The position numbers and the translations under genes are program-made. Source: Piscicola geometra (lineage: Eukaryota > Annelida > Clitellata > Hirudinida > Piscicolidae). From it: a stretch of DNA of 64,000 nt. The stretch spans positions 2,738,011 through 2,802,010 of the forward strand of contig OX030966.1 of NCBI GenBank assembly GCA_943735955.1, given 5' to 3'. The notes beneath the pieces are model-generated. The model was not told the origin of the DNA and ran no database searches. It was given only the letters and a program-made list of their open reading frames with translations. Below, piece by piece: positions 1 to 64,000 of this stretch (the stretch's first letter is position 1; each line of letters starts with the position of its first letter).

Positions 1-144
1 GAAGGAAAAAAAGAATTATATTTATTATACTACTATTTGAATACACTAGAATATAATGAAATATATTTATAATAATAATAATATTATTATTATTATTAAT
101 AAATAGAACAAATAATTAAAAACTTCATTTATAAAGCGCCTCAC

Positions 145-1152
145 CATCATCTCCGTAGTTTAAATGCATCCATTTGGTGACAGAGAAGGCGATGATGACG
201 TCATACTCTGACATCACTGTTGCTAAGCAAGCCTCGTCGTCAGGCACATAGTTGGCCTGTGGGAGTGATGAGGCAGTAGTTGATGGTGGTTGGGAAAGAT
301 TGGGAGAAGTGTTATAATATGAAATAGTAGAAATACATTTTCAATATTAAAAAAGAAATATTGTTGTTGGAAAAGTTTACAGTTCGTGGAGACAACTACA
401 AACCTGGACAAAAAAGATTTTGCGTGTTGAAAACTCTGGTTTTTGATGGTTCAAACTCATATCAGCCTCCACACCACCTTGCAACTTCTTTACTCTGTTA
501 TCTGCATCATCAGCTTTTCTCTTGACGCCTCGTGAATGCTTGACTTTTGTGAGAGACTGTTTGGCTGCATGGATCAAGCGCCTGTCAATGTCGACTCCAA
601 CTACCTTACTTGGATGGAATCTCCGAGCTATGTCTACGGTCACCTGAGTGTAGCAAGGATTGCTTAAAAGTTCACAAAGAAATAAACTTTTAATTTAAAA
701 GTGAACAGTAAAAACGTATGCCAAATCAAAATTTGATAATTTATTTGAATGGAGTCATGACGGTCCTCAAAGCAAATGATTATGATGATAGAAAGCACCT
801 TTCCTGCATTGCAGCCCACATCGAGCACGTCCTTTTCCTCGAACCACTCTGCCTTCATCAGTTGCAGCCTGCAGTCTAGAAGGTCTGCACTGCAGCATCT
901 GTAGCCGTAGTAGTGCTGGTAGTTGCCGAAATGGGCGGTGAATGTGGCTGATTTAGTTGATGTTGCTTGTGGAATGATTTGAGTTGAGATTTTCTTCGTT
1001 GGTGAAGCTTCTTTTTTGTCTTCTGAAGCGTCCACAGAGAACTCAGCGGCGGCTTTCTCAGCTCCTTGTTCGCAATAAACGTCAGATTTGAATTCATTGT
1101 CATGTCGAAGCAAAATGAATTCATGATGGATATCTTTAAACTCTGGTTTCAT
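145..1152 (-). CDS. MEPCE: 7SK snRNA methylphosphate capping enzyme (MEPCE/Bin3 family), 5' part, cut by window edge
   Basis: Three coding exons read right to left: 799-1152, 404-643 and 145-256. All junctions are GT-AG and stay in frame (phase 0, phase 0, then a phase-1 donor leaving the window). The 118-codon first exon carries the family signature [11 protein letters not shown] and the SAM-binding motif [11 protein letters not shown]. The second starts [20 protein letters not shown], the motif-II region that binds the adenosine ribose, then RLIHAAKQ. The third gives NYVPDDEAC and the catalytic-core stretch [13 protein letters not shown], equivalent to LTKWVHLNWGDE of the human enzyme. Known members methylate the gamma-phosphate of 7SK (and related) RNA in the nucleus and stabilise the P-TEFb-inhibitory particle. 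The Lys/Arg/Asp-rich linker between motif II and the third exon is a variable loop in the family. The C-terminal third lies outside the window. No frame damage is seen. Confidence 0.9.
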
Positions 1153-1905
1153 TTTTCTAGTTGAGAAGAATTTGTGAAAAGAAGTTGAGAAATACGTTTA
1201 AATATACGTTTAACAGTTAAACTTTAACTGTGTAATTTATAAAAATGGCTTAAATATGAAATACCTAAACTTCTTTCCATATGAAAAGCAAATATCAATT
1301 TATGTATCAATTTAAGACTCTTAAAGTATAAAACAGGTTAAATTACACTCTCACGCCTTTGCTATGTATAAAGTAAACTAAAGTTTAAAATAAGCTTTAA
1401 AAGTGAATTCGAGTATAAACTAAAATCTAAATAGATTTTTTTTGAAAATAATTTAATATTATCTTATTGAGATTTTAAAGATATTTGTCAAATGAAATGA
1501 ATTTTTTAAATTATTTATTAATAGTGTATTAAACTTGCAAAAGGGATTAAAATATTAAGACCATTTTAGAAGTTTTTTTCTTGAAGATTTGTGAAATTAT
1601 ATTTAAATGACGTCACAAAACCATAGACACATTATCCATCTGCATGCATAGATAAAGTAAAGAATTAAGTACGATAAGCAAAAAGCACTCACGAAATGTT
1701 TTAAAATTTAAAGTTTTTCAGTTGTGAAAAAAGTTGAAGAAATTTGATCAAGTTCTGTTGACGTAGTGTTGAAGGGGTGCGTGCAGAGAAAGGTGCATTA
1801 ATCTTTGGCATTTTGAAAAAATCTGAGAAAAATTGAAAATTGAAGTTGAAAACACAAAATGAAAAGTGCTGTGAAAAGATATTTCGAAGGTGGTGATCAA
1901 ACATT
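1153..1905 (-). other. probable 5'UTR intron and exon of the MEPCE-like gene
   Basis: Directly upstream of the MEPCE start codon is a good acceptor (a pyrimidine run ending ..CTCAACTAG) with the exon edge at 1156. A consensus donor GTGAGT lies at 1687-1692. Joining them puts an in-frame TAA four codons before the ATG at 1150-1152, which supports that ATG as the true start. The upstream exon would then be non-coding and contain a short upstream ORF beginning near 1812. This is inference from splice signals alone. Confidence 0.3.
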
Positions 1906-1909
1906 GATT

Positions 1910-3300
1910 TTCAAAAAAATAATTAGAAGAACAGCAAAGATAAATAGCAAACCACTCTGAAATATAATTTTGTCACATGACTGAGTCTTCAGCATTCTGC
2001 TATTCCTAATACAAAATATGTTCGCAAGCAAAATACACATAGGAAAATAAGGATTAAAATAGTTCTTAACTATTACGTAAAGAGTACACTTGTATATGAA
2101 ACGTCTTCACAGAAAAACTCTAAATATGTTTTAAATATTTGTTCATCAAATAAAATGTAGAAGAAAGAGAAATGATTGTTTGCGAGGTGATAGCAAAGCA
2201 TTTGGATTTTCATATTCCCACTCAATGCCTTTTCAAACGAGTATTGAACAAGCTACATTTTCGTGTCGCAAAGCATTTAGCAAGTCTCCAAAACTTCGAA
2301 CGCAGTCATTTGGCACAAGCTTGAAATTTAATATGTTGTATAAATTCACTTTTTGTATATATTATATTTAAATTATTGAAAAGTTAGTATGTATGGATAT
2401 ATATAACCCTATAAATTAAAAAAAAAAGACTTCATAAAATGACTAATTAATACAGAAAAATTTATAAAAACGAATAATTTATATATTTTTTTCCCTGGCA
2501 TTGACTGATTTAGCATATTTTGCCTCAACTAATCGCCTTCATCAAAAAGTCAATCTTCTTGCTCCTCGAATAAAAACCAAACTTAACAAGTAAAATAATG
2601 ATAACGAAATTAAATGAATTTATAATAAATAAAAATGAAAAATAATGTATAAGATCTATAAGTGTTTGAAAACCATTTTTAAAATTAAATTAAAGGAATT
2701 CCAACAAATCAGAATACAGCCATCACATGGAATCTAAAATACACAAGTGTAATGCAAAAATAGATATTTTCATTTCAGAAATTAATACACATTTTAAATC
2801 TCCAGATACGATTGTCGAATTGAGGTTGCATGAAAAAATAGAATTTATAAAAACAAATTAAAACCACTTATTGACGTTTTTAAATTGTTTTCCAGTAATT
2901 TAAACGAGGTTGAAAGAATTGAGTTCGTTTCAGCATTTTCCAAAATGTTTAAAAAATTCATTCTTTGATCACTTCTTAAGTTCGTTCAAATTACTCGAAT
3001 TTTCTATTTAAAAGTTTGTTTCATTTTTTTTTGTTTTTACATTCAAACAACAATCCAAAAAAACTTCGATAGCTTTCAGCATCATTATCTTCAACAATAT
3101 CACCACTATAATCATCACTATCACCACCACCACTATGATCACCACCATTATCATCATCAACTTCATCACTACAACCATCATCCTCACCATCACTACCACC
3201 ATCATTTAACCACCACGCCACCACCACTACTACATCCACCTCAACAACCAATCACCAACCACCACGCCACCACCGTCACGACGCAAACATTTTCAACGGC
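1910..3300. other. AT-rich intergenic region
   Basis: No exon with usable splice signals was found on either strand. The stretch 3080-3260 is an imprecise CAT/CAC trinucleotide tract just beyond the stop codon of the next gene, probably in its 3' flank. Confidence 0.5.
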
Positions 3301-3305
3301 ACGCA

Positions 3306-6300
3306 TCAGGAGATGAGGCAGTAGCAGTCGTTGACTTCTTCCACGGGAGGCAGCATCGGTAGCTCATCGCTAGGTGGCTCGGTGTAAGATCCGTCTAAGT
3401 AGACGCTGTGGGATGGTTGGTAGGAAGGTTGGTGGAAGGATAAGTGGGGTTAACATTATTATTATCATCAAGCGGGCGCGGATAAGAGGTCAGAAGGTTT
3501 TTTTATTCCGAGGCACGTTTGTGAACGTTGGGATAGTTGTTGGGATGACTGGTCGGATGGTTAGAGAGTGGGTTGATCGTTGGTGGGGTGTTTGTTTGGA
3601 TGGTTGTTTGGATGGTTAGTGGAATGGTTAGTGGAATGGTTAGTGGAATGGTTAGTGGAATGGTTAGTGGAATGGTTAGTGGAATGGTTAGTGGAATGGT
3701 TAGTGGAATGGTTAGTGGAATGGTTAGTGGAATGGTTAGTGGAATGGTTAGTGGGTTTTTGGAATGGTTGGTGGGTTTTTGGAATGGTTGGTGGGATGAT
3801 TGGAAAGATGTTAAGAGAGAAGTTTGGTTGGATGTGTGAAGGAATGGTTGGGAAAATGGTTTGTGGAATGGTTAGAGGGATGGTTGGTGGGTTGTTTAGT
3901 AGGATAGTTAGAAGGAGAGTTAGGAAAATGGTTGGTGGGATGTTTAGCAAGATGGTTGAAAGGATGGTATGAAAAACTGGTGCTTTTTTGGTTGTTAGCG
4001 TAATAGGGTTATTGGGATGCAGTGTTTGGTTTGATATAGGAAGTTTATCTAGTTGTGAACTATTTGTAAGGGGGTAGTGAAGTTCAAGTGGCTTCAATTC
4101 TAGTGTAAAGTCAAAACACATTCATCTTTAACAATTTCGCCAGCACTAGGAAAACCTAAAACTTCACTTCCACTGCTCCACCAAACAACCATTCTTCCTA
4201 CCAAACTACCCCTTCCTTTCATCAAACAATCTCTATTCTCACTAGACCACTTTTCCCTCCACTTAACTCACCGCAGCAGCTGCACCTGCCTCACTGCTCC
4301 TTCTCTGGCCACTCTGGGCGACAAACATGAAGTCTCAGCACCATCTTGTCTGTTCCAAGCCATCCTCAAGGGGTGACTAATCGTCTCAACGTTGATCACT
4401 TTGCGGTCTGTGCGCAAGTAAAGTAAGGGGGAAGAGGAAAAATAGAGAAAAGAAGAAGAGAGGGAGAAAGAGAAAAAAGGGTAAAGAGTGGGAAAAAAGG
4501 AAAACATGATAGAAGAGTGGAATATTGATTAAAAAGAGATGAAAGATACCTTAAAATATTTAATTGTCTAAATTTCATAATTTTGGGACCTAACCATTTA
4601 AATGAAAAATTTTAAAATTTGTGAAAATCTTTTTACTATAAAGTTTTATTTTAAAAACGCTGAAACATTGAAGTGAATTATGATGTTGTTTGTTCATTAG
4701 TTATTGGATTTTCAAAACCCTCTGTTGGGAAAAATCTAAAAGTATGTTTTTAAATATAATTTTCAAAATCTTTATTACACGGATCAATTAATGGCTGAAG
4801 AAAATTTAAAGATTTGTTTCTTTAAATCAAAAGTGTCTAAAGATTAGTTTTTTAAGTTAAAGATAAAGAGATTGTAGGTTCGCACCGATGCGTTGCAGCC
4901 AGGCTCTGAGTCGCAGCCACACAGAAGAGAAGCTCTCATATTCTGGAGAACCCGTGCACATTCCTACCTGTGATGGTGGTAGTAGAGATCGCTGTGGTGG
5001 TGTCAGTGGTGATAGAGCTGGGATGCAAGTGGTTCAAGTGCTAGTATTAGTTATGGTGGTGGTGGTGTTAGTGATAACAGTGGTAGTAAGGATAATGGTG
5101 AGGATGAAGTAGAAGTTTAAAAAGGCTTTTGTTTTTTTGGGAATTAAAAAAAACTATTTAGTGTTTTCATTTTTAAGCCTCAAAACATTATTTTTATTTT
5201 TCATTTCAAGCTTCAAATCTTTCTCAGATTGTGGTAAAGGTTGACCTTGATGACTGAGGGGATGAACGTTTTGTAGGTGAGGTCGGAGGGTGTTCTGTAG
5301 AAGGCCCTTCTGGCTGCTCCACTCACAGCGTCTGTTGAGTGGGAATCCATTGGAGTTGTGAGTTTTCAAAATTAATTTAATAAATTAATCAAGTTGTTTT
5401 GATTAATTTAAGCAGTTATTATTCAAATTAACCTAATTAATGTCAGTTTAAATACATTTTTCGTTCATTTTATGTCTCATTTACTTTGCTTTTTACAATC
5501 AATCCAACAATCACCATCCTGCCAACGACCTTGCGTCGATAAGGCCACTGGGCTCTCCTCGTCCCACGTGACCTGACCATTGGCCGGTGGAAAGGAGGAT
5601 GGCGGGATGGATGTGTAGTTGATTCTGACGTAGCGGACTTTCCAGTAGCGATGTGAGTTTCCCATGAAGTTTCTGCCCGTCCTGACGCTGTCTGGTGTTT
5701 GGAGAGGGGAAGAGTTGCATGCTGTGAAATGATTGAAAGTAGTTACGATAAAAGGATATTATAAGTAACAATGCCACAAGGACTTAAACTGCACCAAACA
5801 CCGCGGAAAAAATTCCTAGTTCAAAATCCTTGCTTAAAAATTGATAATGAAATACAGCATTACACAAGTTGAAAATGTGAAATGATGGGAGTTACAAGTC
5901 CAGCAGAACCTGTTGATTGTTTGAAGATGGTCTCGAGGGTCTGTACATTAACTATGCGAATGTTTCTCACCTGGAGATTATTATGGTAGTGGTGTTGTGG
6001 GGGTGTTGTAGTGGTGTATGTGGTTGTGGTGGTGTGGTGGTGTGGTGGTTGTGGTGGTGTGTTTTTGGTGGTTGTGGTGGTGTGGTTGTGGCTGTAGTGG
6101 TGTAGTTGTGTTGTGGTGGTGTGGTTGGGGTTGTGTTGTTGTTGTGGTAGTGTGGTTGCTATCGTGGTAGTGTGGTTGCTGTGGTGGTGTGGTTGTTGTG
6201 GTGGTGTTTTTGAGATATTGTTGTGATGGTATTGTTTTGGTGTTATTGTGATGTTGTGGTAATCTTGAAGTGGTTTTGTGATTTTGGGATGGTGTTGTGG

Positions 6301-6670
6301 AGTAGTGTCGTTGTAATGGTAATGTTGTTGTGGTGTTGTTGTAGTGTTGCTGTGGTGGTGGTGTTTCAGTGGGACGAGCACCTCTTTTGTCCATTTAGAT
6401 GCTTTGTAAAAGGCGTCTGATAGAGGTTTGAACCTGGTGGAGTGGGGGTGGTGAAGAAAGAGGTTGGTGAATGAAGATAACAATGTGAATGAATAAAGAC
6501 GGGATGAATAAAATATTATGAATGCAAGATGAATGAATGAAAAGATGATGAATAGATGACTAAAAATATTATTAAATGAATGAATGAAGCACCTGGGATA
6601 AGACTCACAGGCACAGTTGAGGCTTGAAGATCCAATGAAATCAGGCAGAAAGTCCTGAGCCCCTGAGAAG

Positions 6671-6727
<57 letters not shown>

Positions 6728-9066
6728 GAAAAATGATTCGATAGATGTTTCTTCATCGCTCACCAATTAACTCAGTTCTGAAGCAGCCGTAAACAAAAAA
6801 GATTCTAGTGATCAACACCAAATGATGTCGTCGGATCGTTTCAACTGCCTGTGGTGTAGTGATGCGTGGTGTAACAATTAGTTGTGTGCTTAGGTGTGGT
6901 AAGTGTGGCGTGTGGTATAGTGAAGTGTGGTTCGGTGAAGGGTTGTGTGGTGAGACGTGGAAGGGTGTGGTGAAGAATGATAAAAGTCAGATATGATTTG
7001 GTGAAATTCGGCGTTGTGAGATTTAGTGTGGTGAGATGTGGTGGAGGGAAATCCGGTGTTCTGAAATAAGGGATAGTGATGTGGTCAAGTGTGATGGTTG
7101 GATTACGTGTGGTGTGAAGGGTTTTGGAGTGGTGCGGTATGTTGAAAGGTTGTGTGTTGTGGTGTTGTGAGAGGGTGATGTGGTAGGGAGTGATTAGCTG
7201 TGAGGTGGATATTTTGGGATGTGGTAGGTGTGGTGGGATATGGTATGTTGTGATGTAGTAGGTGTGGTGGAGTATGGCACGTTATGGTGTAGCGAGACTA
7301 AGGTGACTTAGTGAAATTCATTGTTTGAAAATTATATTAAATTATATAGTGATATGTATTTGGTGAAGGGTAAATGATGTAGTAAGATATTGTGTAGTGA
7401 ATAAAATTTGCAACAATATTCCATAATTTAATTACTCTCTTTACTCCCCCATCTCCCATTTTTTTCAACCATTTGCCTTCTACCTCCGATTTCATTCACC
7501 ACTTTTTTATTTTTTATTTTCACCCCTTCTTTTATTTTCACGTCTTTATAAATTCCGACCCACCTGAAAAGTAACATCAGGATCGACATCCGAAGCGTCC
7601 CAAGAATTAACAGGAGTTCTAATCGGCAGAGTTTCAATTGATAATATTTTGCCTGCAAGAGTGGAGTGGAAGATTGAAAGTGAAAATGTGGAATTAAACG
7701 GTTAAAAATAGATGGCAGTTTGCAAGGTGGTGGGTTGGGTTGTAAAGGTTGTTGGTTGAAAATAGATGGGTAATGGGTTAGAAAGTTGAGAAGGTAGTGG
7801 GCGAGAATAAAAACAAATCAAGTGTAAAATAATTAAAAACAAATGAAAAATAAAATCGTCAGGTTAAAAAAACACCAAAACGCCACAAACACCTTGGAAG
7901 TTGGTTTGGAACATGTAGTTGTTGATGGCTGCATACGTCTCAGGCAATTCCTCGTAACGGGGTCTCCTGCGGTCAGTGTCGTGACATTTTGGAACCACAT
8001 TCAAAAAGCCAATCGAGATTGATTTGTCTTCGTGGTGGTTTCGGAGAGAATTTTCGCTGTTTGGTGTTTGATTGTTTAGATGGAACTCTTCTTGATCTGT
8101 CTGTTGTTGTTGTTGTTGTTGTTCTGTGTCTATGTTGTCTTCTCGTTGTTCCGAATGTGTTTCTAATTGTTGTTGTGAGTTTTGTCGTGAGTAGGAATTT
8201 TTTAGACTGCTGTTGCTGGTGTTTTTGATGTTGCTTTTTTGATTATCGTTTTGTTGTGGGCGTCTGAACACACACCACATTCTGGTGGGGTTTGTACAAT
8301 TGATTACTATCTTTGCCTCTACAATGTTTGCGTACAACCACCGATCACGTGCCACTCTACAAAAAGAAGATATCAATATACCACGACAACCACACTACAC
8401 CATTCTAGACTACACCACTCTAGACCACACTACACCATTCTAGACTACACCACTCTAGACCACACTACACCATTCTAGACTACACCACTCTAGACCACAC
8501 TAATCTAGACCACAGTACATATCAAACTACATCACCTCATACCGAACCACAACATTCTAGACTACATTTAACCACACATAACCTCACTACATATGACTCT
8601 TCATTACTTAAAATCACACCATCATACCTCTTTAGACTACACCACACCACACCACACCGACTCCCACTACAGCACACAAAACCACAAATGTCCACTCAAC
8701 GTCACAATACCTAAGGCCTCTGACAAAGAGAGATGAGTGGGGATTGGCGGGTAGGTCAGTCATGAGCGAGTCATTATCGAGGTCATTTAAACAGGTCAAC
8801 TGGTGTGGGAAGGAAGTGGTGAGATAGTGGAAGGAATGCTTAAGGTGGAAGATGATTATGAAATGGTAAAGGGGGTTAAAAATGAGAATGTAAAACTAGA
8901 AAAAACAATTAAAAGAAAAAGTGGGCTAAAATAGAGTTTTGATTGATCAAATGAATGGGAAACCTTCCTTTCAATCGTCTCACACTTGAGAACGTCCATG
9001 TCAGGCTTGTCTTTCAGCCAGGCATTTACCCGAGGCACCAGTGTTCTGCGAAAAATGTTGATGACA

Positions 9067-9151
<85 letters not shown>

Positions 9152-10092
9152 CGATGATGATAATGATGATGATGATGAAGGTGGTATAAAGAAGACTCTT
9201 CGAGAAGAAGCGACTACACGAAAAATTCATAAAATACGCTATAGATCCTTCCATAGATCTTTCTTATTAGTTTTTCTCTGAAAAATTTCATTTTCCAAGA
9301 CAGGTTGTCCCAAGTGAGGCAGATTAAACATCATGACGTCGTAAAGTATTCCATGGCAACAAGCCTAAACCATTCAAAATGAAATTAATATTTAAAAGGT
9401 TGAATGTATTCTTTTAAAAAATTCTTAGTTTATTACTGGAAGATGAAAGCTTAGCAAAACTGCCAAATATTTCTAATTGCTCAATGTTTACCCTCTAATC
9501 ATTTTTGGAAAAAAAATTCTAGAATTTTTCATATACAATTTATGAGTTTTTACATTTTTGGAATATAAAAAAAATCTTTTTTATTCTTTCCACTCTTGCA
9601 ACATCGTTTATTGAAACCATCTTCCACCACTCTCCTCTATCCATCCACGTTTGTTGGTTTATTTTTCAGCCAACTCGCCAACTAACAGTTTTTACCAATC
9701 CGCTCATTAATCAACTCATTCCAGCCTTTCTCCAACCATCCTTTTTTTATCTATCCCTATCCCCTTCCATTCATCATCTTTTCCAACCACCTCTAACCTA
9801 TATATTTTCAAACCTCCTCTCACCTTCCTCCAACCCTTCTCCCAACTAACTCGAATGATGTGAATTCAAGAGCGGCCACTTCAGGTTCGTCAGGGTTGAG
9901 GCATTCAGGCCAGAAATCTTCGATCAGCAGACGTTCATACTTCTTGGTGACTGGCGAAGGGGGCGGATGGTTGCGGTAGTAGGAAGGGGTACGCAAGGCG
10001 CCCATTTCCATTCCTCCTTCCTCTCCCTTCGTCTCGCTCTGCTTCTGCTGCATTGTACGCCTGCGCAGTGTCGACGCCACTATCGCTGCCAT
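3306..10092 (-). CDS. Unrecognised protein with four tandem modules and a C-terminal CaaX box, 14 exons, 609 aa
   Basis: Exons, right to left: 9851-10092, 8964-9045, 8711-8799, 7893-8356, 7564-7652, 6764-6848, 6593-6662, 6382-6433, 5910-5970, 5530-5721, 5246-5331, 4886-4967, 4272-4407, 3306-3405. All 13 junctions are GT-AG, phases match throughout, and the total is 1830 nt including TGA. An in-frame TAA precedes the ATG. The product repeats one module four times, at about residues 77-150, 272-350, 375-445 and 513-585. Each opens with an aromatic residue followed 13 positions later by W or Y (FTSF..W, YEEL..Y, FKPL..W, YESF..W). Each continues with a strand motif (VLKCETI, ILSIETL, IVNVQTL, VINVETI) and ends in a hydrophobic/Arg motif (FVRGLRV, LITRIFFV, KVRYVRI, QLLRVYL). 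Modules 1 and 2 are separated by an Asn/Gln-rich linker with eight consecutive Gln. The C-terminus is C-Y-C-L-I-S: CLIS is a farnesylation-type CaaX box with a second Cys two residues before it, suggesting a lipid-anchored cytosolic protein. No signal peptide or membrane segment is seen. I do not recognise the family and assign no biochemical activity. Confidence 0.8.
3611..3790. repeat. 12-bp minisatellite
   Basis: About a dozen near-perfect head-to-tail copies of GGAATGGTTAGT, followed by diverged copies (GGAATGGTTGGTGGG) to about 3970. It lies in the last intron (3406-4271) of the four-module gene. Because 12 is a multiple of 3, every frame stays open through it, producing spurious ORFs. 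Confidence 0.9.
5980..6380. repeat. Intronic GTGGT/GTTGT-type low-complexity tract
   Basis: Imperfect GTGGTG/GTTGTG repeats fill the intron between exons 8 and 9 of the four-module gene (5971-6381). The His/Thr-rich open frames here are repeat translation; only 5910-5970 and 6382-6433 at the flanks are credible exon. Confidence 0.8.
6674..6726. repeat. (GAT)n microsatellite
   Basis: About 17 perfect GAT units in the 101-bp intron between exons 6 and 7 of the four-module gene. The repeat occupies about half of the intron and comes within about 12 bp of the exon 7 acceptor. Confidence 0.9.
8390..8510. repeat. ~35-bp tandem repeat in an intron
   Basis: Three tandem copies of a unit containing CATTCTAGACTACACCACTC, in the intron between exons 3 and 4 of the four-module gene. 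Shorter related words (ACCACAC, TCTAGAC) continue to about 8650. Confidence 0.8.
9060..9180. repeat. (GAT)n microsatellite
   Basis: About 35 GAT units with a few interruptions, in intron 1 of the four-module gene. The array starts about 15 bp from the acceptor of exon 2 (exon edge 9045). Confidence 0.9.
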
Positions 10093-10099
10093 TGTCACT

Positions 10100-11140
10100 G
10101 CTCTGTAGAGTGGTTTTTTCTTTTGGTTTTATTTCGGGATGTGTTGTTGCGGTTAAACCATCTTAAACATCCAGTGAATAGTTTGCAACTACTTTCTTTC
10201 TCTCTAACTTTTTTTATTTAAATTTTTTTCCTGTTGGTTTTTTAAACACTAGTTTTTCTTTTCAACATAGAACAGCAATACTGCACAATTAGCTTCAAAG
10301 CTCTGCTCACAGATGTCATAATTTTCTTTTTTCTGCGTATACGACCTCGTAAAGAACCGTACAACCTTATACAAACCATTAAACCTCATACAAACCTCTA
10401 AAGCCTTAGAAAAACCTTTACAGTCTTACAAAAAAAAAATTTTAACCTAAATTTTTTATAAAATGCAATACAATTTTCTTGAAAAAAGCTTATACAAAAT
10501 GTTATTGTAATAACACAATAATACGAAACAAACACTTATAAAGACTCACTGTCACGCACACACCACAGAAGCACATACGTTGCACTACACGACAAAACCA
10601 ATGAGAAAAATCGACTTTTCCATCAATGCCAATCAATAGGCACCATCACCCCTCTCTCATTCCCCTCTACCTTATCTTTTCTATTTTTTTCTTTCTTTCT
10701 TTTCGATAAAGTTTCAATCTTAGTTCCACATTTTGACATTTTGAACCTTACATCTTATAGTCATCTACCAACAATAAAATGAAATCATAAAATAAAATGA
10801 CTTTTTCAAAATCAATTATATGATTTCTTTTTTTAATTTAAAAAGAAGTAAGCTTGCAACAGCACCCAACTTCCGCCGAAAAAAACAACTCAGTCGAGCA
10901 AGTTTATGGGCGACTAGAGGGAGAAAAAAGTAGAAAATACCAGAATTTTGGAGCATTAGACTTGTTTCTTTGTTTTGGTCTTGGTTTGTGTGTATGGAAA
11001 ATAATTTACAATTTAAAAGATTGATAAGAGAACTGCGATTGCAATGGTCGAAAGCTGTTCCAGAAGCGCCTGGCCTGTTTGGTATCTTTTCTTTCTTTGT
11101 GTGGTTCTGTCTAGATTTTCTATTCAAACAAGTTTTGTTT
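10100..11140. other. Upstream flank of the four-module gene, no gene recognised
   Basis: Mostly AT-rich. Around 10330-10440 are loose repeats of the words TACAAACC, TAAAACC and TAGAAAAACC. An open frame on the minus strand at 10816-11127 lacks good splice sites and family likeness, and is not called. Confidence 0.4.
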
Positions 11141-11149
11141 GATTAATAG

Positions 11150-11295
11150 ATTTGTGGATGGATGTGTGGGTGGATGTGTGGGTAGATGTCTGGGTAGATG
11201 TGTGGATGGATGTGTGGGTGGATGTGTGGGTGGATATGTGAGTGGATGTGTGGGTAGATGTGTGGGTAGATGTGTGGGTAGATGTGTGGATGGGT
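11150..11295. repeat. 12-bp minisatellite
   Basis: About 12 copies of GTGGGTGGATGT/GTGGGTAGATGT, just before a giant dinucleotide array. No gene is implied. Confidence 0.85.
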
Positions 11296-11479
11296 GTGTT
11301 GATATTATATGTGCCTTTTAATGTGTATTTGGTGATTACATGTGTTTGTATTTTGCGTTTTTGTACGCATGAGAACGTCTATTCTTGGATGTACGCGTGG
11401 ATTCACTCGAATGTGTTTGTCTTGAGGTTTGGTGTACAGTTCCTTGTACATGTTTCCCTACGCATCTACATATTTGTGG

Positions 11480-11820
<341 letters not shown>

Positions 11821-11859
11821 TTTGAGTGTGAGTTTGGATGTGTGTTGAATGTTTAAAAA

Positions 11860-13535
11860 AAGTGTTTCACTACAAGTTTCTAGTTAGGACGCGTTCTATC
11901 ACAATCCTTCCAAATAAATAAAAAATACAGAAAATGTTTGACAACACCTATCCAACATTTTGGAAAACCAAGAAAAAAGATAAATTATATATACGTTAAA
12001 ATAAATTCATTTAATAAATATTTTTATTGAGAAAAGCTTTTAATACTTACTTCAATGTGGTTATTTTTTTGTTTTAAACATTAATTTAATCTATACTTTT
12101 AACATCAAAAATTGGGCAACTGTCCTTGAATTATCATAACCTTACCCTTTTATTATAAGTAGTTCGTTGACCAGGTTCTAAACTTTTTTCAAAAGAGTGT
12201 TTTAAAATTGTATGAAAAAAAAAGTTGTAAAACAAATATTTTGTTAAATAATTGTTTGCACAAACAAACAAACAAATTTTGGGGTTAAAAAATAAAAACC
12301 TCTATTTATGCAAAACTATGTTTTCTATTTTACTATAAATACAAATTAAATTGTATTTGATCGAGAAGGTTTTTACATTTTTTAAGTGGGTTGCCTAAAT
12401 TTTTCAGATGTAATTTCTATTTTTTCCCGGGTGGGTTTTTTCTTTTTTTCAGGACTAGTGAGTAATCGAGTGAATTGTCTAGATACAATTAAAACGATTC
12501 TCTACTAACCCATGCGTCCAAGCAATCAAACCCACCAATCAACTCAACCATCCATTATTCGAATCAACTCTGTCCTGTTTGAGCATCCAAAAACATAAAT
12601 TGAAGTAGTGCACCATTTTAATGCTTTTCTCTCCATTTATTACTCTATGATCATGAGAATGATGATGATTATCTTGTCTATCTAGCATTTTTGTACCTTC
12701 TTTTTACGTACTTTCATTACTCTTTCGAATAATAAAGTAACCTTATCATATACTTGCAGCAGTAATCAATTAAAGTCCTATTGTTCTTATTCTTAAAAGG
12801 TTCCTAACTAACTTTAGTTAATATTACGTCGTTCATCTATTGTGAAATTATTTGGTTATAATAATACTGTTGTTCGCTAATATACAAGTATAGATTTATT
12901 TATCATTTTATATTTGATTATACTATTTTGTTTTAATAATAATATTTTATTTTTATGATATTATTTTATTTTTATGATATTATTTTATTTTTATGTATGG
13001 ACCTATCGCATGTGCCAGCCAATGCACCACTAAAGTATGTGTCTATGCGGCTTTTTGCAATATTTATGTGATCCCTTTTATCGCTCAGTGCAACATTTCT
13101 CTATTTTGTGAAATTGCATTTTTTTATTTTAATTTTATGTAGGTGTAGTTTGGGTATGTGTGTTCTATGTATGAGTGGTTGTGTGTGTCCGTGTAGTCTT
13201 TGTATGTGTGGTTGTGTGTGCCCGTGTTTTTAACTTTTTGTTGTTGTTAATTGTTCTTAAAACTATTGCGTTTAAAATTTTGATAATTGTCATAAAATCA
13301 AAAGCAACAGCAAACAATGCTTTCTGGTGAGTAATTTGGCGCTAAAACTTCGCGTTCGTCTCATCAGATCCATTTTGAGTTTTCAGCTTTCATTTCAGAA
13401 AAGGCTCTCCATCTACTAAATGTTTCTCCGCTTTAATACTACTTTCAATTTAATAGACAATTATCTTATCATTAGAGGAAACATTAACATCATGTTATCC
13501 CTATCTTTATATACACTTTTTCAACATTAACGATA
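11860..13535. other. AT-rich intergenic sequence, nothing coding seen
   Basis: No convincing exon. A short tandem TTTTATTTTTATGATATTA occurs at about 12940-13000, and a few GTGTG words at 13150-13230. Confidence 0.4.
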
Positions 13536-13540
13536 TATTT

Positions 13541-14801
13541 TCCGTAAAACACCATGTATAAAGACATGTTTAACCTATAAAATTCAATTTTGAAAGCTAA
13601 TGCGCCCTGTACATGGAGTTTACAGTATGAAAAGCTTGAGATCTCCAAGGTACATTACCAGGCACTCAGGCTTTCCAATGGAAAGCTTCTATGAAAGCAA
13701 ACATTAAAAAATATAATTTTAAATTAATTTATTTTAAATGAATGTGGATTAAACATAGGATATTTTTGAATTTATAGTTTTAAATTTATGTTACATAACT
13801 TCAAAAAACTTACTCTTTTAATAAATAAAATTTTTTAACTATAGTTTATAGATCAAAGAGATGCATTTTAAAAATACAATAAAAACTTTAAGAAGATTAG
13901 AAAAAGTTGAGATCATCAACATCACCAATCTGTCCAAAATAAAAAATTAATTAATTTACACATTTGTGTGTTCACAAGTTTTTTTTAAAGGGCATGTGTA
14001 CTGCATGGGTAAAGCCTAATGATATTAAATATGCAAATCAAGCTGCTGACAGTAAGTTTAATGTTGGCGAAACTTTTGTACTGACGTGGTGATGTCACGT
14101 TGTTTTGTTCAAACAAGTCAAGTTTTTGAAACTTTCACGTTTCAAACAGGTTCAGCGCATGGGCGGCGATCTTGGGGGGTTCTAGGGTCTGGAGCCCCTC
14201 CCCACTTTTTTGTAGTGAGGGGGTCCCCCTTAATGTGGACCTTCCCCCCCTCCACTTTTTTCAATAAAAACATTTTTTAACTCTTGTTTTGATACAAGGA
14301 TAATCGTCAACCATGGCATAATTTTTGTTTTATATGTATATTTTTCATATAGTATACATTGTGAGTATGTATAGTTATAGTGATAGTTGTTTAAAAAAAT
14401 ATTCTTTGCCTTCTCAAGTATTCGTATAAAAAAAATTTAAACAATGTTTTTTTAAGTGAGAGGAGAGAGGACCCGAACCCCAGGACCCCCTCTGGGTGGT
14501 CCATGCTGGGTAGGAACCCCCCAAGATTTGCAGCAGATCGCCGCCCCTGGTTCAGCGCATGGTCGAATGCTATTTTGCGTACTACCCAGAAAGTTAAAAA
14601 CAGTTTCTCATTTTTTTGACATCATTATTTGCATGAAATATGAAGGTTTCAAATGAGGCAGACCTATAAATATAGATTTTATTTTATTTATTTTAATATT
14701 TATTTTTTTTTTTTTTTTTTTTTATAAAATTGTTTTTTGGCATGTAAATATGGGGAGCGCCTTAAGCATGAATACGTCTAATACATAGTATTTCACCGTA
14801 T
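13541..14801. mobile_element. Decayed DNA element, family A (TACCGTG-type ends), copy 1
   Basis: The left end reads CCGTAAAACACCATGTATAAA and the right end is the diverged reverse complement (..CTAATACATAGTATTTCACCGTA). About 115 bp of internal sequence near the left end (13575-13690) reappears at 26490-26600, including CATTACCAGGCACTCA. No transposase frame survives. A 392-bp element (14158-14549) is inserted inside it. Confidence 0.5.
14158..14549. mobile_element. hAT-type MITE, 392 bp, with 8-bp target duplication
   Basis: It begins CATGGGCGGCGATC and ends GATCGCCGCCCCTG, inverted repeats differing at one base. It is flanked by identical 8-bp copies of GTTCAGCG (14150-14157 and 14550-14557); an 8-bp duplication is the hallmark of hAT elements. 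The interior is GC-rich near the ends and AT-rich centrally, with no coding capacity. A shorter relative lies at 26088-26244. Confidence 0.8.
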
Positions 14802-17100
14802 ATCTTTTATAAATAGGAAAAAAAGACAAAAAGCTTGTGTTTAAAGGAAATGGAAGAAAATCGCATAACTGAAGTTGTAAAAAATAATAATGAATTGAGA
14901 AAATCTAGTTAAAATATTTTATTGTGAAACATATCAAATATATGTAAAACAGGATGAGGGCTAACATATTTCAGTTCTGGAAGAAAATTTTTAACCTTAA
15001 AGTTTTATTTGTTAAATAAAAACTTTCAATTTTGAAATCTATTTGAAAATAAGATTAACTAACCTTGTTTTTCGTTTCAAAAATCGGTGAAAAAAAGAGA
15101 AAAACTAGAGCTGAAAGCCTTACAACTTCGAAAGCAGTTTCATTTAAAAATTCATTTTCAGGCTAGCATCCATCGGAAATGATTTGGTCAACTAATTCTC
15201 ATGATGAGCATCCAAGCTTCAATTAATGTTTTTCAACAAGTTTTAAATTAAGTTTCCATTTTTGTCAGAATAAAAGTTTCAACTTTGCATTGCCGACCAG
15301 AAAAAATTCTTTCGCAATTATAGTGTAGCCTATCGCATACAGAAAAAAAAACACTGTTTTCAATCTACTAAAAATGACAGTTCCAGTTTAACTTTTGCTT
15401 CATTGTGTTAAAACCAACGACCACCCGTCTCCACAGTCCCATCTTGAAGTGTGGAGATGCATGCACACGTCGCAGGGAACAGGTGAGAGCATGTCCCAAG
15501 TCTATATATACGCACGCATACACGTACACATACACACACGCATACACACAAGAGTACACTTGTTCATACACTCACACATACATCAATGCGTACACTGATG
15601 CGTACACAGTGCGCATAAATATTGTTTAGAAGACATAGATGGCTCAGAACGTATGTCTGCTCACAAAGACATGCGTCATATGCCATGTCGTCTCGTGTGA
15701 ATTGGAGGTTCTGGTAGCTGGATGAGAAAAAATAAAGAACCAGGAAAATTAGGGCTGTCGCTGTGTGCTTGGTGGGTTTGAATGGCTGATGTGGTTGAAC
15801 AGGTTGAAGAAATTGAAATCTATGAAGTCGAATAATTATACTGATTACGGTGGTACAGCTGAAATGTGTGAGCAAACTCAGATCTTACATTGGACAGCCT
15901 TCTTTTTCGTTCTTTCGTCATTGCTTTGAAAATAAAGTTTTATAGCGCCACATAGCGAAACAAAATTAGTTTTAGATGTTTTTTTTGAAACATCAGTTGG
16001 TGTCTTTATTTTTTTTAACTGAAAACTGTAAACGTTTTAAAATAACGTGAACACAATGTATAAAACTCACACTTTTACTCATAAAAGTTTCCAAATAAAG
16101 TGCATGGCTTCTCTGGAGCATCAAAGCACTTGGGCGACAGTAGGAATCGAATCAACGCTAGTGAGACGAGCGTTTTACAGTTAGACCCTTCTGCTGTCCA
16201 AAGGTCATAAAAAGATTAGAATTTCGGTTGCTTTTCCTCAGAAGGAACTCACACAGGACATGTCCACTAAGGATCGTTGAGGGCTGCATTGGTGTTGTTT
16301 CAGCTCAGATTTTCAAGTAACAGTAACATTTACTCTTCATCAATTTGAAACTTTTCAGTTACACTTATCATTTTTCTCTTTTTCCAGCTACTATTACAGA
16401 AGTATATACAAACTTTTGTATATTAGTAATTGGTGAGCAAATCTTAAAAATAAAACTTAAAAAACATATAATTTAATATTTCATAGTTAATTAGTTTATT
16501 TTCTCATTAAAAAAATTTCAAAAACTGAAATTTTTTTCTGTAGGTTAAGTCTCCACAGCTTTGGTGCAGCTGCAGATATCAAATTAAGATAGGATATTCA
16601 AATGTAAACTGTCAAAATGTTCTATATGCAGTTTGTATAACATTTATTTCATATTCTTACTATTAGTTTAATACTAAATTTTTTATGATTATTCAATTAC
16701 AGTTACATTTAATAGTTAACTAACATCATTTTTTCAGTTATTTTGACCAATTTCCTTTAAAGAAACAGTTAATAAAAGCAACACGGGCTAGTGCATATTC
16801 TGCATCTTTAAACGTACCAGAGAGCCTCTGGATCAGGCTCGTAGTTTGAAGGGACATATTATTGAAGAGAGCTTTCTTATGATTTCAAAATAGATTGATC
16901 GTATTTCTGTCTTTCAATTTTAAATATGTTTTACATTTTCAATTTAAACGCTTTTAAATGGAGCTGACAATAAATTGGCGTCAGCTTATTATTCACGAAT
17001 GCTTCAAAAAAGTTCATAAAAAAAACGATAAAAACAATTAATAATATATTGAGTATAACTTTAAGTTATACTAACTATTAGTATTATACAATATTAAAGA
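14802..17100. other. Intergenic region without a recognised gene
   Basis: A single 46-bp segment at 15437-15482 (+) is flanked by a strong acceptor (CGTCTCCACAG) and a donor (GTGAGA), but nothing joins to it. Around 16130-16205 (-) there is a tRNA-related sequence, with box A-like GGTCTAACTGTAAAACGCT and box B-like GATTCGATTCC. Its T stem does not pair, so it is at best a tRNA pseudogene or SINE head. Confidence 0.35.
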
Positions 17101-17107
17101 TAAGGAT

Positions 17108-17350
17108 CTTGATGATGATGATGATGATGTTGATGATGATGATGATGCTGTTGATGATGATGATGTTTTTTATAATGATGAAAATTAATTTAGAGCTATG
17201 AACCACTTGAAAATCAAGTGTTATTGAGGAACGTCTACATGTAAAAGAGGTTTTCATTATTTTTATTCTTACTTACGATAACGACAACTTGCTATTTCTA
17301 TTAATGATGATGATGATGATTATTATTATTATTATTATTATTATTATGTT
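17108..17350. repeat. Interrupted GAT and ATT microsatellites
   Basis: GATGAT tract at 17110-17165, and GAT followed by (ATT)n at 17303-17346. Confidence 0.8.
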
Positions 17351-18256
17351 CTATTTATAATTTGTGCAAACTTTTAAAACATTCGAATTGACTGCATAAT
17401 CACCATGAAATACAGTATGTAAAGTTGTTTTCGACCCTACATTCCATCCTTCCGTCCTTCCATCTACCTTCTCTTTTCTCCCAAAAAACTCTCATTCTCC
17501 CTTTTTTCTACTTTTCCACATCCTATTCACACTCTAAACTTTTTAAAATTCATTTTACACCCTTCAAATTAACACCTGCTCATCAATTCTCAACACTTCT
17601 AACCAGCTTAAGCCATATTAAATAGATAAAGAAACTTGAAGCGAAATTTTTAGATTAAAAAAAATATTTAAGTTCAAATCAGCCTTTTTCAAATGAAAAA
17701 AAAAAGTTGGCACAAAAATCTTTCACTTTTGACGAAATCCACAAGAAAAAATATGTGATTGAAATAAAAAGTTGAAAATATATATGGGTTAAACAAGAAA
17801 TTAACTAGAAAGTCCACTTTTAATCTTAGAATCATTGAAAAATTAACTTTAAAACGATTCAAATTTGCGAAAAAAACTTATACCCCGCTACAAAACATGG
17901 AATCCCAATAAAGATCGAAAATACACCACCAATTTTAGAATAAACTACACACACAACACACACACTTCACTAAACACACACAATACACCAAACTACCATA
18001 TTGGAAAAACACACAAAACGCTCACTACTACGTTGGGCTTACAATCTTTTTTTGAGAACAATTATTTTCGAGAAGACAAGATAAGAGAGACTTATTCAAG
18101 CTAGAGATATATGCCAGCATGCGAAGAACTCAATCTCGCCTATGCACACCTCAAGTGCCAGTGTTTTAAGCCTGGCTATGCATTCTCGCGTACACCATGT
18201 AATGTATCTTGCTAAAATGGCTTAAAGTTAATTAGAAAAGTACACCTAAAATGGAG

Positions 18257-20107
18257 TCATTTGTGGCTCAAAAGTGGAATAGTAATAATTTCTTCAGAGT
18301 TTTCAAAAACAACATATCCACTTTCACCATTTTCAGTTTCACTGCCACCTTTACCTTCACCATCAATAACTTCAACTTCACCCCCGTTCCTATTGCCATT
18401 CTTTTCTCTTACACCGTCCGTTTTTTGTGCGAAAAAATCTTGTTGATTCAATCCTGTCTTTCCCAATTCCTCCTTCCTCTCCTTCGAATCAAATTCATTT
18501 ACTTCATTAGTCGACTTCTCTAACGCTTTTACATCCAATTTCATTCCTTCTCCAGTGCTTTCAGCATCTTCAAAATTTTCTTTTCTTTCATTTTTAATTT
18601 CAATATTATTTGCATTATTTATTTTATTATTATTCCCAGTGCTTATTTCATTTTTATTCGCAGTTTTATTTTCATTTTCTCTCTTCTTGATGCTTCCACG
18701 TGAACCATTTACTTTCTCATCATTCTTCATATGAATCGCTTTATCACTGAGTGACACGCTGCAGTTTTGTCTATCTGCACAGTTCCAATCATGCAAGCTC
18801 ATCCTCTCTGGATGCTCCAGAGAAGCCTTGCAAAATTCGGGATCATAACTTTTTTTGCTTTCCCTCACTGTACCCCTTCTTTCCTTCTTTTCACAACAAC
18901 CACAACAAGACAACAGTCTATTTCTCCCATCCTCAAAGCCACTTCTATTCATCCCGCCACACATCTTTTTCAACATCACCAGCGACTCTGCTCTGAACTG
19001 GGCACCAGTCAAAAGGTAGAAAATAACGTTACAGGCGTAGTGGGAAGCGCCCAACTCTTCCACCACCACCCTGACGTTCCAGAAGTTGAGAATGTACTGC
19101 CATTCTGGATCTGAAGGGATAGCATGCAAGGGCAAGCAGGATTCCAAAGAAGGGACCATCACGAAGAAGAAGGTGACAGGAAGGGTGGAAACAATGTAGA
19201 AGAAAGAGACGAGGAGGAGGGTGACTGTGGTGGCAGAGTTTGAGGTCTGACCGGAAAGTTGGTGAGAGAGGTTGCGTTGCTGTTTGTTGGCTCGTTTGTT
19301 GATGCGTTGGATTTCTACAATCACTCGGATGTTCAGGAGAGTGATGGCCAGTGGAACAACCGCAAAAGCTTGTATCTCTGAGAACCAGGTAAATGCATTG
19401 CTGATGGTTTTATTGAGAAACCCTCTGATATTGCATTGACGACTTTCAGGGTCATATTGCCAGTTGTAGACTTGCCATGAGTGCAGTAAGAGAGTATAGA
19501 GAACCAGAAAAGAGATCACGATTAGGTTGCGCTTCATGGTGCAGTACTTGTCTCTCTGGTACGGATGGCATATGGAGATGTACCGCTCAACCGTGAAAGC
19601 AAGGATAAAAAACGGACTAAGATACTGAAAGGTGTAATAAACCACAGGGAAGAGCTCACATATGACTGGGTAGTTCAACACCCCTGTTTCCCAAGCAGTA
19701 TTCAACTCTGCGAAGACGAAAAATAAAAGAAAAAAAAAGTCGTTGAGAGCGAGCGCTGCCAGGTAACAGCCCGACGAAGGCCGCATGGGCCGTCGAACCC
19801 AAACGAAGAACGAGAAGAGATTTCCCGGGAAGCCGATGATGAACCAAACGATGGAGAAATAGCGGTCGATTGGCGTCATGGAGGGTCGGAGGAGGGTGAG
19901 GACAGTGTTGAGGTCGCTAAAGTAGTTGCCGCAGAAGGTTTTGTTGAAGTTGATGGTGCTGTTGCTGATGTAGTTGTTGCTGTTGTTGTTGCTGTTAAGT
20001 GTTGTGTTGTTGGAGAAGAAGTCGCTTTGCAAGATGTTGTTGTGGAAAGTGTTGTTGTTGAAGGAAGAAGATGGTGGAGTCATGTTGCGGGGAATTAACA
20101 AATCCAT
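18257..20107 (-). CDS. Class A (rhodopsin-like) peptide-type G protein-coupled receptor, intronless, 616 aa
   Basis: One uninterrupted frame. The Asn-rich N-terminus has several N-glycosylation sequons (NNTF, NNTT, NSTI, NKTF). Seven hydrophobic segments lie at about 83-105 (GFPGN of TM1), 114-134 (LALND of TM2), 150-178, 194-213, 240-266, 293-318 and 354-369. Cys150 and Cys225 can form the TM3-ECL2 disulfide. The TM3 end is ERY at 174-176, then ISICHP. TM5 has VVPLAI and TM6 has STLP in place of the usual CWxP. TM7 reads NVIFY, with the NPxxY proline missing. The C-tail of about 240 residues is long and hydrophilic, rich in Asn, Lys and Glu. The layout resembles invertebrate neuropeptide receptors of the FMRFamide/TRH-receptor-like group, but ligand and subgroup are not determinable by eye. 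The start ATG at 20105-20107 precedes the glycosylated N-terminus and needs no upstream exon. Confidence 0.85.
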   Translation of the reverse strand: MDLLIPRNMTPPSSSFNNNTFHNNILQSDFFSNNTTLNSNNNSNNYISNSTINFNKTFCGNYFSDLNTVLTLLRPSMTPIDRYFSIVWFIIGFPGNLFSFFVWVRRPMRPSSGCYLAALALNDFFFLLFFVFAELNTAWETGVLNYPVICELFPVVYYTFQYLSPFFILAFTVERYISICHPYQRDKYCTMKRNLIVISFLVLYTLLLHSWQVYNWQYDPESRQCNIRGFLNKTISNAFTWFSEIQAFAVVPLAITLLNIRVIVEIQRINKRANKQQRNLSHQLSGQTSNSATTVTLLLVSFFYIVSTLPVTFFFVMVPSLESCLPLHAIPSDPEWQYILNFWNVRVVVEELGASHYACNVIFYLLTGAQFRAESLVMLKKMCGGMNRSGFEDGRNRLLSCCGCCEKKERRGTVRESKKSYDPEFCKASLEHPERMSLHDWNCADRQNCSVSLSDKAIHMKNDEKVNGSRGSIKKRENENKTANKNEISTGNNNKINNANNIEIKNERKENFEDAESTGEGMKLDVKALEKSTNEVNEFDSKERKEELGKTGLNQQDFFAQKTDGVREKNGNRNGGEVEVIDGEGKGGSETENGESGYVVFENSEEIITIPLLSHK

Positions 20108-22900
20108 TATGAAGAGTTGGTGCAGATGATGATGATGGTGCTAACAATAAGAATGTTGATGATGATAATGATGTTAACGATGAAGATGATGATGATTCCA
20201 GTTGATGGAGAGTTTTAATTTCGACTGCTGGGTGCTTTATCGGGTGTCGTTAAGAGCTCTTGTCGACTGAATGAATTGGAAAACTTTAATTATACTCGCT
20301 TTTAAGATTTATTATAAAAAAGTTTCTAAAAAAAACATTCAAAATAATAATGGTAATTTTTTTAATTCTTTTTCTTCTATAAAGTGGATCTTAATTTACA
20401 AGGTGAAACCATTTTAAAACAACATAATGACTTTTGTTTAAGAGTTTAAACTGGCTTCTGCGATTGGAGTAATATCTCAAGTTTATTATTGCCTTGTAAG
20501 GAGTAATTGCACGCTGGAAAGTCCCGGCAGGTAATTCGTTTTTGCACTTGATAAATTACTTTTCTGGGAATTATTAAATAGGCTATTTCAGTCTAGATAA
20601 ATGCTAAGAACACGCTAGAGACAGCAGGCAGTTTTCAATGGATTGTGTTTCGTTAATCATCTCAGGATCGCTCTGCGGGGTATTCTTTTGGTGTTTTAAT
20701 TCATCGTGCTTTCAACGAGTCTCAGCGAGCACTGTGCGCCTAGATCCGATTAAACATGCAGTCTATCCGGCGTCCTTCAAAGCATCCTTGGAAGCAAAAC
20801 GAAGGAAGTTTATGGGAAGTAGTTCAAACAACTTTGTCCAATGCAGTCAAATGACCATCACTTCCCTCGTTCCATATGTTTAATTTAAGAAGTGTATGTT
20901 TTTGTGTGTGTGTGTGTGTTTGTGTGTATTAATGTGTATATTTGTGTTTGTATACGTACCCCTCACAAATATACCTCGGGAAAAAACTAATGCCTTCCAC
21001 GCACGCAGAGGCTATTAAAGGGAAAACCCTCATTCGGCACAAAAGAGAGAAGCTCTTTACAAAGGTTGAATCCATTCGTGCTTAAATTTCGTACATTTTT
21101 TATTCATGGCGATAATTTATGGGGACAACAGAGTTTAATTCACGGGAATTTAAACAGAAAATCAAAAAGTTTTAAATTATTTTTCTTGATTCTACTTCTG
21201 AGAGTTTTGCTCAAACCGCAATTTTGAAAACAAATTCTGGGAAATTTTTAGGTGAAATTTTATAACAACAAAAAAGTAACACTTTTTGAAGTATAAAGTT
21301 GTTCATAAGGTTAAAATGTAGAAAAAAATACTTTTTCGATTATTGGATTTTACAATATGTTGCTATAACTCATTCCAAGTCATTTTATTTTTTAGAATTT
21401 TTTTTGACTTCAAGTTCATTAGATTACAACGTTTTACTTAAATATTTTAGAACATGAAAGGTTCAAGCACGAACTTCAAACTGCAATTTTAAATTTTATT
21501 AAATTATTTTTTTCACTATAATTTCATCAACCCAATTTTTAAAAATCATATTTTTTGTTTTAATTTTACCCACCTTCAACCATGTCTTTGGTGTGCACTA
21601 TAACGGGATTCTTTCTGAAATTCTCTAGTTTTATCGAGCTTTTTTACTTCAAAAATATTTTTTTTTCGATACATTTTTTCCCCAATTTGTTAAGATTAAT
21701 TTTTCTATAATTTAAAACACATTTTCTCAATCATAGGTTGATTTGGATGAATTTAACTTCATCGTTTGTCATCCGAAGACTGGTGAGTTAAAGGGAAACT
21801 ATTTAGTTTTATTTCAAGTTTTTCCTCATTAGTTCGTCTAAAAAAATCTAACAATATTTTGCCAACGGTTTCAATTGGTTCATCTAGTATTATTGTTTTT
21901 TACGCACATTTATTCCAATGAAGATCTTAAACATCTTAATAACAAAAGGCTTCTCTGACTACAAACTGTTGGTCTCAAAGTGTCAACTGGCCAAGCCTCT
22001 TCCTGCTTAAAAAAATTTCAAGTAAACGTTGAAAACTCTTGGTTAGAGCAGAGTTTTCTTGACAGGTTCGACTGTCTCTTGTCTAGCACCAACTTTGACC
22101 TATTTAATTTTTTTTTATTTATATCTTTTTTATATAACCAAATGATCTTGAAGTTTGTCCGGGTTTACGTCACGTTAATAATATCCGTCTTATTACTGTA
22201 TTTTATTGTATCGACCTCCCCTGACCTCACACACGAGGTCCCTTCTCTTCTTTCAATTTCACCCACCATGCCTTTCCAACCTCCCATACCATGTCGTCTC
22301 TACCCTCATTTCACCCACCATGCCTTTCCAACCTCACATACCATGTCATCTCTACCCTCATTTCACCCACCATGCATCTCTACCCTCAGATACCATGCCC
22401 TTCCCCCTCCTTCCATTCACCCACCTTTCCTGCTCACGTATCAAGAACCAACAGGTTTAAGTGCAAAACTTTAAGCTCTTCAATCTTCTTCAAGCTCAGT
22501 TCACTATTCACACATCCAGTCGTTTTCATTGACCAAAAAAATCAAAGTTTTTATTGTTATTTTTAATTATTTTAACTTAACTTTTCAAGATTCACTCTTA
22601 AATTTTCTTCACAGTAAAGGCGTTTGCGACATTCTGTTACACTTACACCCATTTCAATGGCACGCCTTTTAAATCCACAGAATCTCAAGACAATAACGTT
22701 TTATTTCTTTATTCTTTCCCCACTACTCAACAGCTTTTCTAGATTGACGTTTTGATCGAGTGGGTTTTAATCTCTCAACTTTTTCTCAATTTCTCAAACA
22801 TGACGAATCAAATTTGAAATTTTTGTAGAATATTTTCAACAATAGCAACACCTTTGAATAAAAACTCTAAATGTAGAATTTAAAAACTAGAAGAAGTTAA
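20108..22900. other. Upstream flank of the GPCR, intergenic
   Basis: GAT-rich words at 20125-20195, then AT-rich sequence. A GC-richer island at 20640-20880 has an open plus-strand frame but no splice signals or family likeness. A SINE tail lies at 22147-22215. At 22240-22440 there are three imperfect copies of a unit containing TTTCACCCACCATGCCTTTC. Confidence 0.4.
22147..22215 (+). repeat. SINE 3' tail (conserved GTCCGGGTTTACG motif)
   Basis: Contains TTGTCCGGGTTTACGTCACG, then TAATAATATCCGTC and a TATTG-type tail. The same block occurs inverted at about 45835-45890 and 38535-38570, and diverged after a tRNA-like head at 44280-44470. A possible tRNA-like head (GGTTAGAGCAGAG, AGGTTCGACTGTC) lies at 22040-22080. 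Confidence 0.5.
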
Positions 22901-22974
22901 CAATCTCATTGAGAGCTGTTAAACGCACTTCACTTTGTCCCTCGGATCAGTCTTTCAAGCACTTCTATATATAC

Positions 22975-23505
<531 letters not shown>

Positions 23506-23519
23506 TATTATAAAAAAAT

Positions 23520-25175
23520 GAAATTAATAAAATTATCCACGGCGGAAGCTAGAAAGAAGAAACAATTTAAAAAGAGAATTGTAACAAAACAAAATACAAA
23601 CTAAGATAAACTTCAAGGGTTTCCGGGGGAAGAGGCTTCTTCATCGAGAATGCATCTCAAAACAATCAACTGCCAGTCATATTTTTTTTATTAGTTCGTC
23701 CCAAGCCACTTGATCAAAATTCTAGTTATTTTGATGTTTTACAAGTAGTATGTTATTATTATTATTATTAAGTATTTTATTTTTGAAATTAAAAACATCG
23801 ATCACCATTATTTCAGAAAAAACGCATTAATTTTAATTAAGAGTGACAAAACAAGTTTTAACATATCAGCATAAAAACGTTCACAATTTTTAGATTGAAG
23901 AAAACTAACGAAGCTCATTTACTTGTGCACTCAAAGATTCTGTTCCAAATCTCCATTATGAGTTCAGTCTTTCACTTAACTTTTTTGAGTAAAGAAATAG
24001 AAGAAGTCTTTTTTATGTACCAAGTACAAGATGTTCCAGAGTATACAAATTCAAAAAACTCTAGTTTTTAGCCATTTTCGTAACTAAAAAGTGTATGGGA
24101 GAGTGGCAAAATGAGACTTTATGTGTAGAGAAAAGTTTTATGGTGCTGTGGATGGAGGAGATGAAAACAAATTAGTGAAAGATTAAATCAATAAAAATGG
24201 CGTGTGTGAGAAAAATTTATCATTTTTAATTCAAAGAAAAAACAATTAAAAATTAAGCAAATGAATTTGTGCTTTTGAAAAACTGTTAATATTTTATTAA
24301 GGTTTTTTTATTTTTAAATGTTGGCTTCATTGATTTTATTTTTGAGATGAACAAAAGATAACGTGATATTGCAGCTGTATAAGAATGGTTGAATAAATTA
24401 TGAATGGTTTATTTCGTTTTCATTATTATTTTGCTCGGCATTGTTATGTCTTTGACGCGAATGAATGGTTCATGGCCTTTACTGTGCAAATTTTGAGTTA
24501 GAAACATGGGAAAATTAGATAATAAAAACAAAATAAAAAGTAAGGTAGAACCTTTTTGATGTTTTTGGAACCCCTGTTTTGATTTAAAAGGAAAAAAATA
24601 TATTCACTTGATTTTATATTTATTATAAATGGTTTTCCAAAATTTCAATAAGAGGTTTGCATTCATGATTATTATTTTATAACATTTTTTAAAGTATTAA
24701 TATTTTCACTGAAATATTATTTAGCTCAGTAGCATACTAATCAGGCTCCAAAATATTTTTTTAAAAGGAAAAATTTAAGAAAAAAGGCTGACTTTATTGA
24801 GTTTGAAGCTTTTTAAATAATTTTTTCACAAGATAGATACTATTTAAAATAAAAGTACAAAACGAAACAATTAAATAAAAAGTACTCATGCACAATGAAA
24901 ATAAGGATGTTTTTCTATCTACAAGTTCAAAATTCAAAATTTTATTTTGGGAAAACTATCATTTTGTGATGTGTTCCATAAAAACTCACAATCAAAAAAA
25001 TTTCATCGGAAAAATAATAGTTGAACTGACCCAACACGTTCAAAATGTGAGATTTTACTCTTTTATTGATTCTTATGACTACTGAGTGGTAGTAGGACCA
25101 GCGGTAAAACGCTAGGCGATCGTATCAGTATTAGGCGTTAGTACCAGTGCCTTAAGACGAGCCAATATAAAGATG
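23520..25175. other. AT-rich intergenic sequence
   Basis: No supported exon. The segment 25090-25145 contains a box A-like AGCGGTAAAACGCT and may be a degraded tRNA-related repeat next to the LINE fragment. Confidence 0.35.
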
Positions 25176-25179
25176 TCAC

Positions 25180-25560
25180 TGCAGCTTCAAAACTACCGCA
25201 CCATTAGCTTTATCAGTTATTCTAGCATGGTAATGCTATGGATGATCCTAGACAGATTGAAAGACAAGGTTGAAGAAATTCTAGCAGAGGAACAGACTGG
25301 ATTCAGAGCTAGGCGAAGCACTGTGGAGCAGATCTTCACTTCAGGTTGATTACTGAAAAATATCGGCAACACCAACGCGAGATCTACAATAACATCCATG
25401 AATTTATGACAAAACAACAAGAACCTTCTTTTGGAACTGTCTAGCGTCGAGAGTTGACTAGGTCAGGTTACATCACCAGACACAACTCACTGCGGCACAC
25501 TAGAAGAACATCGTCATTGAGAATGAAAAAATAGCTGGAAGAACAACCTGGAAAAGTTTA
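25180..25560 (+). mobile_element. Non-LTR retrotransposon fragment (reverse transcriptase remnant)
   Basis: Plus-strand frames show NYRTISFISYSSMVML, then ILDRLKDKVEEILAEEQTGF and RARRSTVEQIF, matching the conserved finger/palm region of LINE reverse transcriptases (usual form: NYRxIsLiSxxsKvm..EEQaGFRxgRST). A +1 shift leads to EKYRQHQREIYNNIHEF, the next conserved block. Frameshifts and stops make it non-functional, and only a small part of pol is left. Clade not assigned. Confidence 0.75.
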
Positions 25561-26064
25561 ATTTATTTTTTAACACTTTTTTTAACGCTGTTAACAACAA
25601 ACTGAATGGCAGATAATAGCTTTGTTCTCTTTGATTTCCCCCAACGAACAATTAAGTCACGGGAATTATGACGACGATTATGAGTTTATACACCTAAATG
25701 GATAAATGTTACATTTATTTTCACTATGCAAAAATTCATAGTAGTTGACTACTTTCAAAACTGAAGATCATAATAAAATCGTTTATTCTTATTAAATTTG
25801 TGATATTCTTTTCGAATCCTTTATTAAATTAGTTTTCTTGTGAAACTGATTGGCTATGTAAATTAATAATTTTATTCAATGTCAAAAATACATTTTTAAA
25901 TTTGATACAACTATAGGCTATAGTAAGTACCAATGGTACTTAGTACCATACAATACAATATTTTTTTGAAAATTTATCGCAAAGCGCTTTTGAATCAGAT
26001 AAAAGTAATACATAAATACATTTTATTAGATTAGATTAGAAATGCATCTTAGAATTTTTAGATA

Positions 26065-27135
26065 TACCGTGAAAGATCATGTATAACCAGGGGCGGCGAT
26101 CTGCTGCATATCTTGGGGGGTCCTATCCAGCGTAGAAGGCGATCCTGGGGGGGTCCTGGGGTCCAAACTATTGAAGTGGACCCATTAGCTATCAAAAAGT
26201 GGAAGGGTCCGGACCCCAGGAACCCTCCAAGATTGCCACTTATGTGTACAACATGCATTTTTTACTTCTAAAATGAACTTTTAAAAGACAATGTACCTTA
26301 TGCATAGATTATGTAGTTCATCTTCAACTCACAATATTCAAATAAATAAAAGACTAAGAGTGCAGTAAATAATTTTAGCAAAGAAGAAAAAAGGTAAGAA
26401 GCGGAAGCAAAGCTTTTCCTGGTCTGGCTACGCATCCGACACAAGCTAATGAATTTAAATACCATAAAAAAACATGTATAAAGTGCACCTTCTTTACCTC
26501 TAAAATTAATTTTCAAAAGCTAGTGCGTCTTATACATGGAATTTTGCTTTATAGCGAGCTTGAGATCTTCAAGGCACATTACCAGGCACTCACGCTTTTT
26601 AATGAATAACTCCCTCAATGATACAATTAAAAAAAAGTTTTTTAAAATTCTATTATCATAAATATCACTTCAAAGAGACTAATTTATTTGAAGTATTAGT
26701 TTAAAAAATTGTAAAAAAATATGATCTAAGAGTTCTTCAATTAAGGGTTATTTGATCCACTAGTTATGGTTTTTGTCGTAAATTCTTCTTTCATAACTTC
26801 AAAGAAACAAAATCAGAAAAATAACGTTAAAGTAACACAATAACAACTTTAAAGTAAATTGAGAGATGAGTAGTTATAACAAAGTTGAAATTTTTATCCT
26901 CAATCTCACGAAATAACACTTCAAATTAACTTTTAATGCATATTCAAGTTGTTTTCTTATCGCCTAATTACATTTTTTTCATTCGAATTACGTAGATTTG
27001 ATAATTAGGAAAGAATAAAAATTATGATTCTTTTTTAAAATAAATTGACTAATTAATTTTTTTCTTTATCTTTAGAAATTAAATACGGGGTGCGTTTTAT
27101 ACATAAGTGCGACTTCTAAATGGTGTTTCACGGTA
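26065..27135. mobile_element. Decayed DNA element, family A, copy 2 (possibly composite)
   Basis: The left end TACCGTGAAAGATCATGTAT and the right end (TTTCACGGTA preceded by AATGGTG) are inverted repeats. A second internal start of the same family (CATAAAAAAACATGTATAAA, about 26460) runs into the block shared with 13575-13690. So this may be two nested copies. No transposase frame survives. Confidence 0.5.
26088..26244. mobile_element. hAT-type MITE, 157 bp, inside family A element
   Basis: Starts CAGGGGCGGCGATCTGCTGC and ends with the decayed complement (GATTGCCACTTATG). Flanks are TGTATAAC (26080-26087) and TGTACAAC (26245-26252), an 8-bp duplication with one later change. It is homologous to the ends of 14158-14549 but shorter, so it is an internally deleted relative at an independent site. 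Confidence 0.7.
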
Positions 27136-27639
27136 CCGTGAAAATATTTGCATAAATATTATTTTTTTAAAAGAAAATCTTTTTGAATACTTACGTGTCT
27201 ATAACTTAATCAATTTTTTTTCGTCAATATTACAACGACTTTGAGTATTTAAAAAGCATTACTTTTTTCCAATTGTTTTTCTTGCAAATATTTGTTTTTC
27301 TAGCTTGAAGGACATTGGATATAGAACATCACTCTTTAAGAATATCAATCACTAGAGCTAAATCCGCTGGAAATTTTTTTTATCAAATCGTGTTGCCATT
27401 TCAAAATTATTTTTTTTAATTTATACGAAAAATCTAATACAAAGTCATTTTTTTCGAATTAACAAAGAATTTTTGCGAAGCATATCACTCACAACAGGGG
27501 TATCACGCAAAGCTCTGTGAGCCCCCAGGAAAAAAACCTGGTTGTGACGGAAAAAGTAAAGATGAAGAACTCTTTGTTGTTACTATTATCGTCATCATAT
27601 TCTTTTTTTCCATTTTTATCTTTATCATATTTATCATCT

Positions 27640-27725
27640 TCACCATCATCCTCATCAATATCACCTTCATCATCCTCATCAATATCACCTTCATCATCCT
27701 CATCAATATCATCTTCATCACCTTC
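27640..27725. repeat. 24-bp minisatellite
   Basis: Three copies of a TCATCCTCATCAATATCACC-containing unit. Translation gives Ser/Pro-rich or Met-rich repeats only. Confidence 0.8.
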
Positions 27726-28139
27726 CTCATTAGAGGGCTTTCAGTTAAATCACGTCTTTATCTTGTCAACGATAAAGAGCAGAAATACAATTAAAAGAAG
27801 ATTCAGACGATTTAGAAGCGAGATTGGAGAATTCATCGAAACAAAATTGCTGTTATAAAGCTTTTGGCAAAAATTGATTTGTTTTTATTAAAATAACTGT
27901 TTTAATATGGAATAAAACTACTCGATTCCGAGAAAAAATGATTAAGGACCTTTCTAGCAATATTAAGATAATTATAAAAAATCATGATTTAATGAAAATT
28001 GATGAAAAAGTCATTCGAAGAAAAATGGATTATATATGGAAACATTAATAACTTGTCGCAAAAATATGGACCTCGACGTAAAAAATGAAAACTAGAAGGG
28101 ATGGTGACAAAGTGGTGAGCGGACGCTCGGGAGATGGAT

Positions 28140-28575
28140 GAATGAATAAACAATAGTAATGAATAAATTAATCATAATAATAATGATAAAAAAGTTAGTA
28201 ATAATAAATAATAATCAAATAATTAATAAAGTATTATAGTGAAGCAATTAATAAAGTATTATGGTAAACAAAGTTATAAAGAATAATAAAAAAACTAATA
28301 AATAAAGTAATATAATAAGCCAATTATAAAATAATTGTAATAAACCATTAAATAAAGTTTTTCCCCTATATTCTAAAACAATTAAAAAATTAATATTTTA
28401 TTTTTTACATTATTCTAAAACAATTAATAAAATATTAAAATTAACCGATTAATAAGGAATAATAATTAACCAAATATAGAAGAATAATAATTAACCAAAT
28501 ATAAAAGAATAATAATTAACCAAATATAAAAGAATAATAATTAATCAAATATAAAAGAATAGTAATAAACTAATT
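28140..28575. repeat. AT-rich repeats, including a 25-bp tandem unit
   Basis: Loose TAATAAA-type repeats. From about 28450 there are four copies of AATAATTAACCAAATATAAA-containing units. Confidence 0.75.
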
Positions 28576-28768
28576 ACTCACTAATGCAGTAGTTGGAAAC
28601 GGGTGAATAGGGATTGGAGGTCCAAAGAACCAACGAGTAGTCCTTCTATTCAGACATGCCTTGCATGAGAACTTCGTGTATGGAGAAGAGAAAAACGGAG
28701 TACAAAATATGCCACCAAATAAAGAGACTCTGGACACGGAACTAATGCTCCCAAACAATGAGAAACAC

Positions 28769-28925
28769 TCAGACACCATTTGTTTTCTCCATATTTAGCA
28801 CTTCTGTTTTCCGCACTTTTCCACTCCTACTTGCATTTTTTTCACCGCCAGCTGCTTTTGAATTCAGTTTTGTGCTTTTCATGAGTTCTAAGCGATATTG
28901 CTTCTCATCTACAAAGCCGCTGAAT
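28769..28925 (-). CDS. Candidate terminal exon of an unidentified gene
   Basis: An open segment with acceptor CTTCAGATTCAG (edge 28919, or 28925 using the upstream AG). It reads GFVDEKQYRLELMKSTKLNS, continues hydrophilic, and ends MEKTNGV-stop at 28769. The composition is clearly more protein-like than the surrounding AT-rich DNA. It could follow the segment at 29181-29287 if a GTTTGT donor is used there. I do not recognise the product. Confidence 0.3.
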
Positions 28926-29009
28926 CTGAAGAGCACTTAGAATATGAACAAAATTGGAAAAATGATTTTAAATAGATACGAATATTAGCTTGAAAGTACA
29001 TATTAATGA

Positions 29010-29021
29010 TCATCGTCATCG

Positions 29022-29060
<39 letters not shown>

Positions 29061-29110
29061 CCACCACCACCACCACCATCAACATCATCATCATCATCGT
29101 CATCGCCATT
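29010..29110. repeat. (ATG/CAT)n microsatellite
   Basis: CATCAT tract with CAC interruptions, lying between two candidate exons. Confidence 0.9.
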
Positions 29111-29180
29111 ACCATCAAGAGGATGATTCTTTTTTAATAGGAATGTTTATTTAAAAATATGCTCCTAGCATTGTACAAAC

Positions 29181-29287
29181 ACCGGATCATTTGCTGCCTT
29201 CCAACCGGCGTGGTTCATAAAAACTCGCCGAAAGCGGGAAGAACCGACAGAATTGTTTTGATTAACAATACAGTTTGTTTTTCTCGC
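29181..29287 (-). CDS. Candidate internal exon of an unidentified gene
   Basis: The acceptor is ..TTACTAATTACCATTAG with a branch-point-like TACTAAT. The open reading continues NSVGSSRFRRVFMNHAGWKA and then ANDPV. The donor is uncertain (GTTTGT or GTACAA). Phase 2 at the GTTTGT donor lets it splice in frame to 28769-28925. No family recognised. Confidence 0.3.
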
Positions 29288-29299
29288 CTAATGGTAATT

Positions 29300-31560
29300 A
29301 GTAACGGCCACTAAAGTCTTTCAGAGATATAGCATTTGATGATAAGCTTTTACATTTACATAAAACAGATGTTTGTATGTTTCCGCATTAAAGTCCTCTT
29401 AATGGCGTTTGATTGTTCTCCTATCTGACAATGCTTTTGTGTTTGTTTTAGATGGCATCTTTTTATTTTTAATGACCGTTTTTATATTCTCGTAAACATG
29501 ATTACTTATAGATTTCCAATAAAATACTTTAAATGCTCTCCAAAAGTATTTTTCCAATAATAAAAAAAAGCTACTTAGAAAGATTTTCAGTTATTTCTTA
29601 ACGAAAAGTTGAAGTGGTTAATTTTTTTACTTTAATTATAATCTTGAGTCCCAAATGATCAAAACGAACAACGAGATTTGACTGTCTTTGATGAAAAAAA
29701 TGTGAAGCTAAAAATGTGTTTGCTTCACTTCATTTTCATTTTTCAAGATGATGTTCATAGTTTTGAAAATATATTAATATAAACGAATAAATAAAAATTA
29801 ATGATTAGATTTTCGCTTCAAAATTGAAAATAAAAATCATTTTATGAAGTTGAGATTTTTAAACATTTGAGATTAAAAATTGAAGTTAGCGTTTATTTTG
29901 AATCTGTCTAAACATAATTTGATTACAATTTTGCGCTTCAAAGTTTTTTCCAGTTTTTTCTTAAACAAATTTATTTGTAAAAAGAATTTTTTGCTGTATT
30001 TTTTCAATTTCTCGCACGATTACTCGCGTGTAGAAGAGCAAAATGACAAATAGGAAGCATAATGAGGTTGTTGAGAGGGAAGGCTTTGAGAAATCATTTG
30101 AAAACGCTCATCAATCAATTCAAAGCTTAAAAAAATTCAAAAGCTTCACGAACTTAATTCAAAAAAAGGACTTCTAACTAAGAGCTACTCCAGTGAAAAA
30201 ACGATGTTTTTAAATATATAGACAAACACATTAAAAGCTTAAAGACGCAAACCTTTTAAGATGTCATTAGCCTCCAAAACTCACAGACAAAAGTTTAAGC
30301 AATTTAAGGTCGAAAAATCCTAAAATATTTTAATTAAAATAACGTTGAACAACTTGTTTAATTTAACTTTTATTCTAGAGTTTTCTTCAATGATCCAAAT
30401 CAATCTTATCCTCTCTCAACCATCAAACTATCATTATTGCCATCAGTCTATTTCAACTGCCATCCTCATAAACCTCAGACAAACTTCATCATTATCAGCA
30501 TCATCAGCATCCTGATCCTCATCATTCATCATCAGCATTAGCCTTCTTCGAACATCGTTAGTGGATTTACCGTAATCAGATCAGACAACCAGTTCTTTAT
30601 TAGAATCGTTACATTTCTTTGAGTCTTTTCCGCAAATGCAAAACTTTATTTTCTTCCATGAACAAATTTAGTTTTCATTTGCTTTTCTCCTATAGGTGAA
30701 TATACTTTTTATATATTGCCGAAACATTATTTTAATACGTGCCTCGAACATTTTACTTGTGCGTATTCATAACGGCTTGGCCGCTAACGACATAAGAATG
30801 AACACAAAAACGAAAAACACTCGGACTAATGTGTTTTTCCTTCAGTATTATGTCCAAAAAAATATGGAATAAAAAAATAAGGAATACAAAATCCATGAAT
30901 CCGTTCTCCGTTGGACCTTATATCCTTTCCGCCATGATTTGTACTCTATCGTTTATTCTATTAATTTATTAATATATAACAACAATTAACATTTTGTTTC
31001 TTGAATTTGTAGTTTTCTTATTTCATCCCTTAAACAATCAAATTAATCTTTTTAAAAGTTTCATTCAAATCTTTCAACATTTACTTTGTGCTCATCACCA
31101 AGAAAGTTTCGCACCATCTAACATTTTCCTGGTGGTGTCAAAACGTATTATAGAATACTAATGAGCAACTAATTTTAAGACCTTACTTTAGCATAAAAAA
31201 TGCTAGTTTTTCGTTCAAACTCACACCATTATCTCTATGGCAACTTGAAATACTTATAATAAAGATATAAATTTCACATTATTATTACAACTTTCTAACC
31301 AAACCATCTTTTTCAGGTGTTTTCACAACTTTTCAATAAAGTTTACTCTATTGAACGAAAAATTGAAAGAAATAATTTTTTTCTTTGAAAAATTTATATA
31401 AGATTACAGTTTTATATAGTATAATTTAAAAATGCGTGAATATATGTTATATATGATTTTTAAAATGTTATTAGTATAAAATGTTATTTATTTGTCAAAA
31501 TGTGGTATAAATATTTTTGTTTGACAATTTAAAACAATTAAAAATTAATTAACTATAATT
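29300..31560. other. Intergenic, no feature supported
   Basis: AT-rich throughout, with CAT/TCA-rich words at 30410-30540. No exon, repeat family or RNA gene could be recognised. Confidence 0.4.
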
Positions 31561-31570
31561 TTTTAACATT

Positions 31571-31650
31571 GGGTCATTCCATAGAATTTCGACCAAGGGG
31601 GGTGGTTGTAAAATTGAATTTATTTTGGTCGAATTTCTATGGAATGACCC
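31571..31650. mobile_element. 80-bp palindromic MITE (GGGTCATTCC ends)
   Basis: The left arm GGGTCATTCCATAGAATTTC and the right arm are reverse complements over about 26 bp with one mismatch, separated by about 28 bp containing a GGGGGG run. Direct repeats CATT flank it (31567-31570 and 31651-31654). It would fold into a strong hairpin. No coding capacity. Confidence 0.7.
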
Positions 31651-31964
31651 CATTATTTTAAAAAATATAAAAGATGTTTCTCAATAATTTTCCAAAATTG
31701 AACATATTATTAATTTTGTTTAATTTATTCAAGTCCATTGGTTTATGACTTTAAGTCCGTTTATACCCTTTAATAAAACCTTTATACGCACCCCTCCCAA
31801 AATCTTCTTGGATTCAATGCAAATCTATTATTTCATAAATTAAACAATATTTTTCAACTTCTTACTGTTTGTGTTTGTTTTCTTAAGTTTTTTTCGCACT
31901 TAGGTTTTCATTAAATCTCAAATATTTCTACTTGGTTTTTTCTCACTTCACTCACTATTTTCAG

Positions 31965-32003
31965 TGCAGAAGGAATGGCGCATCGTCAAAGGAACGTTTG
32001 GAT
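31965..32003 (+). other. Orphan 39-bp exon-like segment
   Basis: Strong acceptor (CACTCACTATTTTCAG) and donor (GAT|GTGAGTG) flank 39 bp that reads CRRNGASSKERLD in phase 0. No partner exon was found, and the donor lies at the edge of the following tandem repeat, so it may be chance. Confidence 0.2.
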
Positions 32004-32110
32004 GTGAGTGAGTAGATTTTTTAAATGTAAATGTGGATGTGTGTGAGTAGATTTTTTTAATGTAAATGTGGATGTGTGTGAGTAGATTTTTTAAATGTAA
32101 ATGTGGATGT
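32003..32110. repeat. ~37-bp tandem repeat
   Basis: Three copies of a unit containing GTGAGTAGATTTTTTAAATG followed by TAAATGTGGATGTGT. Confidence 0.85.
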
Positions 32111-32149
32111 GTGAATAGATGTTTGTGCGTACGTTTGTGTGAGCAGTTT

Positions 32150-32676
32150 ATGGAAGCAATAAGATGTTGAAAGGGAATTCATGAGAGGTCGCAGTGGAAA
32201 ATAGAAAGACATGACAAGGAGATGCCAAGTGATGGAAGGCATTGTGAAATTCTGCTTAGAAATAAGAGAAAAAATATTTAAAACCCATAGATTTTAAAAC
32301 ACTAAATTATTGTTGTAGAGATTGAAAATATTTGTTTTAAAATAAATAAAGATTAGCATGTGAGAGTTTGAAGGTAGGAACCGGCTCTGAGAAATGGCTG
32401 TCGTAAATATTTCAAGCTACGTTTGGCGCTCTGTGGGATGTAAGACGAGTCTTAAATAATAATGAATAAGGAAATAAATAAGAAATGAAGCTGTGGTGTA
32501 ACTAATCGGAAACGACTTCAAAGTTTGAATAAAATAAAAGTTTTCAATACATTTTAAAGCTTTTATACGGCTAGAAAAAAATGTGTGATTAAAGCATGTC
32601 TTTAATTCGTACTGACCTTCCGAATCTTCGAACTCGTTTGTGGTGAAAGGTTGAGAGAGTTTGGGTGGGCTGATAA
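32150..32676 (-). CDS. Weak three-exon candidate gene, product unknown
   Basis: Three segments splice in frame: about 32620-32676 (..SPQTSSKIRK, donor GTCAGT), about 32377-32425 (acceptor CATCCCACAG; SAKRSLKYLRQPFLRA), and about 32150-32263 (acceptor TATTTCTAAGCAG; EFHNAFHHLASPCHVFLF, stop at the end). Each step uses consensus GT-AG signals, but no family match or upstream start was found, and the first segment is also open in another frame. Confidence 0.22.
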
Positions 32677-32679
32677 TGG

Positions 32680-34135
32680 TAGAAGAAAAGAGGTGTTGGA
32701 AGGAATGCGGTGGAGAAACAGGGAGTTGGGAAGGATAGGGCAGAAAAAGAGGGTGGAAAAAGGGCATTGGAAAATGTTGAAGGGGGTTGAAAATGCTTTG
32801 GGGTGAGTGTGTTGTGGAAAAATCGTTAAGGCGTATGGTGAAGGAGGAAGATGGTGACTTGCACTAGAAGAGTTCACTCGTAAAATCCGTTTAATTTATG
32901 CCATTAGTGGGGTCTTTGTTATCTCTGTGGTGGGTTGTTTTCATCGTCGTTGTGCTGGTTGCGTTGTTGTAGTGGCTTTTAATTACTTTCTGCTTGTCTC
33001 GTTAAGGTAGTTGTGTGAGTTTAATTGTTTTGAATTTTGTTTTTCTATAGTTGTTGTCGTTATACGTTGTTTTTTTATAAATATTTTTGTTCATGTTGTG
33101 GTTGTATATATTGATGGTGTCGCTTTTGTTGTTATATATTGTTGTTGTGGTTTCATATTGTTTTTTTTGGCTACTGAAGTATAGACAGGAAAGGATGGAA
33201 AGTTGTTGAAGAAATAAAAAGCAATTTAGAAAAGATAGAATTTTAATAAAAGTTATTATAACATTTTTTTTAAAGAGCGTTTTGGATATTTTAAAGCTGG
33301 TGATGATGATGATTATGAGCATGATAATGATTATGAAAAAGATCGTGATAAGGATAATGGATGGAAAGAAGATAAGCTCATTTTAAAGATATTTTGCCTG
33401 TTAATGAAGAAGAGAACTAAAATAGGACTGTAACAAGATAAAGATGAAGTAAATAAAATGAAAAGAAAGATGAAACCGATGATGATTATATAAGTATTTT
33501 TGCATTTTTTTCTTTTAACGCAAACTCAGTTTTTTCAAATATGATTTAGAAAAACGGTTTTGAAGCGAAAGTTTTGCTCTAGGCGAGTTTTTATTAATGC
33601 TATAAATCTTATTTTCACAAAATTCCTTCAATTGAGTTATTTAGAAAAATAGAATTTAAAAAACTCGCATTAAATATGATTAAAAAACATGTCTAAAGCA
33701 TGAGAACTCATAAAAAACAAAACTTTAATGTTTATTAAATACGGAAACTAATTTAATGCATAAGTTGTCGATTGGCTGTCTTGAGCAAAATAAAATATAT
33801 CGAAAATTGAAAATATTTAAAAAGCGTCTCCAATTCATATGAAAGCCACCAGGTATTCCTAAGATTTAGTAAGAACTGAAATTTAATAAACTTTTCACGT
33901 TTTTGAGATGAGTAAGAGAGCTTGCACAAAAAATTATTTTTTACTTGATCGTAAGAAAGAAAAACAAATAATGTTAAAAAAACATAAACCCATTATTTTT
34001 TATTAAATAAAAAAGTAAGATAATTTTTCACTTTCTTTTCCAATACCACCAACTCAACAACTCATCCATCCATTCAGTCACTCATTCCATCCATCTATTT
34101 CCCATGTATCCATCCATCCATCCATTCATCAAACC
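32680..34135. other. Intergenic, no gene recognised
   Basis: Low-complexity GTT/GTG-rich stretch at 32920-33150, a few GAT units at 33300-33370, otherwise AT-rich. This is the 3' flank of the ANKRD16-like gene. Confidence 0.4.
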
Positions 34136-34140
34136 ATGCA

Positions 34141-37775
<3,635 letters not shown>

Positions 37776-39560
37776 GTTAAGGTTTAACTGTTAATTATCA
37801 ACAGAAATCGTAGTTGACAAATGACTTGATATAATTTTGAAAAATTTATTTTTCTTTAAAAGTTTAACTTGATTTCTCAATGACATTCTTTTTTTATTAA
37901 CAAAAATTTTTTTTGAAAAAAGCCAAAAAATAATTTTCAAATAACACTAAAATGAACGAAAAGTGAAGTCAATTTAAAGTTGTAAATTTGTGCGAAATTG
38001 TACCAAATTAAGAATATTTAAAGTTAGTTTGAAATATTATCCAGTTTAATATAACTGAAAAATAATTAAAATAAATTATTAAAAATTGAGGAAATTGAAA
38101 TTTAATTAAAATAAAATAAAGTTTAGAATTTAAACGAACTACGAAAGAGGGTTAAAGTTTAGCCTGCCAGTAAAGCACCCACAAAAATTAAAATCAATGA
38201 AAATAATCTCCCCATCCACATTTACAAACATTACAAGAACATTGCATGTAAAATTACACGAGATTAGATAAAAATTGACATGTAACTTTAACACAAGATT
38301 ACACGTAAGATAACATGTAAGTTTACACAAAATTACACGTAAGATAACATGTTAGTTTACACAAGATTACACGTAAGATAACATGTAAGCATACACAAGA
38401 TTACACGTAAGATAAAAAGTAAGTTTACACAAGATTATATTTAAAATTACGCGTAATATTACATGTAAGAATACAAAAGCAATGTGAGGTTCAATAAAGT
38501 TCAAATGCTACTGCTATGCTAGACAATAATGAACGGAAGTGTAGTGGCGTAAACCCGATTGGCTGGGGGGCTCTGAGATTGTATTAAAACGAATTTATGT
38601 TGTAATATATTTTATATTGTGAATTTAAATCAATATTTATTTGAAAATGCATTAATACGTAAAAACATGAAAAGCAACTAAACGCGATCAGGTTTTCAAA
38701 ATATTGGCATTAAAAAAGCATGATGATAATAAATACAATAGAATAAAAAATAAATAATTAATAAATGGGTGAGTTAGGTGAGTACACAATCGGTAGCATG
38801 GTGTTAGGATTGATGGTTGTGGTGGTGTTGCAAAAAGAAACTATTGATTAGGAGTGCTTAAATGAATAATTAGGGATACAGAATAATTGTGAGATAACCA
38901 TGATGTAATCAATGTTACAAAATGCTAAAAGTACAGCTCCTTATCAAAAACTGGAAAAAAATTTTTAATGAAAATAAAACATTACTTTAAAACAGTAATG
39001 ACATAAAATTTAGAGACAAAAGGATTTTTAAAAAATATTATTATTAGTTATTTAAATTGACTTAATGAGTATGATTAGTGACGAAGGAATCTCTAACACA
39101 GCAGAGATTTCAACAAGCTATCAATATTTTGAATTAAAAAAAAACAATAATAATAATTTGATTTGAATATTTTTTATTAAATTTAAAAATAAGAGTTACA
39201 TTTTAGAAATATGAATAAATAATAAAAATGATGGGTAATAATTCATCGAAAAGCTGTCCGTAATACCGTGATTTTCAAATTTAAAGACAATTTAACAGCA
39301 GCAACAACAATGGCAACACAGCAACACTTTTAGACTTCAAAACCCCTAACAGAGTATTAGAGCTTTTGCATTAAAATATCTTTTTCGAAAGTGATGCGCT
39401 ACAAGATGATGACGATTTTTAGGTGCGCCATGACTCAAATAAGGTTTGAAAGTGACATTGAATAAATTTGAAATATAAAAATAAACTAAGCCGATCTCCA
39501 ACTTTCATCAACCTAACTACCATTCCCACTATCCACCCCTTCTAAGAATCCACCTCAAAC
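37776..39560. other. Intergenic between ANKRD16-like and ABI genes
   Basis: AT-rich. The segment 38275-38465 holds five copies of a ~33-bp tandem repeat (ACACAAGATTACACGTAAGA-type unit). A short SINE-tail match (GTGGCGTAAACCCG, inverted) lies at 38535-38570. No exon found. Confidence 0.5.
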
Positions 39561-39599
39561 CACCTGGGATGTCAATGCAACCCACCAACCACCAAACCT

Positions 39600-42101
<2,502 letters not shown>

Positions 42102-43250
42102 TTTTAAGTGTGCTAAGAAATTAAAAGTTGCTTAAGAAATGTAAACATAAATGGCTGCAGTGCCAAAGATGTGATAACTAAGATTTTAACTGAAATATTC
42201 TAAACTAAACTTCGTTTTTTTATAATCAAAAACTGTAGAATTTATTTGAAAAAAAATCATAAATTTTCTGACATATACAAGTAAATGTAGTTCTCTCCAG
42301 GATTGATTATTGCAACTAGCCTAAAGTAGTATCAGGGAGGCCATAATAAAGTCTTTAGCTCTTCTAAAATTTAAATAAAGCCTTTAATTGTGCTGCTCGT
42401 CTTATTGCTCGTTCTTTCTATCAATTTAAATATAAAATATCAATTTAAAAATCAATTTTAATAATCCCACATTACCACGATCATCATTGCCACAGAATCA
42501 TTGTCTTTACCAATACTGTATAATACAGTGTATTGATGATGATGATGTTTTGTGGGTATGAAGATGATGTTGTGATGATTAGGATGCTGTAGTGGCAATA
42601 AAAAATATTATAATAATTTTTCTTAATCTTCTTGCCACTGGTGTTGAGGCTGCGACAGGAGGTGAAAGAGAAGTCCTTGCCAACACATAAGAGATTTGCT
42701 CTAAAGCCGTTGTTTTTTTTCTTTTCAAATCTGTCGATGAGATCGATGTATACGAGATTTAAGATTTAGATTCAAGTCAGAATTTAATAATGCGCTTTTT
42801 CCTTGGATTCAGAAATGAAAAAAGTGTTATTTGTAACAAGCTAACCGCCAGTCTTCATTAGTACTAATCACAAAAAATGAAGACATCTTCATAGAAAAGG
42901 GTTTTCTTCAAATTGACATCGACAGACAAGTAATTTTACAAACGAAATTGTGAGACTGAAGTTTTTTTAATATTTATTATGCATTCTAAATTTTATTTCA
43001 TTAAACTTTATTTCTCTTTTTTGTGTGTTTTTTTCTAATTTCAAATTAAAAACAGAAAATTTTATTATTTTTGATTTAGTTTTTAATAAAACATTTAAAC
43101 AAGGACATTGGCTTGAACTTTTTAATGCATGATCATTATCCAAAAAAATATGAGAATAAAATAACAGAATCAAAATAACTAATAAAATTTCTCTAAAAAA
43201 CCTTCATGAGAGTGATTAATGATTATTGGATACAAAAATGCTAACTTTTT
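42102..43250. other. Upstream flank of ABI, no feature beyond AT-rich DNA
   Basis: Short GAT-rich word at 42533-42575. No conserved promoter element can be named. Confidence 0.4.
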
Positions 43251-43289
43251 TTTGTGAATTCTTGATTTAAAAAAAGATAAATGCATTGA

Positions 43290-43740
43290 CACATGTCCTT
43301 TAAGCAGAGTCAGCCGGAAAGGCCATCACTCTGTTGATCTGATCTATGTATTTTGTGGAAGAGTGAATTTCTTCAAAATACTCTGAGTTTGTGTCAATAA
43401 AACCTTTACATGAAGATCATTTCGTTGTATTGCGAACAGACTTTTTCACTGCTCCGCAAACATAAGAAAGTGTTGTAAACTCATCTTTATTTGAATCCAT
43501 CTTATGAATATCTTCAGCAATATAATCTGCAGGAACTTTTACATTTTCATTTTCCAAAAAATGGAAAGAAAAAAATCTGAAATAATTTATTGTTACAACA
43601 TTTTCACGAGGATTGTCTTGAATCATTTATTGCATAAATCTTTGTCTTGAAAGTGGAAATTTATGTAAGGTAATGTTTGACGACTTTTCGGTACTATCAT
43701 ATCCTGTTCTACAACCGTAAACTGAGCACTGGTAAATCAT
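43290..43740 (-). pseudogene. Internally deleted THAP-domain transposase remnant
   Basis: From 43740 leftwards: MIYQCSVYGCRTGYDSTEKS, then NITLHKFPLSRQRF. This is the start of a C2CH THAP zinc finger (C..GC, then HKFP). After a stop, an overlapping frame (43417-43626) has LENENVKVPADYIAEDIHKM and EFTTLSYVCGAVKKSV, resembling the C-terminal region of P-element/THAP-type transposases (usual form: xLxYVaGyvxkk). A further frame continues at 43295-43400 (GFIDTNSEYFEEIHSSTKY). The middle of the zinc finger and the catalytic domain are missing, so it is dead. Terminal repeats were not identified. Confidence 0.5.
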
Positions 43741-44274
43741 TCTGTAATATTAAATAAAAAATAAAATGGCGTAGATGATATTTTAACGCATTCACAACGT
43801 AGTAATACTAAAGAAATAATTTTTTTCAAAAATAAAGCGTTGGAATAATGAATTTCAAAAATTAATTCTTTTTCCACCCCTTAAGCACTAAAAGAGCAGT
43901 TTTTTTAAATTATAAGACAAGGTTTGGCAGATAAAATCAAACTAACATCGCAAAAAAATATTCATTTTCAAAATAAAGTTGATTGGTCTTTAAATAGCTG
44001 CAGAAGACAAATTTCTACTCAAAGCAATGAGATTTCACGAAGAAAAATAGAAGAATTATGAATTATTTCATGATTTTTTTATACTATCTTTAAGAGTTAT
44101 TATTCAAAACATTTTCCCAAGTGCATTTTGACTGAAATCTAATTGAATCTCATTAGTTATTGTATTGAACTCAAACAAACTTCCAGAAAAAATTATGAAA
44201 AGAAATCTAAAAGTATGAAAAAACTAATAAAGGAAATGACAAATCAAAACGGACAAATAATTTATATTTGGCCA

Positions 44275-44475
44275 CCTTGGGTGAACGGGTGGTCGAGTGT
44301 GTAACGATTCTCATCTTGGCCAATGGTTTATGGTCCAAGGTTCAAGTGCAACCAATGCCCTAGTAACGCATAGGCGCAAATGAAAATTTTCAGCCTAAGT
44401 GGCTCAGAAAGCCTGTTCGGGTTATACGCCACTATAATGGTGTTCGTAATTGTGAAAATTATGAATATTTTTGTA
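44275..44475 (+). repeat. tRNA-derived SINE, nearly complete
   Basis: The head has an RNA polymerase III box A-like GGTGGTCGAGTGTGTAACG and, 45 bp on, a box B-like AAGGTTCAAGTGC, in the style of a tRNA-Leu/Ser head. About 90 bp further is the tail motif AAGCCTGTTCGGGTTATACG and CCACTATAATGGTGTTCGT, shared with 22147-22215 and 45835-45890. Confidence 0.6.
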
Positions 44476-45119
44476 TGTGTTCCATTCAATTTAAGAATGC
44501 GACTCGTTTGAGAATGGCCCATGTTCTTGAAACTTCCCATCAAATATCTAGAAATTCTCACTTTTTTGGTTATCCAAAAATTACGGATTATATTTTATAA
44601 AAGAATTAAAGTAACTTATTATTTTATTATGAACATTTTATTGCGCAGACTCATTCTCAAACGGGAGTGATTCTCAAATAGGTCGGAATATATATAAGAC
44701 TCACTTTACTGAATGCCGCTTACATTGTCACAATGCGAGTTTTGTTTGAAGGAGTTAAAGGCATTTCTTGAGTTTTACTGCATTTTTGTGGACAAATAAA
44801 AAGTGTTTTATTTTCATTGAATAGTCACTTCATAGTTTTTTAATTAACAATTGTATTTAAAACAATTAAAAAGAAATAAATATATATATAAAATCTAGCT
44901 AAATATTTATTGGTTTTTTAAAAATTTCTAAATTTTTCTGATTTTTTATTGATTCATTTGGAAGACATCTGAATAGGATATTCTGGCAAAAATTAAAAAA
45001 ATGGTATAAACAATTTATAAAAATAAAAAACTGGAAAACAATTATAGTGATAAGAATAGATTTATTTATTGGGAAATGTTATAGAAAATTAAGTTGAAAG
45101 ATCGTATTAATAAATCTTT

Positions 45120-46275
45120 ACAACCGACATAGACCAACATAAAAAAAGCATCAACCCAAACAACAACCCATCGCCTCAACGCCCCAAATCCCAACAAAAC
45201 ACTTCAAACCAACAACCAAACGTCTCATTCAGCAACAACACAAGCGCGCAAACAACAAACCAACGTCCCAAACCAACACCTCAAACGACAATCCAACATC
45301 CAAACAACAACAACAACAAGCCAACACCTCAAACAACCCAATACCCCAACCAACAACACATCGACTACTCCCTGGTCGCTTATCGATTTACCGATGCTTT
45401 TATTTATGACATCATAATTATCGTAGAAATGTCGCCTCGCATAAATTCTTTTTGGAGACTTTTTCATTTGAGAGTAGAGCTCGTATTGAGTTATGAATGA
45501 GTGGTCTGGCGCTTATTTCGGACATTAAGTTAATCGTTTTAATAGGTTGACAAAGTGAGGATTCAGTGTTGAATTAAAATATCAGTTTTGTGTTTTTGTG
45601 GGAGATATGTTGCAAAGAAGATTTAAAAATCTAAATGAAGGCATCTAACTCGAGTTTAAAAGTATATGCTAAAATTCAAAGTAATGACTACTACGGAACA
45701 CGCTTCATTAGCAGCATTCATCTAAAAATAATTTCAGTCTAAAACAACAGCATCAGCCACATTATTTGTAACAACCACAACAACTACAATAACAACAACA
45801 ACTAAAAAAAACTTCAACAGCCACAACAACAATACAATACAATACAACGACGAGTATTATTAGCGTGGCGTAAACCCGGACGGGCTTCAAAACCACCACA
45901 ACAATTACAGCAACCACAAAATCTCTAACGGCACAAGCAATCGACATGCACCCTACACTACATCACACTTTTTATCGACTCTCTTCATTGGAAAGGAAAG
46001 TTATCGAACATAAATTAGTTGTGTATTATCAGCACTTTCTCCACCACTGAGACTACTTTTTTTTAAACTAGCTTTTTACCAACTATCACAACAGCTACTT
46101 TTTCAAGAAAAGCCGCTACACCAAAAAAACAACATCAACAACAACCATACCAACAACAACCACACAAACAACAACTACAAAAACAACAAAATAAGCAACA
46201 AGCACAATAAAACAACCACACAAATAACAACCACACTAACAAAATAACAACCTCTCAAAAATACACAACCTTTGC
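45120..46275. repeat. CAA/ACA-rich low-complexity DNA
   Basis: Loose CAACAAC and CCAACAA repeats at 45120-45360, 45770-45850 and 46130-46250. Open frames across it are repeat-driven and lack splice support. Confidence 0.6.
45835..45890 (-). repeat. SINE 3' tail copy
   Basis: Read on the minus strand: GAAGCCCGTCCGGGTTTACG then CCACGCTAATAATACTCGTC, followed by (TTGTA)n. Same tail block as 22147-22215 and 44420-44470. The head is not recognisable. Confidence 0.55.
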
Positions 46276-47006
46276 AGTCTTATTCGTTTCACACCCGGGG
46301 ATAAAAGCCTTTCAAGAGGTTGAAAAAAAAGAAAGCCACAATAGAAATATACGAGTGAAAAAAAGAGGAAAAATTAATGGCACGGGTGTCATAAAGAGAA
46401 ATTAGAAAAAGGTTTTTTGATCGTAACAAAAGCGCACTCACAGTTGTGCAAACAAAGACAAACGACTCAAAAAGCAAAATCAATCTAAGAAAAAACTTCG
46501 AAAAAAACATTTGTATAAAAAAAAGTTAAATTTTTCAGGAAATTTATTTTAAAAAACAATGGTTTTAAAAAATCTTTGAGAGAGAAATTTGTGGCATTTC
46601 CATCAATTAGAAACACTAAAAGGGCAAATTAGAACTCGGAGCATCTGTCCTGTGTGGATGAAAGTTTCACGCCGTCACCCGGTGTTTCCATGCATGTATG
46701 TGTGCATGGATGTGTGGATATATGTGTGAATAGATGCCGCGCTAAAAAGATTTTGCAGAAGTCTTGAGTCTGATTGAGTTATTGAAGGAAGAAATCTTGA
46801 AAATGTTTGGAAAAGAAGAATTTTTCGCCGTAAAAGAAACTAAAAAAATTAGCACACAAAATACTGAAAAGTTTCCACACTAATACTATCACAACAACAA
46901 TTTCAACAACTATAGTTTCATTAGAGTCTAATCATCTTCATCATCACCATACTCATCACCATGGCCATCGCCATCATCATCATAATCATAACTTTGTGAC
47001 TTCAAC

Positions 47007-47424
47007 ATGATGAAAAGATGTGACGCTGAAACCACTATTCCAGCTACTGCTATAGATACAAACAGATATATTCCCAGAGTAACAGTCACTATTGCTTTTA
47101 CAGCTATTCCAGCTGAAACTAGCATGGTTACAGCAGCCGTTGCTCTCACCACTGCCGAGAATGAATCTACAGACAGTTTCAAATCAACTACTATCATCTC
47201 AACCACTATGACTACACCTACCACTACAACGACCACTACAGCGACCACAAAAGACACCACTACAGCGGCCACAAAAGACACCACAACAGCAACTACCACA
47301 GCCACGACCACAGCGACACGGAGTAGAAGTCTTTCAAGCGACAAGGGCGTCCGAGTGGCAAGGGAAATCAAAGAACACCGTCTTGATTGCATCATTTCTG
47401 CATCTCTGCTCTTCTTTATCGTAG
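47007..47424 (+). CDS. Candidate first coding exon of the IGSF9/turtle-like gene
   Basis: The ATG at 47007 is preceded by an in-frame TAA. 139 codons follow: a Thr/Ala-rich stretch with TTTTTTTATTKDTTTA-like repeats, a basic/Ser segment (RSRSLSSDKGVRVAREIKE) and a hydrophobic segment DCIISASLLFFIV that could be a signal anchor. The frame then meets a donor (GTA G|GTCTGT) in phase 1, exactly the phase needed by the acceptor at 50098. A competing minus-strand frame (46928-47480) is also open and hydrophobic, so strand and role are inference. Confidence 0.35.
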
Positions 47425-47570
47425 GTCTGTGTTGTCTTAAGTACTCGTTGTGGAGGGAGGGGAACTGGGTGAAAGATGGAATGGGTGGATGAATGACGGG
47501 AGAGAAAAGGGTGGGAAAAAATTGAATGGAGTGTTGAATGAAAAGGAAGCTAGAAAAGTGGTGGAGGAGT

Positions 47571-48010
47571 TGTGAGTGAGAGAGGAGTTGTGAGTGAGAG
47601 AGGAGTTGTGAGTGAGAGAAGAGTTGTGAGTGAGAGAGGAGTTGTGGGTGAGAGAGGAGTTGTGAGTGAGAGAGGAGTTGTGAGTGAGAGAGGAGTTGTG
47701 AGTGAGAGAGGAGTTGTGAGTGAGAGAGGGGTTGTGAGTGAGAGAGGGGTTGTGAGTGAGAGAGGAGTTGTGAGTGAGAGAGGGGTTGTGAGTGAGAGAG
47801 GGGTTGTGAGTGAGAGAGGAGTTGTGAGTGAGAGAGGAGTTGTGAGTGAGAGAGGGGTTGTGAGTGAGAGAGGGGTTGTGAGTGAGAGAAGAGTTGTGAG
47901 TGAGAGAGGGGTTGTGAGTGAGAGAGGGGTTGTGAGTGAGAGAGGGGTTGTGAGTGAGAGAGGAGTTGTGAGTGAGAGAGGGGTTGTGAGTGAGAGAGGG
48001 GTTGTGGGAT
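47571..48010. repeat. 18-bp minisatellite, about 24 copies
   Basis: GTTGTGAGTGAGAGAGGA units varying only at two or three positions (GAGGAG/GAGGGG/GAAGAG). 18 is a multiple of 3, so all six frames are open; none is considered coding. It would lie in the first intron of the Ig-domain gene if 47007-47424 is its first exon. Confidence 0.95.
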
Positions 48011-48049
48011 CAAAGAGAAGCATGAAAGTTTTTCAAACTTAATTGATAT

Positions 48050-50090
48050 TGAGTTTTTTATTGATATTAAATTGATTTAGAAATGAAATTTTGGTAAGTT
48101 GATCTATTAACCCCCATCATGCATAATTTATTTGGCAACAAAAAATGGAATTCAATAACAATGCTTTTTATTTTTCAACTTTAAGTAATTTATAGTGTCG
48201 AATAAAAAGCTAAAAAAAGTTGATAAGAAAAAATTATTAACTTTGTATTTAAATTTATGAAAAATATTAAAAGACCTTTGTTTGAAAAAAGCCAAAGAAG
48301 TTGAGACAGCAAGTGGAAAGATTATTTTTATTAAAATAACAAAAAAAACAAGCGAAATAAAAAGTATTAAGAGTGGCACATAGCTGATAATATGACTCTC
48401 TTGTTGATGGAGAACATCGTAGGGCTGATTGAAAAGCCGTAAAGGCAGACAGAAAAATTAAAATTATAAAATGTGTTTGTTTTTTTAAAAAGTTTTGGGC
48501 TTTTAGAAGGTTTTTTCAAGCCAAAATGCTTTGGTAGACCAGATTTAAAATGTTAAAAAAATATTATTTTAGAAAAAAACTTCATTTAAAGTTGAAAAGT
48601 GGAGTTGGCAGGGAATCTGAGGGATGATTGAAGAAGGTTTCAATGCAGGGAGACAACTTAAAAAGGAGGTTGGGATGAAAGAATTTTGAATGCATACAAC
48701 GCACTATATAGTCGTTCGTTCGGAGTCATAAAACAAAGCAATTAATTAATTTGACAATTAATGAATCATTAGGCTCAGAAATACTTCCGGATTAAATTTT
48801 TATATTTATATAATTGTAAGACATGAAAAACAAAAAAAAATCTTTTTTTTTCCAATTTTTTCGAGCTTATGAAAAAAAAGAAAAATAATTTGGAATAAGA
48901 AATGCATTGCGCAGACACCGAAAGATGTTATCTGGAGGGACATATCTCCGAAAGACTTTGATTTTCCTCTTCATTGTTTTCATAGCTCATTTATCTTATT
49001 GAATCAAGTCTTTTTTTTGCATGCCTCATTTGAGCGATATTCCTTGTAGGCATATTCCAAACTTTCAAAAAAATCTACTTAAAGTTTTTTTCGCTTTAAA
49101 TCTTTTTTTGATAGGATTTCATTGTTCATTGTCTTGTTCCAATTCATCAGTCTCGATTGTCTTTCTTTTTAGTGCTTACTTTTTGTAATTTATTTCTAAA
49201 TCCATTTTCAAACATTCTCAACCGTTATGCTATTTAAGACATTTTTCCATAAAGTTATATAACATATTTTTAATAAAATAGTTTCATCTAGTAAATAAAT
49301 TAGAGGAAAAAATCTGAAATTTATTTAATTCCTTGCAGTCTCTCCAGTTGAGAAAAAAATTAACTCTTTCACTTTAAAAAACAATCATAATTTAATTAAT
49401 AAATATATTTAATTCATACATTTTGAATAGTTAAAAAACCTTTTCTTGTTGATAAGGCACTTAGTGGTGCATGCGACAGCTTCATTACTCGCCACGTCCG
49501 AGTGTTTCGCATCGATTTTGACGCTACACGCTCATCTGTCTCCCACACATCTATTCGAAATAAATGTTAAAAAAATTAAATTTAATATTTTTATTTTAAA
49601 AAATTGTTCGATTCGTTTCAAGAAGGTTTATTTGTGTTTTTTGACGTTGATTAATTTGTGTCAAATAAATTTTCAAATTTTAAAATGGAAATATATATTT
49701 TAAAAACGAAAAAAATTTTGCTTTGACGATACAGTTTTTGAAAAAACGAAATATATTGACATCGTGGTGTCAGAGCTTTATTTGTCTTCAATTAGGGAGA
49801 CAGTGCAGACAAAAGACAGAGTGAGATGAGACACAAACAAGTTTTAGGAATCTGAGTAAATCACATCTTACCCTCTTTTCTGCTTACTGTCCAATTTCTT
49901 ACAACACACATTTTTCAACTACCCACTCTCTCAATCCATCCAACCCCTCTCTTTACACACTCACTCTTTTTTCACCCGCTTAATTTTTTTCCCGCTCACT
50001 CTTTCTTTCCATCTATCCACTCTTTTTGCTCATTCACTTAATTCATCACTGACTCACCCTTTCTACCGACTAATTCCCACCCTCACTACC
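48050..50090. other. AT-rich region upstream of the Ig-domain exon
   Basis: No clear exon. 49450-49560 is GC-richer and open on both strands but lacks good splice sites. A pyrimidine-rich stretch at 49870-50090 forms the acceptor tract of the exon at 50099. Confidence 0.4.
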
Positions 50091-50098
50091 ACATTCAG

Positions 50099-52057
50099 TG
50101 CTTTCAAAGTCCACAGCCACCATCGCCACATCATCAACAAGCACGGTGACTTCGGTGGTAGGCGGTGTGGCAATACTCACCTGCGACCTGGACCCTTCCC
50201 TGATGAAAGGGATGGAAAACGGACTCATATTCAGCTGGAAGCGTAGGAGATCGAATATTCCAGTTTTCATAAGCATTGATGGATACCCTCCGTATGTGAA
50301 CTCTGAGATGGAGGTGGGCGTGGTGTGGTGAGATGGAGGTGATTGTAGAAAGGTGAAATAGAGGTGGGTGTGTTTTAATGAGATGAAGCTGGGTGTTGTT
50401 TGGTGAGATAGAGGTGATTGTGGATAAAAAAAAGGAAGTGTGTGTTGGTTGGCAAATGAAGTGAATGTAATGCGGTGAGATGGTGCGTAGCGGTGGTATG
50501 ATGAAATAGGAACGAAGAAATGGGTGTATTGGTCAAATGGGGAAGAGTTTGATAGGAATAGAATTTTTGGAATTAGGGATGAAGAAGGAAAGATGGGTGT
50601 GGTGAAGTGGTATGAGTGAAGTGTGTGAAGGGGGTGCGACTGTGAGGGAAGGTGAGGTTAGTTCAGGTTAATAGTTGTTTCTATGTAGTAAGAAGATGGT
50701 TGATATGGAAGGAATGGAAGAGCAAAGTAATTTTAGCAAACGTTTTGCGAGCCATAAATACTTTTTTAGGATGATCCGCATAAAAATCTGTCGATAAATC
50801 AGAAATCAGCGTGTGAAAAAAAGTTGTAATGGAAGGATAAAAAGTTTATGTAAATTTAAAAGACAAAAAATTGAATGTCATTTGATGAGTGCTAAACAAT
50901 GTATAAATTTTGGAGGTTTTCAATAACTTTTGATATTCTATTTTTAACAAAACTTCAAATAAAATAAAATAATCACTCTACACTATTGCTACCAGCACTA
51001 TCATCACTACAACAACGACCACCATCACCACCACTAACACCACCACCATCACCACCATCCCACCACCACCACCACCATCACCACCATCACCAACACCACC
51101 ACTACCATTACCAATATCACCAAGACTCTTATCACCAACACTACCACCATCATTAACACCACCACGACCACTGCAACTACGATAAACAGGGCAGAGTGAG
51201 TGTGGTAGGCTTGTCTTTTCTGCGCATTTCTCCAGTGCAAGTAGATGACCAAGGTTGTCTTTTTGTTAGTTCATGCCATTATCTGCATTCTCCCCATCAT
51301 TAATCTTTTTAACACTTTTATATATTTTAAACATATTTCGTTTTAAAATATATTTTTATTTGGTCTAATATTGTTCAATATTTTAAATTCTATTGAATAT
51401 TTTTGAATATAGTTAAATTTTTATAGATACTATAAAATATTTTTAAAATATTGTTTTATGTTTTTAGATACTATAAAATATAATCATTCATATAAATATT
51501 CATATTCATATTAATAATAATATTACTAATACAATTAATAATAATATTATTGTAATTATTATTATCATATATTATTATTATTATTCAAACCGCTCCAGAT
51601 TGGTACGCCTGTTCGCTGGTCTACCCGGCCGAAGAGATCAACCAAGAGATCAGAGCGAAGAGGAGTACAAATTCGACAAGTGGTGCTGGTAATGATAATA
51701 TCGTTATCAGGAATGAAACTGGTCATGAAAAAAATGGCATGAATTCAACTGCTTCAAAAACATCCTTGAGTGCCAGTTACCGTCATAATATCAGACAGAC
51801 GAAAATGGTTAATGATAATGATGAAGATGATGATTATGAAAAGAATGCTGAGAAAGAAGATGAAAGCAAAAAGTATAATAAAGAGAGAAGAAACAAGAGT
51901 GATAGGAATAAGGCAAAGGTTGTTGAGGGTGGTAAAAGGGGTGAAAAGAAAAGAAAGAGGAGGTACGTCAGAAGCATCGTCAAAGACCGAAGTAGTTTCT
52001 CTTCCTTCAGCGACGAGGAAGCTATCGTTGGTTCCTGGCTCTACCTGGCTGTTGATG
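50099..52057 (+). CDS. IGSF9/turtle-like immunoglobulin superfamily protein, first Ig domain (gene continues to the right)
   Basis: Three exons: 50099-50313, 51190-51253, 51599-52057; phases 1-0, 0-1 and 1-1 with GT-AG sites. Together they spell one Ig domain in the order of IGSF9/turtle domain 1. B strand: GGVAILTCDL. C strand: GLIFSWKRRRSNIPVFISID. Then GYPPYVNSEME|GRVSVVG, LRISPVQVDDQ|DWYACSLVYP and the G strand GSWLYLAVDG. Human IGSF9 has the parallel words AVLGCDL, PIFIQFGLYSPRIDPDYVGRV, VEDQGWYEC and GSWVHLTV. Family members are neuronal adhesion proteins with five Ig domains, fibronectin repeats and one membrane span. A lysine/glutamate/asparagine-rich insertion of about 115 residues sits between WYAC and GSWLY. 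The phase-1 donor at 52057 means more exons follow, but none was found to 64000. Confidence 0.8.
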
Positions 52058-52099
52058 GTGCGTTGTGTTTTCTATTTTATTGACCATTAGTTTACTGTG

Positions 52100-52600
52100 C
52101 TTTGAATTATTCAATTTGCTGTACGATACGGTTACTGAAGTTCAAACAACTGCATTGTGATGTATTGAAGTTTACTTTGGTATGCTGTAGTGTACTGTGG
52201 TATACTTGAAAACCGAAATGAATAAATGCACTATTGAGCTAAATGTGGCGATTTTTAACAATTTGTACCAATAAGAAAAACCAATTGCTTATATTTAAGG
52301 TTCTAGTCATTCAATAAAAACAACATTGTAAATAAATGAATATTTAAACAATTTTGTATAAAAAAATGAGAATAAATTTGAATTTAATTAACTATACTCA
52401 AAACAGTAATATCTAAATATGAATATTTCATTAATTAGTCATAATTGTGTCATCTGGAATTTTTCAGTCAGCACGTACTTCTTAATTTTCATATCCACAA
52501 TAAAAAATATATTTTATATAATAAGTTCAGAAAAAATAGGGTATTATGGGGTGCCATTTACTTTTTTTAAATAGCTCAACTAGTTTTAAAGCAAAAACAT
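52100..52600. other. Start of a long intron, no feature
   Basis: AT-rich. Some TACTGTGGTATA-like words at 52090-52200. Nothing coding. Confidence 0.4.
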
Positions 52601-52617
52601 TCAAAACTTTATTAGTA

Positions 52618-53621
52618 CAGTAAAACTTCTCTTATACGAACGATTTTAAAGAACGGATTGTTTTTGCATTGAAATCACCTCTCACGAACGGAAACCTCTC
52701 TAACGCGTAAAAGAACCAGCTCACGCGTCAAATTTCACCCCTTTAAGCAGAATTTAAAAAAATCTTTAAATAAATTATTATCACGTTTATGCACGTCCTG
52801 ATTACTACACTGTTTCCTCTTAGCTTATAACTTAGTTTCCGTTCGAGTTTCACGTGTCCTTAGTGAATAGTATTAAAATAATTTCATTAATCTTACGTTA
52901 TACGAACGTTAGTTCAGGTTTTTAATAATTTGACGTCTCGTAAAAGAAAGAAGCTAAAATTAGATGAAAAAGTTAAATGCATCAAGTTAAATGAAAGTGG
53001 ACAAAGTTTGAGATGTATTGCCGAAAATATGGTGTTGAAAATACTCAGATTTACAACATTTTTCGCAGCACAAATAAATCATGAAACAGTTTGAAGGTAG
53101 AAAAAATTTCAACAAAAAGGTCGAAAGAAAATGTACTTATGGTGAACTCAATGATCTGGTGTTCGAATGGTTTCTTAAAGTACGAGCAAAAAATCTACTT
53201 TGAAAAAGTCAATCTTGCTTCATTTTCAGCAAGTATTGGCTGGCTAGACAAACTTTTGGTAAGACACAACATTGAGTTTTCGGCTTTAAATAGTGCAGCA
53301 GCAAATGTTTCAGAAGAAGTATTTGATGAATGGGTTGTGAGAATGTCTCATTTATATGAAGGTTACACTTTTAAAAATATTTTCAATTGCGATGAAACGG
53401 GGATATTTTATAAATTATCCTATTTTCTAAAAGCAAAAAAAACAGTTAGCAATTAACAATGTTTTAAACTTGGTGAATAATGTTTGTTTTGTGTTATTTA
53501 ATTTTAATAAAGTTTTAGTAAAAAGTATTTGTTTTCTCAAAGCCACTCACCAAAGGAAACTTCTCTTATAAGAACAAAATAAGGTGACCCGAGCACTGTC
53601 CTTGTAAAAGAAGTTTTACTG
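52618..53621 (+). mobile_element. pogo/Tigger-like DNA transposon, degenerate, about 1 kb
   Basis: Left end CAGTAAAACTTCTCTTATAC and right end, read inverted, CAGTAAAACTTCTTTTACAA. The left flank ends in TA; the right TA is lost (AA). Inside, 52945-53030 encodes a CENP-B-type N-terminal helix-turn-helix (KRKKLKLDEKVKCIKLN, ESGQSLRCIAEN). 53091-53456 encodes the second DNA-binding part and the first catalytic aspartate block (IFNCDETGIFY). Frameshifts separate them, and the rest of the DDE domain is deleted. Not autonomous. Confidence 0.75.
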
Positions 53622-56300
53622 AACGAACTAGAATCATTTGTTATGCTATATCATTTGTAAAAACTGGTGTTATTAATTTCTTTTATTAAAAGTTTTTTTA
53701 AATGATGCAAAGGGACACTATATTTAATAGTCGGGTAATATAGATTTGGGGGTTGAAAGTAATAAAAAAGCAATAAAACGTCATGAAACTTCCATATTTT
53801 CTCATTTTTGAAATTGAAATTAATAAAAAATCAAAAATATTTCATAAAACTTGCGATGTGAAATTAAAATAATCAAAAACACTTTTTACACTTCTTGAAG
53901 CAATTGAGATGTATTATTAATTACAAGTCAACTTTAATAAGAGAACTTTATGATTACAATATATAATTGTTTTGTAAGGGTTATTGCAAAGGCTATTAAG
54001 TCATGCATGATTTGTGGAATGCTACATTTTTTTTTTAGTATTGAATCTATAATGTTCCACATAAGCCGACATGTTGTCTGTGAAGAAAAGCCTTAATAAT
54101 TGATGATAAAACTAAAAAAGTTATCAATAAAAAAAAATTCTTTTACTGTACGTTAAGGTTGAAATTAATTTTTTTATCAATTGTTAATATTTAGCGAAAT
54201 TTATAAAAATAGGTCTATCAAAACATTTGAAAGTCAAAAAAAAAACAAACAAAAAAGTTATAATAAAAAAAGTTTGTTTGTCATAACGTTCAGTCAAACT
54301 CTTATGTATTCTGTTACTACTGCAAATAATTCGCCAAAAAGCTCACTTTTTGAACATCTATTAAACTAATTGAGATATTTAGAAAACTTAAAGAAATTTC
54401 AAACATTAAAAAAAGTTAGATATAGATAGAACTGCGCTAATTAGGTTAGCAAACTATAATTGTTAAAAAAATAAATAATAATATTATTATTATTTTTGGA
54501 TAAATAAAATTTTATATATTTTATTTTAAAATTGTTCCACAAATATTCAGATGAGCGGGTTAAGGTTAGAGTTAGGATTAGGGGTTAGTGTTAAGGTTAG
54601 TCTCTTGAATTTGAATTGTTTTATATATTTAATTTAAATTTGGAAAACTAAAATAATAAAAATTGTAAAACGAAAAATATATTATTTAGGAAGTGTTTTA
54701 CTTATTTCTAATTATAATTTCCTCTTTTCGGGGTGTTAGCCTTTTCCAAAATGTGAACTGAGATTTAAAACCTATGAATGCATATTTTAATTAAAAATCT
54801 TTTTATATATGAATATTTCATGCTGGTTGCTAGGTATACTGTTGTTTATTGCATTTTATTGTTGTTTGTTGTGGTAAAGGGTAATGTGCTGAGTATTATA
54901 CTGTAAATTTCATTCGTTTTACTGTAATCTAAAGTACTGCGGATCGAATTTTGGTGATGTAATTAGGCTCTCAAGTTTTATGAGATTGTCTGGGAAGAAG
55001 ATAGGAAGGAACAAACGAAACAGTGTTGTTTAAGAGTGATTGAATGCGAATGATTGGATGGGAATGAATGGATGTGAAATGATTGGATTTGAAATGAGTT
55101 AATCGGAAACAGGCTGTTTTAATTGGATGCGCATGAATGAAAAAGTGATGGATGAGTGGTGGGTGAGTGATGGATAAGTGATGAATTATTGATGGATGAA
55201 TGATGAATGAGTGATTGATGAATGATGGATGATTGTAGAATGGATAGAGAAATGAGAGTTATGTACTAAAAAAGAAATGATGGATGGAGAGAGCGATTGA
55301 AACGAAACGATATTAAACGGATAAATTGGGAGATAACATATGAAAGATGGATGGATGGGAAAAAACGATGGCAACAAGAAAAACGCTTTTTTTATGCTTG
55401 AAATATTTTTCTTCTTTTATACGCTTGTCTAAGCTAAATATAATTCAATTTTTAATTATTTATACATTACCTTGTATGAAAACTGTTTTACATTTCTATC
55501 TTTGAAATTAATTTTGCATAAAAAACTTAATAAAAACTTCGAAATAATTTTTTTTTATTCCACTTCGGGTACCCATGAAGTTTTTGAACTCAGGTACCTG
55601 ACCTGTTAATCGGATATCTGTTGCCATTCCTAATATTATTAGTAATAAAAAAGTAAAACACTAAAATGGTTGAATTAAAAGAAAGATAAAAAATGAATGG
55701 GTCCACGGATGAATGGAGAAGAGGAACAGATGGATAGAGATATGCTTGAGTTGTAAATAAATGGCAGAGGCTGTGGAGGTATGGAGGGGGTGCTGTGATG
55801 GTGGGAATCGAATTAGGATTGAGTGATGAACGATTGAGTTAGTCGATGAGTAATGATGCCATGCACTTATGCAAGAAGAAACGCAAGCATGATGGATGGC
55901 AATGTATAACGGAGATAGCAGTAAGATGCGCTATGCAGGCTGTTGCTGATTAACGTCAAAAAACAATTCGTCTTCAGAGCATGCGCCGAATTAGTTACTT
56001 CTTGTAGATTGAAGACATCAATTGTGGAGCATTGACAATGAAGGGGATGAAATATCAGTGATTATGATTTAGGGATTTTGTGGTGTGGTTTTGTGGAAAA
56101 TTTGGTTTGGAAAGGGCAAAGTTTCTTAAGGTGGGATGGTGAGGTTTGGTAGGGTGATGTGGTTTGATGGAAAATGTGGTTTGGTCAGAAGATCTGGTGT
56201 GTGTATGTCTGGTATGATGGTGGTGTGTCTGATGGTGTGGTGTAGTGGTGATGGAGATGGTGGTGGTGGTGATGGTGATGTGTAAATTAGTAAAATCTGC
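53622..56300. other. AT-rich intronic/intergenic sequence
   Basis: A telomere-like GTTAGG-variant patch lies at 54557-54602. GATGGATGAATGA-type words occupy 55130-55240 and GTGGT-type words 56060-56280. No exon of the Ig-domain gene was found. Confidence 0.4.
54557..54602. repeat. Degenerate GTTAGG-like patch
   Basis: Reads GGTTAAGGTTAGAGTTAGGA then TTAGGGGTTAGTGTTAAGGT. About seven imperfect units similar to the TTAGGG animal telomere repeat; short and imperfect. Confidence 0.5.
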
Positions 56301-56440
56301 AATGTAATTCTTTTACATATTCATACAAGATAAATATCCACATGTTTAGACATTTCAAACATTATTTTATGATTCCAGTAATGTGGTATTCAATCATTAG
56401 ACTTTTGTATCCTTACAACAAACAATGTATAAAATGGGAA

Positions 56441-56584
56441 AAGATCAAAAAGTTTCAGAAACGGGTCGGGACCGGAAACGGGACGGGAATCAAAATTCTG
56501 ATGACCAACGGGAACGGGACGGGAAAAGTGACTTCGGGACCGAGATGGGACCAGGAAGGAAAAATGGTCCCAGTCCGAGCTCTA
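56441..56584. mobile_element. Right end of a hAT element (solo remnant)
   Basis: About 140 bp of GGGAACGGGACGGGA-type subterminal repeats ending GTCCGAGCTCTA. It matches the right end of the element at 61726-63234 (AATCAAAATTCTGATG is shared) with one change in the 12-bp terminus. The left part is absent. Confidence 0.7.
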
Positions 56585-56599
56585 GTGTGTGCATTTGCA

Positions 56600-57430
56600 T
56601 GTGTAAATGTGTGTGTGTGTGTGTGTTTGTGTGTGTATGTGTGTGTTTTTGTGTGTGAGTGTGTTTGTGTCGTATTTTTGTGGTGGAAATGTAATGAAGT
56701 AGTAGGAGTTTTTTTTGAATTTGCTGTGTGTGGTGGTGGTAGTGCGTTGCAGCTGATCGAGGTGTGTTGGTAAAAAAATTCAATAAAAAGAGTTTCCTGT
56801 TTTCGCTTATTTTAAAAATTGTTTGCCTTAGAAAATGAAAACAAATATTTATATTATTCCAAAGAATATAGAATGAAGTAATGAAGAAAGCTCTTATGAA
56901 AAAATGATATAAATATTTATTCATTAGCACATACTCTAGTTTAATATTTAATTTCAATTGATATTAAAAAGACACAAAGTAAAAAAGTATTTATAAATTA
57001 GAATAATGGAATACAAATGTTTCCGTAAGATATTAAAGACGGTAAGAGATAAATTCATCTAATTGGATTCTGGAAAAATTATATTGATTTTTTTAAAAGA
57101 GAAAAACTAAAACTTATGAAATAGAAGAAAATGTGTCTGTATTAGCAAACACGAACGTTTTTTTTGCGGGAAAGCATTTTAGCGGAAGGAGGAACTTTTG
57201 GGAAGAGTGGATGTATTTTGGGAGGGTGGACGAGGGGGACAAGGAATGACAAAGGTTGTTTAGTAGTGTAAAACTAGTAGAGTGCTGCTTCAATGATTTA
57301 AAAAATCAAACTTATACATTTTGAAATGTAAATTTAGAAAACATATTTGAAAAAACACAAAAAAGTTTTTTTTATCGATTTTCTCACATAAATGCGGATT
57401 TCCTTGAGTTTCCTTTTGATAATTTTTTTT
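56600..57430. other. AT-rich sequence with a short GTGT tract
   Basis: Interrupted GT repeats at 56590-56670. No exon supported. Confidence 0.4.
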
Positions 57431-57594
57431 CATGCTAAAAAACAAAGTTTTTAAAAAAAAGTTTTTTTACGAAGACAGCGCACGCATAGTTTTTTTTGAT
57501 TTTTCACGTTTCCAATTTCGTTTTGCGGCAGATTCAATTTTGGTCTTTCACACCACAAACAATTTGATTTTGTCAGCATATTTATTTTGTTTTA

Positions 57595-57780
57595 ACCCCA
57601 TCATCACCATCATCAATTTCATCACCCCCATCAAATTCATCACCATCATCATAGTCTCCACCATCATCACTATCATCATCATCGTCCATATCATCAAGAT
57701 TTTCACCCGCACCATCATCCCAATCACCATCATGACCATCATCACCATCATCATTCTCACCGCCACACCATTATCATTGA
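57595..57780. repeat. Interrupted CAT/ATC trinucleotide repeats
   Basis: CATCATCACC-type words on the plus strand. Met-rich or Ile-rich frames are artefacts. Confidence 0.7.
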
Positions 57781-58559
57781 CAAAACATACAATTTATTTA
57801 AAATAATTTTGTTTTAAATTTTAAACTTTGTTTAAAAGGTTTCAATAAAACCGAAAATGAGGAATATTCATCACACACGTCATTCTTTTGTGAGCTTTCT
57901 TTTTCAATTCTACCCTTGTTTAATAATTATTTTCGTTCAGAATTATCCAAAACTGCATTAAAATCTCGTAAATATTTACTTTCACGTTGATTTTTCTTTT
58001 TTTCTCTTTTCTCTGAAAATAAATCTGTCACTTCATTAATACAAAGAGTGGAGAATATTTTTATTATAACAGCGTATCTAGGTAAAAAAAAAAGAGAAAA
58101 AAAATTGGTATAAAGTTTTTCTTCAAACAAGTTTACATTCGTGAATATATTTATTTATTTTTTTCGTCCAAGTCGGATTTTAAAATTATTTAACAAAATC
58201 AAGTATACGAGACGACGATTTTAGTTTTCGGACGTTTTTTTCCGTTTGATACAATGCAATTACTACGTTTGAAGCCCCTGAAGCCGTTTCTTAAATAAAC
58301 AACATTCCATTCGATTCGTCAAAAAAAACAAGAATTTAAACGAATCTGAAATTAGAAAAACCGAATAGCAATTTCACTCTTAGATAATAGAAAAACATTC
58401 CAATAAAAATTTCACAATTATAATTATTGCTATCAATTCTGCGTAAGAGGCGTTCCTGCCTCGCTCCTCGACCACCTCATCACACTTTGTTCGGCGTCTT
58501 GATTCTACATTACGACGTCATGCGCTTATGACTCCACTCATTTATTGCCTCATCAATCT

Positions 58560-58621
58560 CGCGATGACGATAATGATGATGATGATGATAGTGGTGATGA
58601 TGATGATAATGATGATGGCAG

Positions 58622-58659
<38 letters not shown>

Positions 58660-58920
58660 GTTATGATGATGATGATAATGATGATGATGATGGTGATGTT
58701 TTTGATGATGATGATGATGGTGATGTTGTTGATGATGATGGTGGTGATGATGATGATGATGATGGTGAGGATGATGATGATGATGATGATGATGATGGTA
58801 GTAAGGATAATGATAACGATGATGTTAATAATGATGATGATGATGATAATGGTAGTAAGTATGTTGATAACGATGGTGCTAATGATGATAATGATGATGA
58901 TAAAAATGATGAGAATGATC
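58560..58920. repeat. (GAT)n microsatellite, interrupted
   Basis: About 115 GAT/GGT/AAT units. Poly-Asp and poly-Met frames across it are not genes. Just to the left, 58440-58520 is GC-richer and open on the minus strand (RRTKCDEVVEERGRNASYAE), without confirmed splice partners. Confidence 0.9.
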
Positions 58921-58999
58921 CTAAAACAAAAATACGAAAGTGTCTTGTTATTTAATTCAAAGTTTTTCTCAATTTATTAATCTTTTTCACAAATTTAAA

Positions 59000-60700
59000 G
59001 TAAAAAATAGATTTTTAGTATTAAGAAAATTCACTTCACTTTCCAAACAATCCATCTCACCACTTGTTGAAAAAACCCCTCACCATACCACGCCACCCAC
59101 TAAATCACCCACCACACAATCCAACCACCCACCACTCAATCCAACCACCCACTACCCACTACATCATCCACCACTCAATACACCCACCCATCTTTAAATA
59201 AATGTAATTATCAACCTATATTAAACCTGGCGAGCTGTGATAGTTCAATACTTATGACATCGGAACGTTTTACCGAACGTCGAAAGCTCGATTCCTGTCA
59301 TCGCTTAGTAGCTAGCGAAAGGAGGACTTTGGAACCATCTCGTGAATGTAAGAACCACAAGAAAAAGACACGAGAAGATGAATGTCTACGTACACATGTT
59401 AATAGCATTGAGATATGGCTGAGAAAATATATTTAAATTTGACTTTTTTAAGTTCGTTCAAATTTTAAAGAACTCGCTTTTCGTTGTTTTAGCGACGCCC
59501 ACTTCTCCGCGACTAAAAAAGATGCGCTCTTCTCATAACGACGCTTTGTTATTGTCCATTCTCTTGTTGCTGATGACGTTGTTGTCTTGTGTTATTGTTT
59601 TTATTACTCTTTTTTTTGTTCTTTTTGTTATTTTTGTTGTTCTTTTTAGGGTTCGGCTTATGATCATTTATTCTGCATCCTTCCCACGTAAGAACCTTGT
59701 CATATCTTTGGTCAGAATGTTGATCAAATGTTCATTTGATGTTGATGGTGTTGTTGATGATGTTGATCACTATGACGTAATTGTGTTCATGATGATAATG
59801 CTGATGACGATTACGATTATGATGATCATGATCTTAATTCTGATGCTTTTGTTGATAATGATGATGCTCATGATGATGATAACTGCAAATATAATCATAA
59901 TTTACTTACTTACTGCAATAGAACGTCCTATGAAATGAAGAATTTTTGGAAGTTTTTGTTTCAAACAACAGGTTTGTCAGAGAAAAAAACTCTGAGCTAA
60001 TTAACTTTCATAATGAAAAGTAGATCATAAATTTTGGGACTACTCATAAATGATTTATTACTCGTGTGAAGGAGCATTGAAGAAGAAATTATTGAAATAT
60101 TTTTTGAAAAGAGAGAAAAGCATAGTTAATAAGAAACACATAAATTATTTGAAATACATAAACTATCGAAAACACATAAACCATTAAAAACATAAGCTAA
60201 CAAAAAATAAATTATTTGAAACACAGAAACCTTTGTTAAATGAGTATTTAAAAAAAAAATTAAACTTAATTTATTGGAAAAAAGAAATATATAAACGTGA
60301 GGATCTTCAATCAAGCATTAAACCTAGTTTTAAATCGAACATTTTATTTGAAAAAAAAGTTTTCAATGAATCAATGGCGGAAACCTATAAAAATCAGAAA
60401 TTCCTTATCATTTTGAAATCCTTCTGGCCATTCCTAATGGCAATGATGCCTTTGTGGATAATAAGTTTTTGAATATTTTCAAAAAAGATAAAATTATTTA
60501 AATAATTTTTTTAAACAGTTTTGATTACAATGTTTTAAGGCTGGCTTGTTTATGTTTTTTTTACAAATATTTAAAAAAAGATAGAATTTAAAAAATAATA
60601 AATAAGTTAATCAAAGTTTTTACAGTAAAATCATTCCATAATTCTTTAAATGAATTTAATTATTTAATTTTTTGATTCTTTTTAACGTATAAAGTAATTA
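59000..60700. other. Low-complexity and AT-rich intergenic sequence
   Basis: CCACCCACTACA-type repeats at 59080-59200, and GAT/GTTGAT-rich DNA at 59740-59890. At 60130-60230 there are five copies of an AACACATAAACTA-like word. No exon supported. Confidence 0.4.
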
Positions 60701-60718
60701 GAAACTGTAATCCAAGTA

Positions 60719-61500
60719 CAGTAAGGGAGACCGGAGCAAAAGGATGAATGTCTTACTTTTTCAGTTTTTCACTAGATGAGGGCATAAAGCAAACACTACT
60801 GGTTCTTCTATCTTCTTTTGTTGAATAAATGTAAAGATGAAATAGCCATTTTTGAACTAGTTGTGAAGCTTTGATTGTTTACCTCTGTAGCGTTATAACG
60901 TTTATAAATAAGATGGTTTATTTTTCTTTAACATTGAATAGGAATTTATTTCAATTTTTATCTATTACCATTAAAAATGTCATTTAGTTGCTTTTATTCA
61001 CACCAATAAAATCTAAAATTTATAAACAGGCAGTTCTGGGCAAGATGACGAGCTCGTCATGTTGTGATAAAGAATTAAACTAACTGATTACGATAATGGA
61101 GATTTTTTGCTGGTTTGGTTATAGTATTATTCTTTCAAATTGAGAAACCAGCGCAAAGAATTGATGCGGTGAATTGTAGATAACTACGGATATCCAGATT
61201 TCTATCTTTTCTCGTGATATTATAATGTATTTAATTCGATACTTTACATATTTAGGAACAGTTTTATAATTTTTTAAACCATGTAAAAATAATATTATTT
61301 TAAAATGTTGATAGGGTTATGAAAAAATGAAATGAATTCCTATTTATATTTATTTAACAAAATTAATGTTAATATATTAAATGCAAAAAATGAATACTCT
61401 AACAGTTCGTGTTGAATGATTTTTATTATTTCTGAACATGAAATGAAAAAAACCACAGGAATGTTAAACTTAGTCATCTTGCCCCGGTCTTCCCTACATG
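60719..61500. mobile_element. mariner-type non-autonomous element (TA-flanked)
   Basis: Left end CAGTAAGGGAGACCGGAGCA and right end, inverted, CATGTAGGGAAGACCGGGGC, with TA on both outer sides (60717-60718 and 61501-61502). About 780 bp, no open transposase frame. An internal GGGCAAGATGACGAG word repeats part of the terminal motif. Confidence 0.6.
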
Positions 61501-61725
61501 TATGCGAAATTTCATCTGAAAGTCTTCAAAAATGTTCTTTTAAAAATCTTTTTCTGTGAAATGTTTAAATTACTATTTTTGAACAAAAATCTCATTTAAA
61601 AAACATGATGCTGGAAAAGAAAACAAGTTTTAAAAGTTTTCAGAATATTAATTAAGTCTTTATATGTGGGCTTCATGAATTAAATTATTTGATTTTGATT
61701 ATGAATGCGCGTTGTTTGTTCGAAC

Positions 61726-63234
61726 TAGAGGTCGGACCGGGTACCCGATCTGACCGGGTACCCGCGGGTTTCCCGCGGGAACGGGAATGAAAATTAATTT
61801 CGGGACGGAAAAAGTCGGGAACCGGGAATAGGTTTTCGGGACGGGAACGGGAACGGGAATCAACATTCAAATCGGGAACGGGAAAAGACGGGAACGGGAA
61901 TCAACTTTTTAATCGGGAACGGGAAAAACGGGAATAACAGTTATTGGGATTGGATTCTTTAACAATGATTTTTCAGCAAACTTCTAAGTATGTAAATCTT
62001 TATTTCATCGATACTCCGTACTTAAAATAAGTATTAAATGCAATGGAAATGTATAACGAAGCCACCATTGCCAATATCAAAATCTTCAAAACTACATTTG
62101 AAGTTGTTATGATGAGTCCAAAGATTAGGGAGATTAGAACAAATGGGCGATGATGAAAACTTTTCAGATGAAATCAAAATGGTCAGTTATATAATTTTAA
62201 TTTTATAAATTAATACTTTGAATTTGAATGATTAATTTCCAAATGATTGCTCAGTTGATCATTTTGACAAAAGAAAAGATGCCATTGATCTTATTCATAT
62301 GACAGCATGTCTGTTGCATCCCCAGTATGAAAGAATAATAGGAAAAAAGTTTGGGATAGAAGAGAAATAAATACCAAGACTTTCATTAGAGAAAATTTAA
62401 TTCTATTTTGTACAGCCAGACCAAGCTGCAGTGCCTTTGAGAAAAAAACAAATGATGGTTATTTAGACCTATTATGTTTGTTTTTATAATGTAAAAATTA
62501 TAATAAAATTATTATACTATCAAATTATACGAATGATTTTATATTTGAAGTTGTGGAGAATAAGAATGTTGTTAAAAACATATTTCTAACATTATTAAAG
62601 AATTAGTAATAATGAAAAAAGAAAAAAATTCAGAAGAGGATGAATTGAACAAATATTCACAATTACGTCGCAAAAAAAAGTGAAAACTATAAAGATGTAT
62701 TATTTTATTGGAGTAAAATGAGCAATTTTAAAATAGTACAAGAAGTAGCCAAAATTTTGTTTAGTATATCTGCATGTTATATTCGCTGTGAACAGAATTT
62801 TTCAATATGTGGTCGTTTAACTTCAGACCCAAAATCATCTCATTTGAAAGCTGATACTCTTAACGGTTTAACCCGTGTGAAAAGCAATAAAAACTTGATT
62901 GAATTACTCAAAAACAATACTTTCATTTCAATAAATATTGAAATTTAAATCGTGTTTTTTTATTACATTAAAATAATTATTCTCTGACTTTCAAATAATA
63001 AATGTTAAGAAATTTTAGAACTAGCAAGTTTGGGACCAGTGAAAACGGCAGCGAAAATGAATAAAAAAACAAAAAGCTTTCGGGAACGGGTCGGGACGGG
63101 AAAAAAAATTTCGGGAACGGGACGGGACGGGAATCAAAATTCTGATGTCCCATCGGGAACGGGACGGGACGGGAAAACAAATTTCGGGAACGGGACGGGA
63201 CCGGGAATGAAAAATCGTCCATGTCCGACCTCTA
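61726..63234 (+). mobile_element. hAT transposon with intact ends and 8-bp target duplication, transposase degenerate
   Basis: Perfect 12-bp terminal inverted repeats TAGAGGTCGGAC / GTCCGACCTCTA, flanked by the 8-bp duplication GTTCGAAC (61718-61725, 63235-63242). Subterminal regions on both sides carry many GGGAACGGGA repeats. Inside on the plus strand, 62250-62370 reads HFDKRKDAIDLIHMTACLLH then PQYERIIGKKFG, the block around the conserved LLxPxY of hAT transposases. 62718-62948 reads CEQNFSICGRLTSDPKSSHL then KADTLNGLTRVKSNKNL, the C-terminal dimerisation region (usual form: SERxFSxxgxixxxxRsxLxpexle). Most of the N-terminal and catalytic region is gone, at 1509 bp against roughly 2.5-4 kb for autonomous hATs. 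Confidence 0.9.
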
Positions 63235-63242
63235 GTTCGAAC

Positions 63243-64000
63243 AGCTGAAAGATTCTGAAAAACCAAACAATTAGGGCATAAACTTGCTGAAACAACAAAG
63301 CAAACTAATTTGTTTTTTAAAGCCGAAAGTTATCAGTTTTGCCTGCAAGCATGTCATCCCTCCGCTCTTGTTCATATTTCTCACTTATCAGCCTCATCGC
63401 AGCACAACTACACCGACAGCAATGCGAGTCGTCCAAGCTGTATTAACTGTTCGTCTTTTATTTGCATTTCCTGCTCATCATAGCTTTCTCATTTATCTTC
63501 TTTTCTTTTAATTATTATTATTTTCTTTTTTTTCTTTTTTACAATTTTAATTATATTTTCTTACTTTCTTTTTTTTAAAGTTTCATCTTTTATTATTTTT
63601 TACTTTTTTAAAGAATTCTTTTCTCTATCTTTTCTCATTGTCTTTCACGCTGGCCTCTCACCTAAACTAACTCTGAATTATCGCAAGCGACTGCAGCTAT
63701 GCAGGAGTCAAGACGCCCTACGTGGAAACACGCAAGCGTTTGAATTTTTCCGGATCAAAAACTTTTCTTAAAAATGAATTTCTTTTTTCGTAAAAGAATT
63801 TTGAATAGTTTGGAAAAAAATTGCTAGAATAAACGAACGTGGCTTTGTGATTGGAACAAATGTATATAAAATGTGTTGCTTCGCCGTTTGAAAGTTTTGC
63901 AGTCAAAAAAAGGGAGAATCAAAAATCTTTGAATAAAAAATATTTGAGATTTTTGGAAAAAAATTAATTTTGAAAGTAATTCGTACTTACGAAAAAGTGT
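63243..64000. other. Right edge of window, no gene recognised
   Basis: 63340-63480 is GC-richer, with open frames on both strands but no convincing splice sites. 63500-63620 is a T-rich TTTCTTTT tract. Confidence 0.35.

Follow-up and report, generated by a model that had tools for sequence, protein, structure and literature searches.

A gene of 14 exons has been predicted in a 64,000-nucleotide stretch of Piscicola geometra DNA (the window), with a product made of four copies of one module and ending in a CaaX box. This locus raises three questions: is the gene real, are the four modules homologous, and what could a protein of this anatomy do in the cell?

Gene model and intron positions

The gene lies on the minus strand at 10092..3306, with the first ATG at 10092 and the stop codon ending at 3306. 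The predicted joining of the 14 exons was reproduced exactly: 1830 bases encode 609 residues plus the stop with the C-terminus CYCLIS, GT-AG signals are found at 13 out of 13 introns, and the phases agree throughout. Two acceptors in this version, those of exons 4 and 10, are however probably misplaced. When three homologs were aligned, VARDRWLYANIVEAKIVINCTNPTR and ACNSSPLQTP were missing from them; both stretches drop out, with the phase kept, when exon 4 starts at 8281 and exon 10 at 5691, and these acceptors coincide with intron positions common to paralogs. The acceptors were moved because the homologs lack the extra stretches and the paralogs share these intron positions. By this sequence comparison the gene product is likely 574 residues, not 609. 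Eight of the 13 introns have a counterpart of equal position and phase in a paralog. A further candidate exon, an open stretch near 9364 (CCHGILYD...), was rejected, because with the junction that skips it the translation can be aligned to the homologs.

The assignments of exons 1-3, 5-9 and 11-14 are based on the spliced frame and the alignment to three homologs; all features below are on the minus strand. Exon 1 (9851..10092) contains the start codon, a basic conserved N-terminus, MAAIVASTLRRRTMQQKQ, nearly identical to MAAVVASTLRRRTMQQKQ in the relative P0001, and strand 1 of module 1 (EDFWP). The module 1 helix and strand 2 (NAWLKDKPDMDVLKCETI) are encoded by exon 2 (8964..9045), flanked by two introns that C4, a paralog, has at identical position and phase, and the module 1 loop and the beginning of strand 3 (FVRGLR) by exon 3 (8711..8799), both of whose flanking introns are common to C4. 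Exon 4 (7893..8281; from 8356 in the original prediction, with 25 extra residues absent from the homologs) covers the end of module 1, a Gln-rich loop, and strand 1 and the helix of module 2; its acceptor equals the C4 intron at P0002 residue 121, phase 2. Module 2 continues with strand 2 (KILSIETL) and a DVDPDVT loop in exon 5 (7564..7652), preceded by an intron common to C4, and with strand 3 (ITRIFFVYG) in exon 6 (6764..6848), where C4, C9a and C6 have no preceding intron and a single exon spans the stretch.

Strand 1 of module 3 (GAQDFLPDF) is found in exon 7 (6593..6662), preceded by an intron common to C9a, and the module 3 helix in exon 8 (6382..6433), where the preceding intron is lacking in C4, C9a, C6 and C8 and a single exon spans the stretch. 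Exon 9 (5910..5970) encodes module 3 strand 2 (IRIVNVQTL), and its preceding intron is 2 codons from the paralog position with equal phase. Exon 10 (5530..5691; from 5721 in the original prediction) encodes a loop, module 3 strand 3 (VRYVRINYT) and a linker; its acceptor equals introns of C4 and C8 at P0002 residue 303, phase 1. A further linker and module 4 strand 1 (YKTFIP) are in exon 11 (5246..5331), the module 4 helix is in exon 12 (4886..4967), and strand 2 (KVINVETI), the loop and the beginning of strand 3 are in exon 13 (4272..4407), with introns on either side equal to C6 and C8 introns in position and phase. Exon 14 (3306..3405), whose preceding intron is common to C4, C6 and C8, supplies the end of module 4 (RVYLDG), a linker, the C-terminal CYCLIS and the stop.

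Four homologous modules and the predicted fold of one

In the 574-residue model, module 1 covers residues 55-143 (8266..9930, exons 1-4), module 2 residues 225-318 (6786..8022, exons 4-6), module 3 residues 323-414 (5609..6773, exons 6-10) and module 4 residues 457-552 (3375..5284, exons 11-14). Modules 1 and 2 are separated by a Gln/Asn-rich loop (8023..8265), which is far shorter in the three aligned homologs. The original prediction described four stretches of one pattern, an aromatic start with W/Y 13 residues on (aromatic-x12-W/Y), then [VI][LIV]x[CIV][EQ]T[IL], then an Arg-containing hydrophobic strand. We found this pattern exactly four times, with the W/Y spacing and the Arg-containing strand in 4/4 modules, and over 20,000 shuffles of the protein the strand part gave a mean of 0.0019 matches and a maximum of 1. 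The module had been drawn too short, however: it begins about 20 residues before the aromatic start, with an N-terminal strand of the DFxP/NVxP/TFxP type. The family arrangement is four ordered modules, each with a DFxP-like strand, a W/Y-ending helix, an [EQ]T[VIL] strand and an Arg-hydrophobic-aromatic strand.

Comparison of profiles indicates that the four modules of this protein are homologous, as expected from the proposed internal duplication. Consistent with the expectation that a profile would find the other copies, profiles built without the tested module and without the window protein still matched that module in the spliced protein (E 6.6e-10 to 2.2e-6, one-protein search). A profile from which only the window protein was left out gave four matches when the 574-residue product was searched by itself (E 6.5e-23 to 4.1e-16). 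In the unspliced six-frame reading, the exons of module 2 and of module 3 were absent from the best eight matches when the respective module was left out. In profile-profile alignment (hhalign) all six module pairs agree, and 0/60 column shuffles reach the score of any pair; the weakest pair is modules 3 and 4, with a probability of 58% over 49 columns only. With the window sequence alone, two of the six pairs fail to beat shuffles and the alignment of modules 1 and 2 is out of register. The anatomy of the protein is well supported.

The original prediction did not recognize the module and had no name for it, and this held in every library searched: Pfam, NCBIfam and PDB gave no significant match. 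All Pfam-A matches of the window protein (searched as a 578-residue version without exon 6), P0001-P0003, P0005, P0006 and four C9b pieces were below the curated cut-offs, and neither the window protein nor P0001-P0003 had a Pfam match to a Ras-like GTPase domain (P-loop NTPase). The module could have diverged from a named domain family so far that sequence methods no longer reach it. We regard this as unlikely, since among 24 modules compared to Pfam none reached E <= 0.001 (best, CBM39 at 0.0028), no family was matched by more than two of the 24, the module profile hit no PDB chain under E 0.2, and no match to solved structures was significant.

One module of a tardigrade relative was confidently predicted to fold as strand-helix-strand-strand (pLDDT 84.3, pTM 0.70). 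A full-length model of P0002, made from a three-row alignment, had a pLDDT of 28.0 and was left out of the fold searches. Searches with the tardigrade module found no convincing known relative. The dodecin, Cse60/DUF4177 and SHS2/GyrI-like folds have the same beta-alpha-beta-beta order of elements; for dodecin and Cse60/DUF4177 no sequence relationship to the module was found and structural scores were at background level, and no GyrI/SHS2 entries appeared in the structure-match lists, which speaks neither for nor against such a relation. In GyrI-like (doubled SHS2) or dodecin folds, paired modules form a ligand-holding groove. By analogy, module pairs of the window protein might form such a groove in a small-molecule- or lipid-binding membrane protein that is merely placed by its lipid tail, an alternative that we consider doubtful.

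Relatives and paralogs

A profile search with a trimmed alignment found 11 proteins. Relatives are present in Capitella, Helobdella, one tardigrade and further records, and the known ones are listed only as uncharacterized. Three near-full-length homologs are 42-45% identical to the 609-residue version. Scanned viral contigs contained 36 stretches fitting a pattern and scanned prokaryote genomes 35, none of them a relative. No part of the module alignment showed enough conservation for scanning contigs. The paralog search among eukaryote genomes covered the window's own genome, in which 10 family loci are recognizable. We concluded that the locus is a genuine gene and that its family is undescribed. 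In the tree it groups with P0001 (support 0.904). P0001 is an uninterrupted frame of 522 residues on a 2,649-base contig, which is probably a transcript because the frame is unbroken, as compared to 13 introns over 6.8 kb in the window gene.

P0001-P0004, C4 and C9a share 49-72% identity with one another and 41-45% with the window protein. Together with the Gln-rich insertion and the additional intron before exon 6, this could point to a decaying paralog with fast evolution, a long loop and extra introns. Such decay is very improbable: 14/14 exons are open, the splice signals are intact, profiles detect each of the modules and the tail still reads CxCaaX. C6 and C8 are roughly as diverged as the window gene.

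Among the known relatives, Capitella teleta X1ZRJ1 (uncharacterized) is a homolog with the same modules and the tail CRCVIM. Helobdella robusta HELRODRAFT_181005 (hypothetical protein), a homologous fragment with modules 1 and 2 only, is 72% identical to the C4 paralog versus 42% to the window gene. Paramacrobiotus metropolitanus LOC129587036 (uncharacterized), about 25% identical to the window protein, has six recognizable modules in the order M1-M4, M1, M2, with ECVVIM about a dozen residues past the fourth module; it looks like two tandem genes fused in annotation.

The C-terminal tail and a possible role at membranes

The tail CYCLIS (3309..3326) consists of the CaaX box CLIS and a second Cys two residues upstream of the CaaX Cys. 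Of 11 readable C-termini downstream of a module 4, all have Cys at -4 and 10 have another Cys at -5 or -6, so the predicted CaaX box is no chance ending; P0004, P0005 and P0007-P0011, whose sequences stop short of the C-terminus, are outside this count. The a2 position is V/I/L in 10/11 tails and X is S, M or A in 9/11. In the window's subfamily the second Cys stands two residues before the CaaX Cys in 8/8 tails, including the unusual CCCKFF of the C8 paralog. In the fetched stretches of three further loci (C16, C8b and C6b) no such ending turned up; this and the unusual C8 tail weigh against the membrane reading proposed below. A passage of PMC9141697 gives Ser, Met, Ala or Gln as X for farnesylation, and X = S, M or A is assigned there to this modification; CLIS has both the aliphatic residues and an X of this set.

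The two Cys of Ykt6 are adjacent (CCAIM), and isoprenoids on both C-terminal Cys, rather than farnesyl plus palmitate, might also occur in the present family, as the tails CCVIA and CCHIM of two divergent paralogs would allow. In Ykt6, a second prenyl group is added to Cys194 after the first prenylation, according to a section of PMC9141697 that also mentions the -AIM sequence. The window tail and seven subfamily tails are C-x-C (C-C-C in C8) rather than merely adjacent Cys, which makes double prenylation improbable here. We know of no double-prenylated CxCaaX protein.

We lean slightly towards a cytosolic adaptor that prenyl and palmitoyl groups keep on membranes, and we infer its intracellular location, both lipid modifications and its function. 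The gene product would be a cytosolic protein of four tandem strand-helix-strand-strand modules of about 90 residues, arranged next to each other in a small array of sheet and helices. Farnesyl on the CaaX Cys and palmitate on the Cys two residues upstream would anchor it to the cytosolic side of endomembranes or of the plasma membrane, following a two-signal logic of the H-Ras type. Palmitoylation of a Cys near the CaaX box is named as a second membrane signal for H-, N- and K-Ras4A in a portion of PMC10451275, which names Cys184 and Cys186 of H-Ras. The array may then bind protein partners, and paralogs may differ in these partners and, via their differing tails, in membrane address. The word adaptor is chosen solely because of the repeat architecture and the lack of a recognized enzyme family.

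The wider reading, for which we consider the case evenly balanced, is an unnamed animal superfamily no younger than the annelid-tardigrade split, with at least 10 genes in this genome, an unrecognized beta-alpha-beta-beta repeat and a Ras-like two-lipid tail, whose members would be peripheral-membrane adaptors. If true, this class has been overlooked, as no member is named in the libraries searched. A multigene, lipid-tagged animal domain family missed by these profile libraries suggests a membrane process that work on the standard model animals has left unstudied. Combined with the tail rule, the four-module profile offers a direct route to all members and to the phyla in which the family was retained, lost or expanded.

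The closest parallels to the tail are H-Ras and further CaaX proteins that carry two lipids. The body of H-Ras is a GTPase domain, whereas that of the window protein consists of four modules of another type, with no GTPase domain. At the C-terminus, the H-Ras CaaX box CVLS has Ser as X, like CLIS, and H-Ras also carries a Cys two residues ahead of the CaaX Cys; its Cys184 is itself palmitoylated.

Gene model and surroundings of the window gene

The window lies at C12:2738011-2802010 in a genome of 171 Mb in 66 contigs. The 14-exon frame of the original prediction was reproduced on the minus strand of the window from 10092 to 3306, with 609 residues, all introns GT-AG, matching phases and the C-terminus CYCLIS, but two of its exon edges had to be moved. 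Exon 6848-6764 was recognised through homologs, and a 13-exon, 578-residue version without it was used as query for the first Pfam and protein searches. Three aligned homologs lack two stretches of the 609-residue version; acceptors at 8281 and 5691 (75 and 30 bases further on) drop both with the phase unchanged and give a protein of 574 residues. The corrected acceptors are supported by paralog introns at residues 121 and 303 of P0002, the related protein used as reference for intron positions. The anatomy of the window gene, taken alone, is very nearly certain.

The last intron holds a short ATGGTTAGTGGA-like repeat at 3600-3780. Elsewhere in the window, a long open frame on the minus strand at 18257-20140 encodes a receptor domain of the rhodopsin family (Pfam 7tm_1, E 8.4e-21), and a minus-strand open frame at 664-1197 contains LDVGCNAG, which reads as a methyltransferase motif; this frame matches no Pfam family at E <= 0.001. 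About 1 kb of nearly pure trinucleotide repeat at 35666-36724, read on the minus strand as poly-Thr, -Tyr or -Leu, adjoins a stretch that is ankyrin-like by eye. Long CA/GT dinucleotide arrays with several open frames are located at 11336-11866 and 22930-23523, and a short-period tandem array at 47437-48009 reads THNPSL/THNSSL on the minus strand.

Homology of the four modules

Each module (M1 to M4) spans about 90 residues and consists of a DFxP-like strand, a helix ending in W/Y, an [EQ]T[VIL] strand, a variable loop and an Arg strand, a type of fold that looks common. The first-strand Pro and last-strand Arg are invariant in the chosen 13 rows and nearly invariant in 24 rows. Shuffle tests on the window's own modules in the 578-residue version gave values <=0.044 for four of the six pairs, including an out-of-register M1-M2 alignment, with 0.63 for M2-M3 and 0.214 for M3-M4; as sequence evidence of homology they are only partly convincing. 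Homology is settled by the family-profile comparisons: hhalign of family profiles that include the window rows returned E-values of 4.7e-9 to 9.8e-5 as single comparisons, the alignments spanning just 50 columns for M1-M4 and just 49 for M3-M4 (probability 58%), and none of 60 column-shuffled controls per module pair equalled the observed score. A leave-one-out profile, from which both the window and the tested module were omitted, recovered M1 (6.6e-10), M2 (2.2e-6), M3 (3.6e-7) and M4 (2.1e-8, a match to part of the profile) in the spliced protein, these E-values being those of a search of one protein. The proposal that the four modules are homologous and that a profile finds the other copies is borne out by these results.

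When the full profile was run against the six-frame translation of the unspliced 64 kb, the best 6 stretches were all exons of the window gene (E 4.7e-8 to 0.11), with module 3 exons absent from them. In the leave-one-out searches of the same translation, the exons of a left-out module 2 or 3 fell outside the best 8, bar one stretch overlapping the beginning of module 3. In modules 1 and 4 an intron splits the last-strand Arg codon, in both cases in phase 2, an agreement that fits an internal duplication.

Database relatives, paralogs and shared introns

Protein searches returned three relatives at first and 11 (P0001-P0011) with a later profile; the E-values of P0001-P0003 derive from this profile, in which they were already included. 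The 11 comprise P0001, P0002, uncharacterized proteins from Capitella teleta (P0003) and the tardigrade Paramacrobiotus metropolitanus (P0005), a hypothetical protein fragment from Helobdella robusta (P0004), a protein of 424 residues (P0006) and five further fragments (P0007-P0011), which are excluded from the full-length alignments, one P0007 piece being a row of alignment A4. Since the database search was word-filtered, the lack of other phyla among the 11 carries little weight. P0005 carries ECVVIM soon after its fourth module and then starts another module 1, so this record may combine two adjacent genes. Module 2 of P0003 has a 21-residue internal stretch without counterpart in the other aligned relatives, which looks like an intron retained in the annotation.

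A P0002 search of the P. geometra genome gave exon-by-exon matches at additional places, which were ordered by tblastn on the fetched loci. With a second search and the module profile, ten loci can be assigned to the family: the window gene, C4, C9a, C6a (C6 below), C8a (C8 below), C9b, C12b, C16, C8b (L017) and C6b (L018), the readings of C16, C8b and C6b being partial. In a tree from a pieced alignment, which leaves out C12b and C16 (too few columns) as well as C8b and C6b, the window gene groups with P0001 (support 0.904), and the grouping of C4 with the Helobdella protein has a support of 0.970; the remaining supports range from 0.248 to 0.982. The C16 paralog (L016) has, in the frame upstream of module 1 and its DFLP strand, a proline-rich stretch with APPPYS, a possible WW-domain binding motif.

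Introns of four paralogs were placed by fit to P0002, not to the window gene, with a small donor-consensus bonus. Eight of the 13 window introns match at least one paralog intron in both P0002 residue and phase: residues 66, 94, 121 and 186 with C4; 242 with C9a alone, as C4 was assigned an implausible donor there and left out of the count; 303 with C4 and C8; 387 with C6 and C8; and 440 with C4, C6 and C8. Among the others, the intron at 283 lies two codons from a paralog position (285) of equal phase, and C4 has 335 in a different phase near 337. Residue 216 falls where C4, C9a and C6 have one exon, 265 within one exon of C4, C9a, C6 and C8, and 360 within an exon of C4 and C8, with no placement in C6. 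The exon chains of C9a and C6 are incomplete, several exons being absent.

C-terminal tail and proposed mechanism

Eleven C-termini were located after a module 4; P0004, P0005 and P0007-P0011 stop short of the tail. The CaaX endings are CLIS (window), CTVM (P0001), CTIM (P0002), CVIM (P0003), CVIL (P0006), CTLS (C4), CLLS (C9a), CQLM (C6), CKFF (C8), CVIA (C9b) and CHIM (C12b). Cys occupies -4 in 11/11 tails, V, I or L stands at -2 in 10/11, and the final residue is S, M or A in 9/11. A second Cys at -6 is found in 8/11, the subfamily of the window gene (window, P0001-P0003, C4, C9a, C6 and C8); C9b and C12b have it at -5, C8 has Cys at both positions, and P0006 at neither. The sequences retrieved for C16, C8b and C6b, which may end before the last exon, showed no convincing CaaX ending.

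The window gene has an intact model, four homologous modules and a conserved lipid-attachment motif, and belongs to a multigene family; it is probably transcribed, as judged from P0001. The protein would be made in the cytosol, its tail would carry farnesyl and palmitate, and it would reside on the cytosolic face of membranes, where the four modules would serve as a binding platform. This mechanism as a whole, observed and proposed parts together, we consider slightly favoured. An open-access full-text search by protein identifiers, with most subscription papers and preprints outside its scope, returned nothing, and open-access titles and abstract starts, searched for CaaX or prenylation with annelid, tardigrade, unknown-domain or beta-alpha-beta-beta terms, included no paper on the family among the matches listed; within the reach of these searches, the family has no published description. 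The original prediction of a CaaX-ended protein with four copies of an unrecognised module is supported overall, the two exon edges aside.

In H-Ras, Cys184 is one of the palmitoylated cysteines. A final S, M or A of the CaaX box directs farnesylation and L, I or F geranylgeranylation (PMC9141697); in H-Ras the C-terminal cysteines are Cys181, Cys184 and Cys186, palmitoylation acts as the second membrane signal and the CaaX box is CVLS (PMC10451275), compared with CLIS in the window gene.
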